Source: Cardiobacteriaceae bacterium
Lineage (GTDB): Bacteria > Pseudomonadota > Gammaproteobacteria > Cardiobacteriales > Cardiobacteriaceae
Direction: 5' to 3'
NCBI GenBank assembly: GCA_030529365.1
Contig: JAUMXB010000003.1
Coordinates: forward strand, 1 to 64,000
Length of the DNA: 64,000 bases
Shown here: positions 1-64,000 of the stretch, piece after piece
Layout of the letters: every line of letters starts with the position of its first letter
How positions within the stretch are numbered: the first letter of the stretch is position 1
Program-made: the position numbers and the translations under genes
Notes under the pieces: generated by a model
Database searches by the model: none
The model's input: only the letters and a program-made list of their open reading frames with translations
Told to the model about the DNA's origin: nothing

Positions 1-111
1 ATTCGTTAAGGCAAATGAATTATCGTTTGTGTTTTTTGGGGATTGCGCTAAAGTGACGCCGCATTGGCGGCGATCCGCGACACTTTATTTCTAGACAAGG
101 AGAATATTCTC

Positions 112-1128
112 ATGATGAAACGTAAATCTTTGGTTTTGCTTAGCTCTATGGCTATCGCCGCCTGGGTGCATGCACAGGAAGCCACAGCTACTGACGCAGC
201 GCAAGCCACCGCCGGGACTACCGAAGCGCCGGCCGAGAATACGCCGCCTGCCAATTCCATCGCGCTCAATATCCCGCAAGTGAGCAGCGGCGAGTGCCAG
301 GCGCTGGTTGTGGTTCCGGCCAAATTCGAACCGCGCACCGAGCAGGTCGTAATCAAGGAAGCCTCCGAAACCATCGAGCTGATTCCGGCCGAATACGAGT
401 GGGTAGAGCAGCAGATTGAAATCAAGCCCGCCGGCAAGGAATTGAGAGTAATTCCGGCGACTTACAAAACCGTGGAAGAAGAAATCGAAATCGAGCCGGC
501 ATCTGTCGAGCGCGAAGTGATCGAGCCGCAGTTCAAGGAAGTGAGCGAAGACGTCATCTCCAAACCGGCCTATCTCTCTGCGCACAACGAAGGCGGTTCG
601 CATGTGTTCTCCAGCATGGGTGAAGCGCTGCGTCTTGCCGAAGTGCCTGCGGAAACCAAAACCATCACCAAGCAGGTAGTCAGCGACGAAGCTTCCGTGA
701 AGGAAACCGCTGTGGAAGCCAAGTTCCAGACCATCCAAAAGCAGGTGATTGACGAAGAGGCACGCATCGAGGAAGTGCCGGTAGAGGCAGTATATGAAAC
801 CGTTCGCGTCAAGAAGCTGGTGAAAGAAGCGGAAGAAAAACGCATCGAAGTGCCGGCGGAATATGCGGAAGTAACCGTTTATGACAAGGTGGCCGATGCG
901 CAAATGCGCTGGGAGCCGGTCATGTGCGGCGGCAACGATGCCGAAACCACTGCCAAGGTGGAAGACATCCAGCGTGCCCTGAACGAAGCCGGTTACCAGG
1001 TCGGCAAGGTTGATGGCCAAATGGGCCCTGGCACCAAGCGTGCGCTGGAAAAATACCAGCGTGACAACGGCCTGGCTGTTGGCGGCGTTACCCAGGAAAC
1101 CCTGCGTGCGTTGGGTCTTGGCAACTGA
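112..1128 (+). CDS. Exported repeat protein with C-terminal peptidoglycan-binding domain
   Basis: 338 residues. An N-terminal signal peptide ends near VHA at residue 20-21. Residues about 60-265 carry a degenerate repeat of roughly 22-25 residues with the pattern PA-x-Y/F-x-x-V-x-x-x-V/I, rich in Glu, Lys and Val. The last ~58 residues resemble a PG_binding_1 domain (VEDIQRALNEAGY, then GPGTKRALEKYQ). The ATG at 112 is chosen because AAGGAGA at 97-103 sits 8 bp upstream; an in-frame TTG at 64 lacks this. A cell-envelope role is inferred. The gene stands alone and ends in a clear terminator. Similar periplasmic repeat proteins occur in other gammaproteobacteria, but no function is assigned. 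Confidence 0.8.
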   Translation: MMKRKSLVLLSSMAIAAWVHAQEATATDAAQATAGTTEAPAENTPPANSIALNIPQVSSGECQALVVVPAKFEPRTEQVVIKEASETIELIPAEYEWVEQQIEIKPAGKELRVIPATYKTVEEEIEIEPASVEREVIEPQFKEVSEDVISKPAYLSAHNEGGSHVFSSMGEALRLAEVPAETKTITKQVVSDEASVKETAVEAKFQTIQKQVIDEEARIEEVPVEAVYETVRVKKLVKEAEEKRIEVPAEYAEVTVYDKVADAQMRWEPVMCGGNDAETTAKVEDIQRALNEAGYQVGKVDGQMGPGTKRALEKYQRDNGLAVGGVTQETLRALGLGN

Positions 1129-1146
1129 TCCTTTCGCTCAAGCGAC

Positions 1147-1175
1147 AAAAAGGGAAGGTTCGCCTTCCCTTTTTC
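1147..1175 (+). terminator. Rho-independent terminator
   Basis: Stem AAAAAGGGAAGG / CCTTCCCTTTTT with loop TTCG, followed by more T residues. It ends transcription of the gene stopping at 1128. Confidence 0.85.
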
Positions 1176-1193
1176 TTTTTAACATATTTTCCT

Positions 1194-1281
1194 TTAAAAT
1201 AGTCATTTTTTATCACAATTGAGCGCTTGTTGCGATAAAAAATGATTATAGCAAGCGCTTATAATAGTTATTTTTTACCAT
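1194..1281. repeat. Paired AAGCGCTT element, copy 1
   Basis: Cores are GAGCGCTT at 1221 (one change) and AAGCGCTT at 1253, 32 bp apart. The arms are of the TTTTTTAYCA / GATAAAAAAT type. It lies between a plus-strand gene and tgt and ends 28 bp before the tgt start. Confidence 0.85.
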
Positions 1282-1306
1282 TTTGATATCTGAGATATAC
1301 GGATAA

Positions 1307-2413
<1,107 letters not shown>

Positions 2414-2424
2414 AGCGATTGTCT

Positions 2425-2650
2425 GTCGGCCATTCATGGTCGAGATGGGGTTGATGTCGGGCACAAAGTGCCAGTTTTACATGAAAATGCAGCCGCATTT
2501 TCATGGGAACTCGGTAATGAGCCGTAGGCGAACCCCAACATCGACTAAATCATTGCGTTGGGGTTGGTGCTGCGCACTCGCCACCAACCTACGGTCTGGA
2601 CGTTTTTATGATGATTTCACTATAGATACCCCGCAGCTTGCTGCGGGATA
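2425..2650. repeat. Composite intergenic repeat block
   Basis: This fills most of the tgt-hslR gap. 2425-2472 is a degraded double-hairpin repeat (GTCGGCCATTCATGG, then GTCGGGCACAAAGTGCC). 2481-2504 is a perfect stem ATGAAAATGC / GCATTTTCAT. 2507-2592 is a large inverted repeat ending in CACCAACCTACGG. 2632-2649 is the stem CCCGCAGC / GCTGCGGG. Parts recur at 6033, 32398 and 61125. Confidence 0.7.
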
Positions 2651-2662
2651 GTTCATTGGTCA

Positions 2663-2744
2663 TGGTTGTTTTTTACCACGATTAAGCGCTTATTGTGAGA
2701 AATTTTCTCGTCAAAAGCGCTTCATGTCGGTGAAAAACGATGAT
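2663..2744. repeat. Paired AAGCGCTT element, copy 2
   Basis: Cores at 2684 and 2715, 31 bp apart. The left arm is TTTTTTACCA and the middle module is GAGAAATTTTCTC. It lies between the convergent ends of tgt and hslR. Confidence 0.88.
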
Positions 2745-2754
2745 TCTGCGCGAT

Positions 2755-3150
2755 TCAATAATCATCCTGGTGGCGGATAGCGCGGAGCTGGCGGCGTTCG
2801 CGTTTGTCCGGTTTGCTGTCGGGGAAGCGCACCATGTCGCGGGCAATTTGCCGTTGCGTTTGCCAGGCTTCGCGGGCAGCGAGGCTCTCCGGCGTTTCTT
2901 CGTAGAAGGTTTGCGCGATTTTTGCGCTCACCCGTTTGCTGGCCGCTTCGCGCACGATGACTTCCATGGTGAAGTCGTCTTCCTTGCGGATGGTGAGCGT
3001 GTCGCCGGCTGTGATGGCGCGTGCAGGCTTGGCGCGATTGCCGTTGACCAGCACGCGTCCGTTTTTGATGGCGGATACGGCAAGTGGGCGGGTTTTGTAG
3101 AAACGCGCCGCCCACAGCCAGATATCGAGACGGATGCCCTCAGTGCTCAT
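2755..3150 (-). CDS. hslR: Heat shock protein 15, ribosome-associated RNA-binding protein
   Basis: 131 residues with an N-terminal S4 RNA-binding domain (about residues 7-70: RLDIWLWAARFYKTR, then NGRVLVNG) and a basic C-terminal tail, as in Hsp15. In E. coli this protein binds 50S subunits carrying stalled nascent chains and helps recycle them. Its ATG overlaps the last bases of minE by 11 bp, so it is probably co-transcribed as the distal gene of the min operon. That linkage is not the E. coli arrangement. Confidence 0.9.
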   Translation of the reverse strand: MSTEGIRLDIWLWAARFYKTRPLAVSAIKNGRVLVNGNRAKPARAITAGDTLTIRKEDDFTMEVIVREAASKRVSAKIAQTFYEETPESLAAREAWQTQRQIARDMVRFPDSKPDKRERRQLRAIRHQDDY

Positions 3151-3424
3151 GCGCCGGATTTTTTGCCTTGTCCGGCAGGTTGATATTGAGCGCGAGCACT
3201 TCTTTTTCGCTGTCGCGTTCCAGATTGGCTTCGATATCTTTCATGGTGATATCAAAGTATTTGCTGACCACAGCAAGAATTTCCCGTTTCATTTCTTCCA
3301 TGAAGAGCGGCTCGGTCTGGTCGTTGCTGCGTGCGGCGCGCTGGTGCGAGACCACGATTTGCAGACGCTCTTTGGCCTTGCTGGCCGAAGATTCCTGGCG
3401 TTTGAAAAAGTCGAAAATACCCAT
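3140..3424 (-). CDS. minE: Cell division topological specificity factor MinE
   Basis: About 94 residues. The N-terminal MGIFDFFKRQ is the amphipathic membrane-targeting segment. The central KAKERLQIVVSHQRA is the MinD-stimulating anti-MinCD helix, and the rest is the dimerising topological domain. MinE activates the MinD ATPase and drives pole-to-pole oscillation. Another ATG at 3427 overlaps the minD stop as TGATG; MGIF at 3424 matches the family better. Order is minC-minD-minE-hslR. Confidence 0.95.
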   Translation of the reverse strand: MGIFDFFKRQESSASKAKERLQIVVSHQRAARSNDQTEPLFMEEMKREILAVVSKYFDITMKDIEANLERDSEKEVLALNINLPDKAKNPAHEH

Positions 3425-3426
3425 CA

Positions 3427-4242
3427 TCAACCCCCGAACAGCCTGGCCAGGAAGCCTTTCCTGGATGCTTCGAGGAAGCGGTGCGGGAGGTCTGTATCGC
3501 CGAGGATGCGCTCGATCATGTCGGAATAGGCCTGGCCGGCCTGACTTTCGGTTTCGAGAATGACGGGCAGGCCTTTGTTGGATGCGGTCAGCACGGCTTC
3601 CGATTCGGGAATGACGGCAAGGAGCGGGATGGAAAGGATTTCAATCACGTCTTCCACCGAGAGCATTTCGCCGATTTTGACGCGTTCGGGGCTGTAGCGG
3701 GTGATGACGAGATGTTCCTTGACTGGCGCTTCGCCCATTTCGGCGCGGCGCGATTTGCTGGCGAGAATGCCGAGAATGCGGTCGGAATCGCGCACGGAGG
3801 AGACTTCCGGGTTGGTGGTGATCACGGCTTCGTCGGCGAAATAGAGCGCCATCAGCGCGCCGCGTTCGATGCCGGCGGGTGAATCGCAGATGATGTATTC
3901 GAAGCCCATTTTCTTGAGATCATTGATGACCTGCTCCACGCCTTCCTTGGTGAGCGCGTCTTTGTCGCGGGTTTGCGAGGCGGGGAGAATGTAGAGGTTT
4001 TCCACGTTCTTGTCGCGGATCAGCGCCTGGTTCAGCGTGGCTTCCCCGTTGATAACGTTTACGAAATCATACACCACCCGGCGTTCGACGCCCATGATGA
4101 GATCGAGATTGCGCAAGCCCACGTCGAAATCGATGACGCAGGTTTTTTTGCCTTTCATGGCAAGGCCGGTGGAAAGACTGGCGCTGGTGGTGGTTTTTCC
4201 GACGCCACCTTTTCCTGAGGTGACGACAATGACTTTACTCAT
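3427..4242 (-). CDS. minD: Septum site-determining ATPase MinD
   Basis: 271 residues. The deviant Walker A motif KGGVGKT is at residues 11-17. The C-terminal segment RFLEASRKGFLARLFGG is the amphipathic membrane-targeting helix. MinD binds the membrane when ATP-bound, recruits MinC and is released by MinE. The stop overlaps the start region of minE. Confidence 0.98.
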   Translation of the reverse strand: MSKVIVVTSGKGGVGKTTTSASLSTGLAMKGKKTCVIDFDVGLRNLDLIMGVERRVVYDFVNVINGEATLNQALIRDKNVENLYILPASQTRDKDALTKEGVEQVINDLKKMGFEYIICDSPAGIERGALMALYFADEAVITTNPEVSSVRDSDRILGILASKSRRAEMGEAPVKEHLVITRYSPERVKIGEMLSVEDVIEILSIPLLAVIPESEAVLTASNKGLPVILETESQAGQAYSDMIERILGDTDLPHRFLEASRKGFLARLFGG

Positions 4243-4313
4243 ATACGCTCTCTTTTGTTTTGAAAGATAAATGCATTATATAGACAATCCGTTGCGCTGG
4301 CATGCCGCATGGC

Positions 4314-5054
4314 TTACAGCACCGGGGCGATTTGCATGGTTTCGCCCTGGCCCAGGCGGATCAGCATGCTTTTGTGCTTGCGGTAGGGCTCGAGTTGCTC
4401 CATGTTCTGGTATTGCCCGGCGACGGAAACCAGTTCCGCTTCCAGTTCGGCGGCGTAGATAAAAGCGCTTTCATCGCCGTGCGCACCGGCAAAGGCGCGG
4501 CCGCGCAATTGCCCGAAGACGAAAATGTTGCCGTCGGCAATCACTTCCGCACCGGCGCCGACCATGCCGATAATCACCAGATCGCAGCCCTCGGCGTAAA
4601 GACGCTGCCCGGAGCGAACATGGCGCCGCACCACCATGGTGCGCTTTTGCGGTGCGGCAGGCGGCGGAGGCGGAGGCGGTTCGGCCGCAGCAGCAGGCGC
4701 TGGCGTTTGTGCAGGGCGTTCATGGCTTGCGGGTACGCTGTTTTTGCCGGCGCTGCCTGCGATATGCGCAAGACCGGCCTCTGCCAGCGACTTGTCATCC
4801 AGAGTTTCTGCCTGAATGCCGATGAGCGTGAGGCCATGGCGGGCAAACAGGGCTTTCAGGGTTTGCAGCCAGGCGCTGTCGCCGAGGCGCTCTGCGCCGA
4901 AATCCGCCACGAAAGGCGAAGCCGTGAAAAAACCGGCAGGCGCTTCGGCCATTTTGGCGGCGAGCAGTTCGTCGATAACGGCGGGATCGGTGGAAGGAAG
5001 GGAAACGATGGTGACGGGATGGTTGCGGGTTTTGAAGACCAGGGTATCGCGCAT
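4314..5054 (-). CDS. minC: Septum site-determining protein MinC
   Basis: 246 residues (E. coli 231). The N-terminal FtsZ-inhibiting domain spans about residues 1-105. A linker rich in Ala and Pro, with a run of seven prolines, follows at about 115-140. The C-terminal beta-helix domain (GDGNIFVFGQLRG-like segment, AELEAELVSVAG) binds MinD and dimerises. The ATG at 5054 is chosen because AAGGA lies 7 bp upstream; an upstream in-frame ATG at 5090 lacks this. The minC-minD gap is 71 bp. Confidence 0.95.
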   Translation of the reverse strand: MRDTLVFKTRNHPVTIVSLPSTDPAVIDELLAAKMAEAPAGFFTASPFVADFGAERLGDSAWLQTLKALFARHGLTLIGIQAETLDDKSLAEAGLAHIAGSAGKNSVPASHERPAQTPAPAAAAEPPPPPPPAAPQKRTMVVRRHVRSGQRLYAEGCDLVIIGMVGAGAEVIADGNIFVFGQLRGRAFAGAHGDESAFIYAAELEAELVSVAGQYQNMEQLEPYRKHKSMLIRLGQGETMQIAPVL

Positions 5055-5133
5055 GCTGCGTCCTTGAATACGCTCAAACAAAGGCGACACTATACCGGAT
5101 TTTTCTTCTGCCTTCGTGCTGCAATATGTGGAT

Positions 5134-5254
5134 GGGAAAATTTCTCATGATTAAGCGCTTAAAGTGATATTTTTCCTTAAAATAAGCACTTGTGATTGAG
5201 AAAATAGTATAGTATAAGTGCTTTTTAATGAGAAAATTTACCATTGAAGTTTGC
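5134..5254. repeat. Triple AAGCGCTT-type element, copy 3
   Basis: Three cores: AAGCGCTT at 5153, AAGCACTT at 5184 and AAGTGCTT at 5216, spaced 31 and 32 bp. The second and third cores are reverse complements of each other. It lies just upstream of minC. Confidence 0.85.
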
Positions 5255-5318
5255 TTTTCTTTAAGTGAATGGTCAATATGACCTGAAGGGATGATGTGGT
5301 TACGGTCTGACCGCATGG

Positions 5319-5981
5319 TCAAAACGGAACAGCATATTGAAACCACAGGCCACTTTGGGGAGAGTATATCAAGGGGATGTCGCCTTGCACCGTGTGCGTT
5401 TCTGCCCTTACGCGCATGGTTATCTCCATTGCGCACAGGGCGATATTCCTGCTGTCCACCGTTTCCGGACGGCATGTTTTGACGCGCAGGCTTTCCGGGA
5501 TTTGTTGTAATGGCGCGTCATTGGTTCCCATCCAGATTGCCATGGCCAGTGCATAGGCATTGACGGCCGCCGTATACATGCGTATCGCTTGCTGCGCTTC
5601 CTGTTCAGTTGGCAAGTGCGCAGGAGGATATTCGTCTATTTCCTTGAAATACTGGTCGCTTATGAGTGACCAGTGTTCGTCTTGCTGGACGAAAAGCCAA
5701 TAACTTGGCATGTGCACGTTTTTTCCTTGCCAGAGCAGGGCAAGTTCGAGGTGGCAGAAGACCACCGGGAAGTCCGGTATCACTGCCTCGTCACAATCTT
5801 GCAGGGCAATGCGGATGTCTTGCGGCAAGGTGGGAGCAGGGCGTTGCAGCGTTGTGAGCAAATGACTGACGACGTGACCAAAGTAATCCTGAAAGGCTTG
5901 CTGGGCTTCCGTATTTGTAGGGGACGCTGCGAAAGCCGCAGCGCCGAGCCATGGCAGCAGGAAGAAAGAAAGGTATTTCAT
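5319..5981 (-). CDS. Unknown exported protein
   Basis: 220 residues. Signal peptide MKYLSFFLLPWLGAAAFA with cleavage near residue 18-19. The mature part has four cysteines (two in DCDEAVIPDFPVVFCH, one in VKTCRPETVD, one in NIALCAME) that could form two disulfides, and is rich in aromatic residues. No family is recognised. The ATG at 5981 is preferred over 6011 because it begins the signal peptide; no strong Shine-Dalgarno is visible. A periplasmic or outer-surface location is inferred. Confidence 0.6.
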   Translation of the reverse strand: MKYLSFFLLPWLGAAAFAASPTNTEAQQAFQDYFGHVVSHLLTTLQRPAPTLPQDIRIALQDCDEAVIPDFPVVFCHLELALLWQGKNVHMPSYWLFVQQDEHWSLISDQYFKEIDEYPPAHLPTEQEAQQAIRMYTAAVNAYALAMAIWMGTNDAPLQQIPESLRVKTCRPETVDSRNIALCAMEITMRVRAETHTVQGDIPLIYSPQSGLWFQYAVPF

Positions 5982-6032
5982 GGATACTACGTTTGGGGCA
6001 TATATAGCCAAATAAATAAAAAACAGAACGAA

Positions 6033-6126
6033 ACTGTAGGTTGGTGGTGAGCCGTCAGGCGAACTCCAACAGGATGAATATCCAAATGTTGGGGTTCGTG
6101 CTACGCACTCACCACCAACCTACAGT
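6033..6126. repeat. Inverted-repeat element (GTAGGTTGGTGG family)
   Basis: Outer arms are ACTGTAGGTTGGTGGTGAG and its near-exact complement ending CCTACAGT. Inner arms are CCAACA and TGTTGG. It is followed by GTTTTATGATGATTTCTCTATA, shared with the copy at about 2600-2625. Related copies lie at 2507-2592 and 61125-61259. Confidence 0.75.
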
Positions 6127-6153
6127 TTGGGTGTTTTATGATGATTTCTCTAT

Positions 6154-6180
6154 AAAAAAAGCGCCACTTAGTGGCGCTTG
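6154..6180 (-). terminator. Terminator of fumC
   Basis: Stem AAGCGCCAC / GTGGCGCTT with loop TTA, followed on the minus strand by seven T residues (A tract at 6154-6160). Confidence 0.85.
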
Positions 6181-6189
6181 TGTGGAGCG

Positions 6190-7578
<1,389 letters not shown>

Positions 7579-7664
7579 GCGGTTCTCCTTACAGGTGTAA
7601 AAAATCGGGCAAAGTATATAACTATCTGTTCATGAAAGCCAGTGTTCGCAATAGAAATAGGCAT

Positions 7665-7749
7665 AAAATAGTGATTTTTTACCATTGATAAGCGCTTATT
7701 GTGGTAAAAAATGACGATATAAAGCGCTTGGTATGGTGATTTTTTATCG
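7665..7749. repeat. Paired AAGCGCTT element, copy 4
   Basis: Cores at 7690 and 7722, 32 bp apart. Arms are ATTTTTTACCA / TGGTAAAAAAT. The aat stop codon (7744-7746) lies within the right arm. Confidence 0.88.
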
Positions 7750-8439
7750 TGGCTTTGTGGCTTGCCAAAGAAGGCTGGTGCGGGCGCATGCGGGGGCGAT
7801 TTGCCAGCGGCCGCGATGGCGGTCGGGATGGGGCGTGAGAAGGCGCTGGTAGTCGTCGCGCGGGATGTCGATGGCGCCGAGGCCGCGCAGATGTGCGGTC
7901 ATGAACTGGGTGTCGATGATGGCAACGCCCAGGGCGAGCAAGTGGCGGGCGAGGGCGGCAAGCGCCAGGGTGGAGGCGCTCGCGCGCGCCGAGAACATGG
8001 ATTCGGCGCAAAAGATGTGCTCGAGGCAGACGCCGTACACGCCGCCGATGAGTTCGTCGCCTGCCCACAGTTCGCAGCTGTGCGCGCGACCCTGCCCGTG
8101 CAGGGCGTTGTAGGCGGCAATCATGTGGTCGTCCAGCCAGCTTTCCGGGCGGCGGCAGGCGCGGATGACGTCGTCGAAGGCGGTGTCGAGGGTGAGATGC
8201 CAGTCGTGGCGGCGCGCGAGTTTTTTCAGGGTGCGGCTTGCGTGAAAGTGGGCGGTGGGCAGGATGGTGCGGATGGGCGGCGCCCACCACAGGATGTTGT
8301 CAATGTCGTTGTACCACGGAAATATGCCGCTCTTGTGCGCGGCAAAGACGCGCTCCGGCATGAGATCGCCGCCGATGGCGAGCAGCCCTTCAGGATCGGC
8401 GTATTCCACGGGCGGAAAGCGGTATTCTTTTGCGGTCAT
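7744..8439 (-). CDS. aat: Leucyl/phenylalanyl-tRNA--protein transferase
   Basis: 231 residues. Transfers Leu or Phe from aminoacyl-tRNA to N-terminal Lys or Arg, marking proteins for ClpAP in the N-end rule pathway. Family blocks seen: FPPVEYADPEGLLAIGGDL, GIFPWYND, WWAPPIRTI, HSCELWAGDELIGGVYGV, ESMFS and DTQFMTAHL. The ATG at 8439 overlaps the stop of the upstream SDR remnant as ATGA and has no clear Shine-Dalgarno, so translational coupling is possible. The stop codon is provided by a paired AAGCGCTT element. Confidence 0.95.
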   Translation of the reverse strand: MTAKEYRFPPVEYADPEGLLAIGGDLMPERVFAAHKSGIFPWYNDIDNILWWAPPIRTILPTAHFHASRTLKKLARRHDWHLTLDTAFDDVIRACRRPESWLDDHMIAAYNALHGQGRAHSCELWAGDELIGGVYGVCLEHIFCAESMFSARASASTLALAALARHLLALGVAIIDTQFMTAHLRGLGAIDIPRDDYQRLLTPHPDRHRGRWQIAPACARTSLLWQATKPR

Positions 8440-8741
8440 GGCCAGCGCCGGAAGATGGGCGGGAGGGTGACGCCGCCGAAGGGCGCTGTGGCACAGGTTT
8501 TTGCGCCGCATGCCGTGGTCTGATAACGGTCTTCCAGTGCCATCATGTCTGCGTCCTTGCCGATGGTGGAGCTGTTGCGCACCACGTCACGGGGGCGCGG
8601 AGTGCATTCAGGGCGGCTGTTTTGCCCCGCTTCCGCGCGGCGGCTTCTGCCATGCACGACGATATCGTAGCCGTTTTCTGCCAGCGCAATGGCGCGGCCG
8701 ATGCCGCGCGAGGAGCCGATGGCGGGGATGGTTCGGTTCAT
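8436..8741 (-). pseudogene. Decayed short-chain dehydrogenase (FabG-like) remnant
   Basis: A 101-codon reading frame. Residues 1-32 form the start of a Rossmann fold with the nucleotide-binding motif GSSRGIGRAIALAENGYDI. Residues ~53-75 (VVRNSSTIGKDADMMALED) look like a later SDR segment (usually VVxNAGIxxD). The intervening part, the Ser-Tyr-Lys active site and the C-terminal half are missing, so at most a fragment survives. It ends in an ATGA overlap with aat, and the frame may persist only to couple aat translation. Read as an internally deleted gene; a small functional ORF cannot be excluded. Confidence 0.55.
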
Positions 8742-8756
8742 TTTTCACCTTCAGTG

Positions 8757-8844
8757 TAAAAATGATGGTTTTTTACCATCAATAAGCGCTTGTTACGATA
8801 AATTTTTGCATGGTAAGCGCTTGTTGATGAGAAATTTTATCATT
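8757..8844. repeat. Paired AAGCGCTT element, copy 5
   Basis: Cores at 8784 and 8815, 31 bp apart. It lies between the SDR remnant and the alpha/beta hydrolase, both on the minus strand. Confidence 0.88.
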
Positions 8845-8919
8845 TGGTTTGGGTCATCCATGCCGGGCGCAGCAGGCGGCATCCCGGTAACCGCCTGACG
8901 ATGATACGACAAGCGCGGG

Positions 8920-9657
8920 TCAATGTTCGCCCTGCTTGCTGATGAAGCGCTTGATCTCTTCGGCAAAGGCAGCGGCGCGCCAGGTGTTGCTGCCGGTGAT
9001 GTGCGAGGCGAAGGGGATGATCCACAGGCCGCAGTCGGGGATGGCATGATACATGGCGAGCGCGTCTTCCAGCGGGGCGACGGGGTCGCGGTCGCCGGTG
9101 ATGATGAGAACGGGCTGCCTGATTTGCGTGAGCGTTTCCAGGCTGTAGCCGTGCTCGCTGGTTTTCGGGTCGAGCGATTCGCTGACGCGGGCGATGACGC
9201 GCTTCCAGGCTTCCGGGCCGCCCTGCGGTTCGTGCAGTTTGGAGAGCCATTTGTGCAGGCCGAATTGTTCCCAGTAGGCGGGGTCGGCCATGGAGAGGGT
9301 TTGCGCGTAGGTGGAGACGTTCTTGCGGTGCACCATGCGGTAGATGATGGCGGTTTTGATGCGCTCGGGGTAGTTGATGGTGAGCCAGAGGGTGACCGCG
9401 CCGCCCATGGAGGAGCCGCAGGCGTGCACTTGCGCGATGCCGAGTTCGTCGAGCATGGCGAGCACGGCGCGCCCCATTTTTTCGATGGAGAGCTGGTCGT
9501 CGGGCAATGGCGAGCGGCCGTGGCCGGGCAGGTCGGGGACGATGACCTGAAAGCGCTTTTGCAGGATGGGGATTTGCGGCGCCCATTCTTCGCCGGCCAT
9601 GCCGCCGCTGTGCAGAAGAAGGAGGGGTTGGCCCTGGCCGTGGGTTTCGTAGTGCAT
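8920..9657 (-). CDS. Alpha/beta hydrolase
   Basis: 245 residues. The nucleophile elbow is GSSMGG with S83, the acid is D191 in GDRDPV, and H219 lies in ASHITG. The oxyanion-loop HSGG occurs at residues 16-19. The closest architecture is that of small-molecule esterase/lactonase-type hydrolases (3-oxoadipate enol-lactonase-like), but no catabolic genes are nearby, so the substrate is unknown. AAGGAA lies 5 bp before the ATG at 9657. A longer frame to 9789 runs through a repeat and is rejected. Confidence 0.85.
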   Translation of the reverse strand: MHYETHGQGQPLLLLHSGGMAGEEWAPQIPILQKRFQVIVPDLPGHGRSPLPDDQLSIEKMGRAVLAMLDELGIAQVHACGSSMGGAVTLWLTINYPERIKTAIIYRMVHRKNVSTYAQTLSMADPAYWEQFGLHKWLSKLHEPQGGPEAWKRVIARVSESLDPKTSEHGYSLETLTQIRQPVLIITGDRDPVAPLEDALAMYHAIPDCGLWIIPFASHITGSNTWRAAAFAEEIKRFISKQGEH

Positions 9658-9704
9658 ATTGTTCCTTAAGTGTCGATTTTGTTGCGCAGGTGGTTGAATC
9701 ATTC

Positions 9705-9765
9705 GTAGGTCGGCCACTTGGTGGCCGACGCGGTTTGATGTCGGGCACGAAGTGCCCGACCTACG
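9705..9765. repeat. Double-hairpin repeat (GTAGGTCGGC.. family)
   Basis: Two adjacent hairpins: GTCGGCCACTTGGTGGCCGA, then TCGGGCACGAAGTGCCCGA, bounded by GTAGG and CCTAC. Relatives occur at 2425, 36090, 54680, 54929, 60719 and 60963. Confidence 0.8.
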
Positions 9766-9814
9766 GCAGGTTCGGGTTGGTGTTTGCAAGTGTGTCGGGA
9801 GATGGCGGGCATGC

Positions 9815-11515
9815 TCAGGTATCGAATTTGTTGCGCAGGTAGTTGAAGAGCCATGAGCGCGGCCGTTCCTTGCCGTGGGCGGCGAAGTAGAGTTCGCCTT
9901 CGTCGTAGCAGGCGTAGCGCAGGCGGCGTTCCACGATGGGTTTGTGATAGACGATGAGGATGGCGTCGTCTTTTTGCAGGGTGGTGGCGAGGTTGGGCAG
10001 AAGGATTTCCTGCTTGCCGCGCTTCATGTAGAGGGGAAGCGCGTCGTTGGCGGTATCGGGTTCGCCGGGCAGCATCCACATGTGCTGTAGGCGCAGGAGG
10101 TTGCCGGAGGCAAGTTCCTGGATGACGGCTGGAGCGTGCTTGTCGTTGATGCGCAGGATGTAGTGATGCGGGTTGTGGTCACCGGCAAGCGCTTCGATGC
10201 GGGCGAGCAGGGCTTTGCCGAAGGCTTCGTCCTGGTGGCGCAGGAGGGTGATGAAGCGCGACAGGAGCGGGCGGGCGATGCGCGGGAAGATTTGCGTGGC
10301 GATGAGTTCGGCTTCGGCCATGACGCGATCAAATCCGGCGAGGTCGAAGAGCTTTTCGTTACTGCTGCGGTTCTGCTTGCCGACGACGAAGAGCGACGGG
10401 TGCATGGCCTTGGCGGTCATGGCGATGGAGAGGTTGTCGGAGTCGGAGTTTTCCGCGGCCACGATGGCTTGCGCGCGCCCGATGTCGGCGGCGCGCAGGG
10501 TGACGGCTTCGCTGCCCACACCGCGCAGGAAGCCGGGTTCTTCAGGGGCGTTGGGGTCGATGATGAGGCTGTCCACGCCTTCGTATTCGAGGAAGCGCTT
10601 CAGGGTTTTGCCGAGGGAATCGTAGCCGCAGATGATCCAGCGGCCGTCCGGCGGTTGCAGGGGGAGCTCGTAGGCTTCGCCGGGTTCGGCATAAAGGCGG
10701 TTCAGCAGGGCGGCGATGGAAGGGCGGCGCAGGCCGATGGTGAGGCGTTCGGCGAAGATGCGGTTGGTGTTGATGATGGTATCGACGTCGAGCGATTGCG
10801 CGTTGTTGCTGCCGCGGCGCGTATAGGTGCGGCAGATGATGCGGAAATGCTGGTGGTTGGAGGAGAGCAGTTTGGCGGCGAGTGCGACTTTGATGTTGAC
10901 TTCTTCGCGGTCGGTAATGGCGACGACGGCGCGGCAATGCGGCGAACGGATGCCGGCGCGGGTGAGGAGTTCCACGTCGGAAGCGTCGCCGGCAATGGCG
11001 AAGACGCTGTGCAGCGAGGCGTCGAGCGCCATGCGGTTGATGCTGCCCGGATCCTTGTCGATCACGATGCAGTGGAAATTGGCGTCGATGAGGCGTCTCA
11101 CCAGGCGCTTGCCCGCTTCGCCAAAGCCGCAGATGATGACGAAGCGAGAATCGAGGCGGCCAACTTTCTGGGCAAAGCGCATTTCCGCGAGCGCGTGCTG
11201 GAAGGTGGCATCCTGCATGAGGGCGATGAGTTTACCGATGGCGTAAAACCACGACGGCACGGTGTAATAGATGCTGAAGGCCACCCACATGCGCTGCGCT
11301 TCGGAAAAGGCGAACGGCACTTCGCCGTAGCCGATGGTGGTGGCGGTGTAGCTCACCCAGTAGAAGGCCTGGAAGATGGTCATTTTCGCGGGACTGCCCT
11401 CTTCATCGACACCCGGCATCATGATCATGCCGAAGATGGCGACGGAATAGGCGGTGAGCAGCACCAGGGCGGGGGTGCGTACCTGACGGAAAATCAGGTA
11501 AACGATTTCGTTCAC
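9815..11515 (-). CDS. Potassium channel with two RCK/TrkA-N domains
   Basis: 566 residues. Two transmembrane helices flank a pore with the K+ selectivity filter TIGYG (residues 60-64). Two nucleotide-binding RCK domains follow: ICGFGEAGKR with G130, G132 and G135, and ICGYDSLGKT from about residue 296. The channel therefore has ligand-gated, Kch/MthK-like architecture with fused tandem regulators. The start is GTG at 11515, without a strong Shine-Dalgarno, 16 bp past the end of the upstream DUF6394-like gene, suggesting one transcript and coupled translation. It probably sits in the inner membrane and controls K+ flux. Confidence 0.9.
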   Translation of the reverse strand: MNEIVYLIFRQVRTPALVLLTAYSVAIFGMIMMPGVDEEGSPAKMTIFQAFYWVSYTATTIGYGEVPFAFSEAQRMWVAFSIYYTVPSWFYAIGKLIALMQDATFQHALAEMRFAQKVGRLDSRFVIICGFGEAGKRLVRRLIDANFHCIVIDKDPGSINRMALDASLHSVFAIAGDASDVELLTRAGIRSPHCRAVVAITDREEVNIKVALAAKLLSSNHQHFRIICRTYTRRGSNNAQSLDVDTIINTNRIFAERLTIGLRRPSIAALLNRLYAEPGEAYELPLQPPDGRWIICGYDSLGKTLKRFLEYEGVDSLIIDPNAPEEPGFLRGVGSEAVTLRAADIGRAQAIVAAENSDSDNLSIAMTAKAMHPSLFVVGKQNRSSNEKLFDLAGFDRVMAEAELIATQIFPRIARPLLSRFITLLRHQDEAFGKALLARIEALAGDHNPHHYILRINDKHAPAVIQELASGNLLRLQHMWMLPGEPDTANDALPLYMKRGKQEILLPNLATTLQKDDAILIVYHKPIVERRLRYACYDEGELYFAAHGKERPRSWLFNYLRNKFDT

Positions 11516-11531
11516 GGTTCAGCGCCCTGCA

Positions 11532-11900
11532 TCAGCGCCTGAGGGTTGCCGCCTCGATGACGACAAGGACGACGGATACGAGATTCGCTACCAGTGCGCC
11601 CATGCTGAGCGAGACGATGGTGACGATTTGCGCGCTGCCCACCGTGGTGGCAAATGTCCAGAGCATGATGGCGGCGAAGAGCTGCACGTCGGCAACGAGA
11701 CTGGTGGCGAGGAGCAGGGCGCCCATGTAGGAGCGGTCGCCGAATTTGAGGATGGTGCAGACGACGCTCACGACAAAGGCCAGGAAAAGCTCGATTTTGT
11801 CGTGGTGAATGGGGTTGTCGATGTCGCCGTACACAAAGCCGACGTTCAGCGTCAGCGCCAGCAGCACGAAAAAGCGGAACCACACGCGTTCACTGCTCAT
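11532..11900 (-). CDS. DUF6394-like inner membrane protein
   Basis: 122 residues with about four hydrophobic segments and the charged, conserved-looking YGDIDNPIHHDKIELF and LKFGDRSYMGA. I recall this family next to potassium channel genes in Pseudomonas, and the same pairing is seen here. A channel accessory or assembly role is inference. TGGAGAGAAG precedes the ATG. It is the first gene of a two-gene operon. Confidence 0.75.
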   Translation of the reverse strand: MSSERVWFRFFVLLALTLNVGFVYGDIDNPIHHDKIELFLAFVVSVVCTILKFGDRSYMGALLLATSLVADVQLFAAIMLWTFATTVGSAQIVTIVSLSMGALVANLVSVVLVVIEAATLRR

Positions 11901-12068
11901 GAACTTCTCTCCATCTGACCGAAAAGGTGGACATTATATAGCCGCGCGGGGCGATGGCCTATAGTCTTCGTGGCGGGAGGGGAGGCGGGGGAAGGATATA
12001 AATTGTTGACGCGCGGAACGTCTTCCAGAGGAAACGCTTGTGCAACTGTTGAGAAGTGAAGATTCGAG

Positions 12069-12154
12069 AAATAGGAAAATTTCCCATCATTAAGCGCTTG
12101 TGGTGAGAAATTTTCTCGTGATAAGCGCTTTTTGATAGTAAAAAATCACTATTT
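12069..12154. repeat. Paired AAGCGCTT element, copy 6
   Basis: Cores at 12092 and 12123, 31 bp apart. Left arm GGAAAATTTCCC, middle GAGAAATTTTCTC, right arm AGTAAAAAATCACTAT. It lies just past the stop of the META lipoprotein gene. Confidence 0.88.
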
Positions 12155-12171
12155 ATGACGGTGTTTTGGAA

Positions 12172-12576
12172 TTACTTGCGTGCGGCGCGAATCACCGCCT
12201 TGCCGGCGGCATCGCGGATTTCCAGGGTTTGCCCCTGCTGTTGCCAGCTCGCGCCCTGCACGAGGTTTCGCGCGAATTTGGCTTCCTGTGCCATCCGTTG
12301 CGCGTCGCAGCCTTTCAGCGTGCCCGCCGGTTCTTCAAGGCGGATGCTTGCGCCTTCGCTTTGGTACTGGCCAAACAGGGTGTTGCAGCCGGCATTGCCG
12401 GAATAGCTGTTGTCGCTCGTGTCGAAACGCAGTGTGCCGCTTGCCGCTTCGCCGGCAATTTCCGTGAGCTGCCATTCGCCTTCGAGGGCAGGCGTATCTG
12501 TTGGTGCCATGTTGCCGGACTGGCTGGCGCAGGCGGCCAGGGAAAGGGCAAGGGCGGGCAGGACAAGGCTTTTCAT
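12172..12576 (-). CDS. META-domain lipoprotein
   Basis: 134 residues. Lipobox LSLAAC with the lipidated cysteine at about residue 16. A META domain follows (LEGEWQLTEIAG, then AGCNTLFGQY and LKGCDAQRMAQEAKF), as in E. coli HslJ, a heat-inducible outer-membrane lipoprotein linked to novobiocin resistance. Function here is unproven. GGAGA lies 7 bp before the ATG at 12576; an upstream in-frame extension to 12660 would bury the signal peptide. Confidence 0.85.
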   Translation of the reverse strand: MKSLVLPALALSLAACASQSGNMAPTDTPALEGEWQLTEIAGEAASGTLRFDTSDNSYSGNAGCNTLFGQYQSEGASIRLEEPAGTLKGCDAQRMAQEAKFARNLVQGASWQQQGQTLEIRDAAGKAVIRAARK

Positions 12577-12762
12577 GCGAGTGTCTCCGGTTTGCAAAAC
12601 GGCGTTATCTAACCACGTCGGCAAGGCAGTTTGCATGACGTTTGGTTTATATGGCCACAAATTATTAAATATATTGAAAACAATTAATTATAATGTTTTC
12701 GGGCAGTGCCGCGACGGTTTGCTTACAATCAAGAATCTTTATTGTTTGCATAAAGGTGCAGC

Positions 12763-13584
12763 ATGGCCGCAAAAATCACGACGGATATGAGCGTTCTTTC
12801 CGAAACGCTGCTGATTCCCCTCTGGGCCAAGGCAGTGGAATACGGGCGCGAGGACGCGGTGCTCAGGGATGCCGAGGCGAAGCGGATGATGGATGCCATA
12901 GACTATGATTTCGGCAAGTTCCGCAAGGCGAAATTGTCGCAGGCGGGCTGCTGCGTGCGCGCGCGGGTTTTTGACCGCATGACGCAGGATTTCATTGCCG
13001 AGCATCCCGATGCGGTGGTGATGCAGCTGGGGGCGGGGCTGGATGCGCGCTATGAGCGCCTCGGCTACCCGGCCGTTGCCGCCTGGTATGATCTGGATTT
13101 GCCGGAAGTGATCGCCGTGCGCCGCGAATTGCTGCCGGAAAGCGGCAACCATTATCTGGCCGCTTCGCTTTTTGATACGGCGTGGATGGACGATGTGGCG
13201 GCAACGGGCAAGCCGGTGTTGCTGCTGCTGGAGGGTGTGGTGATGTATTTTCCGCGCGAAAAAATGGAAGCATGGCTTGCCGAAGTGGGCAGACGCGTGC
13301 CAGGCGTGAACGTGATCATGGATATTCTCGCGCCGGTGGCGGTCGGCAAGGCACAGCAGCATGATGCACTGAAACAGATGGGCAAGGATGCGCCGCAGTT
13401 TGAATGGACGGTGATGGACAGCAGCGAGCTGGAAAGCTGGGCGCCGGGCTGGCGTTTGCACGAGGAAGTGTATCTGAGCGATGCGGCGGGCAAGCGCTTT
13501 CCCTGGTGGTGCCGCCTCTTGTGCCGCACACGCTGGGGATACCGCAAGTTCAACCAGCGCGTGGCGTGGCTGGCAGGGCGGTAG
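12763..13584 (+). CDS. Class I SAM-dependent methyltransferase (LCM/TcmP-like family)
   Basis: 273 residues. MQLGAGLDARYERLG is motif I for SAM binding, YDLDLPEV the acidic motif II, and LLLLEGVVMYFPRE is typical of the leucine carboxyl methyltransferase/TcmP group of O-methyltransferases. The C-terminal part has a Trp/Arg-rich tail. The substrate is unknown. It stands alone, followed by about 350 bp without a gene. Confidence 0.85.
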   Translation: MAAKITTDMSVLSETLLIPLWAKAVEYGREDAVLRDAEAKRMMDAIDYDFGKFRKAKLSQAGCCVRARVFDRMTQDFIAEHPDAVVMQLGAGLDARYERLGYPAVAAWYDLDLPEVIAVRRELLPESGNHYLAASLFDTAWMDDVAATGKPVLLLLEGVVMYFPREKMEAWLAEVGRRVPGVNVIMDILAPVAVGKAQQHDALKQMGKDAPQFEWTVMDSSELESWAPGWRLHEEVYLSDAAGKRFPWWCRLLCRTRWGYRKFNQRVAWLAGR

Positions 13585-13937
13585 AGGCTGCGGCAGGCAC
13601 TCTCCGGATTACCGGAATTCCGGGAAATGCTCAGGCAGCATACGCGTTGGCGCAAGGCTGCGTGGGCGTGGTTCACGCATGCGGTTTGCGATGCTGTTTT
13701 TTCGCGTGCGTGCCGGCATGGCCATGATACATCCTGTTGATAAAATATAGTTTATTGTTTTTGTTTGGATTTATTTCATTCATGGCACGGGTTGCCAACA
13801 GTCTCAGTAGCGTTTTTGATTTGTTTTCTGGGTGCCATCATGTTGCCATGAAATCCTCCGCCCCTCCTGGGGCGTTGCCTGCCAGCGGTATCAATGGGAT
13901 ACTCGCTTCCCTTGTTGTACGAAAGAGGAGAGACATC
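13585..13937. other. 353-bp gap before trpB
   Basis: No convincing gene. 13696-13721 (TTTTTTCGCGTGCGTGCCGG and following) recurs at 61031-61056. A hairpin CGCCCC / GGGGCG lies at 13859-13874. The trpB frame stays open upstream to 13737, but the only good ribosome site is at 13924-13930. I see no leader peptide rich in Trp codons. Confidence 0.5.
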
Positions 13938-15143
13938 ATGGCGCATGAGGCACTGAACGCATTGGTATTGCCCGACAACGACGGCAATTTCGGCAAACAC
14001 GGCGGCAAGATTGCCCACCCCGGGCTGGCGAAGGCGCTCGCCGAAATCGAAAACGGCTTTCGCGCCATTATCAAAGAGCAGGCGTTTATCGACGAGATGA
14101 AGCGCCTGCAAAGCACCTACGTTGGCCGCCCCAGCCCGGTCTATCACGCGCGCACCCTGTCGCGGCGCGGCGCGCAGATTTACCTGAAGCGCGAAGATCT
14201 GAACCACACTGGCGCGCACAAGATCAATCATTGCCTCGGCGAAGTGCTGCTTGCGAAAAAGCTCGGCAAGAAAAAAGTGATTGCCGAGACCGGCGCCGGC
14301 CAGCATGGCGTGGCGCTCGCGACCGCCGCCGCCCTGCTCGGCATTGAATGCGAGATTCACATGGGCGTAGTCGATATTGCCAAGGAGCATCCCAACGTGT
14401 CGCGCATGAAGATACTTGGCGCGACAATCGTGCCGGTTTCGGCGGGCGCGGGAACGCTCAAGGAAGCGGTGGACAGCGCCTTCGAGGCCTACATGGGGCA
14501 GCTCGGCGACAGCATGTTCGCCATCGGTTCGGTCGTCGGCCCCGCGCCGTATCCGGAAATGGTCGCCTATTTCCAGTCGCTGGTTGGTCATGAAGCGCGC
14601 GAACAATTCCGGAACCAGTACGACGGCCTGCCCGATGAAGTGATTGCCTGCGTGGGCGGCGGCTCCAACGCGCTCGGCCTGTTCAATGCCTTTATTGATG
14701 ACAGGGATGTGGAACTGGTGGGCGTGGAGCCAGCCGGTGAAGGGCTGGACAAGCCCGGCCGCCATGCCGCCACACTGACGCTGGGCAAATTCGGCAATAT
14801 CCAGGGCTTCAACTGCTATTACCTGCAAGAAGCGGATGGCACGCCTGCCGCCGTGCATTCCATTGCCTCCGGGCTGGATTATCCGGGTGTCGGCCCGCAG
14901 CACTGCCATTTGAAAGACATCGGCCGCGGCCGCTATGAAACCGCCACCGACGCCGAATGCCTCGACGCCTTCATGGCGCTGTCGCGCGAAGAAGGCATCA
15001 TTCCGGCGCTGGAATCCTCGCACGCCATTGCCTATGCCTTGCGTCGCGCGAGCGAGCTGGACGCAAGCAAGCGCCTGTTGGTCAACCTTTCCGGCCGTGG
15101 CGACAAGGATATCGATTACGTGCTGGAAAAAATCGGCCTGTGA
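13938..15143 (+). CDS. trpB: Tryptophan synthase beta chain (orphan)
   Basis: 401 residues. Joins indole and serine to make tryptophan using PLP. K95 in HTGAHKIN is the PLP lysine, E117 in AETGAGQHG the catalytic acid, and VGGGSNA binds phosphate. GAGGAG at 13924-13930 supports ATG 13938. No trpA or other trp gene is adjacent. Compared with TrpA-partnered TrpB that I recall, it has HKINH where HKINN is usual, and AFEAYM where an ALRDW-type sequence lies near the TrpA interface. It may work with a distant trpA or use free indole. Confidence 0.88.
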
Positions 15144-15473
15144 TGCTGGGCCATCTGTGTATGCCGGATGTGGGAGTTTTGCAATAACTTTGCAAAAATA
15201 GTCTTAGTTTGGGATAAGTGTTTGATGATTTATGATTTTTGAAAAATCTCTCGAATTTTTCTATGAAATGGCAAAACATTGCCCTCCCCCGCAGGAGGGA
15301 GAGAAACTAATTAAAGGAACAACGCAATATCAGAGGATATGTCTATTTTCTTATTACGATCTCAGATACAGTCAGTAATTTTTTTTTCGAAAAATATCTT
15401 ATTTTTAATAAAAACCAATATTAAAAGTTATTTTTTTGATAAAAAACATCACTTCTGGTTTTTTTTTGAAATA
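15144..15473. other. AT-rich gap between trpB and a toxin gene
   Basis: No gene seen. A small hairpin CCCTCC / GGAGGG lies at 15282-15299 without a T tract. From about 15340 to 15480 the sequence is strongly AT-rich with several T runs, unlike its surroundings, suggesting acquired DNA around the toxin-antitoxin pair. Confidence 0.6.
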
Positions 15474-15761
15474 TTATTGTTTGTGGCTCTGCTGTGCGCC
15501 GTGCACGATATCGAGCGTCGTAATGGTGCGCGCATCATCATTCACGCGATAGTAAATGATGTAAGGGGGGAGCAGGTAATACGTGCGCAGGAATTCATCT
15601 GCGCCCAGCGCAGGAAACATATAGGGCATGAAAGCGATGTATCTTTTGCAAATTCTTTCGATGAGATTGGCGCCTACCCAAGGCTCTTCTCTGGATAGGA
15701 AATGATCGCCAATCCTGCTCAAAGTATGCAGCGTATTATTGAGCCATTTTATGCGATGCAT
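15474..15761 (-). CDS. RelE/ParE-family toxin
   Basis: 95 residues. MHRIKWLNNTLHTLSRIGDHF with VGANLIERI is the N-terminal helical hairpin of ParE/RelE toxins. YIIYYRVNDDARTITTLDIVHG is the C-terminal beta-sheet core. Such toxins poison gyrase (ParE) or cut mRNA (RelE); which applies is not resolvable here. The ATG at 15761 lies inside the antitoxin gene, the usual coupled antitoxin-toxin order. Confidence 0.8.
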   Translation of the reverse strand: MHRIKWLNNTLHTLSRIGDHFLSREEPWVGANLIERICKRYIAFMPYMFPALGADEFLRTYYLLPPYIIYYRVNDDARTITTLDIVHGAQQSHKQ

Positions 15762-15892
15762 CACGCAGTTCTGCAATGAGGCTGGCGATGAACTTTTCCG
15801 CTTCTTCCAGACGCCTGGCGATATGGCGTCTCCCAGTCGTCGCGCGCTTCCATACTGGAAAATTCCATGCCGTAGCTGTTGCGTATGGTCAT
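15736..15892 (-). pseudogene. Frameshifted antitoxin of the RelE/ParE pair
   Basis: Starting at ATG 15892 the frame reads MTIRNSYGMEFSSMEARDDW. It then loses sense at a GGG run (15832-15834 on the plus strand). Skipping one base restores RRHIARRLEEAEKFIASLIA and a stop at 15736, giving a 51-residue antitoxin that overlaps the toxin start. One extra G therefore breaks the gene, unless it is a sequencing error in a short homopolymer. The restored product has a strand-then-long-helix layout typical of small antitoxins. Confidence 0.72.
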
Positions 15893-16060
15893 TGGCGTCT
15901 CACGCAGGGTTGTGAAACAAGTGGCAGTGATGGCATCGCACGACAGGCAAAACAAATACATGCCGCGCCGCATTAAGAAATCGTGAAGCTGTTCGCGGCT
16001 GGAATTGCTAAGGTATGCCGCACGGTTTATCCGCATTCCGCAAAGATCCAAGGAAAGACA

Positions 16061-16675
16061 ATGAAAAAATGGTTACTTGCCGCCGCGCTTGGCGGCCTTG
16101 CCACAGTGGCCTTTGCCGCGCAGCCGACCGGCGCTGATGCCAAAATCATGGTAGAACAGCAATCGGCTTTGATTCTCAAGCGCCTGGCCAGCAACAAGGC
16201 GCTCTACCAGAAAAATCCCGATGCCTTTGCCGATCTGGTGCGCGAAGAAGTGCTGCCGCACATGGATTTCGACGTGATGGCGCGATTCGTCCTCGGCCGC
16301 CACTGGAACAGCGCCACGCCCGCGCAGCGCAGCGCCTTTACCAGCGCTTTCCGCGATCTGCTGGTGCGCGTCTATTCGCGCGGCTGGACGAACTACACCG
16401 GCGCCAGCGTCGATGTGCTCGGCACGCCGCAGGTGGACCAGTACCAGCGCACCGTCATCCGCGCGCAGGTCACCGCCAACGACGGCCAGAAAAACACCAT
16501 CGTGTTCAATCTGCGTTTCAAGGATGGCGCATGGAAAATCTATGACGTGAGCTTCCAGAACGTTTCCATCCTCACCAGCTACCGCAACACGTTCGACAGC
16601 GACATCAACCGCAACGGCCTTGATGCCCTCATTGCCAAGGTGCGCACCATGAAACCGGAAGACGTGCAGCAATGA
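16061..16675 (+). CDS. mlaC: Mla pathway periplasmic phospholipid-binding protein
   Basis: 204 residues. Signal peptide MKKWLLAAALGGLATVAFA. The body carries the MlaC/Ttg2D blocks VREEVLPHMDFDVMARFVLG, FRDLLVRVYS and DGAWKIYDVSFQNVSILTSY. MlaC ferries phospholipids between the outer-membrane MlaA complex and the inner-membrane MlaFEDB transporter. AAGGAAAG at 16050-16056 supports the start. mlaF, mlaE and mlaD are not upstream, where a gammaproteobacterial mla operon would have them; a toxin-antitoxin pair on the other strand occupies that side. Confidence 0.93.
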   Translation: MKKWLLAAALGGLATVAFAAQPTGADAKIMVEQQSALILKRLASNKALYQKNPDAFADLVREEVLPHMDFDVMARFVLGRHWNSATPAQRSAFTSAFRDLLVRVYSRGWTNYTGASVDVLGTPQVDQYQRTVIRAQVTANDGQKNTIVFNLRFKDGAWKIYDVSFQNVSILTSYRNTFDSDINRNGLDALIAKVRTMKPEDVQQ

Positions 16676-16968
16676 TGGCCCTGGGACACTGGCAGGGCAG
16701 CACTTTCGTCCTCGCGCCTGCGCTTACCCTGCAAACCCTGAACGGCCAGCCGCTGGCCGTTTCTTCGTTTCCGCAGCAGGCTTGCGTGCTGGATGCCGCG
16801 CAGGTGAACGAGATCGACAGCATCGGCGTGGCCGCCATTCTCAATCTTTACCGCATGGCTCGGCAGGCGGACGTGGCGCTGCATTTGCAAGGGGCCAATG
16901 CAGCGCTCGTGCGCCAGCTTGATCTTTATGCACTGGATTCCGTAACGCTGGGGGCTGTTGACAATTAG
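16672..16968 (+). CDS. mlaB: STAS-domain protein MlaB
   Basis: 98 residues, a single STAS domain: FPQQACVLDAAQVNEIDSIG, then VAAILNLYRMARQADVALHL. MlaB binds the MlaF ATPase and is needed for activity of the MlaFEDB transporter. The start overlaps the mlaC stop (ATGATG), so the two are translationally coupled. Confidence 0.9.
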   Translation: MMALGHWQGSTFVLAPALTLQTLNGQPLAVSSFPQQACVLDAAQVNEIDSIGVAAILNLYRMARQADVALHLQGANAALVRQLDLYALDSVTLGAVDN

Positions 16969-17055
16969 CGATCAGAGTTTACAGAGTTTCAGAAAAATAT
17001 TTGAAATATCGATGGTTTCGTCGCAGCGTGATTTTCTCTATCCCCCTCTCCCCAA

Positions 17056-17079
17056 CCCCTCCCCCTCGATGGGGAGGGG
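17056..17079. repeat. G/C hairpin after mlaB
   Basis: Nine-bp stem CCCCTCCCC / GGGGAGGGG with loop CTCGAT, inside a pyrimidine-rich run starting at about 17040. No T tract follows. It may act as an mRNA 3' barrier; the role is unproven. Confidence 0.5.
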
Positions 17080-17189
17080 CTCTAATTCACTGCTTTATTT
17101 GGCGTTCATTGCATCAAGGCATCAAGTGTCAACGGCCCTTAAGTCAAAGCCGTTAAAATAATTTGGGAAAATTTCCCGAAAATTTTCAT

Positions 17190-17276
17190 TTTATATAATA
17201 TTTTTACCATCAATAAGCGCTTATCGTGAGAAATTTTCTCGTGATAAGCGCTTTTTTGTGAGAAATTTTACCATTT
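17190..17276. repeat. Paired AAGCGCTT element, copy 7
   Basis: Cores at 17215 and 17246, 31 bp apart. Left arm TTTTTACCA, middle GAGAAATTTTCTC, right arm GAGAAATTTTACCA. This copy is close to the apparent consensus and lies between mlaB and ibaG. Confidence 0.9.
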
Positions 17277-17356
17277 GATATCTGTCTCTCATCCTGCGCG
17301 GCAAAGTCGTGGCTGGAATGATAAAATGCGCCGCTTATTTGACGAGCCGGAAACCC

Positions 17357-17584
17357 ATGCAAGCAGACATCATTAAACAGAAAATCATCGACGCCCTCGG
17401 CGAAGCGGAAGTGACATTGTCCACCTTCGATGGCGTGCATTACGAAGCCCACGTTCGTTCCCCCGCTTTTGCCGGGAAAAAGCGCCTGGAGCAGCATCGC
17501 ATGGTCATGAACGCCTTGCAGGCCGAATTGAGCGCCAATGAAGTGCACGCGCTTGCCTTGAAAACCGAAGCGATTGGGTCATAA
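17357..17584 (+). CDS. ibaG: BolA family protein IbaG
   Basis: 75 residues matching the BolA/IbaG fold (FDGVHYEAHVRSPAFAGKKR, then QHRMVMNALQAEL). The family partners with monothiol glutaredoxins in iron-sulfur handling and acid response. ATG 17357 is chosen over 17309. It sits 10 bp before murA, the conserved order in gammaproteobacteria. Confidence 0.9.
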   Translation: MQADIIKQKIIDALGEAEVTLSTFDGVHYEAHVRSPAFAGKKRLEQHRMVMNALQAELSANEVHALALKTEAIGS

Positions 17585-17591
17585 GGGGTAG

Positions 17592-19494
<1,903 letters not shown>

Positions 19495-19517
19495 AATCCT
19501 TATCCCGAGGTCAAATT

Positions 19518-20807
19518 ATGTTGCGAAGACTTTGCAGCGGCGACGCGGATTTTTCCGAACGCCTGAAATCCCTGCTCAGCGTCGATCTGCGCACCCAGGA
19601 AAGCGTGCGCGAAAGTGTTGCTGCCATTCTCGCCGATGTGCGTACGCGCGGCGACGCGGCCTTGCTGGAATACAGCGCCCGTTTTGACCAGACCGATGCC
19701 GATGACGTCTCTGCGTTGCGCATTGACAAGGCGCGCTGTCTCGCGGCCTGGGAAGCGCTGGATGCGGAGACGAAAGAAGCCCTGCAAATCGCGCATGCGC
19801 GTATCACCGCCTATGCCGAGCGGCAGAAGCTGGAAGACTGGCGTTTGCAGGAAGCGGACGGCAGCTGGCTCGGGCAGCAGATCACGCCGCTCGATCGCGC
19901 CGGTATCTACGTTCCCGGCGGCAAGGCCGCCTATCCTTCTTCCGTGTTGATGAATGCGATTCCGGCGCGGGTGGCCGGCGTCAGGGAAATCGTCATGGCG
20001 GTGCCGAGTCCGGGCGGAGAAGTCAATCCGTTGGTGCTGGCCGCCGCGCATCTGTGCGAAGTGGACGAGATCTGGATGATGGGCGGGGCGCAGGCCGTTG
20101 CCGCCCTGGCATACGGCACGCAAACCATTGCCGCGGTGGACAAGATTACCGGCCCCGGCAACCAGTATGTGGCCGAAGCCAAGCGCGCGGTATTCGGCAC
20201 GGTGGGCATCGACATGATTGCCGGGCCTTCGGAAGTGGTGGTGTGGGCGGATGATGGCGCCGATCCGCGCTGGATTGCGGCGGATCTTTTTGCCCAGGCC
20301 GAGCATGACGAGATGGCGCAATCCATTCTCGTAACCTCTTCTGCGACGCTGGCCGACAAGGTGGAGGCTGCCGTGGCGGACATGTTGCCGGCGCAGCCGC
20401 GCCAGCAAGTCATTGCCGCATCCCTGCGCGGACGCGGGGCGATCATTGTTGTGGACTCTAAAGAAACAGCTCTGCAAGTTATTGATTACATCGCGCCGGA
20501 GCATCTGGAACTGCTGCTGGAAAATGCCGATGCGGTGTATTCGCGGGTGCGCCATGCGGGTGCCATTTTTATCGGCAATCATTCCAATGAAGTGTTCGGC
20601 GATTATTGCGCGGGCACCAACCATGTGCTGCCCACCTCGCGCACAGCACGCTTTGCCTCGCCGCTCGGCGTTTACGATTTTCAGAAGCGCACTTCCCTGA
20701 TGGCGCTGACGCCGGCGTTGGCGCAAAAACTGGCGCCTGTTGCCGCCCATCTTGCCGATGGCGAAGGGCTTGCGGCACACGCGCTTTCGGCGCGCCTGCG
20801 AGGCTGA
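19518..20807 (+). CDS. hisD: Histidinol dehydrogenase
   Basis: 429 residues. Oxidises histidinol to histidine in two NAD-dependent, zinc-assisted steps. Conserved blocks: RAGIYVPGGKAAYPSSVLMN, DKITGPGNQYVAEAKR, MIAGPSEV, FAQAEHDEMAQS, APEHLEL and YCAGTNHVLPT. The stop is one base before the hisC ATG. Confidence 0.98.
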   Translation: MLRRLCSGDADFSERLKSLLSVDLRTQESVRESVAAILADVRTRGDAALLEYSARFDQTDADDVSALRIDKARCLAAWEALDAETKEALQIAHARITAYAERQKLEDWRLQEADGSWLGQQITPLDRAGIYVPGGKAAYPSSVLMNAIPARVAGVREIVMAVPSPGGEVNPLVLAAAHLCEVDEIWMMGGAQAVAALAYGTQTIAAVDKITGPGNQYVAEAKRAVFGTVGIDMIAGPSEVVVWADDGADPRWIAADLFAQAEHDEMAQSILVTSSATLADKVEAAVADMLPAQPRQQVIAASLRGRGAIIVVDSKETALQVIDYIAPEHLELLLENADAVYSRVRHAGAIFIGNHSNEVFGDYCAGTNHVLPTSRTARFASPLGVYDFQKRTSLMALTPALAQKLAPVAAHLADGEGLAAHALSARLRG

Positions 20808-20808
20808 C

Positions 20809-21879
20809 ATGGACAAGATTGCACGTTGGGTGCGCCCCGCCATTCGGCAAATGCAGGCCTATGCGGTGGTCGATCTTCCCGCAGGCGCCCTGAAGCTGGA
20901 CGCCATGGAATTGCCCGCGGATTTGCCGCCGCATTTGCGTCCCCTGTGGCTGCAAACTTTGGAAAAAGTGGCGATGAACCGCTATCCCGCCGCGCACAAT
21001 GCGGCGCTGGTCGCGAATCTGCGGGATGTTTTTGCTTTGGATCCGGCGTTGCCGGTGATGTTTGGCAACGGCTCGGACGAGTTCATCCAGATTATCGCCA
21101 TGACGCTGGGCAGTGCCGACCATACCATTCTGGCGCCGGCGCCAAGTTTCGTGATGTATCGCATGGTTGCGGATATTCTCGGCATGAATTACGTGGGCGT
21201 GGATTTGCGCGAGGATTTTTCGCTGGACGCGGATGCCATGCTCGCCGCGATAACAGCGCATGAACCCGCCGTGATTTTTCTCGCCAGCCCCAACAATCCG
21301 ACCGGCAACGCGCTTGTCGAAAACGATGTGCGCCGTATCATCGAGGCCGCGCCGGGGCTGGTCGTGCTTGATGAGGCGTATTTGGCATATAGCACGGGCA
21401 GTCTCATGCACCTTGCCAGCGAATACGATAACGTCGTGGTGATGCGCACGTTGTCGAAAACAGGCTTTGCCGGTCTGCGCTTTGGCTATCTTTTCGGCAA
21501 TCCGCTGTGGATGGCGGAGCTGGACAAGGTTCGCCCGCCGTACAACGTGAATGTGCTGACGCAGGCAAGCATAGCTTTTGCGCTTGAGCATTACGCGGCG
21601 ATTGCCGCGCAGGCAGAGGAAATCGTGAGTGAGCGCGGCAAGCTGGAAGTGGCGCTTGCGCAGATGGATGGTGTCAAGGTGTATCCGTCGCAGGCGAATT
21701 TTGTCACCGTTCGTGTGGCGGATGGCAAAGGAGTTTGCGCACGGATGCGCGACGCGGGTGTATGGATCAAAAGCCTGGATGGCATGCATCCCATGCTGGG
21801 TGATTGCCTGCGTTTGACGGTCAGCAACAAAGAAGAAAACGCGCAAATGCTTGAAGCGCTCAAGGAGGCATTGCCATGA
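20809..21879 (+). CDS. hisC: Histidinol-phosphate aminotransferase
   Basis: 356 residues. PLP enzyme converting imidazole acetol phosphate to histidinol phosphate. K217 in TLSKTGFAGLRFGY is the PLP lysine; SPNNPTGN and VVLDEAYLAY bind cofactor and substrate. ATG 20809 follows the hisD stop directly, and the end overlaps the next gene by 4 bp (ATGA). Confidence 0.96.
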   Translation: MDKIARWVRPAIRQMQAYAVVDLPAGALKLDAMELPADLPPHLRPLWLQTLEKVAMNRYPAAHNAALVANLRDVFALDPALPVMFGNGSDEFIQIIAMTLGSADHTILAPAPSFVMYRMVADILGMNYVGVDLREDFSLDADAMLAAITAHEPAVIFLASPNNPTGNALVENDVRRIIEAAPGLVVLDEAYLAYSTGSLMHLASEYDNVVVMRTLSKTGFAGLRFGYLFGNPLWMAELDKVRPPYNVNVLTQASIAFALEHYAAIAAQAEEIVSERGKLEVALAQMDGVKVYPSQANFVTVRVADGKGVCARMRDAGVWIKSLDGMHPMLGDCLRLTVSNKEENAQMLEALKEALP

Positions 21880-22625
21880 TCAGCAGACAAGCGCTTGCCG
21901 ATTATTTGCAGGATTTTCTGGCCTGCGGCGAGTACCGCGATTACACGGTCAATGGGGTGCAGGTGGAAGGAAAGCCTGAAATTCGCCGCATGGTCAGCGC
22001 AGTAAGCGCTTCGCAGGCTGCCATTGCATATGCCGTCGAAATGCAGGCTGATGCCTTGCTCGTGCACCACGGCTATTTCTGGAAAGGTGAAGATGCCGCA
22101 GTGGTAGGCATGAAAAAGCGGCGTCTGGCGGCATTACTTAAGCACGACGTGAACTTGTTTGCCTATCATCTGCCGCTCGATCAGCATCCTGCACTCGGCA
22201 ATAACGCGCTTTTTGCCAAGCTTCTGCCTTTGGCGCGGGTGTGGCAATCGAAGGCGGAATCCTTGCTGTGGCACGGCGAGCTGGCAGAGTCGATGCGTTT
22301 GGATGGAGTGCGGGAAAGCTTGAGCGCAAAGCTGGACTTCCCTTGCTGCCATGTCGGCGATGGCGAAAAAACAGTGCAGCGCATCGCCTGGTGCACAGGG
22401 GCAGCGCAGGACTTTTTGCAACTTGCTGCCCAGGAGGGGGCACAGGTTTTCTGTAGTGGCGAATATGCCGAGCGTACCTATCATGAAGCCCGGGAAAACG
22501 GCTGTGCTTACATGGTCTGCGGGCATCATGCCACGGAGCGGGCGGGAATTCGGGCGCTGGGAGAGCATCTGGCAGAGAAGTTTTCGCTCTCAGTCAATTA
22601 TTTTGATGAGAAAAATCCCTTTTGA
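21876..22625 (+). CDS. Nif3-like dinuclear metal-centre protein
   Basis: 249 residues of the NIF3/YbgI family (often labelled GTP cyclohydrolase 1 type 2). Metal ligands are expected in VHHGYFW, AYHLPLDQH and GHHATER. The family SGE motif is present as SGEYAERTYHEARE. Biochemical function is not settled for the family. The start overlaps hisC by 4 bp, so it is the last gene of the murA-his transcript. Confidence 0.9.
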   Translation: MISRQALADYLQDFLACGEYRDYTVNGVQVEGKPEIRRMVSAVSASQAAIAYAVEMQADALLVHHGYFWKGEDAAVVGMKKRRLAALLKHDVNLFAYHLPLDQHPALGNNALFAKLLPLARVWQSKAESLLWHGELAESMRLDGVRESLSAKLDFPCCHVGDGEKTVQRIAWCTGAAQDFLQLAAQEGAQVFCSGEYAERTYHEARENGCAYMVCGHHATERAGIRALGEHLAEKFSLSVNYFDEKNPF

Positions 22626-22649
22626 TTTGTGATAATAAGTTATAAAATT

Positions 22650-22677
22650 TTGATAATTTATTGGCGATGTTTATAAT
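22650..22677 (+). promoter_or_regulatory. Candidate sigma-70 promoter for petABC
   Basis: TTGATA at 22650-22655, a 16-bp spacer, then a perfect TATAAT at 22672-22677, about 57 bp before the petA start in the only gap between the his and pet clusters. Confidence 0.6.
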
Positions 22678-22734
22678 ACCGTTTGGCAATGTCGCCGTAT
22701 TGATACCGTATAAATCGATGCGCGGAGAACATCA

Positions 22735-23382
22735 ATGAGTAGCAATGTAGGAAGTTTGAAACCGGCATTCAGGCCGGGGATGCAACCCGACAATCCCGGG
22801 CGAAGAAAAATGCTGGTTGCCGCATCAACGGCAGCTACAGCCGTAGGTGCAGGATTTGTTGCCGTGCCTTTTTTGGCTTCGTGGCTGCCAAGTGAGCGGG
22901 CCAAGGCAATTGGTGCGCCAGTGGAAGTGGATATCAGCAAACTGGAGGCTGGTGCACTGCAAACTACGCTCTGGCAGGGTAATGTCGTCTATATTCTGAG
23001 AAGAACAGCGGAAATGGTAGAAACCCTGGCGCAGCTCGATGGCCAGTTGCGTGATCCTGATTCCGCCGAATCCATCCAGCCCGAATATGCCAAAAATGCC
23101 GCTCGCGCCCGTCGCGATGATGTGGCGGTTATGCTCGGCATCTGTACGCATTTGGGTTGTGCGCCCAAACTGGAATCCAAAGAGCAGGGACGCAGCGATC
23201 GTGGAGATAGCGCTTGGCTTGGCGGCTTCTTCTGCCCGTGCCACGGCTCGAAATTCGATTACGCCGGACGAGTGTACAAAGGCGTGCCCGCGCCGACGAA
23301 TCTCGTTGTGCCGCCATATAAATTCGTCAATGACAATCTGGTGTTGGTAGGTGATGACAGCGAAGGAGGTTCCAATGGCTAA
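22735..23382 (+). CDS. petA: Cytochrome bc1 Rieske iron-sulfur subunit
   Basis: 215 residues. Ligands of the [2Fe-2S] cluster are C137 and H139 in CTHLGC and C167 and H170 in CPCHGS; C142 and C169 form the disulfide. A Tat-type signal anchor (GRRKMLVAA and a hydrophobic stretch at residues 23-50) holds it in the inner membrane with the cluster in the periplasm. GGAGAAC precedes ATG 22735. The stop overlaps petB. Confidence 0.98.
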   Translation: MSSNVGSLKPAFRPGMQPDNPGRRKMLVAASTAATAVGAGFVAVPFLASWLPSERAKAIGAPVEVDISKLEAGALQTTLWQGNVVYILRRTAEMVETLAQLDGQLRDPDSAESIQPEYAKNAARARRDDVAVMLGICTHLGCAPKLESKEQGRSDRGDSAWLGGFFCPCHGSKFDYAGRVYKGVPAPTNLVVPPYKFVNDNLVLVGDDSEGGSNG

Positions 23383-24625
23383 TCCTTACAAAACAACGGG
23401 ACTCCTTGGCTGGGTTGATGACCGTTTCCCGCTGACTGTGCTTTGGAACGACCACTTGGCGCGTTACTATGCACCGAAGAATTTCAATTTCTGGTACTAC
23501 TTTGGCTCACTGGCACTTTTGGTGCTGGTCAACCAGATCCTGACCGGTGTCTGGCTTGCCATGTTCTATAAGCCGAGTGCTGCCGAGGCTTTCGCCAGCG
23601 TGGAATACATCATGCGCGATGTTTCCTATGGCTGGCTGATTCGCACCATGCATTCAACTGGCGCGTCTTTCTTCTTCATTTGTGTCTATCTGCACATGTT
23701 CCGTGGTCTGCTTTACGGTTCATACCGCAAACCGCGCGAGCTGGTCTGGCTTTTCGGAGCGTTGATTTTCCTGTGCCTGATGGCTGAAGCCTTCATGGGC
23801 TATCTCCTGCCGTGGGGACAAACTTCGCTTTGGGGTGCAAAAGTCATAATCTCTCTCTTCAGTGCCATCCCGTTGGTAGGTGAGGCGCTGGTGACTTTCA
23901 TCCAGGGTGACTTCTACATTTCCGATGTCACGCTGAACCGCTTCTTCTCGCTGCATGTCATTCTGCTGCCGCTGGTGCTTGTCATGCTGGTGGCCGCGCA
24001 TATCATTGCGCTGCATGAAGTGGGTTCGAACAACCCGGATGGCATCGAAATCAAGGATCACAAAGATGAGCGCGGCGTACCGCTTGACGGCATTCCCTTC
24101 CATCCGTATTACACCGTGAAGGATTTGGTGGGTGTGGGCGTGTTCTGCTTTGTTTTCGCCCTCATCATTTTCTATATGCCGGCCTTTGGTGGTTACTTCC
24201 TCGAGTATGCCAACTTCGAACCGGCCAACCCGCAAGTCACGCCTGCGCATATTGCACCGGTATGGTATTTCGGCGCTTTCTATTCCATTTTGCGCGCGAT
24301 GGTTTGGGATTGGTTCGGTGTTCCGGCGAAACTGTGGGGCGTCATTGCCATGTTTGGTGCCGTGGCGATGATCTTCATCCTGCCATGGCTGGATCGGTCG
24401 CCCGTGAAGTCCATTCGCTACAAGGGGCCGATTTTCAAAATCGCTTTGGCACTCTTTACCGTGGCGTTCATGGTATTGACGGTACTCGGTACCAAAGCGC
24501 CAACCGCTGCCGTGACATTTTGGGCGCAGGTGATGAGCGTGGTGTATTTCGCCTTCTTCCTCCTGATGCCGTTCTACAGCAAGATCGACAAAACCAAACC
24601 AGTGCCGACCCGGGTGAAAAAATGA
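23375..24625 (+). CDS. petB: Cytochrome b of the bc1 complex
   Basis: 416 residues, about eight transmembrane helices. Haem-ligating histidine regions are in RTMHSTGASFFFICVYLHM and SLHVILLPLVLVMLVAAHI, and the Qo-site PEWY-type motif appears as PVWYF (residues ~300). A strong GAAGGAGGT at 23362-23370 precedes ATG 23375, which overlaps the petA stop by 8 bp. Confidence 0.97.
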   Translation: MANPYKTTGLLGWVDDRFPLTVLWNDHLARYYAPKNFNFWYYFGSLALLVLVNQILTGVWLAMFYKPSAAEAFASVEYIMRDVSYGWLIRTMHSTGASFFFICVYLHMFRGLLYGSYRKPRELVWLFGALIFLCLMAEAFMGYLLPWGQTSLWGAKVIISLFSAIPLVGEALVTFIQGDFYISDVTLNRFFSLHVILLPLVLVMLVAAHIIALHEVGSNNPDGIEIKDHKDERGVPLDGIPFHPYYTVKDLVGVGVFCFVFALIIFYMPAFGGYFLEYANFEPANPQVTPAHIAPVWYFGAFYSILRAMVWDWFGVPAKLWGVIAMFGAVAMIFILPWLDRSPVKSIRYKGPIFKIALALFTVAFMVLTVLGTKAPTAAVTFWAQVMSVVYFAFFLLMPFYSKIDKTKPVPTRVKK

Positions 24626-25395
24626 AAAAAATATTGCTTACCATCATGACGGCTGTGCTGGCTTGCAGCACATTCACTGCCCATGCCGCCGGAGGAGGCG
24701 GCTATCCGCACGATGCTTTTTCTGCCAATCTCAAGGACCAGGAGTCCATGCAGCGTGGCGCGAAAATGTTCGTTAACTACTGTGCAGGTTGTCATTCGCT
24801 GGAATTTCAGCGCTATAACCGTACGTTCAAGGACTTGGGCATCGTGCCGGAAGTGGGTTCGGAAAACCTGATTTTCACTGGCGCAAAAGCGGTCGAGCAG
24901 ATGCACGTTGCCATGGGCAAGGGTGATGCGGGCAAATGGTTCGGTGCACCAGCACCTGACTTGTCACTTACGGCGCGAGCCAAAGGCAGTGACTATATTT
25001 ACAATTATCTGCGAGCCTTCTATCTGGATGACAGCCGTCCTCTTGGCTTTAACAATTCTGTTTTCCCTGGTGCGAGCATGCCCAATCCCCTGTGGACGAT
25101 GCAGGGCCTGCAAAAACCGCTCTATACTGAGCGTGAGCACTGCGAAACCGTAGAAGGCAAAGAGCAATGCGGTATGGTACAGGAGCTTACAGGTTTCGAG
25201 CTGGTGGAAAAAGGAAGCATGTCATCCGCGCAGTATGAGCAGACGGTGGCTGACATCACCAACTTCCTGACCTATGTCTCCGACCCTTCCGCACTCATCC
25301 GCATGCGCATGGGACCATGGGTATTGGCGTTCATTACTTTCCTGACTTTTGTTTTCTATTTCCTCAAACGTGAATATTGGCGGGATGTCCATTAA
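24622..25395 (+). CDS. petC: Cytochrome c1
   Basis: 257 residues. Signal peptide to about residue 22, haem-binding CAGCH at residues 54-58, the axial methionine in PGASMPNPLW, and a C-terminal membrane anchor (GPWVLAFITFLTFVFYFL). It passes electrons from the Rieske centre to soluble cytochrome c. The start overlaps the petB stop as ATGA. Confidence 0.97.
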   Translation: MKKILLTIMTAVLACSTFTAHAAGGGGYPHDAFSANLKDQESMQRGAKMFVNYCAGCHSLEFQRYNRTFKDLGIVPEVGSENLIFTGAKAVEQMHVAMGKGDAGKWFGAPAPDLSLTARAKGSDYIYNYLRAFYLDDSRPLGFNNSVFPGASMPNPLWTMQGLQKPLYTEREHCETVEGKEQCGMVQELTGFELVEKGSMSSAQYEQTVADITNFLTYVSDPSALIRMRMGPWVLAFITFLTFVFYFLKREYWRDVH

Positions 25396-25398
25396 ACC

Positions 25399-26037
25399 AT
25401 GAGCATATTGACCCAAAAACGCGGTGGACTGGTTTTGGTTGGCGGTTCGCAGCACGCGGCAAGTCATCGAATTCGTCTGATTTGTCATGCCAAAGATTTG
25501 GAAATTGATTTTGAATATGTGGATCCGCTGGCATTGCCAGCGGAATTGCTGGAGATCAATCCGACCGGACGTCTGCCAACTCTGATTGACAAGGATATGG
25601 TGCTTATCAATGAGCGCGTGATTGGCGAATATCTGGACGAGCGTTTCCCGCATCCGGCATTGATGCCCATCGAAGCCAATCAGAGGGCGATGATTCGCCT
25701 TTTCTGTTTTGAACTGGAATCCCGCTGTTATAACGCGCTGGAGCTGATTGAGCAGGAAAAGCTGACGGGTGCGAAAAAGAAAGCGGCCATAGCTGAAATT
25801 CGCGACAGCATTCTGCATATGCTGCCTTTGTTCAAAGGACGGCAATATGTGATGGGCGGCGAATTGAGTCTGCTGGATTGCTGTCTGCTTCCCGTGTTGT
25901 GGCGTTTCGAGTCTTTGGGAATCGAATTGCCCAAGGGAGCATCCGCATTGGAAAAATACATGCAAACCCAGTTTGCCAGCGAATATTTCTGCAAATCTCT
26001 GACGCCTGCTGAAAAAGCATTACGGGCAACGGCTTGA
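25399..26037 (+). CDS. sspA: Stringent starvation protein A
   Basis: 212 residues with a glutathione S-transferase fold: N-terminal thioredoxin-like part (CHAKDLEIDFEYVD, NPTGRLPTLIDKD) and a C-terminal helical domain. SspA binds RNA polymerase as a transcription factor in stress and virulence. It begins 3 bp after petC and is followed at once by sspB; the petABC-sspAB order is typical of gamma- and betaproteobacteria. Confidence 0.95.
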   Translation: MSILTQKRGGLVLVGGSQHAASHRIRLICHAKDLEIDFEYVDPLALPAELLEINPTGRLPTLIDKDMVLINERVIGEYLDERFPHPALMPIEANQRAMIRLFCFELESRCYNALELIEQEKLTGAKKKAAIAEIRDSILHMLPLFKGRQYVMGGELSLLDCCLLPVLWRFESLGIELPKGASALEKYMQTQFASEYFCKSLTPAEKALRATA

Positions 26038-26044
26038 GGTCGTG

Positions 26045-26461
26045 ATGCTTTCTTCACAAAAGCCTTATCTGTTGCGGGCAATGTATGAATGGATGGTAGA
26101 TAACCATCTGATTCCACATATCGTCATTGCTGAGCCTGCCAAAAGCGGGCATGTGGCTGGCGTGCCCGCACATTTGCTGGAGCAGGATAATCTGACGCTG
26201 AATATTTCGCCGGCCGCTACGCAATCTCTCGTGATCAATAACGACGTGATTGAATTTCATGCCCGCTTTGCCGGGCAATCCCATCATGTATTCGTGGCAA
26301 TTGCGGCGGTAGTCGCCATTTATGATCGGGACAGTCAGCAAGGGCTTTCGCTTCCGCTGGAAGATTTGCCGGATAATGCTTCTGCTACGGAAATGCCATC
26401 GAATGAAAGTCACGATAAAGTTTCCAAGGCAAAGCCATCGCATTTGAAGATTGTCAAATAA
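26045..26461 (+). CDS. sspB: ClpXP protease specificity-enhancing factor SspB
   Basis: 138 residues. The N-terminal domain (SSQKPYLLRAMYEWMVDN, then AGVPAHL) binds ssrA-tagged substrates. A flexible acidic linker and a C-terminal HLKIVK (the ClpX-binding motif) follow. It delivers substrates to ClpXP. An in-frame GTG at 26042 directly precedes the ATG used. Confidence 0.95.
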   Translation: MLSSQKPYLLRAMYEWMVDNHLIPHIVIAEPAKSGHVAGVPAHLLEQDNLTLNISPAATQSLVINNDVIEFHARFAGQSHHVFVAIAAVVAIYDRDSQQGLSLPLEDLPDNASATEMPSNESHDKVSKAKPSHLKIVK

Positions 26462-26469
26462 AAATGCGA

Positions 26470-26498
26470 TTGTCAGTAAAGATAACTTTTTCTATACT
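26470..26498 (+). promoter_or_regulatory. Candidate sigma-70 promoter of the H-NS-like gene
   Basis: TTGTCA at 26470-26475, a 17-bp spacer, then TATACT at 26493-26498, 35 bp before the start at 26534. Confidence 0.65.
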
Positions 26499-26533
26499 GA
26501 GGGCTTCATTTATTGTGAAGCTGGAGAACGGGT

Positions 26534-26848
26534 ATGGAAAAATTATTCGCACAAATTGACAATCTGAATAATGATGACTTTGAATTGCTGATTAATCATA
26601 TCGACAAACAGAAGCGCAAACGTGCCCGTGATATTTTGGCTGAAGCACAGCGCCAGGCTGCCCGTTTTGTCCAGGATTTCGAAAAAGGCGTGAAAGTTCC
26701 TTCCGTCGGACGGGCGGGAAAACCGGCAAAATATGCCAATCCCAAGGATCCTGGCCAAACCTGGAGCGGTTTCGGTCGCCAGCCCGATTGGGTCAAGGAT
26801 CATGTGCTGGCTGGCGGGAACAAAGACGATCTTCTAATCCAATCCTGA
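26534..26848 (+). CDS. H-NS family nucleoid protein
   Basis: 104 residues. An N-terminal coiled-coil-like dimerisation segment is rich in Lys, Arg and Glu (residues ~15-50). The C-terminal DNA-binding domain has the H-NS core KYANPKDPGQTWSGFGRQPD. Such proteins bind AT-rich DNA and silence genes. It is a natural candidate to bind the many AT-rich intergenic repeats here, though that is speculation. It has its own promoter-like sequence and GGAGAACGGGT upstream. Confidence 0.88.
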   Translation: MEKLFAQIDNLNNDDFELLINHIDKQKRKRARDILAEAQRQAARFVQDFEKGVKVPSVGRAGKPAKYANPKDPGQTWSGFGRQPDWVKDHVLAGGNKDDLLIQS

Positions 26849-26856
26849 GTCGTGCC

Positions 26857-27267
26857 ATGAGCGAAACCGTCTTTGATTTGATATTGCGTGGTGATATTCC
26901 CTGCGCAAAGATTTATGAAGATGAGAAATTGCTTTCCTTTATGGATGCTTTTCCCCAAGCGCGCGGACATGCGTTGATTATTCCCAAGCGCAAGTGCGAA
27001 TCGCTTTTCGATATTGATGATGATTCGCTCAAGGCTATTGTGATATTCAGCCGCAAATTGGCTGTGGCGCAACGCAAGGTTTTGCAGGCGGATGGCATTC
27101 GCGTTTGCCAGTTTAATGGCGCAGCAGCCGGGCAATCGGTTTTTTATTACCACATGCATTTGATTCCGATGTGGCAAGGAAAGTCTCTTTCTGAACATGG
27201 CGGAAAGATGGCTGATGCGAATGAATTGACCGTATTGGCGCGTCAATTGGCCGAGGCATTACCATGA
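26857..27267 (+). CDS. HIT-family protein with altered triad
   Basis: 136 residues. HIT fold: ARGHALIIPKR, FNGAAAGQSVFYYHMHLIP. The usual H-x-H-x-H triad reads Y97-x-H99-x-H101, so the first His is a Tyr while the catalytic middle His remains. The family hydrolyses nucleotide conjugates (Hint/Fhit type). ATG 26857 lies 8 bp after the H-NS-like gene, and the stop overlaps argC. Confidence 0.88.
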   Translation: MSETVFDLILRGDIPCAKIYEDEKLLSFMDAFPQARGHALIIPKRKCESLFDIDDDSLKAIVIFSRKLAVAQRKVLQADGIRVCQFNGAAAGQSVFYYHMHLIPMWQGKSLSEHGGKMADANELTVLARQLAEALP

Positions 27268-28304
27268 TGAAACGGCAGGCAGCCATTATCGGGGCGACGG
27301 GTTATACTGGCGCGGAATTGCTGCGGCTTTTGCATGTGCATCCTCAGGTGGACGTGGTGGCCGTGACGTCGCGCCAATATGCCGGACAGCGTATGAGCGG
27401 CATGTATCCGCATTTGCATGGCTTGCGGGATTTGGTTTTTACGACCCCGGACGATGTGCTGGCAACGGCTCCCGATGTGGTTTTCTTTGCCACGCCGCAT
27501 GGTGTCTGCATGGATGAAGCGCAGCGTTTTTTGGACCGGGACTGCAAGATTGTGGACTTGTCTGCGGATTTCCGTTTGCGCGATACGGCGCTTTTTGCCA
27601 AATGGTATGGCATGGAGCACCGCGCGCCGGCATTGTTGGCAGAAGCGGTTTATGGCTTGCCGGAGTATTATCGCGAAGCGATTCGCAAGGCGCGGTTGGT
27701 AGGTAACCCCGGCTGCTATCCGACGGCGGTACAGATCGGTTTCAAGCCACTGCTGCAAGCCGGTCTCATTCCGCACCAGGGATTGATTGCCGATGTGAAA
27801 TCCGGCGTTTCTGGCGCCGGACGCGAAGCGAAGACGGCCAATCTCTATGCTGAAGTCAGCGAAAATTTCAAGATCTATGGCGTGGCGCAAGGGCATCGGC
27901 ATCAGGTGGAAGTGGAGCAGGGGCTTTCGCAAGTGGCTGGCGGAAAGGTGCATTGCACTTTCGTGCCGCATCTGCTGCCCATGATTCGCGGCATCGAGGC
28001 CACGCTGTATGCGCCGTGCAGCGCGTCGCTCGCCGATATTCATGCGCTCTATGTGGAAGCCTACGCCGATGAGCCGTTTGTTGAGGTGCTGCCGCTGGGC
28101 GTGCACCCGGAAACGCGTTTTGCGCGTGGCAGTAATCGCGTGGTGCTTGGTGTGTTCAAATCCGTCGATGACAGTCAGGTGATTGTGTCGGCGGTTGAGG
28201 ACAATCTTGTCAAAGGCGCTGCCGGGCAGGCCGTGCAAAACATGAATTTGATGCTGGGGCTTGCGGAAGAGGCGGGGCTTTCCTGCTTCCCGTGGGTGCC
28301 TTGA
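27264..28304 (+). CDS. argC: N-acetyl-gamma-glutamyl-phosphate reductase
   Basis: 346 residues. Third step of arginine synthesis (NADPH-dependent). The N-terminal nucleotide motif is GATGYTGAELLRLL; the catalytic cysteine is C151 in GNPGCYPTA; HRHQVEVEQGL and VPHLLPMIRGI are conserved. The start overlaps the HIT gene stop by 4 bp. No other arg gene is adjacent. Confidence 0.97.
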   Translation: MMKRQAAIIGATGYTGAELLRLLHVHPQVDVVAVTSRQYAGQRMSGMYPHLHGLRDLVFTTPDDVLATAPDVVFFATPHGVCMDEAQRFLDRDCKIVDLSADFRLRDTALFAKWYGMEHRAPALLAEAVYGLPEYYREAIRKARLVGNPGCYPTAVQIGFKPLLQAGLIPHQGLIADVKSGVSGAGREAKTANLYAEVSENFKIYGVAQGHRHQVEVEQGLSQVAGGKVHCTFVPHLLPMIRGIEATLYAPCSASLADIHALYVEAYADEPFVEVLPLGVHPETRFARGSNRVVLGVFKSVDDSQVIVSAVEDNLVKGAAGQAVQNMNLMLGLAEEAGLSCFPWVP

Positions 28305-28319
28305 TTCATAGTTTGGATT

Positions 28320-28405
28320 AAAATAGTTATTTTTTATCATGATAAGCGCTTATTGATGGTAAAAATCATCTATATTAAGCGCTTGGTATAGTAATTTTTT
28401 ATCAT
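28320..28405. repeat. Paired AAGCGCTT element, copy 8
   Basis: Cores at 28344 and 28377, 33 bp apart (the widest clear pair). Arms ATTTTTTATCA and GATGGTAAAAAT. It lies between argC and folD. Confidence 0.87.
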
Positions 28406-28453
28406 AACGGCCGTATCAATGATACGGCTTTTCAGGTAAATCGGGAGACAGTA

Positions 28454-29323
28454 ATGACGGCGAAGCGGATTGACGGCAAGGCATTTGCGGCAAAATTGCG
28501 GGCGGAAGTGGCGGAAAGCACGCGCGATTTTGTGCAACAACACGGCATTCAGCCCGGACTTGCCGTGGTGCTGGTTGGCAATGATCCGGCGAGCGAAGTC
28601 TATGTGCGCAACAAGGGCATCCAGGCGCATGCCGCCGGTTTTCACAGCGAGGAAATCCGCCTTTCCGCAGACAGTACGCAAGCCGAGTTGATGGCGACGA
28701 TCGAGCGCCTCAATGCCGATGCCCGCATTCATGGCATCCTTGTGCAATTGCCGCTGCCGGCGCATCTGGATAGCGATGCTGTCCTGAATGCCATTGATCC
28801 CGACAAGGATGTGGACGGTTTTCATCCGGTGAACGTCGGTCGCCTGTGGACGGGCAATCCGTTGTCGATTCCCTGCACGCCGCTTGGTTGCCTGTTGCTG
28901 CTCAAGGAAGAAGTGGACGATTTGCGCGGCAAGCAGGCGCTGGTGATCGGGCGTTCCAATATTGTGGGCAAGCCGATGGCAGCGTTGCTGCTTGCTGCCG
29001 ATGCCACGGTCAGCGTGGCGCATTCCCGCACCAAAGACCTGCCGGCGCTGTGCCGCGAAGCGGATATCGTGGTGGCTGCCGTCGGCAAGCCGGAACTGGT
29101 GAAAGGTAACTGGCTGAAAAAGGGCGCGGTCGTATTGGATGTGGGCATCAACCGCATTGCCGATGGCGATAAAACGCGTCTGGTGGGCGATGTGGATTAT
29201 GCCGATTGCGAAGCCGTGGCCGGTGCGATAACGCCGGTGCCGGGCGGCATTGGCCCGCTGACCATTGCCTGCCTGCTGAAAAATACGCTGGCCTGCGCGG
29301 AGCGTGCAGTTGCCAAAGGGTAA
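28454..29323 (+). CDS. folD: Methylenetetrahydrofolate dehydrogenase / cyclohydrolase
   Basis: 289 residues. Interconverts 5,10-methylene-, methenyl- and 10-formyl-tetrahydrofolate. Catalytic K54 is in [35 protein letters not shown] (NADP site) and [11 protein letters not shown] are diagnostic. It is monocistronic or co-transcribed with the flavodoxin gene 41 bp downstream. Confidence 0.98.
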
Positions 29324-29364
29324 TGGATGGCGGAAAATAGCTATTTTTTGAGCCAGGAGCACAG

Positions 29365-29895
29365 ATGAGCCAGGAAATCGGACTGTTTTATGGCAGCACT
29401 ACCGGCATGACGGAAGATGTCGCCTTCAAGATTGAAAGCATTGCCCAGGAGCAATACGGCATCACGCTGACGCCGATCAATATTATCGACCTGGATGATC
29501 CGCGCGACATGTTCCTCTACAAGCGGGTCATGCTCGGCATGCCGACCTGGAACTACGGCGAATACCAGGATGATTGGGAAATGGTGGTGGACAAGATTGC
29601 CACTGTGGATCTGCATGGTACGGTTATTGCCATGTTCGGCCTTGGCGACCAGGTCGGCTACCCCGAATATTATCTTGACGCCATGGGCATGCTGGCGGAA
29701 CAGCTGGCGGCGCAAGGCGCGACCTTCATCGGCGAGTGGCCGACGGACGGCTACAATTTCGAAAGCTCCAAGGCATTGCAGAAAAACGGCAAATTCATCG
29801 GCCTTGCGCTCGATGAAGACAGCGAACCGGAAAAAACCGACGAGCGCCTGCAAGCCTGGCTGGCGCAGGTCTTGCCGCAGTTGAGCGCGGACTGA
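29365..29895 (+). CDS. Long-chain flavodoxin
   Basis: 176 residues. The FMN phosphate loop is GSTTGMTEDVA from residue 10; MPTWNYGEYQDDWE and GLGDQVGYPEYYLDAMG bind the isoalloxazine. The insert that defines long-chain flavodoxins is present. It is a low-potential electron carrier that can replace ferredoxin. AGGAGCAC precedes the ATG and a terminator follows. Confidence 0.95.
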   Translation: MSQEIGLFYGSTTGMTEDVAFKIESIAQEQYGITLTPINIIDLDDPRDMFLYKRVMLGMPTWNYGEYQDDWEMVVDKIATVDLHGTVIAMFGLGDQVGYPEYYLDAMGMLAEQLAAQGATFIGEWPTDGYNFESSKALQKNGKFIGLALDEDSEPEKTDERLQAWLAQVLPQLSAD

Positions 29896-29934
29896 CGCAA
29901 AGTCGCCCAGCGGCTATCGCCATACAGTAGAGAT

Positions 29935-29962
29935 AAAAAACCCTCGTGATTGAGGGTTTTTT
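29935..29962 (+). terminator. Terminator of the flavodoxin gene
   Basis: Stem AAAAAACCCTC / GAGGGTTTTTT with loop GTGATT; the A and T tracts make it usable on both strands. Confidence 0.88.
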
Positions 29963-29967
29963 ATTAC

Positions 29968-30014
29968 TTTTTTCTCATGATTAAGCGCTTTTTGCGGTAA
30001 AAAATCATCATTTT
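29968..30014. repeat. Single-core AAGCGCTT element, copy 9
   Basis: One core at 29983 with arms TTTTTTCTCATGATT and GCGGTAAAAAATCATCAT: half of the usual element. It directly follows the flavodoxin terminator. Confidence 0.8.
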
Positions 30015-30125
30015 TGACCGTATCATGGAATGATAAAAACATACCATACGGTAATTATCCGCTTGCAAAGAAGCGAGGACAGCGCGGTATGATGCGGCTC
30101 TGGTTTTTTTGACAAGGACAGTTCG

Positions 30126-30509
30126 ATGTATAACCGCGAAGAAGACATGGATGAATTGCGCACCACCACCATCACCATTTATGCCCTGTATGCCGGAGCA
30201 TTGCTCACCTTTGGCATCACCTTGCTGGTTGGCGGAGTGCTGGCCTTCGTCAAGCGCGCAGATGCCAGCGGCACGCCCTATTACGGGCACATGGAATATC
30301 TTTTCCGCACGCTCATCGGCGCGGTGGCGGGCGTGGTGGCGGGGTTCGTGGTGAGCTGGGCGCTGAATGCCGTTGCCTTCTTGCAGCCTTTTGCTTTTCT
30401 GGCATGGGGCGTGTTGCTGATAGCGGGAATTTGGTATGCCTATCGTGTGGGCAAAGGATTTTACCGCTTGTGGTATGGTCAACCGGTTTCCCCTGTCAGC
30501 TGGCTGTAA
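30126..30509 (+). CDS. DUF4870-like membrane protein
   Basis: 127 residues. Three or four hydrophobic helices. TITIYALYAGALLTFGI, VKRADASGTPYYGHMEYLFRT and the later helices resemble the DUF4870/YpbE-type family of small inner-membrane proteins of unknown function. The ATG follows AAGGACAGTTCG. Confidence 0.75.
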   Translation: MYNREEDMDELRTTTITIYALYAGALLTFGITLLVGGVLAFVKRADASGTPYYGHMEYLFRTLIGAVAGVVAGFVVSWALNAVAFLQPFAFLAWGVLLIAGIWYAYRVGKGFYRLWYGQPVSPVSWL

Positions 30510-30597
30510 CCATGAATAACTGTCTTTTCGGCGAAAGCGGGCGTCATTCCCCAAGCTGCGTCGCAGGGTTTGCGCAGGAATGGATACGGAAACTGCC

Positions 30598-30945
30598 ATG
30601 CCGCTAACTCCCGTCTTGCTGAAAATGCTGATTGGCGCGCTGATGGTGCTTGCCATCCAGCTGCTCGCCAGCAGCCGCCATTATTACCTCGCCGCGCTGG
30701 CGCCATTGTTTCCCACCTTCGTTCTCTTTGCCCACTATGCCGTGGGCACGACACGCAGCCCTGCCGATTTCAAGGCCAGCGTACTCTTCGGCATGCTGGC
30801 GATGCTGCCGTATTTTGCCTATCTTGGCGGCGTATATCTGAGCATTGGCCGTCTGCCGCTGCTGTGGGGCATGCTGCTGGGGCTGGCGTTGTGGTGCGCA
30901 AGCGCCTTGGTCTTGCTTCTCTGCTGGCAACGCTGGATGGGATAA
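30598..30945 (+). CDS. GlpM-family membrane protein
   Basis: 115 residues, about four transmembrane helices. LLKMLIGALMVLAIQLLASS, LAPLFPTFVLFAHYAVG and VLFGMLAMLPYFAYL match the small GlpM family; P. aeruginosa GlpM was linked to alginate production, but the function is unclear. An alternative ATG lies at 30580. The preceding 70 bp hold a degenerate inverted repeat (GTCATTCCCCAAGC .. GCGCAGGAATGGA). Confidence 0.8.
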   Translation: MPLTPVLLKMLIGALMVLAIQLLASSRHYYLAALAPLFPTFVLFAHYAVGTTRSPADFKASVLFGMLAMLPYFAYLGGVYLSIGRLPLLWGMLLGLALWCASALVLLLCWQRWMG

Positions 30946-30978
30946 TATGGAAATTATTACCGTTTAAAGGTGCTATAA

Positions 30979-31031
30979 CAGTCTTTTTTATCGTTAAAAG
31001 CGCTTATTGGCGAGAAAAAATTACTATTTTA
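30979..31031. repeat. Single-core AAGCGCTT element, copy 10
   Basis: One core at 30998, arms TTTTTTATCGTTA and GGCGAGAAAAAATTACTATTT. It lies between convergent genes. Confidence 0.78.
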
Positions 31032-31111
31032 GAATGATTAGTAAATATTAGTATCTGGTGGATGGAAAAATACGGTTGTTTCAAGCCTGAATTTTTTTGT
31101 TGAGCTACAGG

Positions 31112-31145
31112 CAAAAAGCCGAATTGTGCGAGATTCGGCTTTTTT
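31112..31145. terminator. Bidirectional terminator
   Basis: Stem AAAAAGCCGAAT / ATTCGGCTTTTTT between convergent genes, with A and T tracts on both sides. Confidence 0.85.
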
Positions 31146-31160
31146 GTGGCAACGGGTAAA

Positions 31161-31436
31161 TCAGAATTTCTTGCCTGTTTCGCTGTTGCTTTCTTCAGCG
31201 CCTTCGGGCTGCTGTCCGGATAATCCGGCAAGGCTTGCCTTGCAGTAGGCATCCTGCTGTTCGTCGGGGATAGTGGCGGTTTGCTCTTTGACAAGTTTCA
31301 TTGCTTCTTCGGAATAATTGCCTTCCCTTTTCAGGATTTCTTCCATTTTCTGGTGATATTCAGTGCATGAAGCCGGTTCGGCAAATGCCGGAAACGCGAC
31401 GGCAAGCAAAGAAAAAAACAACAATTTTTTCATCAT
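31161..31436 (-). CDS. Small exported protein of unknown function
   Basis: 91 residues. Signal peptide MMKKLLFFSLLAVAFPAFA. The mature part is short, helical and hydrophilic, with two cysteines (one in PASCTEYH, one in DAYCKASL) that could form one disulfide. It vaguely resembles small DUF5339-type periplasmic proteins; unconfirmed. AAGGA precedes the first of two ATGs. Confidence 0.65.
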   Translation of the reverse strand: MMKKLLFFSLLAVAFPAFAEPASCTEYHQKMEEILKREGNYSEEAMKLVKEQTATIPDEQQDAYCKASLAGLSGQQPEGAEESNSETGKKF

Positions 31437-31729
31437 AAAATCCTTCGTAACGTAACAAGGCGTTCAAATTTCAATGAGGATGCATCCTAGCACGAGTGAA
31501 AATCTTCGTTGTGACAATACGCACAGACGAACAATATGGAAAAAGGCATCAGGCGGATATTTATATTTTTTGTATTGATTGGAAAGACGATTTCATTTTT
31601 TGGAATGCAATGCGCGTAATTGCGGAGGCGGTATCCTGCCTTTTTCGCAAAGATGGGGCAAGGCATGACTTCAAACTGAATAAATGTTAATATCAGCCGT
31701 CTATGATTTTTGATTATGGAGAAATCTGA

Positions 31730-32218
31730 ATGAATAAAGTACCAGACATGGAAAAACCGGCCGGAGAATCCGAAGCGTTTGATCTTACTTATCATGATGG
31801 GCATTCACGCCGTGTTTACATTACCGATGCGCAGTTTCACCTGAACAATACCACGATCATTGTTTCAAGTACGGATGAGAAGGGATTTATCCGTTCCTGC
31901 AATATTCCCTTCATTGAGGCAAGCGGGTGGAGCAAGGAAGAACTTATTGGCCAGCCGCATTATATTCTCCGTCATCCGCACATGCCGGCATCTGCCTTTC
32001 AGGATATGTGGGAAACCTTGCAGGCAGGCAAACAGTGGGTTGGGTGTGTGAAGAACTTGCGCAAGGATGGCGGTTATTATTGGGTGCGCGCAGTTGTGGA
32101 TCCCATCATCAAGGATGGCAAAATCACGGGCTACAACTCTGTTCGCCGCAAGATCGATGTTGCCACGATTCGTGAGCATGAAGCGCTTTATGCGCAAATG
32201 CGCGGCATCGAGCTGTGA
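31730..32218 (+). CDS. PAS-domain sensor protein (Aer N-terminal type)
   Basis: 162 residues, a single PAS domain (NNTTIIVSSTDEKGFIRSCN, GWSKEELIGQPHYILRHPHM, FQDMWETLQAGKQWVG, NLRKDGGYYWVRA). The sequence is of the Aer/MCP-associated PAS type, but no transmembrane, HAMP or methyl-accepting domain follows; the protein stops shortly after the PAS C-cap. It may be a stand-alone redox sensor or a truncated receptor. A terminator follows the stop. Confidence 0.85.
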   Translation: MNKVPDMEKPAGESEAFDLTYHDGHSRRVYITDAQFHLNNTTIIVSSTDEKGFIRSCNIPFIEASGWSKEELIGQPHYILRHPHMPASAFQDMWETLQAGKQWVGCVKNLRKDGGYYWVRAVVDPIIKDGKITGYNSVRRKIDVATIREHEALYAQMRGIEL

Positions 32219-32250
32219 TGTCTGTCTGACAAACAGTTTATTTTATATCC

Positions 32251-32279
32251 CGGCGAGTCTTGCAGCTCGCCGTTTTTTT
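32251..32279 (+). terminator. Terminator of the PAS gene
   Basis: Stem CGGCGAG / CTCGCCG with loop TCTTGCAG, followed by seven T residues. Confidence 0.88.
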
Positions 32280-32314
32280 GCCTGTCTTTCCTGGTGCTGT
32301 GCCGCTTTCCTTTT

Positions 32315-32526
32315 ATGGCCATTCAATCCAAAAAATCTGCAACCGCTTTTAAAAAAACGGGCGGACGAAGGCAGGCAGCCGCATTTTCATGGAAATCCGC
32401 TGGTGAGCCGAAGGTGAATTCCGGAACAGACGGCAAAAGCGCTGGGGTTTGGCAAAGCCCCCAACCTGCGTCTGCGTCGTCTGTTTACCGGAGATTTATA
32501 TGCAGGTTTTCAGGTTGAACGGCTAT
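32315..32526. mobile_element. Degenerate MITE-like element
   Basis: The ends are ATGGCCATTCAATCC and AGGTTGAACGGCTAT, imperfect inverted repeats (11 of 15). The interior shares GCAGCCGCATTTTCATGG and GGTGAGCCG with the copy at 61069-61315. No coding capacity. Confidence 0.5.
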
Positions 32527-32669
32527 ATTTGCCGGGGCGGGAGAGATTGGCGGCATTGCGGGCAAGTGTGGATTGGTGGACAGATAATGGGCGAAAGCTC
32601 CGTTATTGTTCTGTTTCCCCATGCGGCAGCCAAATTGGCTGTATAAGTAGATGTCAAAATTTCTCATAA

Positions 32670-32728
32670 TTTTACCAATATATGGGAAATATTATTGTAA
32701 TAAGCGCTTTGTGATGATAAAAAGCAAA
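32670..32728. repeat. Single-core AAGCGCTT element, copy 11
   Basis: One core at 32702. The left half (TTTTACCAATATATGGGAAAT) keeps arm-like sequence but has lost its core. Confidence 0.65.
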
Positions 32729-32802
32729 TATTTTTTCGAATTTTCTGGTTTTTTTGTCTGGCGTGCAACGCCTGTCGTGGAACGATATGGCGGGAGAGCT
32801 GA

Positions 32803-32878
32803 AAAAAACCGGACAGAAACGGATTGATAACCTGTTGAACAAATGGTTTTGTTCAACAGGCTGCCTGTCTGGTTTTTT
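32803..32878. terminator. Nested inverted repeat, probable bidirectional terminator
   Basis: The outer arms AAAAAACCGGACAG and CTGTCTGGTTTTTT (13 of 14 paired) enclose an inner perfect 13-bp stem CCTGTTGAACAAA / TTTGTTCAACAGG with a four-base loop (32831-32860). T tracts end both strands. It lies between the PAS gene and tmcA, which converge. Confidence 0.6.
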
Positions 32879-33066
32879 AGGTAGAAGCGGGTGAATATGA
32901 CTGGTTCGCGGTGCGTAATCGCACATCTGTTGCCCGTTTATTCCTTGTGGTTGCGGTGTTGTCTGGCCGTGGCTGCGATCGTTGTGCGATAACGGATGGG
33001 GATAAGGTGTGGGCGGATGTAGCCCATGCACGCGTCAGCCAATGTTGAAAGCTGCCGTCAAGCCTG

Positions 33067-34482
33067 TCATTGATGCGGGAAGGATTGCCAGCCGTACAGG
33101 CGCAGGCTGGTCGGGCGGTGTGCCTTGTCGGGCTGGCGGTAGATTTCCGCAAATCCCTGCGCTTGCCAGAATGCGGCGAGGGTGTCGTCGTGGCCGTAGC
33201 TGACGCCCAGAGGTTCTGCCACGGTTTGCCGCGCGTGGGCGATGAGGGCGTTGGCAATGCCCTGGCGGCGGCAATCGGGATGCACGGCAATGCGGCTGAT
33301 GCGCGCGAGCGGGCGGTTGTAGGCGATGTTGCGCGTGCGTTGCAGGAGTTGCTGGAGGAGGAGGCGCCCTTGCGGGCGGCGTTCACCATGCATGACGGCC
33401 TGTGCCAGGGATGCGGGGAGCGGCGTTTCGTGCAGGATGTGAAGAACGCCGGCGATGTTGTTCCCCGAACTGGCTACCAGCAGAGTTTGCTGCGGCAGAT
33501 CGAGCAGGCGTTTCAGGTCTTCCGGCGTGGTGCGGTAATGTGCCTGGTGCAGCAGGGCATAGATGCGCGCGAGCAGGGTTTCATTATGGGCAAGCGTGTG
33601 TTGGCTGACGGCGTGCACACGCCATGATGATTGCGGCTCGATCGCACAAGGCGCGGGGTTGAGCAGGAAGGCGCGCTCGAGGATTTGCTCCAGGGCATCG
33701 AAGGGGGAATGGCGCCATGAATAGTGATGGCGGTGCAACTCTGCGGCATCGCGCGCGATCAGGGCGGGCAGGGTGTGCAGCGTGAAGGTGCGGCCGTGGC
33801 CTTCGTAGCCGTCTTCGCTGCTCGCGAGCGTATAGGCGGGGTAGTGCGCGGTGAGCGCCAAGAGCTGCGCGGGCGGAATGGCGGCGGCTTCGTCGATGAT
33901 GAGGTGTGCGGCAGCAGGCAGGCGATTCAGGGCATCGTCCGGCGGCAGGAAGATGAGATGCGGATGCTTGGGGAGCAAGGTTTGCAGGCGCTCGAGATTG
34001 CTTCGGTAAGGGGTAACGACGAGGATAGGGACGTTACCAAGCCAGCGGATTTTGTCGGCAAGGCGCGTGGTTTTGCCGCGACCGCGCCGCCCGATGATGA
34101 TTTGCGGACGATGGCTGTGGTGGACGGCATCGGGCGCCGGTTGTGCGCTTTCTGTGGTGTGGCTTTGCTGGATGATGCGGCGCAGGCGGCGGTTGAAATG
34201 GTTTGCGCAGGTGAGAGGATCAGTGCCGGCATCAGCGAGGCGCAGGTGATCCGGGTCGCCCCCGGGATAGGTTTCCGGGAGGTGCAGGTGCAGGTCGTGT
34301 CCGTCGCCGAGCGTGGCAGCCAAAGCGGCAAAGGCATTGGGATAGAGACCGGTTGAAGCGTCCCAATCGAGGCGGGTGCGCGTTTGCCCGAGGTGGCGGC
34401 GATAATCCTGCAGGTTGAGGTCGCGGCCGAAGACGCCCTGCGGCGGCAGGGCATGGGGCGGGACGAGCAGCAGATGGCGCAT
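33067..34482 (-). CDS. tmcA: tRNA(Met) cytidine acetyltransferase, compact form
   Basis: 471 residues against about 670 in E. coli. Makes N4-acetylcytidine at the wobble base of elongator tRNA-Met. The helicase-like ATPase has Walker A GRRGRGKTT, then LIIDEAAAIP (Walker B) and TLASSEDGYEGHGR. The GNAT domain has RISRIAVHPDCRRQGIANAL. The N-terminal domain is short, and the C-terminal ~150 residues that contact tRNA in E. coli are absent; the protein ends soon after the GNAT fold. The ATG overlaps the stop of the upstream GNAT gene by one base. Confidence 0.88.
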   Translation of the reverse strand: MRHLLLVPPHALPPQGVFGRDLNLQDYRRHLGQTRTRLDWDASTGLYPNAFAALAATLGDGHDLHLHLPETYPGGDPDHLRLADAGTDPLTCANHFNRRLRRIIQQSHTTESAQPAPDAVHHSHRPQIIIGRRGRGKTTRLADKIRWLGNVPILVVTPYRSNLERLQTLLPKHPHLIFLPPDDALNRLPAAAHLIIDEAAAIPPAQLLALTAHYPAYTLASSEDGYEGHGRTFTLHTLPALIARDAAELHRHHYSWRHSPFDALEQILERAFLLNPAPCAIEPQSSWRVHAVSQHTLAHNETLLARIYALLHQAHYRTTPEDLKRLLDLPQQTLLVASSGNNIAGVLHILHETPLPASLAQAVMHGERRPQGRLLLQQLLQRTRNIAYNRPLARISRIAVHPDCRRQGIANALIAHARQTVAEPLGVSYGHDDTLAAFWQAQGFAEIYRQPDKAHRPTSLRLYGWQSFPHQ

Positions 34483-34949
34483 CAGAGGCGGCGGCTGAAG
34501 ATATATTGCAAACCCCTGAGGCCCATGTAGGTTTTGCCGGTATCGGCAAAGCCGCATGTGCGGTAGAGGGCGATGGCGGCGGCATTGGTATGGTGGACGC
34601 CGAGGACGATTTCGTCTGCCTGCGGGAACTCTGCGCGGGCGAAGGGCAGCAGTACGTCGGCGGCAAGCGCGGCGCGCGCGATGCCCTTGCCCTGATGCGC
34701 GGGGGCGACGGACATGGAGCGCAGGAGCAGGGCGTTGGGATTATCGCTGTAATCGGCGCGGTCGATGCCGCTGTCGAGAACGAAAAATCCTGCTGGTTCA
34801 TCGTGATAAAGAATGGTGATGCGGCGGTGCATGGCGGCATCGTCATCAAACCACAGGGACGGCAGGGCAGTAAATTGCATTTGTACGTCGTCGAGGGTGT
34901 AATCCAGTGCGGCCTGGTGGGCAGGGGTGGTAAGTTGCAATGTAATCAT
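34482..34949 (-). CDS. GNAT-family N-acetyltransferase
   Basis: 155 residues. The acetyl-CoA loop region is LLLRSMSVAPAHQGKGIARA; VLGVHHTNAAAIALYRTCGF is the C-terminal GNAT motif. The substrate is unknown. Its stop shares a base with the tmcA start (TGATG), so the two are translationally coupled. Confidence 0.85.
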   Translation of the reverse strand: MITLQLTTPAHQAALDYTLDDVQMQFTALPSLWFDDDAAMHRRITILYHDEPAGFFVLDSGIDRADYSDNPNALLLRSMSVAPAHQGKGIARAALAADVLLPFARAEFPQADEIVLGVHHTNAAAIALYRTCGFADTGKTYMGLRGLQYIFSRRL

Positions 34950-34959
34950 GTTTTGTCTT

Positions 34960-35042
34960 GAAATAGTTGTTTTTTACCATTAATAAGCGCTTATAGTGAG
35001 AAATTTTATCGCGATAAGCGCTTATGAATGAGAAAATATATC
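34960..35042. repeat. Paired AAGCGCTT element, copy 12
   Basis: Cores at 34985 and 35016, 31 bp apart. It is just upstream of the GNAT gene start and abuts the lysO stop. Confidence 0.9.
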
Positions 35043-35045
35043 ACG

Positions 35046-35951
35046 TTATCCCCAGGCAGAGAAAAATACCATGAGTACTGGCGCGAGGAGGTTGATGAGA
35101 AAGCCGAAGCTGATGGCAAGGGGAACGACGGCGATGCCGCCCGAATGCTGGATGACGGGCAAAGTGAAATCCAGACTGGTGGCGCCGCCAACGCCTACGG
35201 CAGCGCTGGCATGGCGGCGCATGAGAAGCGGTATGACCATGAGGGCGAAAAATTCGCGCAGAAGGTCATTCAGAAGGGCGACGCTGCCCCAGACGGCGCC
35301 GTAGGCTTCGTTGATGACGATGCCGGACAGTGAATACCAGCCAAAACCGGAGGCGAGGGCGAGGCCCTGTGTCCACGAGACGTCGCGGAAGCTGGCGGCA
35401 AAGACGAGGCCGCCCGCGAGCGCGGAGAAGGTGCAGAGTATCGTGGTTTCCACGCCGCGCCGGTTGATGATGACCTGGCGCAGGGGAATGCCGCTGCCGC
35501 CGAGTTGCAGGCCGACGAGGAAGATGAGGAGCATCAGGGCATAGGTGCTGGTCTTTTCCGGCGGCAGCCACGCGTTTGGCAGGAGAATGCCGGCGAGGTA
35601 GCCCATGATGAGCGCGCCAAGCTGGCCCAGGCTGCCGCGGATGCTGATGCGCGCGTGCCCTTCTTCGTGCAGCTCGCGCTGGCGTCGCCAGGGATGCAGG
35701 CGATCAAAGAGCATCAGGGCGAGCAGGTTGGCGCCGGTGGTGCAGGCAAACAGCAGGGCAACGGCAACGGCGATGGCGGCGGGATCCAGTTGGCCAACAT
35801 GGGCGAGCGACAGGCCGATGAGGCCGAGGATGACGTACACCAGCAGATTGAGCGTTTTGTCCACATGGGGCAGGAAGGCGCGCGGCAGCGGGATGAAAAA
35901 GCCGATGAAAAGCGGGGCAAGAATGGTGGCGAGGGTGAGGAGGTTTTGCAT
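35046..35951 (-). CDS. lysO: Lysine exporter LysO family protein
   Basis: 301 residues, about eight transmembrane helices. The DUF340/LysO hallmarks are GFGWYSLSG, LLNDLLREF and GVGGATSLDFTLPVIQ. E. coli LysO (YbjE) exports lysine and thialysine. AACCTC precedes the ATG only weakly. It stands alone, bounded by a paired AAGCGCTT element downstream and a repeat field upstream. Confidence 0.9.
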   Translation of the reverse strand: MQNLLTLATILAPLFIGFFIPLPRAFLPHVDKTLNLLVYVILGLIGLSLAHVGQLDPAAIAVAVALLFACTTGANLLALMLFDRLHPWRRQRELHEEGHARISIRGSLGQLGALIMGYLAGILLPNAWLPPEKTSTYALMLLIFLVGLQLGGSGIPLRQVIINRRGVETTILCTFSALAGGLVFAASFRDVSWTQGLALASGFGWYSLSGIVINEAYGAVWGSVALLNDLLREFFALMVIPLLMRRHASAAVGVGGATSLDFTLPVIQHSGGIAVVPLAISFGFLINLLAPVLMVFFSAWG

Positions 35952-36044
35952 GGTGTGGGGTTAGGGATGGGTGTTTGTTTGGATGTGGCGGGCAGCGTTC
36001 TTGCAGGGTGGAGGGAAGGTTTTTGTATGAATGGGTTTTAGTTG

Positions 36045-36399
36045 CGCGACGGTGGGTTGACACCCGCCCTGCGGGCTTATGCTTGCTGGGCACTTCGTGC
36101 CCGACGTGTGTTTGATGTCGGTCATGAATGGCCGACTTATTATCGCTGCGCGACGGTGGGTTGACACCCACCCTACGAACGGCAAATGCGTTGGGCGCTT
36201 GTGCCCGATACCTAGCTCGCGTCGGCCATGAATGGCCGATCTACGGAAAGCCTGGCATTTTCCGATGGGTGATGCAGGGACTTGCCTGCAACGCTTGTCG
36301 TGAAGCGACGGTGGGCTGAAGCCCACCCTACGAACGGATACCAAACCCGTGTTGGTGATGAGTGGCCGACCTGCCATCGCTGCGCGACGATGGTTGATA
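36045..36399. repeat. Repeat field upstream of lysO
   Basis: Holds three GTGGGTTGACACCCACCC / GTGGGCTGAAGCCCACCC hairpins (about 36048, 36153, 36309) and two double-hairpin repeats (about 36090-36140 and 36205-36245). 36226-36399 is near-identical to 60757-60930. No gene is supported between 35952 and 36555. Confidence 0.75.
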
Positions 36400-36439
36400 T
36401 CATTTCGCGGGTGGGTGTTTCGCTGCGATGTTTTGGGTA

Positions 36440-36524
36440 TATGAGAAATTTTCTCATCATTAAGCGCTTTTTGCGATAAATTTTCTCAAGATAAGCGCTT
36501 AATAATGGTAAAAAATATCTATTT
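36440..36524. repeat. Paired AAGCGCTT element, copy 13
   Basis: Cores at 36462 and 36493, 31 bp apart. Left arm GAGAAATTTTCTCATCATT, right arm ATGGTAAAAAATATCTAT. It lies about 30 bp past the ilvA stop. Confidence 0.9.
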
Positions 36525-36555
36525 TTGTCTGGTTTATGATTTTTTACTGTTCGGC

Positions 36556-38076
36556 TTATGCGGGTTTGAGGAAGCGGTGGTAGGCGGGGTTGCCGGTTTC
36601 TTCCTGGTATTCGTAGCCGATGGCAGCGAGGTGGGTTTCCAGCGCGTTGGCGTTCAGGCTCTGGATGCCGCAGAGGACGCGGCCGTAGTCGGTGCCCTGG
36701 TTGCGGTAATGGAAGAGGCTGATGTTGAAGTTGGTGCCGAGCGTGGTGAGGAAATGGAAGAGGGCGCCGGGGCGTTCGGGAAAGCCGAAGGAGAAAAGGC
36801 GTTCGTTGGCCGCGCCTTGTGCCGCGCCGCCGATCATGTAGCGCAGGTGGGTTTTGGCGAGTTCGTTTTCGGTGAGGTTTTCGCAGTCGTAGCCTTTTTC
36901 GCGCAGGGCGGCGATGATGCTTTCCACTTGCGCGTGGCCGTGGTCGAGCTGGATGCCGACGAAGATTTGCGCGAGGCGGTCGTCCTGGTAGCGGTAGTTG
37001 AATTCGGTGATGTAGCTGTTGCGCAGGCTTTTGCAGAAGGCGAGGAAGGCGCCGGGGCGCTCGGGGATGGTGACGGCGATGAGCCCTTCGCGCTGCTCGC
37101 CGATGGCGGTGCGCTCGGCAACGTAGCGCAGGCGGTCGAAGTTGACGTTGGCACCGGTGACGACGCTGATGAGCGTCATGTTTTCCGTATCCTGCTTCGC
37201 CGCCCATTTCTTGAGGCCGGCAAGGGCGAGCGCGCCGGAGGGTTCGGCGATGGCGCGGGTGTCGTCGAAGATGTCTTTCATCGCGGCGCAGATTTCGTCG
37301 GTGCTGACGGTGATGAAGTCGTCCACGAGATGCTTGATGATGGCGTAGGTATGCGCACCTGGCTCCTTCACGGCGACGCCGTCGGCGAAGATGCCGACGT
37401 GATCAAGGCTGACGCGGCTGCCGCTCTGCACGGCGTTGGTCATGGAGGCGGCATCGACGGGTTCGACGCCGATGATGCGCACGTCCGGCCGCAGGTGCTT
37501 GATGATGAGCGCCATGCCGGCAAGCAGGCCGCCGCCGCCGACGGGGACAAAAATGGCGTCGATGCGGTGCGGGTGCTGGGTGAGGATTTCCAGGCCGACG
37601 GTGCCCTGGCCGGCGATGGTGTCGGGATCGTCGAAGGGGTGGATGTAGGTGTAGCCGTGTTCGGCTTGCAGGGCTTTGGCGCGTTGCGAGGCTTCGTCGT
37701 AGAAATCGCCGTGGAGGACGACTTCCACGTATTCCCCGCCGAGGCGGCGCACGGCTTCCACTTTGATGGCCGGTGCGGTGGCTGGCATGACGATGACGGC
37801 CTTGATGCCGAGGCGTCGCGCAGCCAGCGCCACGCCCTGGGCATGGTTGCCGGCCGACGAGCAGATTACGCCACGGGCGTGCTCTTCTGCGGTCAGGCGG
37901 TACATTTTGGTGTAGGCGCCGCGGCATTTGAAGGAAAAGACGGGCTGCAAGTCTTCGCGTTTGGCAAGAACCTGGTGGCCGAGGCGCGCGGACAGGCGCG
38001 GCATGGTGTCGAGCGCCGTTTCCTGGGCCACGTCGTAAACCGGTGCGGTGAGGATTTTCTCGATATACTGTTGCAT
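36556..38076 (-). CDS. ilvA: Threonine ammonia-lyase, biosynthetic
   Basis: 506 residues. Makes 2-oxobutanoate from threonine, first step to isoleucine. K50 in FSFKCRGAY holds [14 protein letters not shown] and PVGGGGL bind cofactor. Two C-terminal ACT-like domains (each beginning near FPERPGA / IPERPGA) give isoleucine feedback control. It is divergent from rpiA with only 19 bp between start codons. Confidence 0.97.
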
Positions 38077-38095
38077 TCTTTTTTCCGGAGGTTGT

Positions 38096-38752
38096 ATGGA
38101 TCAGCAAACACTCAAGCAGCGGGTCGCCGAAAAAGCGCTAGATTATATCGAAGATGGCATGGTTTTGGGTGTGGGCAGCGGTTCGACGGTGTTGTGTTTC
38201 GTCGAAGCGCTGAAGAAGCGGCGCTTCCGTTTTCGCGATGTGGTGGCGGCATCCGAGCAGACGGCGCGGGCGCTGGAAGCGGCTGGCTATCAGGTGCGCG
38301 ATTTGAATGCGACGGATCCGATCGATGTTTACGTGGACGGCTGCGATGAGGTCAATCCGCACAAGCATATGATCAAGGGTGGCGGCGCAGCGCTCACGCG
38401 CGAGAAAATCTGCGCGGCGGCGGCGAAGAAATTTGTGTGCATCGTCGATGCCAGCAAGAAGGTTGACGTGCTTGGTGCGTTTCCCCTGCCGGTGGAAGTG
38501 ATTCCGATGGCGCGCAGCTATGTGGCGCGCGAACTCGTCAAGCTCGGCGGCGAACCGCGCTGGCGCGAAGGCGTGGTCACGGACAACGGCAACTGGATTC
38601 TCGATGTGCATCATTTGCGCATCACCGATCCTGTCGCCATGGAGCAGGCGATCAACAATATCGCCGGTGTGGTGACGGTCGGTATTTTCGCCAAGGAAAA
38701 GGCGGATGTGGTGCTGGCTTCGCACGCGAGCGGAGAGATTACCGAGGAGTAG
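38096..38752 (+). CDS. rpiA: Ribose-5-phosphate isomerase A
   Basis: 218 residues. Interconverts ribose 5-phosphate and ribulose 5-phosphate. LGVGSGSTV, the catalytic region [20 protein letters not shown] (Asp and Glu) and [12 protein letters not shown] are conserved. GGAGG at 38087-38091 lies 4 bp before ATG 38096. It is divergent from ilvA. Confidence 0.97.
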
Positions 38753-38797
38753 CAGAGAGTGCGGTTGGAGGGGGCGTAACCGCACGGAAATGTTTTT

Positions 38798-38875
38798 GCC
38801 GAGGTACGGTTACGCGCCTTCGGCGTTAACCGTATTTACGGCAGATACCCAAGCCTGCATTTCCGCCAAAAGGTA
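38798..38875. repeat. Imperfect hairpin and short shared motif after rpiA
   Basis: TACGGTTACGC / GCGTTAACCGTA around CGCCTTCGGCG, followed by ACCCAAGCCTGCATTTCCGC, which recurs with small changes at 54581-54609. Confidence 0.5.
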
Positions 38876-38909
38876 TAGGTGTTATGAAATGGAATTTCAT
38901 TTTTGAGTA

Positions 38910-38995
38910 AAAAATATTTCATTTTTACCGTTAATAAGCGCTTATGGTGAGAAATTTTATCGCGGAAAGCGCTTTTTGGTGAGAAAATTTCCCAT
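38910..38995. repeat. Paired AAGCGCTT element, copy 14
   Basis: Cores at 38936 and 38967, 31 bp apart. It lies between the convergent ends of rpiA and dksA. Confidence 0.9.
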
Positions 38996-39030
38996 TGCAA
39001 TGCAAAGCCAGTCTGCGCAAGGCTTTTGAG

Positions 39031-39225
39031 GGTGGGCTGAAGCTCACTCTACGGATAGTGCACTGGAAGCACTGCGTGGAGAAATGGTGGGTTGACACCC
39101 ACCCTACGGATAGGCACTTGCAGCGCTGCGTGGTAGGAATGGTGGGTTGACACCCACCCTACGGATGGCACTTGATGCGTTTCGTAGCTGAAATGGTGAG
39201 TTGACACCCACATTACGGGTGGGAA
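39031..39225. repeat. Tandem array of 55-bp units
   Basis: Units begin at 39031, 39086, 39141 and 39195 (periods 55, 55 and 54 bp). Each starts with a GGTGGGTTGACACCCACC-type hairpin followed by CTACGGATRG and a variable tail ending in GAAAT. The last unit is partial. Confidence 0.8.
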
Positions 39226-39227
39226 AC

Positions 39228-39255
39228 AAAAAAACGGGCATGTAGCCCGTTTTTT
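39228..39255. terminator. Terminator of dksA (bidirectional)
   Basis: A7 CGGGC / GCCCG T6 with loop ATGTA. It lies 17 bp past the dksA stop. Confidence 0.88.
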
Positions 39256-39272
39256 GTTGGTTGGCAGTGCGT

Positions 39273-39701
39273 TCAGCCGCGGTGTTCGTGGAAGGTTTTT
39301 TCCTGGCGCTCGGCGATTTCCTTGCAGTCTATGCAAAGTTCGGCGGTGGGGCGCGCTTCCAGGCGTCCGACGCCGATTTCTTCCCCGCATTTTTCGCACC
39401 AGCCAAATTCGTTGTTGGCGATGCGCTCCAGCGCTTTGTCGATTTTGCGCAGGAGTTTGCGTTCGCGGTCGCGCGTGCGCAGCTCAAGGGAGAATTCCTC
39501 TTCCTGGGTGGCGCGGTCGTTCAGGTCGGCGGTTTGTACGGCTTCATCCTTGAGGTGGGCACGGGTGCGCTCGCTTTCTGCAAAGATGCTGTCTTTCCAG
39601 TCTATGAGCAGTTTTTCAAAATGGGCGCGCTGCGCGGGATTCATGTATTCCTCTGCGGCTTTGGCAGGAGCGGCTTTTTTGGTTCCCCGTTTTGTGGTCA
39701 T
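39273..39701 (-). CDS. dksA: RNA polymerase-binding transcription factor DksA
   Basis: 142 residues. An N-terminal region and coiled coil (residues ~30-105; acidic tip DLNDRATQEEE) insert into the secondary channel of RNA polymerase. The zinc finger has C-x-x-C as CEKCGEE and CIDC. It works with ppGpp in the stringent response. GGAGGTCAGC precedes ATG 39701. Confidence 0.97.
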   Translation of the reverse strand: MTTKRGTKKAAPAKAAEEYMNPAQRAHFEKLLIDWKDSIFAESERTRAHLKDEAVQTADLNDRATQEEEFSLELRTRDRERKLLRKIDKALERIANNEFGWCEKCGEEIGVGRLEARPTAELCIDCKEIAERQEKTFHEHRG

Positions 39702-39763
39702 GCTGACCTCCGTCTGGTTATGGTTAAAATGCGGCGCAATATTAGCCAAGGGGCGTTTTTATG

Positions 39764-40579
39764 TCAAAAGCCTTTTCCTTTAAGCAGGTGGCGCGCGCCG
39801 GCAGGGAGACTGGCGAGGTAGAAAAGGCCAGTGAAGAGGACGATGCTGGGTGAGGGCGGCCAGTCCTGCCACCAGGCGAGTGCGGTGCCGGCGGTGGCGG
39901 AGATGGCGGAGATGATGGCGGCGATGGCGACGCTTTGTTCGGGGGTACGGGCAAGGCGGCTTGCGGTGTTGGCGGGGATGATGAGGAGGGCGATGACGAG
40001 GAGCAGGCCGAAAAATTGCGCCATGAAGCCGATAAAGAGGCCGAGGAGGAGCAGGAAGATGAAGTCGTAAAGCGCGCTTTTCGGCTGTTCGGCGCTGGCG
40101 ATGTCGGCGCTGAGTGTCATGAGGATGAGGGGTTGCCAGAGGCGGCGCAGGATGGCGAGGGTGGCGAAGGAGAGGATGAGGATGAGGATAAGGTCTTGCG
40201 TTTGCGTGGCGAGGATGTCGCCGAAGAAGTAGGCGGTGAGGTCGGTGCGGATGTGTTCGAGGCGGGAGATGATGATGTAGCCTGTGGCGAGGGCGAGATG
40301 GGAGAGGCTGCCGAGGATGGTGTTGCCGTCGCTGCGGGTGTGGCGGCGCAGGAAGTGGAGCATGAGGACGATGGCAAGGGTGATGATCCAGATGCCGATG
40401 TAGGGGGGGATGCCGAGGAGCAGGCTGGCGGCGATGCCGAGCAGGGAGCTGTGCGCCACGGTTTCGCCGAAATAGACGAGGCGTCGCCAGCAGAGCAGGT
40501 TGCCGAGCGGTGCGGCGGCAAGGGCGGTGACGAGGGCGGCGAGCCAGGGAATGAGGATGAAGGAGATGATGGTCGGCAT
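39764..40579 (-). CDS. znuB: Zinc ABC transporter permease
   Basis: 271 residues, seven or eight transmembrane helices of the ZnuB/TroC family (LLCWRRLVYFGETVAHSSLLG, FFGDILATQTQDL, ALLIIPANTASRLA). It forms the membrane channel for zinc with ZnuC. A paired AAGCGCTT element begins directly at the start codon, so the ribosome site lies within the repeat. An opposing gene separates it from znuC. No znuA is in the window. Confidence 0.92.
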   Translation of the reverse strand: MPTIISFILIPWLAALVTALAAAPLGNLLCWRRLVYFGETVAHSSLLGIAASLLLGIPPYIGIWIITLAIVLMLHFLRRHTRSDGNTILGSLSHLALATGYIIISRLEHIRTDLTAYFFGDILATQTQDLILILILSFATLAILRRLWQPLILMTLSADIASAEQPKSALYDFIFLLLLGLFIGFMAQFFGLLLVIALLIIPANTASRLARTPEQSVAIAAIISAISATAGTALAWWQDWPPSPSIVLFTGLFYLASLPAGARHLLKGKGF

Positions 40580-40661
40580 GGTGATTTTTTCTCATGGAAA
40601 AGCGCTTTTGGCGATAAATTTTCTCAATACAAGCGCTTCTTGATGGTAAAAAATGATGGTT
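40580..40661. repeat. Paired AAGCGCTT element, copy 15
   Basis: Cores at 40600 and 40631, 31 bp apart. It abuts the znuB start codon and lies between divergent genes. Confidence 0.88.
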
Positions 40662-40725
40662 TTGCGTTGGTTTGTGTGGTGTGCTATGGTTCGGTTCGCT
40701 AAGGTTTTTTTCCCAGGGGAGTACG

Positions 40726-41232
40726 ATGATGAAGGGTTTGAATCGCAAAGTGTACGAGTTCTTTTGGGGGCGTGATCGTGATGCGGCAACGCGGCGCGAT
40801 CTCGATGAGGGGATTGCGCTGAATATGGGCTGGCTGCTGGGGATGTCGATAGTCGGGTGGCTGGTGATTACGGTGGCGCAGCGTTTCGATGCGCAGTGGG
40901 CAAGGGAGGCGTGGCTTGCGCAGCTGGTATTCATATTTGTGATCATTTTGCCGTTGCTCAATCCGCAGACGCGGCGGATTCTTTATGTGCGCAGGAAACC
41001 GCGCGCCGGGGATTATCCGGCGTATATGGCGGAGGTGCGCAAGCGGATATTGCGCGGTACGCCGGTTGTTGCAGTGATGGCGGGTTTGGCGATGTCCATG
41101 AGCGATGGCTGGGTGTTCTGGTTGACGAAAGTGTTGATAACCACGGCGTTGTTTGTCGGCATCTTTTATCTGGTCGAATATGTTGGGGCGCAGCAGGTGC
41201 TGGCGAAAGATGGTGAGCATAATAGAGAGTGA
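40726..41232 (+). CDS. Unknown inner membrane protein between znuB and znuC
   Basis: 168 residues. About four hydrophobic helices in two pairs (LNMGWLLGMSIVGWLVITV, LAQLVFIFVIILPLL, then GTPVVAVMAGLAMSM and FWLTKVLITTALFVGIFYLV), with a basic N-terminus and a basic loop after helix 2. No family is recognised. CAGGGGAG precedes ATG 40726. It is opposite in strand to znuC and znuB and is flanked by two AAGCGCTT elements, which suggests it entered the znu locus by recombination between copies. Confidence 0.7.
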   Translation: MMKGLNRKVYEFFWGRDRDAATRRDLDEGIALNMGWLLGMSIVGWLVITVAQRFDAQWAREAWLAQLVFIFVIILPLLNPQTRRILYVRRKPRAGDYPAYMAEVRKRILRGTPVVAVMAGLAMSMSDGWVFWLTKVLITTALFVGIFYLVEYVGAQQVLAKDGEHNRE

Positions 41233-41304
41233 TTTTTTCATTTTTCTTTTTATGTAAGGTTTCTTTGTCGGGTTTGGCGCTTCTTGATGGTAAAAAATGA
41301 TTAT
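41227..41304. repeat. Degraded AAGCGCTT element, copy 16
   Basis: Starts GAGTGATTTTTTC, has one degenerate core TGGCGCTT at 41275, and ends TTGATGGTAAAAAATGATTA like copy 15. The znuC stop (41301-41303) lies in its right arm. Confidence 0.65.
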
Positions 41305-42005
41305 AAATGCTGATGGTCGTGGTGATGGATGTAGAGGCCGATGTTGTCGTCGGCTTCCGGGAAGAGGCGGGTGAATTCGGGGTGGCTGCGAATGGTTTCC
41401 GGGCTGCCCTGGCAACAGACATGGCGGTTGAGGCAGATGACGGTGTGGCTTTGCGCCATGACGAGGTGCAGGTCGTGCGAGACCATCAGCACGGCAAAGC
41501 CGAGTTCGGCCTGCGCTTTGTGGATGACGGCGTAAAAGCCGGAGAGGGCGCCGGGGTCGATGCCGGCGGCAGGTTCGTCGAGGATGATGAGGTCGGGTTT
41601 TTTCAGGATGGCGCGGGCAAGGAGCAGGCGCTGGGTTTCGCCGCCGGAGAAGTTTTGCAGGCGGGTGGCGAGTTTGTGGGCAATGCCGAGTTCTTCGAGC
41701 CACGGGCTTTGCAGGGCGTGGGGGATGTCGTGCAGAAAGCGGGCGGCGGTGACGGGCAGGTCGGGCGGGGGATGGAATTTTTGCGGAACGTAGGCCATGT
41801 TGAGGCCGTTTTTGCGCCGAATGCTGCCGCTGCCCGGGCGCAGTTTGCCGGTCACCAGCGAGAGCAGGGTGCTTTTGCCCGCGCCGTTGGGGCCGACGAT
41901 GGTGAGGATTTCCCCGGGCATGATGCGCAGGTGGATGTCATGTAGAATGGCGCGCTCCTGGTCGCGGTAGGCGACGTTTTCGAGTGCGATGAGGGGTTCG
42001 CTCAT
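41301..42005 (-). CDS. znuC: Zinc ABC transporter ATP-binding protein
   Basis: 234 residues. Walker A GPNGAGKST at 38-46, signature FSGGE at 119-123, Walker B with LDEPAAGID at 142-150, and the switch His in MVSHDLH. The C-terminus YIHHHDHQHL is His-rich, as often seen in zinc ABC components. The frame extends upstream to 42887 antisense to priA; ATG 42005 starts the ABC domain. It is divergent from priA with 44 bp between starts. Confidence 0.94.
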   Translation of the reverse strand: MSEPLIALENVAYRDQERAILHDIHLRIMPGEILTIVGPNGAGKSTLLSLVTGKLRPGSGSIRRKNGLNMAYVPQKFHPPPDLPVTAARFLHDIPHALQSPWLEELGIAHKLATRLQNFSGGETQRLLLARAILKKPDLIILDEPAAGIDPGALSGFYAVIHKAQAELGFAVLMVSHDLHLVMAQSHTVICLNRHVCCQGSPETIRSHPEFTRLFPEADDNIGLYIHHHDHQHL

Positions 42006-42022
42006 GGTGGGGAAGGCTTGGT

Positions 42023-42042
42023 GAAAGTTATAGTGTATCAGC
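42023..42042. promoter_or_regulatory. Candidate Zur-like site between znuC and priA
   Basis: GAAAGTTATAGTGTATCAGC resembles the central GTTATA-N-TATAAC part of Zur operators, but the symmetry is imperfect. Position upstream of znuC supports it. Confidence 0.3.
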
Positions 42043-42049
42043 AAGAGCG

Positions 42050-44215
42050 ATGACGATAGAACAGCCTCATGTGATCCAGGTGGCGATTGCCCGCCCGCTG
42101 TCCGGTTATTTCGATTATGAATGCGCGACGTTGCCGCCGCGGGGGGCGCGGCTGCTGGTGCCGTTTGGGCGTTCCACGGTGCTTGGCGTGTGCGCGGGGG
42201 CGGGCGAGCGCCGCGAGGGCATGGCGCTGAAGGCGGTGGAAAAGGTGCTGGATGCGGAGCCGGTGATCGGCGCGGAGGTGTGGGCGCTGGTGGAATTTGC
42301 CGCCCGCTATTACCAGCATCCGGTCGGGGAAGTGGTGGCGGCGGCGTTGCCAGTGGCGCTGCGCAAGGGGGCTGCGAATGTGCGCGAGTTGCCGCTTGCC
42401 TATGCGCTGACGGAGACGGGCGCGGCAAGGCTCGCTGGCAGGCTGGGCGAGAAGCAGCGGCTGGCGCTGCAATGGCTGGCCGATCATGGCGAGACGGATG
42501 CGACGCGGTTGCAGGCGGAATGCGGTGTTTCTCCGGCATGGCTGAAGGCGCTGGCGGACAAGGGCTGGCTTTCTGCGCGGGCTGCGTGGCAGGCGCCGGT
42601 CTATCCCGCTCTGGCGGCGCCGCAGGCAACGGCGGCGCAACAGGCGGCGCTGGAGGTGCTGAATGGGGTGGAGAAGGGCACGGTGTTGCTCGAGGGCGTG
42701 ACCGGCTCGGGCAAGACGGAAGTGTATATCCGCCATATTGAGCGGCTGGTTGCCGGTGGCGGGCAGGTATTGGTGCTGGTGCCGGAGATCGGTTTGGTGC
42801 AGATGATGCTGGCGCGCCTCGGCGGACGCTTGCCGGTGCCGGTGGTGGCGCACCATTCGGGGATGACGGATGCGCAGCGGCTGGCAAGTTGGCAGGCGGT
42901 GCGCGCTGGCGAGGCGAAAGTGCTGGTGGGGACGCGTTCGGCGGTGTTTGCCGAATTTGCCGATCTGCGCGGCATCATTATTGATGAGGAACATGATCTT
43001 GCCTACAAGCAGCAGGATGGCCTGCGCTATCACGCCCGCGATCTGGCGGCGGTGCGCGCGCACCGTCGCGGTATTCCGCTGCTGCTCGGTTCGGCAACGC
43101 CTTCGCTGGAAACGCTGCATTTGCTGCACACGGGGCGGGCGCGGCATGTGCGCCTGACCGGGCGAGTGGAGGAGAGGCCCATGCCGGAAGTGGTGATCGA
43201 GGATGTGCAGCAGGCGCAGAGCGTGGGTTTCATGTCGGTAAATCTGCTGCGGGCGGTACGCCGCGCCTTGAAGGATGGCGAGCAGGTGCTGTTTTTCCTG
43301 AATCGCCGCGGTTATGCGCCTTTGCTCTCCTGCGAACAGTGCGGATGGACGGCGGAATGCGAAGCCTGCGATGCCAAGATGACGGCGCACACGGCGACGC
43401 GTAATCTGCGTTGCCACCATTGCGGGCGGCAAGCGGCCTTGCCCGCGCGCTGCCCGGATTGCGGGCATGGTTTGCAGATGATAGGGCTGGGCACGCAGCG
43501 CCTGGAGCAGGCGGTGCGCCAGCAGTTTCCGCAGGCGCGCGTGCTGCGCATCGACAGCGATGCCTATTCCACGGCGAAGCAGTTTCAGGAGGCGGTGGCG
43601 CAGGTGGCGGCGGGCGAGGTGGATATTTTGCTGGGCACGCAATGGCTGTCGAAAGGGCATCATTTTCCGCGCCTGAATCTGGTGGCGGTGATGGATGCCG
43701 ATCAGGCGCTGTACAGCACGGATTTCCGCAGCGAAGAGCGCCTCGCGCAGATGCTGGTGCAAGTGGCGGGACGCGCCGGACGCGAAACGCCGGGGCAGGT
43801 CTGGGTGCAGACGCGGCAGGCGCAGCATCCGGTGTTCCGCGTGTTGCAGGAAGGTTATGCCGGGACGGCAATGCGCCTTTACCGCGAGCGTGAACGCATG
43901 CAGCTGCCGCCGTTTGCCGCGCAGGTGTTGTTGCAGGCGCGGCATCGCGATGAGGCGCGCGCCTTGCAGACCTTGCAGCTTGCCCGCGAAGGCGCGCAGG
44001 GCGACGGCATTGGCGCTGATTGGCTGTGGCTCGGGCCTGCGCCGGCGCTGCTTGCCAGGAAGGATCGCGAGTTTCGTGCGCATTTGCTGGTGCAGGCGCC
44101 GTCGCGCGGGATATTGCAGGCGGCATTGCCCGCGCTCAATGGCTGGTTGCAGGCGCAGGCAAAGGAAACCGGTGCGCAGGCGGGTATGGACGTGGATCCG
44201 CTGTGGCTGGAGTGA
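42050..44215 (+). CDS. priA: Primosomal protein N' (replication restart helicase)
   Basis: 721 residues. N-terminal 3' DNA-binding domain, then SF2 helicase with Walker [12 protein letters not shown], the DEEH box (IIIDEEHDLAYKQQ), and a zinc-binding insert with paired Cys (LSCEQCGWTAECEAC, LRCHHCGRQ, CPDCG). VAGRAGR is helicase motif VI. PriA reloads the replisome at stalled forks. Confidence 0.97.
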   Translation: MTIEQPHVIQVAIARPLSGYFDYECATLPPRGARLLVPFGRSTVLGVCAGAGERREGMALKAVEKVLDAEPVIGAEVWALVEFAARYYQHPVGEVVAAALPVALRKGAANVRELPLAYALTETGAARLAGRLGEKQRLALQWLADHGETDATRLQAECGVSPAWLKALADKGWLSARAAWQAPVYPALAAPQATAAQQAALEVLNGVEKGTVLLEGVTGSGKTEVYIRHIERLVAGGGQVLVLVPEIGLVQMMLARLGGRLPVPVVAHHSGMTDAQRLASWQAVRAGEAKVLVGTRSAVFAEFADLRGIIIDEEHDLAYKQQDGLRYHARDLAAVRAHRRGIPLLLGSATPSLETLHLLHTGRARHVRLTGRVEERPMPEVVIEDVQQAQSVGFMSVNLLRAVRRALKDGEQVLFFLNRRGYAPLLSCEQCGWTAECEACDAKMTAHTATRNLRCHHCGRQAALPARCPDCGHGLQMIGLGTQRLEQAVRQQFPQARVLRIDSDAYSTAKQFQEAVAQVAAGEVDILLGTQWLSKGHHFPRLNLVAVMDADQALYSTDFRSEERLAQMLVQVAGRAGRETPGQVWVQTRQAQHPVFRVLQEGYAGTAMRLYRERERMQLPPFAAQVLLQARHRDEARALQTLQLAREGAQGDGIGADWLWLGPAPALLARKDREFRAHLLVQAPSRGILQAALPALNGWLQAQAKETGAQAGMDVDPLWLE

Positions 44216-44279
44216 TGGCAGGGGATGGCGGAAAAGCGCTTGTTGCGTCCATATGGATAGGAAAATCAATAAAAGCTAA

Positions 44280-44366
44280 AAAATATTAATTTTTTACCAA
44301 ATATAAGCGCTTATCTTGGAAATTTTTCTCACCAAAAGCGCTTATTGGTGAGAAAATTTACCATTT
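44280..44366. repeat. Paired AAGCGCTT element, copy 17
   Basis: Cores at 44305 and 44336, 31 bp apart. It lies between the convergent ends of priA and the NSS transporter. Confidence 0.9.
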
Positions 44367-44379
44367 TGCTCTGGAAAGA

Positions 44380-45741
44380 TCAGAATTTGCCTTGCAACCA
44401 TTCCAGCAATCCGCTGCTGTTCAGGAGCACGACGACGATGGCAATCGGGGCAAGGTAGCGCACCAAGGCGTGCCACAATTCAAAAAGGCCGGTCGGCAGG
44501 CTGGAGCCGGTCATCACTTCCTTTTCGACGATGCGCTTGCGCCATGCCCAGGTCGTGAACAGGGCGATGAGCAGCGCGCCGAGCGGCATGCTCCAGCCGG
44601 TGACGAGGTAGTCGAGAGTATCGAAGATGCCGCGTTCGCCAAGGAGCTTCACGTCGGCAAGCAGGCCGAAGGAGAGTGCGGAGGGGATGCCAACGAGAAA
44701 AGTGGCAAGGCCGATGCCGAAGCTCCAGCGCGCACGTTGCTGCGGGCGCTTGTACACCACGGCGGCGACGATGGTTTCCAGCATGGAGAAGGCGGAGGTG
44801 AGGGTTGCGAACAGCACCAGAATCATGAAAACGACAAAAAGCGGAATGCCGAACGGCAGCTTGGCAAAGACGGCGGGCAGGATGGCGAAAATCAGCCCCG
44901 GCCCCTGGTCGGGCGCAAAGCCAAGCGCAAAGACGGCGGGGAAGATCACCAGCCCGGCGAGGATGGAGATAAGCAGGTTCATCCATACGATGCTGTTGGC
45001 GCTGCGCAGGAGATCGTGGTCATCGCGCAGATAGGAAGCATAGGTGATCATGGCGGAGACGCCGATGCTGAGCGCGAAGAAGGCCTGGCCGAGGGCGGCG
45101 AGCATGGTGGAAGGGGTGAGGAACGACCAGTCCGGCGTGAACAAAAAAGCGACGCCCGCCCAGGCGCCATCGAGGGTGAGCGAGCGCAGGGCGAGCAGGA
45201 TAAACATGACGAACAGGGCGGGCATCATGTATTTGTTGGCTTTTTCTATGCCCTGGCTGATGCCGCCCTGCACGACGGCAACGGTGGCGAGCATGAAAAG
45301 CCCCTGAAAAACGATGGCTTGCACGGGGTTGGCGATCATGTTGCCGAAAAATGCGCCGTAATCGGTGCCACTGCCAAGATGGCCAAGCAGGCCATGCCAG
45401 ATGTAGGCAATGACCCAGCCGCCGACGACGCTGTAGAAAGACAGCAGCACGAAGCAGGTAATCACGCCGAGCCAGCCGATACCGGGCCAGAGCGTGCGCG
45501 GCATCAGGCGGTGAAAGGCCTGGATGGCGCTGTGCCGGCTATGGCGGCCGATGGCAAATTCGGCGATGAGAATGGGCGCGGCGACGAGAAAGGTAAACAG
45601 GGTAAAGAGGAGCAGAAAGACGGCGCCGCCGTGCGTGCCTGCGGTATAGGGGAATTTCCAGATGGCGCCGAGACCGATGGCGGAACCGGCGGCAGAGAGA
45701 ATGAATCCGAGTTTGGAAGACCAGTTGTCGTTTGTTGCCAT
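44380..45741 (-). CDS. Neurotransmitter:sodium symporter family transporter
   Basis: 453 residues, about eleven transmembrane helices. The N-terminal SNF signature is SKLGFILSAAGSAIGLGAIW (sodium and substrate site), followed by KFPYTAGTHGGAVFLL. Bacterial relatives (LeuT, MhsT, TnaT) carry amino acids, often hydrophobic or aromatic ones. ATG 45741 is chosen because the family motif begins soon after. Substrate is unknown. Confidence 0.92.
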   Translation of the reverse strand: MATNDNWSSKLGFILSAAGSAIGLGAIWKFPYTAGTHGGAVFLLLFTLFTFLVAAPILIAEFAIGRHSRHSAIQAFHRLMPRTLWPGIGWLGVITCFVLLSFYSVVGGWVIAYIWHGLLGHLGSGTDYGAFFGNMIANPVQAIVFQGLFMLATVAVVQGGISQGIEKANKYMMPALFVMFILLALRSLTLDGAWAGVAFLFTPDWSFLTPSTMLAALGQAFFALSIGVSAMITYASYLRDDHDLLRSANSIVWMNLLISILAGLVIFPAVFALGFAPDQGPGLIFAILPAVFAKLPFGIPLFVVFMILVLFATLTSAFSMLETIVAAVVYKRPQQRARWSFGIGLATFLVGIPSALSFGLLADVKLLGERGIFDTLDYLVTGWSMPLGALLIALFTTWAWRKRIVEKEVMTGSSLPTGLFELWHALVRYLAPIAIVVVLLNSSGLLEWLQGKF

Positions 45742-46128
45742 GAAGATACGCCCAAAAGGTGCGCAGGATAGCGCCAATGATGCGGCAATGCCACAGCGTT
45801 GTTGTCAGGCAGAAGTAGAATGGTAAATTTTCTCGTTAATAAGCGCTTGTGTTGCAAAAATTTCTCTATTTATCGCTTAGTACAAATAAAAAATAGTTAT
45901 TTCAAGATATTTTTTGAATATTTAAGGGTGCGTTTCCCTCCGCTTGCGGGGTAAATGACATAAAAAACACACTGTAAACTCCCTTGGCAGACCAGTTCGA
46001 CAAGCTCGCCCAAGCCTGTCAAAGTGTGCTTGTCGAAGCATCCGATTTTTACCTTCAATTCTATGGTGATTTCGCTCACATAAGACGTTGCTTCAACGTA
46101 ATTTTATCTGACTTGTCAGGGGGTTGTC
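45742..46128. other. Gap between the NSS transporter and an antiporter gene
   Basis: Contains a degraded AAGCGCTT element (45820-45900) and, near 45990-46040, GTTCGACAAGCTCG and its near complement CTTGTCGAAG, a repeat fragment common in proteobacteria. No gene is supported. Confidence 0.5.
45820..45900. repeat. Degraded paired AAGCGCTT element, copy 18
   Basis: Core at 45841, second core eroded to TATCGCTT at 45871. The tail AAATAAAAAATAGTTATTT retains an arm. Divergent intergenic position. Confidence 0.7.
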
Positions 46129-47550
46129 ATGATATTTGCCGATGATGTCTATTTCCGCACCCGCACCTTGCCTATCTTGCTCGGCGGTGGCTTGCTCTAT
46201 TTCGTGTTGCGCATCAGCGATGTGCCCATCAATGCGGTGGCGCTCGCCATTGTGCTCATGGTGGGATTGTGTTTGCTCAAATTGCCGGTGGCGGTTGCGC
46301 TGATTGCCGCAGCCTTGCTCGGCGGCCTGCATGCGGGAATGACGCTTCCCGAAGCGCTTACTGCTTTTAACGACAATCTCCTTGCCGGGGCGCAGGTCGG
46401 CATTACCTATGTGATGATCGGCGCGTTTGCCGTGGCGCTCTCGCGCAGCGGTTTGCTGGAATGGCTCGCTGCCGTCATTGCGCGACGTATCGATGGCAAT
46501 ACTGCGCGCGTGCACCGTCAGGTGAAATGGCTGTTGTTCGGGATTTTTCTGGTCGCCTCGTTGCTGTCGCAAAACGTGGTGCCAGTGCATATTGCCTTTA
46601 TTCCCATCCTGATTCCGCCGCTTTTGGGCGTGATGAATACCTTGCGCATGGACAGGCGCGCAGTTGCCTGCGTGCTCGCCTGCGCCATCAGTGTGAGTTA
46701 TCTGTTGCTGCCCATTGGTTTCGGCGCGATTTATCTCAATGATATTCTCCTTGGCAATATGCAGAGCAACGGCGTGGAAGCAACGGCAGCCATGGCGCCG
46801 AAAGCGATGTTTTTCCCGGTGATGGGCATTTTGGCAGGCATGCTGTTTGCCGTGTTCGTCACCTATCGCCAGCCGCGCGATTATCAGCAAGTGGTGATAA
46901 AGGCTGCGCCCGTCGTGCAGACGCGGGTGATTCGCTGGCCGCAACTGCTTGCCACCTTGCTCGCCATTGCCGTCGCGCTGCTCTGCCAGATCTGGTTCGA
47001 TTCCCTGCTCGCGGGCGGGCTGATTGGCTTCGTGATTCTTGCCTTTGCCGGGATTTTCTGCTGGCAGGAGCAGGACGACGTTTTCACCGACGGCGTGCGC
47101 TTGATGGCGCAGATTGCCGTCATCATCACGGTGGCCTCCGGTTTTGCCGGCGTGCTCACCGCTACCGGCGATATCGAGCCTTTGGTGCGCACCGCCGCGC
47201 AATGGATAGGCGACAACAAAATGCTCGGCGCCGCCATCATGCTGGTGGTCGGGCTTTTCATCACCATCGGCTTCGGTGATTCTTTTGCGTCCGTGCCGAT
47301 TCTTGCGCCGGTGTATGTGCCGCTGGCGATCGCTCTCGGCTTTTCGCCGCTCGCCGCCATGAGTCTCCTGGGCGCAGCAGCAGCATTGGGCGATGCCGGT
47401 TCGCCCGCCTCCACGATCACGCTCGGCGCTACCGCAGGCCTCAATGCCGACGGCCAGCATGACCACATCAAAGACAGCGTGATCCCCACTTTCCTTCATG
47501 CCAATCTCGGCATGCTGCTCTTTGCCTGGCTGGCGCTGTGGTGGCTGTAA
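46129..47550 (+). CDS. Na+/H+ antiporter family protein (NhaC/YuiF-like)
   Basis: 473 residues, about twelve transmembrane helices, ion-transporter superfamily. LGDAGSPASTITLGATAGLN near the C-terminus and SQNVVPVHIAFIPILIPPLL match the Na+/H+ antiporter family related to HI_1586/YuiF. Some relatives are annotated as histidine or other amino-acid permeases, so substrate is uncertain. Confidence 0.85.
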   Translation: MIFADDVYFRTRTLPILLGGGLLYFVLRISDVPINAVALAIVLMVGLCLLKLPVAVALIAAALLGGLHAGMTLPEALTAFNDNLLAGAQVGITYVMIGAFAVALSRSGLLEWLAAVIARRIDGNTARVHRQVKWLLFGIFLVASLLSQNVVPVHIAFIPILIPPLLGVMNTLRMDRRAVACVLACAISVSYLLLPIGFGAIYLNDILLGNMQSNGVEATAAMAPKAMFFPVMGILAGMLFAVFVTYRQPRDYQQVVIKAAPVVQTRVIRWPQLLATLLAIAVALLCQIWFDSLLAGGLIGFVILAFAGIFCWQEQDDVFTDGVRLMAQIAVIITVASGFAGVLTATGDIEPLVRTAAQWIGDNKMLGAAIMLVVGLFITIGFGDSFASVPILAPVYVPLAIALGFSPLAAMSLLGAAAALGDAGSPASTITLGATAGLNADGQHDHIKDSVIPTFLHANLGMLLFAWLALWWL

Positions 47551-47615
47551 AGGATTTTTGCCGAGTATGGTGGGAATCCCGAGTGGATGAGAGCAATATT
47601 TTCATATTTTATATA

Positions 47616-47699
47616 AATATAGTTATTTTTTATCATAAATAAGCGCTTCGTTTGAGAAATTTTCTCATATGAAGCGCTTGTTGGTGAGAAAAATTACCA
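47616..47699. repeat. Paired AAGCGCTT element, copy 19
   Basis: Cores at 47641 and 47672, 31 bp apart. The right arm ends 3 bp from the acetamidase stop. Convergent position. Confidence 0.9.
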
Positions 47700-47701
47700 A
47701 G

Positions 47702-48616
47702 TTACTCATCAGCAAATGGCATGGCAATGCCAAGTTGCGAAAGCACTGCAAGCGGCAGGCTGAAGCGGCAGGTTTTTTGCGGATCGACTACCTGGCAGAT
47801 GTGCAAATCGCCGGCGATGCTTTGCAGGGCAATAGCCTGGTTGGTATCGAGCGCGCCGTGGCGTTCGAGGAATTCGCTCATCATCAGCGTGGCGGCGTCG
47901 GCTGCCTGATCGAGATCGGCATGCGAGGCGATGGTGTGAAGATGGCTGGCGTCGATGGCCAAGGGCAGGGGATAGGGGCGGCCTTTGATGACATGCACTT
48001 CCACGTCCACTACGCCGCGCATCTCCAGCCCGGAAACGCCGACTTCGCCATCGCCCATCGCCGCGTGCAGGTCGCCCATGGCGAGCAGGGCACCATCGAC
48101 GTTGACCGGCAGCAACAAGGTAGTGCCCGCGCGGATGATTTTGCAGTCCATGTTGCCGCCGTGCGCATCGGGAGTACCGCAGCTGATGGCATCCTTTTCA
48201 GGTGCAGTGCCGATGACACCGATCATCGGATTGAGCGGCAGGCGCACGCGGTCAAAGAGCACGACATGATCGTTTTCCACAGCGACGATATCCACGCGGC
48301 TTTTGGCAAGGCGCGAACCGGCAACGCCAGCGCCGGGCAAAGTGGCGAGCACGGCTTCCGGCGCCGCTTCGATGGCATGGATGGTGACGGCGAGCGTATC
48401 ACCGGCCTTCGCGCCTTCAATGAAGACCGGGCCGGTTGCGGGATTGATGCGCGCCCAGTCGAGGGCGTCCAGCGTGTTGTTCGTGGGCGTGATCTGATCG
48501 GTGAAGCAGTCGCAGGTTTCAAAGCGGATGCGGCTGCCGTCCTCGACGCGCGCTACCGGCGCGTTGTCGGGCGACATGGCATAAATGAGATGATCGCGGG
48601 CGATGGTGACAGTCAT
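47702..48616 (-). CDS. Acetamidase/formamidase family protein
   Basis: 304 residues of the FmdA/AmdA family: DQITPTNNTLDALDWARINP, NPMIGVIGTAP, TPDAHGGNMDCKI, VDGALLAMGDLHAAMGDGEV. The family hydrolyses short amides to acid and ammonia. GGAG lies 8 bp before the ATG. No amide transporter is adjacent. Confidence 0.92.
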   Translation of the reverse strand: MTVTIARDHLIYAMSPDNAPVARVEDGSRIRFETCDCFTDQITPTNNTLDALDWARINPATGPVFIEGAKAGDTLAVTIHAIEAAPEAVLATLPGAGVAGSRLAKSRVDIVAVENDHVVLFDRVRLPLNPMIGVIGTAPEKDAISCGTPDAHGGNMDCKIIRAGTTLLLPVNVDGALLAMGDLHAAMGDGEVGVSGLEMRGVVDVEVHVIKGRPYPLPLAIDASHLHTIASHADLDQAADAATLMMSEFLERHGALDTNQAIALQSIAGDLHICQVVDPQKTCRFSLPLAVLSQLGIAMPFADE

Positions 48617-48778
48617 GGCGGTACTCCGGCAGGGGAAAGTGCCGCCATCATAGCCGAATCAGGCCAGAACAGGGCAACGATGGCCGCATGAGGATGGATT
48701 TTGTGAAGGCGCTGGCGCACAGTATTGGATGTTTGCGCGCCACGGCCGTCATGAGCGAGAGCGCAATGATAAACAGAA

Positions 48779-48866
48779 GATGAGAAAATTTATCATCAAT
48801 AAGCGCTTAGATTGATATATTTTCTCATATAAATCGCTTGTTGATGGTAAAAAATAGCGATAAATA
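48779..48866. repeat. Paired AAGCGCTT element, copy 20
   Basis: Cores AAGCGCTT at 48801 and AATCGCTT at 48832 (one change), 31 bp apart. It abuts the stop of the VOC gene. Confidence 0.87.
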
Positions 48867-49247
48867 TCATTTTTGCGAATGGAGACCGATGCGGTTGCCT
48901 TCCGTATCGAGAATCAGGGCGCAGAAGCCGTTGCCGTCGCCGATTTCCTGCTTGCTTTGCAGGATTTTGCCGCCGTGCGTGGCAGCGCGTGCCGCTTCCT
49001 CGGCGCAGTCCTCGCAGGAGAAATAGAGGGTGATGCCGTTGCCGCGCATGATGTTCTGCGTTGGATCGCAGTAGAGCATGCCGCCGATGCCGTATTGCCC
49101 GTAATCGGTGCCGAACATGGCAAATTCGTCTTCCGTATCGGAAAGGGCAAAGTCTTGCAAAGGCGCGCCGAATACGGCTTCGTAAAACGCTTTGGCACGC
49201 GCCATGTCATCGACGGCGATTTCAAACCAGTTGACGGGATTTTTCAT
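48867..49247 (-). CDS. VOC-family (glyoxalase-like) protein
   Basis: 126 residues. Two beta-alpha-beta-beta-beta repeats: NWFEIAVDDMARAKAFYEAV, FGAPLQ, then FCALILDTEGNRIGLHS. The pattern is of the PhnB/YdcJ-like VOC group; enzyme activity is unknown. CAAGGAGACCCC precedes ATG 49247; a longer frame to 50414 is antisense to uvrB. Confidence 0.87.
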   Translation of the reverse strand: MKNPVNWFEIAVDDMARAKAFYEAVFGAPLQDFALSDTEDEFAMFGTDYGQYGIGGMLYCDPTQNIMRGNGITLYFSCEDCAEEAARAATHGGKILQSKQEIGDGNGFCALILDTEGNRIGLHSQK

Positions 49248-49391
49248 GGGGTCTCCTTGTGGGTAAAAGCGCAAGGATAGCGCGAAAGGCGCGCGGGCAT
49301 TTGTCACGAATTGCGCTATGGACGGTTTGCATTTTGCCGATGCGGTTATACCCGCTGCGGCGCTATATAATGGCGCTTTTTGGGAGTGGCT

Positions 49392-51386
49392 ATGGCGGAT
49401 AGGTTTGAACTGGTATCGGATTATGCGCCTGCGGGCGACCAGCCTACGGCCATTGCGAGTCTTCTCGAGGGCTTGAATGACGGCCTGGCGCGGCAAACCT
49501 TGCTCGGCGTGACGGGATCGGGCAAAACCTACACCATGGCCAACATCATCGCGCAAAGCCAGCGCCCGGCCTTGATTCTTGCGCCCAACAAGACGCTTGC
49601 CGCCCAGCTTTACGGGGAAATGCGCGAGTTTTTCCCCAACAACGCGGTGGAATACTTCGTCTCCTATTACGACTATTACCAGCCGGAAGCCTATGTGCCG
49701 GCCTCCGATACTTTTATCGAAAAAGACGCCTCCATCAACGAGCACATCGAGCAAATGCGCCTTTCCGCCACCAAGGCCATCCTCGAGCGCCGCGATACCA
49801 TCATCGTCGCCTCCGTTTCCAGCATCTATGGCCTCGGCGATCCGCGCCAGTACCGACAAATGCGCCTGCATCTGTCGCGCGGCGACCGCGTTGACCGTCG
49901 CGACATGCTCCTCCATCTTGCCGAGCTGCAATACAAGCGCAACGACGTCGAGCTTCTGCGCGGCACTTTCCGCGTCAGGGGCGATGTGATCGACATCATG
50001 CCCGCCGAATCGGACTGGTATGCGCTTCGTATCGAACTCTTTGATGATGAAGTGGAATCCATCCGCTATTTTGATCCTTTGACCGGCGAACTGCTCGATG
50101 CCATCCCGCGCGTCACCATTTATCCGAAAACTCACTACGTCACCCCGCGCCACATCATTCTCGACGCCGCCGAAGAAATCAAAAAGGAACTGAAAGAACG
50201 GCTTGCCGTGCTGCATCGCGATGGCAAGCTGCTGGAAGCGCAGCGCCTCGAGCAGCGCACCAAATTTGATCTCGAAATGATGCGCGAACTCGGCTATTGC
50301 TCCGGCATCGAAAACTACTCGCGCTATCTCTCCGGCCGCGCTGCCGGCGAACCGCCGCCCACCCTGCACGACTATCTCCCGCCCGACGCCATCCTCATGA
50401 TCGACGAAAGCCACGTCACCGTGCCGCAGCTGAACGGCATGTACCGCGGCGACCGCTCGCGCAAGGAAACCCTCGTCGATTACGGCTTCCGCCTGCCTTC
50501 CGCCCTGGATAACCGCCCGTTAAGATTCGAAGAATTTGAAGCGATTGCCCCGCAGACCATCTACATCTCCGCCACCCCCGGCCCCTACGAACTGGAAAAA
50601 TCCGACGCCATCGTCGAGCAGGTCGTGCGCCCCACCGGGCTGCTTGATCCCGAAGTGGAAGTGCGTCCCGTCGCCAAACAGGTGGAAGACGTACTCGGCG
50701 AAATCCGCGCCCGCGTGGCACTGGAGGAGCGCGTGCTGATTACCACGCTCACCAAGAAAATGTCCGAAGATTTAACCGACTATCTGATGGAACAGGACGT
50801 GCGCGTGCGTTATCTCCATTCCGACATCAACACCGTCGAACGCATGGAAATCATCCGCGACCTGCGCCTCGGCGTTTTTGACGTACTCGTTGGCATCAAC
50901 CTTTTACGCGAAGGGTTGGATATGCCGGAAGTCTCGCTTGTCGCCATCTTTGATGCCGACAAGGAAGGCTTCCTGCGCGGCGAACGCGCCCTTATCCAGA
51001 CCATCGGCCGTGCCGCGCGCAACGCCAAAGGCAAAGCCATCCTCTACGCCGACACCATCACCCGCTCAATGGAAGCAGCGATGACGGAAACCGCGCGCCG
51101 CCGCGAGAAACAGATGCAGCACAACCTGGCGCACGGCATCACTCCAAAAACCATCATGAAAAAAGTCGCAGACGTCATGGAAGGCGCGCATGTTGCCGTC
51201 AAAGCGAAAAAAGCGCACCGCGACGCGCAGCGTGAACTTGCTCCGCTCGACCCGAAAACTGCCGACAAGCGTATCAAACAACTGGAAAAAGACATGTACG
51301 CCGCCGCCCGCGATCTGGAATTCGAAAAAGCGGCCGCGCTTCGCGACGAAATCCGCCGCATCCAGGAAAGCGCTTTTGTGTCATAA
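49392..51386 (+). CDS. uvrB: UvrABC system protein B
   Basis: 664 residues. Walker [14 protein letters not shown], the damage-probing hairpin [17 protein letters not shown], helicase motifs ([32 protein letters not shown]) and a C-terminal UVR domain ([20 protein letters not shown]) that binds UvrC. Central protein of nucleotide excision repair. ATG 49392 follows GGGAG. Confidence 0.98.
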
Positions 51387-51596
51387 ATTATATTTTGACG
51401 TGCGACATCCCTGTCTCGTCAACATAAAAAAGAACGGATATGGGCTACAACCTGGGTGGCATTGCTATTAGGGGGATGTGGACAATTCGCGATGGGTGTT
51501 TTCCGAATTTCCGGGTACTATATGCATTTTTAAATATATAAATCAGTATCTTATATCCTGATGGGAGTACAAATGCCCGGATTGGGCATACATCCA

Positions 51597-54188
51597 TCAT
51601 ACGTTGCCTGTGAGCGTTTCCTGCAATTCGTAGAGCAGCGCCAGGGCCTCGCGCGGCGAGAGGTGGTCGGGGCGGGCGGTTTTCAGGCGCTCGAGCGCCT
51701 TTGCTTCGCTGGCGCTGAGGGTTGGCGCGGGAGTTGACGCGGCTTCAGGCGGGTCGGCCAGGAGGTTGCCCTGCGTTTTCGGGGCGCGGCCGTATTCGCG
51801 CTCGTTTTCGAGCTGCCGCAGTTTGCGCGTTGCCTGATGGATGACGGGCGTGGGTACGCCCGCGAGTTTCGCCACTTGCAGGCCGTAGCTTTTGCTGGCT
51901 GCTCCTTCTTTGACCTGATGGAGGAAGACGATGTCGTCGTGGTGCTCGATGGCGGAGAGATGGACGTTGGCGAAGTGCTTTTCCGTTTGCGCGAGTTCGG
52001 TGAGTTCGAAGTAGTGGGTGGCGAAAAGAGTGAGCGCGCGGTTGTCGCGCAAGAGATGCAGTGCGGCGGCCCAGGCGAGGGAGAGGCCGTCGAAGGTGCC
52101 GGTGCCGCGCCCGACTTCGTCCATGATGACGAGGGATTGTTCGTCGGCGTGGTGGAGGATGTTGGCGGTTTCCGTCATTTCCACCATGAAGGTGGAGCGG
52201 CCGCCAGCGAGGTCATCGCTCGCGCCAATGCGGGTGAAGATGCGGGTAAGGCTGCCGATGACGGCGCTTTCCGCAGGCACGAAGCTGCCGGCCAGCGCCA
52301 TGATGACGATAAGGGCGGCCTGGCGCATGTAGGTGGATTTGCCGCCCATATTGGGGCCGGTGATGAGGAGAAGGCGGCGCTTGGCGTCGAGCTGGAGGTC
52401 ATTGGCGGTAAAGGGTGCGTCGCGATGGATTTCGACGACGGGATGGCGCGCGGCTTTGAGCGTGAGGCTGTTTTTGCTGACCAGACGCGGGCGCGCGTAT
52501 TGCCGGATGGCGGCGAGGCGCGCGAAGTTGGCGAGTACGTCAGTCTCGGCCAGGGCGACAGCGAGGGCGTAGAGAGCGTCGCGCTTCTGGTCAAGCGTGG
52601 CAAGCAGCGATTCAAAAAGGTTTTTTTCAAGTGCGAGACGTGCGTCGCGCGCGGAGAGCACGCGGTCTTCGAGGGTTTTCAGTTCTTCGGTGATATAGCG
52701 TTCGTAGCCTTTGAGGGTCTGGCGGCGCGTCCAGTGCAGGGGCGCGCTTTCCGCCTGGCTGCGCGGGATTTCGATGTAGTAGCCGTGTACGCGGTTGTAG
52801 CCCATTTTGAGGTTGCTGATGCCGCTTTTTTCGCGTTCGGCAGCTTCGAGGCGCACGAGGATGTTTTCGCTGTTTTCGCTGAGATCAATGAGTTCGTCGA
52901 GTTCGGCGTGATAGCCCTTGCGGAAGATGCCGCCGTCTTTGAGGGTGAGTGGCGGGAGCTCGGTGAGCGCCTGGCTGAGGAGGGCGAGGGTGTCGTCATG
53001 GGCGGCAAGGTGCGGCTGGTGGGCGGCCAAGAGTTCGCTTGCCCTGGCAACCGGCGCGAGGGTTTGTGCGAGTTCGGGCAGCAGGGCGAGGGTGTCGCGC
53101 AGCGCGGCGATTTCGCGCGGGCGTGCGCTGCCAAGGGCGATGCGCGTGGCGATGCGCTCGATGTCGGCGGCGTGGCGCAAATGCGGCGCGGGGTTGTTTT
53201 GCGGGTGGGCGAGAAAGGCATCGACGGCATCGTGGCGGCGCGCGACTTGCGCGTGATCCGTGAGCGGTTCGGCAAGCCAGCGTTTCAGCAGGCGGCTGCC
53301 GGCCGCGCTCGCGCACTGGTTCATGACGCCCATGAGGCTGCGTTTGCTGTCGCCCGAGAGGGTGTATTCGAGTTCGAGGTTGCGACGCGTGGCGGCATCG
53401 AGATAGAGGCTTGCGCCGCTTGGCGTCTGGCGCGGCGGCGAGAGCGGGGGCAGAGCGCTTTTGTGCGTGTCGTAAAGATATTGCAACAGGCAGCCGAGCG
53501 GGGCGAGTGCGGCGTCATCGTCTTCGAGGCCGAAGCCGGCGAGCGTTTCCACGCCATAGTGCTCGCGCAAAAGACGCGCGGCGCTGTCGCGATCGAAATA
53601 CCAGTCGGGCATGCGGCGCGGGCGCGCGTGATCGGGATGGTTCGTCCATTTCGCGCTTTCCGGGATGAGCATTTCGCTCGGGCGCAGGCGTTCGATGTCG
53701 GCGCGGGCGTTTTCCGCGCTGGCGAGCGCGCTGGTTTGCACATGGCCGCGCGCGAGGTCGGCCCAGGCGAGCACGTATTGCCCGCCTTCGGGATAGAGGC
53801 AGAGGAGGATGTTGTCGCGCTGTTCGTCGAGCAGGGCGTCATCGGTAATTGTGCCCGGGGTGATGATGCGGGTGACGGCGCGCTCCACCGGCCCCTTGCT
53901 GGTGGCCGGATCGCCGATCTGCTCGCAGATGACGGCGGATTGGCCAAGGCGGATGAGTTTCGCCACGTAGTTGTCAAGCGCATGCACGGGCACGCCCGCC
54001 ATGGGGATGGGTTCGCCCCTGGATTTGCCGCGGGTGGTGACGCTGATGCCGAGAAGCGCACCGGCTTTGTGCGCATCCTCATAAAAAAGCTCGTAAAAGT
54101 CGCCCATGCGGTAGAGGACGAGGGTATCGGGGTAGTCTTTCTTGATGCCGAGGTATTGCTGCATCATCGGGGTATGCGAGTCGGTCAT
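51597..54188 (-). CDS. mutS: DNA mismatch repair protein MutS
   Basis: 863 residues (E. coli 853). The mismatch-reading Phe-x-Glu is in [11 protein letters not shown]. Walker A is GPNMGGKST, Walker B ends in [10 protein letters not shown], and the C-terminal part holds a helix-turn-helix and tetramerisation region. It recognises mismatches and recruits MutL. ATG 54188 starts the conserved domain; an open frame runs on to 54425. No stop-proximal AAGCGCTT element is present. Confidence 0.98.
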
Positions 54189-54437
54189 GCGCGTCGGGGG
54201 AGCGGAAAAGGGCGAAGTATAGCGTGAATGGGCGGGGAGGTTGGGCAAAGAAGGCGCAGGGATTTGTCGCCGTCTTGCAATGGGCGGGCTAAAGCACTTT
54301 TGGTTTAAATAGTGACGAAACGCAAAGCAAAAGCCAATTGATCGATTGGCATTGGAATTGGGACGAGGGGAAACAAAGTTTTCCACAATATTTGCGTCAA
54401 CAAGTTCCACAGCGATTTTCTGCATGATTTTCTCTTT

Positions 54438-54776
54438 TTGAGATTGCGCTTTGCGGCCGCGCGGCCGGTTACTTTCTTTGCGTCGCCAAAGAAAGTAACC
54501 AAAGAAAGGCGACCCCGGGGCGCAGTTTTTCCTTGCCGCGGGGCTTTTGGCGGCGGGCTTGTAAACTCGCTGCGCTCAAACACCCAAGCCCGTATTTCCG
54601 CCAAAAAAGCCCCGCGTCTGCGGCTGCGCCCAGGGGCTTTGAGGCGCTTCGTCGTAACTACATGGGTAAACAGCTGGCTGTAGGTCGGCCATTCATGGCC
54701 GACATCGTTTGTTATCGGGCACAAAGTGCTTGCTTGCAAATTGTTGCGCGATGGTGGGCTAAAGCCCACCCTACGG
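54438..54776. repeat. Repeat field upstream of mutS
   Basis: Contains a perfect 14-bp inverted repeat GGTTACTTTCTTTG / CAAAGAAAGTAACC (54467-54500), a GC-rich stretch with ACCCAAGCCCGTATTTCCGC (54581), a double-hairpin repeat (54680-54729) and a GTGGGCTAAAGCCCAC repeat (54754-54769). No gene is supported between 54189 and 55007. Confidence 0.7.
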
Positions 54777-54799
54777 ATGGTTTTTATAAAAACGATAAA

Positions 54800-54884
54800 A
54801 GTGGTAGTTTTTTACCATTTATAAGCGCTTTTTATGAGAAAATTTATCGCAATAAGCGCTTATTAGTGGGAAATTTTCTCATTG
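54800..54884. repeat. Paired AAGCGCTT element, copy 21
   Basis: Cores at 54823 and 54854, 31 bp apart. Left arm TTTTTTACCA, middle GAGAAAATTTATC, right arm GGGAAATTTTCTC. Confidence 0.9.
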
Positions 54885-54928
54885 GTGTGAGAGGTAAGTT
54901 TCAGCTTGTTGTAGCGCAACGATTGTGG

Positions 54929-54980
54929 GCCGGGTACTTTGTGCAGTGGTTTGATGTCGGCCATCAATGGCCGACCTACG
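54929..54980. repeat. Partial double-hairpin repeat
   Basis: GGGTACTTTGTGCAG (decayed first hairpin) then GTCGGCCATCAATGGCCGAC and CTACGG. It lies just past the DUF454 gene stop. Confidence 0.65.
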
Positions 54981-55007
54981 GTGCCCTGCATGACGGGAAA
55001 TTTCTCG

Positions 55008-55379
55008 TCAGGCTTCTGGCAGTTGCCACAGCCAGATCATCACGCCGCTGCACACGGCGATGATGAGTGCGCTCAGCCACCAGTATTCAAGTCCGAGCAT
55101 CCATGCGGTGAAGGGCAGGGAGATGGAAAGGGCGACGGTGGCAAATATTTTGCCAAGGCGCGGTACGGCGCGGCGCGTTTCCCAGTCGTGAATGAGTTTG
55201 CCGAAAAGGCGGTGGCTGCGCAGCCAGCGGTCGAAGCGCGGCGAGCTTTCCGCAAAGCCCCACGCGGCGACGATGATGAACGGCGCGGTGGGCATGACGG
55301 GAAGGAAGACGCCAACGAGGCCCAGTGCGAGGGCGAGGCAGCCGATGGCGAAGTAGATGTGGCGTTTGACGTTGCGCAT
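55008..55379 (-). CDS. DUF454 (YbaN) family inner membrane protein
   Basis: 123 residues, three or four transmembrane helices: FAIGCLALALGLVGVFLPVM, PTAPFIIVAAWGFAESSPR, LRSHRLFGKLIHDWE are the DUF454 hallmarks. Function is unknown. ATG 55379 is preferred; an in-frame TTG at 55397 would overlap the rimO stop. It is probably co-transcribed with rimO. Confidence 0.88.
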   Translation of the reverse strand: MRNVKRHIYFAIGCLALALGLVGVFLPVMPTAPFIIVAAWGFAESSPRFDRWLRSHRLFGKLIHDWETRRAVPRLGKIFATVALSISLPFTAWMLGLEYWWLSALIIAVCSGVMIWLWQLPEA

Positions 55380-55393
55380 GAGGGTGGTGGCGG

Positions 55394-56716
55394 TCAATAG
55401 ACTTCTCCGTAGAGATCGTGTTCGTCGCTATCGGTGATGTCAATATGGATGATTTGCCCGGGCTCGGCGCCGTCGATATGGCTGATGTGCACCACGCCGT
55501 CGATTTCCGGGGCATCATAGGGCGTGCGGCCAATGGCGCTTTGCGTGTCGGGGTCAACGCTGTCGATGATGACGGGGAGCACGCTGCCGACTTTTTCTTC
55601 GAGCAAACGCGCGCTCACTTCGGCGTGCTTTTGCTGGAAGCGCGCGACGCGCTCGGCTTTCACGTCTTCCGGGATTTGGTCGGGCAGGGCGTTGGCCGCC
55701 GCGCCTTCCACCGGCGAATAGGCAAAGCAGCCAGCGCGGTTGATGCCCGCTTCGTCGATGAAATCCAAAAGCGCTTCAAACTCTTCCTCGGTTTCGCCGG
55801 GGAAGCCGACAATGAAGGTGCTGCGCAGCGCGAGATCGGGGCAAATCTCGCGCCATTTTTCGATGCGCGAGAGCGTGCGCTCAGCATGCGCGGGGCGGCG
55901 CATGGCTTTCAGGATTCTGGGGCTTGCGTGCTGCAGGGGGATGTCGAGATAGGGGGCGATCAGGCCATCGGCCATGAGGGGAATCAAATCGTCTACCGAA
56001 GGATAGGGATAGACGTAGTGCAGGCGCACCCAGGCGCCGAGTTGCCCCAGTTCACGCGAGAGTTCGAGGATACGGCTTTTCACCGGCTTGCCGCCCCAGA
56101 AATCAAGGCGGTATTTGATGTCGGCGCCGTAGGCGGAGGTATCTTGCGCGATTACCAGAAGCTCTTTGACGCCGGCGTTGACCAGGTTCTGCGCTTCGGT
56201 GAGGATTTTGCCCGCCGGGCGGCTTTGCAGGCGGCCGCGCATTGACGGAATGATGCAGAAGGAGCAATGATGGTCGCAGCCTTCGGAGATTTTCAGGTAG
56301 GCGTAGTGGCGCGGGGTGAGTTTGAGGCCGGAAGGCGGGATGAGGTCGGCAAAGGGCTGGTGCGCCGGTTTGGGCAGATGCGCGTGAACTGCGCCCATCA
56401 CTGATTCATAGGCTTGCGGGCCGGAGATGGCGAGCACGCCGGGATGCAGTTCGCGGATCATGTCGGGCTTGACGCCGAGGCAGCCGGTGACGATGACTTT
56501 GCCATTGTGGGCAAGCGCTTCGCCAATGGTGTTGAGGGATTCGGCAATGGCATCGTCGATAAAGCCGCAGGTGTTGACGATGACGACGTCGGCGTTGTCG
56601 TAAGTATCGACGATGTCGTAACCGTCGGCGGAAAGCTGGGTGAGGATGCGCTCGGAATCGACCAGCGCCTTGGGGCAGCCGAGGCTGATGAAACCGACGG
56701 CGGGTGTATGGCTCAT
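55394..56716 (-). CDS. rimO: Ribosomal protein S12 methylthiotransferase RimO
   Basis: 440 residues. Radical-SAM enzyme that methylthiolates an Asp of ribosomal protein S12. The N-terminal cluster ligands are C14, C50 and C79; the radical-SAM CxxxCxxC is C147, C151 and C154 in [11 protein letters not shown]-terminal TRAM domain follows. It is divergent from fruK. Confidence 0.96.
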
Positions 56717-57123
56717 GATGTTCTCGTGATGGGCAAAAATGGCGCACAGTTTAGCGAAAAAGCGGTTTTGGTCAATATTTTTAATATCTTGTCATGGATT
56801 CCGGGGAGGTTCTTCCGGACGTGTGCTGACGGCCAGGAAGCCTTCATAAAGGCGTATTGCGCTAATCATAAGTTTTATTTGTATAGATAAAATTTATCAT
56901 GGCAAGCGCTTGTGTCTGGTAAAAGATAATGTTTTTCATGATTTTTTGATTGCAATGGCCTGCTCTGCTCCGGGGGATAAAAATGGCGCACGGGGCAGTA
57001 TTATTGGCGGGCATTCTTCGCTATAGTGTCTTGCCAGTTTGCTGCTGCAAAGTGCGGCAGCCAGCTGTGGCCGGAATGCCCGGCCGCAGTGGGAAACGCA
57101 ATAAAACCAATGGGAAAAACTAT
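56717..57123. other. Divergent gap between rimO and fruK
   Basis: Holds the single-core AAGCGCTT element at 56885-56937. Otherwise no gene; fruK could start further upstream in frame (to 56950) but its family start is at 57124. Confidence 0.5.
56885..56937. repeat. Single-core AAGCGCTT element, copy 22
   Basis: One core at 56904 with arms GATAAAATTTATCATGG and TGGTAAAAGATAATG. Confidence 0.75.
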
Positions 57124-58062
57124 ATGAAACCCGTGATTACCGTAACGGCCAATCCTGCCCTCGATCTCACTATCAATGCCAAAGGCTGGCAGCGTGGCGT
57201 CGTCAACCGTGGCGAATCCATGACGGTCACGCCTGGCGGCAAGGGCGTGAGCGTTGCCATCAATCTCATGGAATCCGGCGTCGATGCGCTGGTGACCGGC
57301 TGGATGGGCGAAGGCAACGATATCCACTTTACCCGCGAATTCCGCATGCTCGGCATGCGCGATGAATTTATCCGCATCCCCGGCGATATCCGCCGCAATG
57401 TGAAGATCATCGACCAGGGCGAAACCACCGATTTCAACCTGCCGGGCGAAGTTGTGCCGGAAAAATGCCAGCAGGCGCTGATCAATTTCCTCGATCGCAG
57501 TGTGCCGAATGCTTCCATGCTCGTCATGGGCGGCAGCCTGCCGCCTTCCGTGGACAAGGATTTTTACGCGAAGATGGTCAAGCGCTATCGCGGCAAGTGT
57601 GATTACATTGTGGTCGATACCAGCGACAAGGCTCTGATCGAAACCATGAATGCGGACGTTCTGCCCGATATCATCAAGCCCAATATCCACGAGCTGCAAA
57701 CGCTGGTTGGCCGCGCCATCGAAAGCGATGAGGACATTCTCGCCGCAGCCCGCGAATTTCTTGCGCGCGGCATGAAGATGGTGGTGGTTTCCATGGGCGA
57801 GCGCGGCGCGTGGTTCGTGAAGCCTGACGAAGCGCTGCATGCCACGCCGCCGAAGGTGAAAGTGGCGAGTACCGTGGGCGCGGGCGATGCCATGGTTGCC
57901 GGCGTGGTGCGCGGTATTCTGAACGGCCGTGATCTCGAGCATATCGCGCGCACGGCAACGGCTTTCAGCGCCGGCAACATCACGGTGACCGGTGTGCAGC
58001 TGCCCTCGCAGGAGCGCATCGAGGAGCTGAAGGCGAAAGTCGTCATTCGTCGCGCCGACTGA
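57124..58062 (+). CDS. Hexose-phosphate kinase, PfkB family (1-phosphofructokinase-like)
   Basis: 312 residues. Ribokinase-like fold of the LacC/FruK group: [35 protein letters not shown], and the catalytic-base motif GAGD at residues 252-255. It phosphorylates fructose 1-phosphate or a related sugar phosphate. No fruA or fruB phosphotransferase genes are adjacent, so the true substrate is open (6-phosphofructokinase II and tagatose-6-phosphate kinase are alternatives). Confidence 0.85.
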
Positions 58063-58078
58063 TATTGACCGATACAAG

Positions 58079-58115
58079 CCGGCTGGTCTGCGCGATGCGG
58101 GCAGCCGGTTTTTTT
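58079..58115 (+). terminator. Terminator between the kinase gene and gor
   Basis: Stem CCGGCTG / CAGCCGG with a 16-base loop, followed by seven T residues, 18 bp before the gor start. Confidence 0.75.
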
Positions 58116-58132
58116 GCAAGAGCGGAGGAAAA

Positions 58133-59482
58133 ATGAAGCATTTTGACCTGATTTGCATTGGCGGCGGCTCGGGCGGCATTGCCACAGCGCGTCGTGCTGC
58201 GGAATACGGCGCGAAAGTTGCCGTGGTGGAAAGCGCGCGGCTGGGCGGTACTTGCGTGAACGTCGGCTGCGTGCCGAAAAAGCTGTTCTGGTATGCGGCA
58301 AGCACAGCAGAAGCGATTGAAAACGCGCAAGTGTTCGGATTCAAAGATATGCCGGAACATCCCGCGCTGGACTGGCAACACTTCAAGGAAAAGCGCGATG
58401 CCTATATCGCCCGCCTGAACGGCATCTATGAAGGCAATCTCGAGAAAAGCGGCGTAACCCTTTTGCGCGGCTTTGCGCGCTTTGCCGGTGAAAAAGCCAT
58501 TGAAGTGGAAGGGGAAACCTATACTGCCGATCACATCGTCATCGCCACCGGCGGTAAACCGCATGTGCCCGCCATTGCCGGCGCGGAACTTGGCGGCACT
58601 TCCGATGATTTCTTCGCCCTCGAGCGCCAGCCCGGGCGCGCCGTGATAGTCGGCGGCGGCTATATCGCCTGTGAACTTGCTGGTGTGTTGCAGGCGCTGG
58701 GCACGCAAGTCCATCTTGTGATCCGTGGCGATCGAGCGCTGCGCCAGCTCGATCACGACATCAGCGCAACCCTTGCCGATGCCATGCGCGAACAGGGCAT
58801 TGCCCTGCATCTGCAAAGCGAAGTCCGCGCCATCCGCAAGGCAGGCGAAGCGCTGGATATCGAGCTGAACAGCGGCGAAACCTTGCAGGGCGACCTGCTC
58901 CTGTGGGCGATTGGTCGCGAAGCCAATACTGCCGGTCTGCATCTCGATGCTGCTGGCGTGAACGTGCGCGACAACGGGCAAATCCCGGTCGATGCTTTCC
59001 AGAACACCAATATTCCCGGCATCTACGCTATCGGCGACATCACTGGACAAATGGAACTGACGCCCGTGGCCATTGCCGCAGGGCGACGCCTGGCCGCGCG
59101 CCTTTTCCGCGGGGATGCCGCGAGCAAACTCGATTACGACAATATCCCCAGCGTGATGTTCACCCATCCGCCCATCGGCATGGTCGGGCTGGGCGAAGCG
59201 CAGGCGGAAAAACAGCACGGCAAGGAAAGCATCAAAATCTACCGCGCTGCTTTCACGCCCATGGCGCGCACCTTTGCCGCGCACAAGCCGAAAACGCTGA
59301 TGAAGCTCGTCTGCCTCGGCGAAGAAGAACGCGTTATCGGCATCCAGATGATAGGCGACGGCGTGGACGAAATGCTGCAAGGCTTTGCCGTGGCCGTGAA
59401 AATGGGCGCGACCAAGGCGGATTTCGACGACACGGTCGCCATTCATCCCACCAGCGCGGAAGAACTGGTTACTTTGCGATAA
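58133..59482 (+). CDS. gor: Glutathione-disulfide reductase
   Basis: 449 residues. Reduces GSSG with NADPH. FAD motif [13 protein letters not shown]; redox-active C41 and C46 in [18 protein letters not shown] motif [12 protein letters not shown]; active-site His in HPTSAEE. GGAGGAAAA precedes the ATG. The stop codon falls at the edge of a paired AAGCGCTT element. Confidence 0.97.
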
Positions 59483-59575
59483 TGGTAAAATTTACCATTT
59501 TTAAGCGCTTGTATGGTAATTTTTACCATAATGAAGCGCTTATTGTGGTAAAAAATCACTATTTTTGGTATTTTT
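59481..59575. repeat. Paired AAGCGCTT element, copy 23
   Basis: Cores at 59503 and 59534, 31 bp apart, with arms TGGTAAAATTTACCA, TGGTAATTTTTACCA and TGGTAAAAAATCACTAT. The gor stop TAA (59480-59482) overlaps its left edge. Confidence 0.9.
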
Positions 59576-59577
59576 TT

Positions 59578-59612
59578 GAAAACCCCTCCTGACAGCAGGA
59601 GAGGGTTTCTTT
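59578..59612. terminator. Terminator-like hairpin after gor
   Basis: Stem AACCCCTCCT / AGGAGAGGGTT (one bulge) with loop GACAGC, followed by TCTTTT. Confidence 0.65.
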
Positions 59613-59861
59613 TGGGCAAAATCCTTTGACAGCACCTTTCCCGACGCCGCTGCACGCTGGCAAGACCGCAAATCCGTTTCGCAAACGGAATGTGAATAAA
59701 AGGCAATCCGTTATTGGCAAAGCATTTTTCCGGCTTGAGAAAGATTGGTGCCGTGATACCATCACTTGCGGTAAGTAATTGTTTTGCTGAATGTTATTAA
59801 GTAACAGTTACGATACCACACCATGCAAAAGCATGGATATTTTTTTCGCAAGGAGTATCAC

Positions 59862-60407
59862 ATGAAAGTACAAGATGAAGTATTGGCTGTCCCGGGTCAG
59901 GAACGCAGAAAACTGTTGCAACTCGCGGCATTGGGCGGCGGCGTAACATTGCTGGCCGCAGGCGGTTTGCTGCCGGAAGCCAAGGCTGCGGGAGCCACGG
60001 ATGCTTTGTTGTTGAGCTGCATGGATTTTCGCCTGATGGACGAAATCGAGCGCTATATGGGCGAGACGCGCGGCCTGCGCGACAAGTACGACCATATCGT
60101 GCTGGCCGGCGCGTCGCTGGGCGCGGTTACCGACCAGTTCCCGGCCTGGAACAAGACCTTCTGGGAGCATTTGGACGTGGCCATCAAGCTGCACAATATC
60201 CACACCGTGATCGTCATGGATCACCGTGATTGCGGCGCTTACAAGGTGATTCTCGGCGAAGAGGCCGTGAATGATGCCGACAAGGAAAAAGCGGCGCACG
60301 TCGAGCAGATGGCCAAGCTGAAAGGCATGATTGCCGAGCGCTATCCCAAGCTCAAGGTAGAAACTCTGCTGATGGCACTGGACGGCACGGTCGAAGAAAT
60401 CGCCTGA
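59862..60407 (+). CDS. Exported beta-carbonic-anhydrase-like protein
   Basis: 181 residues. N-terminal ERRKLLQLAALGGGVTLLAAG resembles a Tat (twin-arginine) signal, with cleavage near AKA at ~42. The mature part has the beta-carbonic anhydrase metal motifs: C53-x-D55-x-R57 (SCMDFR) and H121-x-x-C124 (HRDCG), so zinc and the Asp-Arg pair are in place. It is shorter than most beta-class enzymes. AAGGAG at 59850-59855 supports ATG 59862. A periplasmic CO2/bicarbonate role is inferred. Confidence 0.82.
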   Translation: MKVQDEVLAVPGQERRKLLQLAALGGGVTLLAAGGLLPEAKAAGATDALLLSCMDFRLMDEIERYMGETRGLRDKYDHIVLAGASLGAVTDQFPAWNKTFWEHLDVAIKLHNIHTVIVMDHRDCGAYKVILGEEAVNDADKEKAAHVEQMAKLKGMIAERYPKLKVETLLMALDGTVEEIA

Positions 60408-60456
60408 CACGCATCCGTTATTCCTTGCACAAGCAAAACATTGCAAGGAAAAGCAG

Positions 60457-60488
60457 AAAACCTGCGGTAAGTTGCCGCAGGTTTTTTT
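60457..60488 (+). terminator. Terminator of the carbonic-anhydrase-like gene
   Basis: Stem AAAACCTGCGG / CCGCAGGTTTT with loop TAAGTTG and a T tract. A second inverted repeat TTCCTTGCA / TGCAAGGAA lies just upstream (60421-60450). Confidence 0.88.
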
Positions 60489-60520
60489 ATGGTCAAGAAA
60501 TACCTAATAAATTTGCTGAA

Positions 60521-60575
60521 AATAGTGATTTTTTACCACTCATAAGTGCTTATTGCGGTAAAAAATCTCTATTTT
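60521..60575. repeat. Single-core AAGCGCTT-type element, copy 24
   Basis: One core AAGTGCTT at 60544 (one change) with arms ATTTTTTACCA and GCGGTAAAAAATCTCTAT. Confidence 0.72.
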
Positions 60576-60718
60576 ATTGGTAAATGTAGATGTGATAGGA
60601 GGAGCCATAAGCGTAAGCCATGAACGAACCATCCATGTACGGTTTTGCCTTTTGGGCTAACCGTACCGGCATCATCCGCCTGCATCCTGCGCGAGGGTGG
60701 ATACAACTCATTGTCAAC

Positions 60719-61023
60719 GTAGGTCGGGCACTTTGTGCCCGACGTTTGTTTCATGTCGGCCATGAATGGCCGACTTACGGAAAGCCTGGCATTTTCCGAT
60801 GGGTGATGCAGGGACGTTGCCTGCACCGCCTGTCGCGAAGCGACGGTGGGCTGAAGCCCACCCTACGAACGGATATCAAACCCGTGTTGTGATGAGTGGC
60901 CGACTTATTATCACTGCGCGACGGTGGGTTGACACCCACCCTACGGGCGGGAAATGCACACCGTAGGTCGGGCACTTGGTGCCCGACGTTGGTTTGATGT
61001 CGGCCATGAATGGCCGACCTACG
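60719..61023. repeat. Repeat field between convergent genes
   Basis: Two full double-hairpin repeats (60719-60780 and 60963-61023; GTCGGGCACTTNGTGCCCGA, then GTCGGCCATGAATGGCCGAC). Between them are a GTGGGCTGAAGCCCACC hairpin (60846) and a GTGGGTTGACACCCACC hairpin (60924). 60757-60930 is near-identical to 36226-36399. Confidence 0.8.
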
Positions 61024-61068
61024 AAACTGTTTTTCCGCGTGCGTGCCGGCATTGCCGCCATGCATTTT

Positions 61069-61315
61069 ATAGCTATTCAATCAAGGTGTCTTTCGACAAA
61101 AAATAAGTAAAACGAATGTAGCGAGTAGGTTGGTGGGTTTCCCATAAAAATGCAGCCGCATTTTTATGGGAGCCCGGTGGTGAGCCGCAGGCGAACCCCA
61201 ACATAATGATTTAAGGGATAGATGTTGGGGTTCGTGCTATGCACTCACCACCAACCTACACTTGCTCGTCTTTGTTATCGGAGATCGAATTTTGGTTTTC
61301 AGATTGAATGGCTAT
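61069..61315. mobile_element. MITE-like element with 14-bp inverted ends
   Basis: 247 bp. The left end ATAGCTATTCAATCA and right end AGATTGAATGGCTAT are inverted (13 of 15). Inside lie an ATAAAAATGC / GCATTTTTAT hairpin and a 61125-61259 inverted repeat bounded by GTAGGTTGGTGG and CCACCAACCTAC. No coding capacity and no transposase nearby. A decayed relative lies at 32315-32526. Confidence 0.6.
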
Positions 61316-61425
61316 GCTGCAGAAATTATCTAATCCATTGCCTTGATTGATTTTGGTTGCATTCAAGATGCGAATTGGCAACAGTCTTTGAAGAAGAATG
61401 GCAAATCTTTGTTGGCGCAGTATGT

Positions 61426-62895
61426 TTACTCGCAGATGGTATCCATGCGCGGCTGCTGTGGATCGAGGAGGTAGGCGCTGGCAATTTCGTCGATGCAGGT
61501 GCTGATGCCGGTAAGGGCGAGGGTGTGGCCGTCGCTTTCGCGGGTGACGAGCGGGCTTTGCAGGTATTGCGACATGCGTTCGGCGTTGTGCCACGGGGTG
61601 GCGGGATCGTGGCGCTGGGCGATGAGGAGCAAAGGCGGCAGGTTGGCAGGGGGCGCGGCAGGTAGCGGGTTGCGATAGTCGCCGCCGGGGTAGGGCCAGA
61701 GGCCGCAGGGATCGAGGAGATCGTTGCGGGTTTTCAGGTGATGGTTGTCGTAGGGCGATTGCAGGTCGATGTGGCGCTGGAGGATGAGGTTTTCGCTGTC
61801 GGGCATGGGGCGGGCCATGTCGGCGCAGTTGATGGCGACGAGGGCATCGTCGCCGAATTCTTCGAAATTGGTGCCAAGGTAATTGAGGTAGTCGCCTTCG
61901 CCCTGGGCAAACAGCAGCAGGCTGTCGCTCAGGAAGGGCCAGTAGTCGGGCCAGAGCAGGGCGTTTTGCACGGCGCTGAGGATGGTTCGTTCTTCGGGGA
62001 TGTAGCGGATTTTTTCGTCGAGGTCGAGGAGGAGCGCGACGTGGTTGTAGAGCGTTTCCGTCCAGTGCGGCGGTCGCGCGGCAAGGTTTTCGCGCCAGAC
62101 GATGAGGGGGAGAAGGGCGTTGGCGCCGCTGTGCCCTGCGGCGAAGGGGCAGTGCGGCGCGCGGGTGCAGTGCGCAAGGTAGCGCTCGAAGGTGCGCTGG
62201 TAGCTTTTTTCCTGGTGCAGGCGGATGGAGTAGTCGCTTTCAAAGAGATCGACGATGCCGTCGAGCACGATGGCGCGCACGTGTTCGGGGAAGCGCAGGG
62301 CGTAGAGGGTCGCGACTTTGGTGCCGTAGGAGTAGGCGACGAGGCTGATTTTTTCGTCACCCAGCGCGCGGCGGATACGGTCGAGGTCGTTCGCGGCTTC
62401 GTCGCTGCCGATGTGGGCGAGGAGGCCGGGTTCGCTGTGCGTCTGGCAGTCGGCGACGAATTCGCGGGCGCTGTCGGCAATGGGGTCGCCGTAGTCGTGG
62501 CACTGGATGCGCGGGGTGGATAGGCCGACGCCGCGCGGGTCGTAGAAGACGAGGTCGAAGTGTTTTCGCAGGGCGTGGGTGTGGGGATTGTCGTAGAGCG
62601 CGGGCTGGATGCCGCTTTGTCCGGGGCCGCCGCTGACAAGGATGAGGCTGCCCAGGCGCTTGCCTTCGGCAGGAATGCGGCTGAGCGCAAGGGTGACGGT
62701 GCGGGAGTTGTTCTTGCGCGGGCTGCGGTTGTCGTGATGATAGGCGAGGGGGACGCTGAGCAGGGCGCATTGCATGTGCGGTTCGTCATCCTGCCAGAGG
62801 TAGAAGGGGTCTTCTTCGCAGGATTGCCAGGAGAGCGGCGCGGCGTGAAGCGGCAGGTGCAGGAGGGTAAAGAGGGCAAGGAAGAAGATTTTCAT
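61426..62895 (-). CDS. Exported S33-family peptidase (TAP-like C-terminal domain)
   Basis: 489 residues. Signal peptide MKIFFLALFTLLHLPLHA. Alpha/beta hydrolase with oxyanion-side GGPGQSG, nucleophile S189 in AYSYGTK, Asp in RHDPATP and His in SDGHTLAL. An inserted cap and the C-terminal TAP-like part (NLPPLLLIAQRHDP) match secreted tripeptidyl/prolyl aminopeptidases. Several cysteine pairs suit a periplasmic protein. Confidence 0.88.
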   Translation of the reverse strand: MKIFFLALFTLLHLPLHAAPLSWQSCEEDPFYLWQDDEPHMQCALLSVPLAYHHDNRSPRKNNSRTVTLALSRIPAEGKRLGSLILVSGGPGQSGIQPALYDNPHTHALRKHFDLVFYDPRGVGLSTPRIQCHDYGDPIADSAREFVADCQTHSEPGLLAHIGSDEAANDLDRIRRALGDEKISLVAYSYGTKVATLYALRFPEHVRAIVLDGIVDLFESDYSIRLHQEKSYQRTFERYLAHCTRAPHCPFAAGHSGANALLPLIVWRENLAARPPHWTETLYNHVALLLDLDEKIRYIPEERTILSAVQNALLWPDYWPFLSDSLLLFAQGEGDYLNYLGTNFEEFGDDALVAINCADMARPMPDSENLILQRHIDLQSPYDNHHLKTRNDLLDPCGLWPYPGGDYRNPLPAAPPANLPPLLLIAQRHDPATPWHNAERMSQYLQSPLVTRESDGHTLALTGISTCIDEIASAYLLDPQQPRMDTICE

Positions 62896-62907
62896 GTTTT
62901 GCTGTTT

Positions 62908-62992
62908 TATAATGATTTTTTACCATAGATAAGCGCTTATTGCGGTAAAATTTATCACGAAAAGCGCTTATGAGTGAGAAAATTTCTCATTC
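62908..62992. repeat. Paired AAGCGCTT element, copy 25
   Basis: Cores at 62931 and 62962, 31 bp apart. It lies just upstream of the S33 peptidase start. Confidence 0.9.
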
Positions 62993-63021
62993 TATCGGGT
63001 GGTTCTGTATTGCCGTGTGAG

Positions 63022-63046
63022 GATGGGTTGAAGCCCACCCTCAGTA
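63022..63046. repeat. GGGTTGAAGCCC-type hairpin
   Basis: GATGGGTTGAAGCCCACCCT, a partial member of the GTGGGTTGACACCCAC family, between two paired AAGCGCTT elements. Confidence 0.55.
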
Positions 63047-63066
63047 GGGTTTTGTAAAAATATCAA

Positions 63067-63152
63067 AAATAGTGATTTTTTACCATGATTAAGCGCTTAT
63101 CGTGGGAAATTTTTGCATGACAAGCGCTTGTCTGTGGGAAAAAATCACTATC
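63067..63152. repeat. Paired AAGCGCTT element, copy 26
   Basis: Cores at 63091 and 63122, 31 bp apart, 160 bp from copy 25. It ends 10 bp from the purB stop. Confidence 0.9.
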
Positions 63153-63161
63153 ATGTATGGC

Positions 63162-64000
<839 letters not shown>

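Follow-up and report, generated by a model that had tools for sequence, protein, structure and literature searches.

A paired AAGCGCTT palindrome with a preferred 31-bp spacing: a genus-specific, BIME-like intergenic repeat and candidate double-stranded protein site in Cardiobacteriaceae

Introduction

An old question, attached to REP, BIME and HIP1 alike, is what maintains palindromic repeats in the intergenic DNA of bacteria, and whether their action is at the level of DNA or of RNA. REP, BIME and REPIN families comprise hundreds of short palindromic units, often paired, that lie in convergent and tandem intergenic gaps near gene 3′ ends, combine into mosaics and persist for long. HIP1 (GCGATCGC) of cyanobacteria is an over-represented palindromic octamer, present in coding DNA too. 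DNA uptake sequences (DUS/USS) are enriched short words, which Neisseria also carries as inverted pairs close to the ends of genes; Correia elements and other MITEs are small and interspersed, with inverted half-units and conserved ends. A further parallel is SeqA, which reads paired hemimethylated GATC: in vitro, it binds efficiently only where GATC sites share a face of the helix, about three turns apart (PMC5145175). A two-site, same-face, three-turn arrangement thus exists in nature.

Here we analyse a 64,000-nucleotide stretch (the window) from the 2.3-Mb genome of a Cardiobacteriaceae bacterium (G000), together with a second species of the same genus, g1 (G001). About half of the intergenic gaps of G000 hold an element of ~100 bp with two identical 8-letter palindromes, AAGCGCTT, typically 31 bp, or three turns of DNA, apart. 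It resembles the REP-like families in the features listed above; unlike them, it has no GTAG/CGTC tag and no covarying stem, its cores are constant with free neighbours, its pairs keep a fixed 31-bp distance, and its A and B ends are polar. The likeness to HIP1 is clearest in a second genus, represented by G003; unlike HIP1, the octamer has another sequence, most of its g1 copies belong to the intergenic pairs, and the two methyltransferase families searched gave none common to G000 and G001. With DUS/USS the element shares a density of ~0.7 copies per kb; it differs in being palindromic, paired at a fixed distance and endowed with long arms. Contrary to Correia-type MITEs, it shows no signal of target-site duplication, is mostly shared between species, and has no partner transposase that we found. 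Finally, it has in common with the SeqA layout two short palindromes on one face at about three turns, and many sites per genome; here the sequence is AAGCGCTT and the reader protein is putative.

Results

Anatomy of a polar, paired element

The queried copy is a complete polar element at positions 17172..17275 of the plus strand, typed AB by the family end profiles: its A end, weakly preserved, is on the left and its B end on the right. From the left arm on, it reads TTTTTACCATCAAT-AAGCGCTT-ATCGTGAGAAATTTTCTCGTGAT-AAGCGCTT-TTTTGTGAGAAATTTTACCATT. The left outer arm TTTACCA (17203..17209, plus strand) is an A-type half-site of the family consensus TTT[AC][CT]CA. Core 1 (17215..17222), 97% conserved among orthologs, is followed by the central dyad TGAGAAA-T-TTTCTCG (17227..17241) and by core 2 (17246..17253), which starts 31 bp after core 1. 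The right outer arm TGAGAAA (17259..17265) and the terminal half-site TTTACCA of the B end (17267..17273), both on the plus strand, complete the copy.

The family profiles put the limits of the element ~43 nt ahead of core 1 on the A side and ~21 nt past core 2 on the B side. The A end starts with TTTTTTCATAAAA, continues with a few free letters and then AAAATAGTnATTTTTTACCA (end profile TTTTTTCATAAAA...AAATAGTnATTTTTTACCA); the B end has a sharp limit at ATGAGAAATTTTCTCA. Among two-core copies, 121 are of the A/B type (AB and BA together), 25 are A/A and 7 B/B; single-core copies are A/A for the most part. The arrays are not open-ended tandems: 236 have two cores, 123 one and 4 three.

Throughout the aligned copies, the 7-mers TTT[AC][CT]CA and TG[AG][GT]AAA flank the AAGCGCTT cores at constant distance. 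The repeat unit is therefore ~31 bp long and the distance between cores is the length of one unit, so that common descent explains part of the constant spacing.

A narrow but not absolute distance between cores

Exact AAGCGCTT pairs separated by a gap of 20-28 nt number 462 in the whole G000 genome, against 0 for a reversed-pattern control, and 446 in G001. Elsewhere in the family and order, genomes contain 0-1 such pairs, G003 excepted; the 68 pairs of G003 are no more than chance predicts from its very high octamer count.

Allowing at most one mismatch over both cores, the window contains 20 pairs at 28-36 bp: 16 at 31 bp, two at 32, one at 33 (28344/28377) and one at 35. The 35-bp pair (21854/21889) falls within coding DNA and is a chance occurrence; the other 19 copies are intergenic. 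Random placement in the window would give 0.05 exact pairs at any one distance. Besides the queried element, copies with 31 bp lie at 8784..8822, 12092..12130 and 34985..35023, as well as at 38936..38974, with a G001 ortholog in the same gene gap, and at 40600..40638, for which G001 has the same position and length, both cores intact and changed spacer letters. The 33-bp copy (28344..28384) has another type of spacer, and two adjacent two-core copies (62931/62962 and 63091/63122) occupy 62931..63129.

Beyond these pattern counts, the G000 figures come from a 1.11-Mb sample, 48% of that genome. Pairs of exact cores there are 30 bp apart in 5 cases, 31 in 202, 32 in 22 and 33 in 6, the rest being background; with at most one mismatch, the 277 pairs divide into 2 at 29 bp, 5 at 30, 226 at 31, 32 at 32, 9 at 33 and 3 at 34. 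In G001 the distance is 31 bp in 143 of 179 pairs. The first-pass annotation had placed the two cores of nearly all two-core copies 31 or 32 bp apart; this is confirmed, and the histogram stays narrow in both species.

The exceptions are of several kinds. Most of the 32-33 bp pairs that we read have a different spacer, GGTAAAAAATCACTATA, with an inverted A end, and so form a mosaic subfamily rather than stretched versions of the 31-bp copies. Five G001 copies at 54 bp (L101:3619, L104:11112, L114:1239, L118:8276 and L119:1949) carry the same ~23-bp insert, TCGCTkCGCGAGCTGTTCCAG, at the same central point, possibly a targeted mini-insertion. Given these copies, the 32-33 bp subfamily and the 30-bp orthologs described below, 31 bp is a preferred distance and not an absolute one.

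Genomic setting

The element is more than 96% intergenic: only 4 of the 277 copies of the G000 sample fall within predicted genes, as called by a simple ORF model. Among gaps of at least 80 bp, the share with a copy is highest between convergent genes (63%), intermediate between tandem genes (~50%) and lowest between divergent ones (32%). Between tandem genes, 104 copies are nearer the upstream stop and 63 nearer the next start. Orientation relative to genes is random (67 vs 66, both species), and relative to replication strands, as judged by GC skew, we found no bias (159 vs 141). Copy numbers in 20-kb intervals are under-dispersed, which is what occupation of roughly every second gap would produce.

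The queried copy separates an MlaB-like STAS gene from a BolA/IbaG-like gene, with murA after the latter. In G001, too, the BolA-like gene is preceded by a two-core copy with 31-bp spacing (L235:1156/1187).

Selection on cores and length

Since copies of one family share their spacing by descent, we set the gene gaps of G000 against their orthologs in G001. A copy is present in 36 of these gaps, in 26 of them in both species; the one-sided gaps (7 + 3) mostly show decay, unit loss or heavy divergence, and in one gap the number of units differs, two vs one.

Across 18 alignable 31-bp orthologous copies, identity is 96.5% and 97.9% at the two cores, 82% in the inner arms and 91% in the outer ones. 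The 4-5 letters beside the cores are only 44-48% identical, below the 64.5% of four-fold synonymous sites. The middle of the element, which the first-pass annotation took to be free in sequence, is thus free next to each core, but not at its centre, where TGAGAAA/TTTCTCA is conserved.

Twenty-three orthologs have two recognisable cores: 14 at 31 bp, three at 30, one at 32, two at 53-54, and one each at 38, 46 and 207. The last three look like misalignments; without them, 14 of 20 are at 31 bp. Gap events in element-free intergenic alignments, at 0.063 per site, predict that ~24% of 23-nt spacers would remain unchanged. The 31-bp distance is kept in 14 of 19 orthologs (binomial p ~5e-6), in a small set whose alignments tend to line up cores; even 14 of 23, misalignments included, greatly exceeds a quarter. 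Exceptions aside, the length is therefore under constraint, and the spacing is more than inherited: selection holds it. Gene conversion between copies could be an alternative way of keeping a consensus.

The earlier claims on length need to be adjusted accordingly. Intolerance of the middle to length change is mostly borne out, with the five 54-bp copies of G001 and the three 30-bp orthologs as occasional departures. Constant spacing as a sign of a bound protein gains from the selection on length; it was overstated insofar as the distance is partly the unit length of a repeat family.

Is the element read as RNA?

A REP/BIME-like RNA hairpin, whose cores would pair in the transcript and whose stem would stabilise or end the message in either orientation, is the strongest of the alternatives that we weighed, and in our judgement an unlikely one. 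A transcript of the element would fold well from either strand, with a mean MFE of about -27 kcal/mol (-26.8); of 367 copies, 354 are predicted to pair core with core. The preference of the element for the 3′ ends of genes and for convergent gaps is the pattern reported for REPs (PMC3733652), and canonical terminators in G000 are somewhat fewer in element-bearing gaps (40/216 vs 58/231). A first column-permutation test was favourable too (1.4 kcal/mol), but most of this effect was lost with block permutation, in a non-redundant set, with G001 alone and in copies oriented by transcription. The pairing excess beside the cores amounts to 2-3 points and vanishes in each of the last three. In the arms of 367 copies we found no compensatory change; opposite ends (A vs B) even anti-covary, with a z of -11. 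Hairpin loops, moreover, do not require a constant 31 bp, and one third of divergent gaps have copies. A search of the element against Rfam gave 0 matches at the gathering threshold.

In a loose sense the element is BIME-like, being extragenic, mosaic, built of paired palindromic units and present in high copy. The GTAG/CGTC tetranucleotide tag of the hairpin foot is absent from its end profiles; REP-like families without terminal tags are known (PMC3733652). As both the tag and the stem-covariation tests fail, it is not a REP in the strict sense. A RAYT/REP origin looks unlikely, given the missing tag and the setting of the RAYT-like gene of G001, whose flanks hold mostly GTAGG repeats from another family, although two AAGCGCTT elements lie within ~800 bp. 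G000 has one Y1_Tnp gene, G001 a weak one and G003 none.

GTAG-tagged REP-like repeats (GTAGGGTGGG..., GTAGGTCGG...) form a separate family, clustered in the window at 36036-36393, 39058-39220, 54675-54980 and 60715-61026. They adjoin one unit of an AAGCGCTT element, or stand in its place, in two orthologous gaps. The composite blocks at 36077-36393 and 60715-61026, ~24.5 kb apart, are 87-95% identical over pieces of 70-80 bp, pointing to a probable duplication or conversion. Another interspersed repeat, GTTGGGGTTcGTGCT...CACCAACCTAC, occurs at 2474-2606, 6088-6137 and 61137-61273, in pieces up to 87% alike.

Possible spread by transposition

The element could also be a MITE, its spacing inherited and marking the layout of transposase sites at the ends; we rate this as quite unlikely. 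Hundreds of copies in random orientation, with polar ends and sharp boundaries, are what such an origin would leave, and the queried copy stands between mlaB- and bolA-like genes that in three family members without the element are -9 to 26 bp apart. At the element ends, however, no direct repeat of 2-10 nt rises clearly above the null, though target-site duplications have possibly eroded in old copies. Most copies are common to both species, the viral contigs, plasmids and phages searched as mobile carriers yielded no match, and we found no autonomous partner. Spread by transposition may account for the origin; it leaves the continued constraint on cores and length, and hence the maintenance, unexplained.

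The octamer outside the element

With synonymous-codon shuffles as the reference, AAGCGCTT leads all palindromic octamers in coding enrichment in G000 (141 observed vs 30.5 expected), G001 (99 vs 27.2) and G003 (663 vs 44), an over-representation of the HIP1 kind in all three. Recognition of the octamer thus seems to extend beyond the element. The coding copies have no arms. In contexts of identical amino acids, 20 of 24 G001 sites are also found in G000, and 20 of 38 in the reverse comparison. A literature search on the octamer returned nothing relevant.

G003 contains 4391 copies in 1.6 Mb (41 for a control word), mostly coding (e.g. L063-L079). There the word extends to CAAAGCGCTTTG, present once per ~360 bp with no fixed spacing, slightly more evenly than random: this dispersed palindrome is a signal of the HIP1 type in a genome that is not cyanobacterial. 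In UvrB comparisons the genera g4 and g5, neither of them enriched, stand closer to g1 than does g3, the genus of G003; the enrichment in g3 therefore looks independent.

In genus g2 the octamer is strongly avoided, with 4 copies in G002 (control 49) and 7 in G008 (control 41). Both genomes have many C5 DNA methylases, suggesting restriction of an AGCGCT-like site. A DNA methyltransferase as common cause of the enrichment is disfavoured: a C5 methylase is absent from G000 and from G001 (78% complete) and found once in G003, while an N4/N6 methylase occurs once in G000 and not in G001, so that neither of the two Pfam families searched is common to G000 and G001.

Judged from these word counts, AAGCGCTT might be a DNA-uptake or HIP1-like genome-wide signal, of which the intergenic pair would be the form accumulated in g1. 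The coding enrichment in three genomes and the abundance of CAAAGCGCTTTG in G003 speak for it, and PMC3630211 cites a transformation paper on Cardiobacterium hominis, a possible relative. Such a signal leaves the arms and the 31-bp distance unexplained, and the missing enrichment in genera nearer by UvrB, the armless coding copies and the lack of a C5 methylase in G000 and G001 count against it; we regard it as improbable.

Discussion

Recognition of the element as double-stranded DNA is more likely than recognition of an RNA structure. Neighbouring letters that drift freely while cores and distance are kept between species argue for a sequence-specific DNA-binding protein. The first-pass annotation had favoured a dimeric or tetrameric protein on one face of the helix over an RNA hairpin; the constraint on cores and length and the lack of robust covariation side with it, as far as an RNA role being disfavoured goes. 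Its other suggestion, intrinsically bent DNA, is compatible with a predicted curvature above that of dinucleotide shuffles (a wedge-model estimate).

The reading that we favour, with about even confidence, is that of a genus-specific, intergenic BIME-like repeat working as double-stranded DNA: paired sites for a dimeric protein on the same helix face, with a role in architecture or insulation. Each AAGCGCTT palindrome would be a specific site of a putative dimeric DNA-binding protein, and the TGAGAAA/TTTCTCA half-sites beside the palindromes may provide secondary contacts or form bent A-T tracts. Two sites three turns apart would face the same side and could be read cooperatively by one protein. 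Together, the ~460 exact pairs and the single-core copies occupy half of the gaps and lie mostly near 3′ ends; given this distribution, the system would probably serve chromosome architecture or the insulation of transcription units. A counterpoint to this DNA-based model is that copies are nearer stops than starts, like RNA-acting repeats.

The H-NS-like protein that had been named as candidate binder is real (104 aa, 26534..26848, plus strand; PF00816, E 7.4e-14), but as a specific binder it misfits the phyletic pattern, since H-NS occurs in 12 of the 13 genomes searched and the paired element in 2 of 13 (a matter of co-occurrence and not of binding), and recognition of a strict 8-bp palindrome is not known for H-NS.

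More tentatively, the two facets of the octamer could belong to one lineage-specific chromosome-organising system, in which a putative protein would read AAGCGCTT within genes and same-face pairs at about every second gene boundary, the octamer having been amplified independently in G003. Its presence in this second genus offers an independent route to the reader protein. Altogether, invariant palindromes, a held distance, free neighbours and no robust covariation make this family comparative evidence for the DNA side of the old question, and a direct test of that reading becomes possible with it.

Follow-up and report, generated by a model that had tools for sequence, protein, structure and literature searches.

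A znuC–znuB gene pair split by an opposed orphan gene in a Cardiobacteriaceae bacterium

Introduction

In Staphylococcus aureus, the genes menE-menC-MW1733-ytkD-MW1731 form a noncontiguous operon, for which co-transcription across an opposed gene was shown (Saenz-Lahoya et al., 2019, as related in the review PMC7154746). Zur-controlled znuCB genes are reported for Yersinia pestis (PMC2706843) and, as zurznuCB, for Acinetobacter baumannii (PMC3516566), and the reference Zur-box core used in this work is the gammaproteobacterial one as printed in these two papers. The locus described here lies in a window of 64,000 nt (the whole stretch of DNA that was analysed) from a Cardiobacteriaceae bacterium; in it znuC and znuB are parted by a gene of the opposite orientation, and elements built on the octamer AAGCGCTT lie on both sides of this gene. 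REP/BIME, ERIC and Correia elements are intergenic palindromic repeats present in hundreds of imperfect copies. Another repeat, the cyanobacterial HIP1, is found 300–2700 times per million bases, as given in PMC4390886. Among the matches listed in our literature searches, no title or abstract opening on the octamer concerned Cardiobacteriaceae, and none on Cardiobacteriaceae repeats concerned elements of this kind.

Results

Layout of the locus

The original prediction, made from the letters of the window, held that znuB and znuC are split by a plus-strand gene with AAGCGCTT material on both sides, and the coordinates bear this out:

39273-39701, minus strand: dksA, beyond znuB on its downstream side
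39764-40579, minus strand: znuB, zinc ABC transporter permease, intact, 271 amino acids
40583-40657, unstranded: element copy 15, with a left arm, two AAGCGCTT cores (40600 and 40631, 31 bp apart) and a right arm
40633-40657, plus strand: left copy of a 25-bp direct repeat, GCGCTTCTTGATGGTAAAAAATGAT, exact match
40662-40690, plus strand: candidate promoter of the middle gene, TTGCGT-17-TATGGT with TG before the -10, read by eye
40726-41232, plus strand: middle gene, a 168-amino-acid orphan opposed to both neighbours
41246-41301, unstranded: element copy 16, left half decayed, a GCGCTT remnant and the right arm kept
41277-41301, plus strand: right copy of the 25-bp direct repeat, GCGCTTCTTGATGGTAAAAAATGAT, exact match
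41301-42005, minus strand: znuC, zinc ABC transporter ATPase, intact, 234 amino acids
42027-42039, unstranded: Zur-box-like site GTTATAGTGTATC, inside the 44-bp znuC/priA gap, 10 of 12 matches to GTTATANTATAAC
from 42050, plus strand: priA, on the other side of znuC and divergent from it

Copy 15, whose cores are exact, has its near end about 4 nt from the start codon (ATG) of znuB; it takes up half of the divergent gap between znuB and the middle gene and spans the 5' leader of znuB. The right arm of copy 16 runs as far as the first base of the znuC stop codon, which occupies 41301-41303 of the plus strand. The three-gene order and the elements on both sides are also present in an independently assembled genome of the same genus (G001, locus L037), hence they do not result from an assembly error. 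In this sister species the same element occupies the place of copy 15, the gap between znuB and the middle gene has the same length of 146 bp, and the counterpart of copy 16 is a single-core element with two arms.

The split is derived

Fifteen neighbourhoods were fetched from relatives and the genes of the window were mapped onto each. In 11 of the 15, znuC and znuB lie next to each other in the same direction, namely in seven genomes of the family (G003, G004, G005, G006, G007, G010 and G011) and in four outgroups (G013, G014, G045 and G046). One of the 15, G001, has the gene order of the window. Two genomes (G002 and G008) carry a znuB-like gene with no znuC nearby and are uninformative on gene order. 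In G009 an unrelated, co-directional gene lies between znuC and znuB (L041, 8359-9054); it resembles SMI1/KNR4 with 24.5 bits, just below the Pfam cut-off of 25.4, and since it differs from the middle gene of the window, at least two invasions of the znuC-znuB junction have taken place in the family. The middle gene itself turned up in 2 of 57 relatives, a count that includes the genome of the window, and a search of genome contigs confirmed a single locus, the G001 contig. On the genomes seen, of which G001 is the only other member of the genus returned by the relatives search, the split is thus derived and arose in the ancestor of the genus. The insertion proposed in the original prediction is supported by these results, as relatives outside the genus mostly keep znuCB intact and the middle gene is confined to the genus; the arrangement is not one that all relatives share, and there is no sign that the middle gene is a conserved member of a zinc pathway.

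Both znu genes are clearly recognizable members of their families, as znuB matches Pfam ABC-3 (PF00950; 187 bits, 5e-55) and znuC matches ABC_tran (PF00005; 98 bits), each above the cut-off. The best NCBIfam hits are ZnuB (7e-58; 196 bits, equivalog cut-off 284) and ZnuC (7e-73; 245 bits, cut-off 306), and since neither reaches its curated threshold, the znu-like naming rests on these best hits, on the neighbouring genes and on the Zur box. Identity with the sister species is 85% for znuB and 84% for znuC; dN and dS are 0.101 and 0.303 for znuB, and both znu genes have values of about 0.10 and 0.30. The two znu genes and the middle gene are all under purifying selection.

Regulation of znuC and znuB

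The GTTATAGTGTATC site ahead of znuC is one of only two sites in the 155,848-bp contig that match the Zur core as well as 10/12, and it is also present in G001. The corresponding gap of eight other family genomes contains matches of 9–12 out of 12, those of four relatives, at 9/12, being weak since 27 sites of at least 9/12 occur in the contig. A degenerate pattern built from GTTATAGTGTATC has a single match in the whole genome, a count that is partly circular. The motif is supported by a second locus of the same genome, L074, where two 10/12 sites lie about 90–115 bp before a ZnuA match. A predicted Zur box, matching at 10/12 and conserved in the family, would thus stand at the head of the operon. 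In the gap before znuB the best Zur match is 7/12, which is background, and our scan of the minus strand of this gap found no sigma-70-like site. On the downstream side of znuB, a near-consensus promoter of dksA (TTGACA-17-TAATAT, 39739-39767) lies against the znuB 3' end; it has been conserved in the sister species as well.

These observations lead us to propose, with a probability of about one half, that the znuC-znuB operon was originally intact and under Zur control, that an opposed gene for a small membrane protein broke into it in the ancestor of the genus, and that znuB is served by predicted antisense read-through. The zinc-responsive promoter upstream of znuC would still serve znuB by transcription running antisense through the middle gene. 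The reason for invoking read-through is that the gap before znuB contains neither a Zur box nor a canonical promoter, so that zinc control of znuB, if it was kept, must come from znuC. The znuB leader of such a transcript would lie within copy 15, and the mRNA of the middle gene, being antisense to the spacer of the znuC-znuB transcript, could lower ZnuB relative to ZnuC or uncouple the two. No terminator-like site was found at copies 15 or 16 by our scan, which detects one at only 6 of the 38 convergent gene ends of the contig, so that this absence is little informative. Read-through would nevertheless require about 720 nt of untranslated RNA, in which Rho is expected to terminate transcription, and the Zur site at znuC is imperfect (10/12), zinc regulation being deduced from it. 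More tentatively, the locus may function as a noncontiguous operon, in which Zur-controlled transcription would proceed from znuC across the antisense orphan to znuB, expression of the orphan would set the ZnuB:ZnuC ratio and the AAGCGCTT element would act as the znuB leader; taken as a whole, we hold this extended scheme to be possible and rather doubtful.

A serious alternative, to which we give somewhat less than even chances, is that the insertion occurred as proposed above but that znuB has a zinc-independent promoter of its own and is uncoupled from znuC, the middle gene being a passenger. Within the middle gene, some 240 bp ahead of znuB and on the znuB strand, there is indeed a conserved promoter-like site (9/12; 40849-40822), and the lack of a Zur box in the gap before znuB and the long untranslated spacer that disfavours read-through point the same way. 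However, this site would be conserved in any case, as it falls where the middle gene is coding, and it scores close to background (a shuffled region should contain about 0.8 of them by chance); in addition, the permease and the ATPase of one importer would be placed under different control.

The elements of the window and of related genomes

The octamer AAGCGCTT occurs 55 times in the window, where 2.5 copies are expected, and 1674 times in the whole genome compared with 54 for the reversed control. Pairs of cores with 22–24 bases between them number 443 in G000, the genome of the window, 428 in G001 and 18 in G003, and the other nine of the 12 genomes have none. The elements have a modular build, in which TGAGAAATTTTCTCA-like spacers separate the AAGCGCTT cores and GGTAAAAAAT-like arms form the ends. 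The spacer between paired cores is symmetric, for instance at 38936-38974 of the window and in all the 31-bp pairs of the contig. Single copies fold better than shuffled sequences (for copy 15, z is -2.85 and -4.13 on the two strands), and a search for spacer-arm covariation over 51 copies found none, all column pairs having an absolute z of 1.7 or less. As the spacer arms vary independently, the symmetry of the elements argues for DNA-level sites, which may be bound by a symmetric protein, rather than for a conserved RNA hairpin. A role as terminators was considered as the main function of the elements and rejected, because the spacer arms do not covary and elements are present in 9 of 18 divergent gaps of at least 100 bp. 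Single AAGCGCTT copies also occur inside called genes, 28 of them in the 122,574 genic bases of the contig, and these are devoid of AT-rich arms.

In genus g3 (G003; loci L044, L070, L071, L072 and L091) the octamer, extended to CAAAGCGCTTTG, occurs 281 times in 95 kb and 4391 times genome-wide. The copies, dispersed at about 3 per kb, are so dense that genes must be included. In genus g2 the octamer is depleted, with 4 copies in G002 and 7 in G008 compared with 49 and 41 for the reversed control. C5 methylation as the reason for the octamer was rejected, since no C5 methyltransferase was found in G000 or G001; one was found in G003. G002 has seven C5 methyltransferase matches, in about six genes, and restriction avoidance is possible in this genome.

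Elements and the arrival of the middle gene

The original prediction attributed the insertion to recombination between element copies, and we did not find this cause to be established. Gap statistics were obtained with a home-made gene caller seeded with seven known genes, rather than from a standard annotation, and by this count a core is present in 49 of the 75 contig gaps of at least 100 bp; among the 58 genes that have 60 bp or more of intergenic space on each side, 16 are flanked on both sides by a core and 19 by a core or an arm. The placement of elements is biased towards stop codons: of 66 stop sides, 18 have an arm end within 5 nt of the codon, compared with 5 of 60 start sides, hence the overlap of copy 16 with the znuC stop is usual and the abutment of copy 15 on the znuB start is less so. 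Arms often run over the neighbouring stop codon (15 of 66 stop sides overlap or touch, e.g. at 7690, 59503, 83977 and 140718), as if elements supplied gene ends.

Entry of the middle gene as an element-gene-element cassette, by homologous recombination between AAGCGCTT elements that would rearrange the genome, is accordingly an unlikely explanation. It is favoured by the arms bounding the insert, which reach within a few bases of both znu genes, by the 25-bp exact direct repeat, one of the five longest of 630 arm-pair matches, and by the comparison of junctions with G001, where elements are found in 13 of the 20 gaps at which gene order is broken and in 11 of the 34 at which it is conserved, when all gap lengths are taken (P = 0.026). 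This excess arises because gene-order breaks fall between genes, as elements do, and it vanishes at matched gap length, with 13 of 18 broken versus 11 of 18 conserved for gaps of at least 60 bp (P = 0.72) and 12 of 15 versus 10 of 15 for gaps of at least 100 bp (P = 0.68), in a test of low power that used stretches of 20 G001 contigs and orthologues for 50 of 132 genes. In addition, bracketing by elements is common, as is the extension of arms onto stop codons; none of the relatives seen carries an element between znuC and znuB where these are still neighbours; and the sister species has the insertion without the 25-bp identity. The broader proposal that the elements are agents of local rearrangement keeps the direct repeat in its favour and loses the enrichment at breaks. 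One gene-order break between the two species, at about 4840-5180 of L069 and about 95223 and 60407 of the contig, lies beside an element pair (cores at 4787 and 4818 of L069 and at 95236 and 95267 of the contig). In conclusion, copies 15 and 16 are ordinary intergenic repeats of this genome and do not reveal how the gene arrived; as evidence for a route of arrival, the flanking elements weigh weakly.

The two right arms do share sequence, as had been noticed, although over an exact match of 25 bp (GCGCTTCTTGATGGTAAAAAATGAT) rather than the 18 bp of TTGATGGTAAAAAATGAT, which occurs exactly twice in the contig (40640 and 41284). In the comparison of all arm pairs of the contig, 5 of 630 share at least 25 bp, the copy 15/16 pair being among them as a single pair that was spotted before being tested; the partners of the four other pairs are 23–48 kb apart. 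In the sister species the two arms share about 10 bp, and the copy 16 arm of the window, compared by eye, resembles copy 15 more than it does its orthologue. The absence of the 25-bp repeat from the sister species fits later gene conversion better than a relic of the insertion, which suggests that exchange or gene conversion between copies 15 and 16 may have followed the insertion.

The middle gene

The protein encoded by the middle gene is 62% identical between the two species, with a dN of 0.279 and a dS of 0.656 (dN/dS 0.43), and identities at the three codon positions are 0.70, 0.80 and 0.66. These substitution rates, together with the least change at second codon positions, point to a real, fairly fast-evolving protein. 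A clear ribosome-binding site precedes the gene in both species, and the candidate promoter, with 8/12 matches, is below the scan threshold and has a similar counterpart in the sister species. A structure model made from two sequences, and therefore weak (mean pLDDT 66.5), contains four long helices, which are probably transmembrane; a fold search of the PDB with this model gave no match below E 0.4. The insert consists of this one membrane-protein gene, and a search for a transposase or integrase found none.

Among 369 genomes of the class, only that of the window contains a convincing match to the middle gene; the 8 other genomes among the 9 with E ≤ 0.01 gave fragments (E 9e-4 to 0.0096), some in long frames or across stops, which we took as noise. 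An origin from a phage, a plasmid or a defence system was rejected, as there was no match in phages or plasmids, none of 38 pattern matches in viral contigs was confirmed, PADLOC gave nothing and the best PHROGs hit had an E of only 0.089.

Birth of the gene within the znuC-znuB spacer, either de novo or out of highly diverged DNA, once that spacer had expanded and been colonized by elements, would account for the lack of homologues outside the genus in the searches made and for a coding score that is the third lowest of the 132 called genes. We nevertheless regard it as improbable: the ribosome-binding site is clear in both species, four helices are predicted and the gene is under purifying selection, small membrane proteins diverge fast, so that absent homologues are weak evidence, and a faint match to Pfam DUF983 (PF06170) covers the first helices (E 0.0078, 38 residues, 17 of 22.6 bits and thus below the gathering cut-off).

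Discussion

This locus offers a clear example of an operon that an opposed orphan gene has divided and that selection maintains in the divided form. Should transcription from znuC read through to znuB, the locus would be a noncontiguous operon under Zur control, a class for which S. aureus is the worked example of the review PMC7154746. If there is no read-through, a metal importer would have its permease and its ATPase under separate control. This work also carries a warning: in a genome whose larger intergenic gaps are occupied to two thirds by such repeats, finding them on either side of an insert says little. The more novel thread lies in the elements themselves and in their relation to the g3 palindrome CAAAGCGCTTTG.

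Compared with known systems, the AAGCGCTT elements resemble REP/BIME, ERIC and Correia repeats in forming hundreds of imperfect palindromic intergenic copies, and they differ from them in being modular, with cores 31 bp apart and spacer arms without base-pair covariation. The g3 palindrome, at about 3 per kb, is near the upper counts of HIP1, from which it differs in sequence and lineage; moreover, in the genus of the window the copies are mostly intergenic and often paired, and no C5 methyltransferase was found in the two genomes G000 and G001. As in Y. pestis and A. baumannii, ZnuC and ZnuB homologues are encoded with a Zur-box-like palindrome before the first gene, whereas here an opposed orphan lies between znuC and znuB, znuA is elsewhere and znuC diverges from priA. 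In arrangement the locus resembles the S. aureus noncontiguous operon: there as here, co-directional functional partners are parted by one gene of the opposite strand. One feature that defines this class, an opposite-strand gene between genes of one pathway, is present at this locus; the class is further defined by a single transcript of the outer genes, antisense to the inner one, and by overlapping transcripts that regulate each other reciprocally. The difference is that here co-transcription is predicted from the layout, and that the genes concerned would form a transporter operon headed by a Zur-like box in a gammaproteobacterium.
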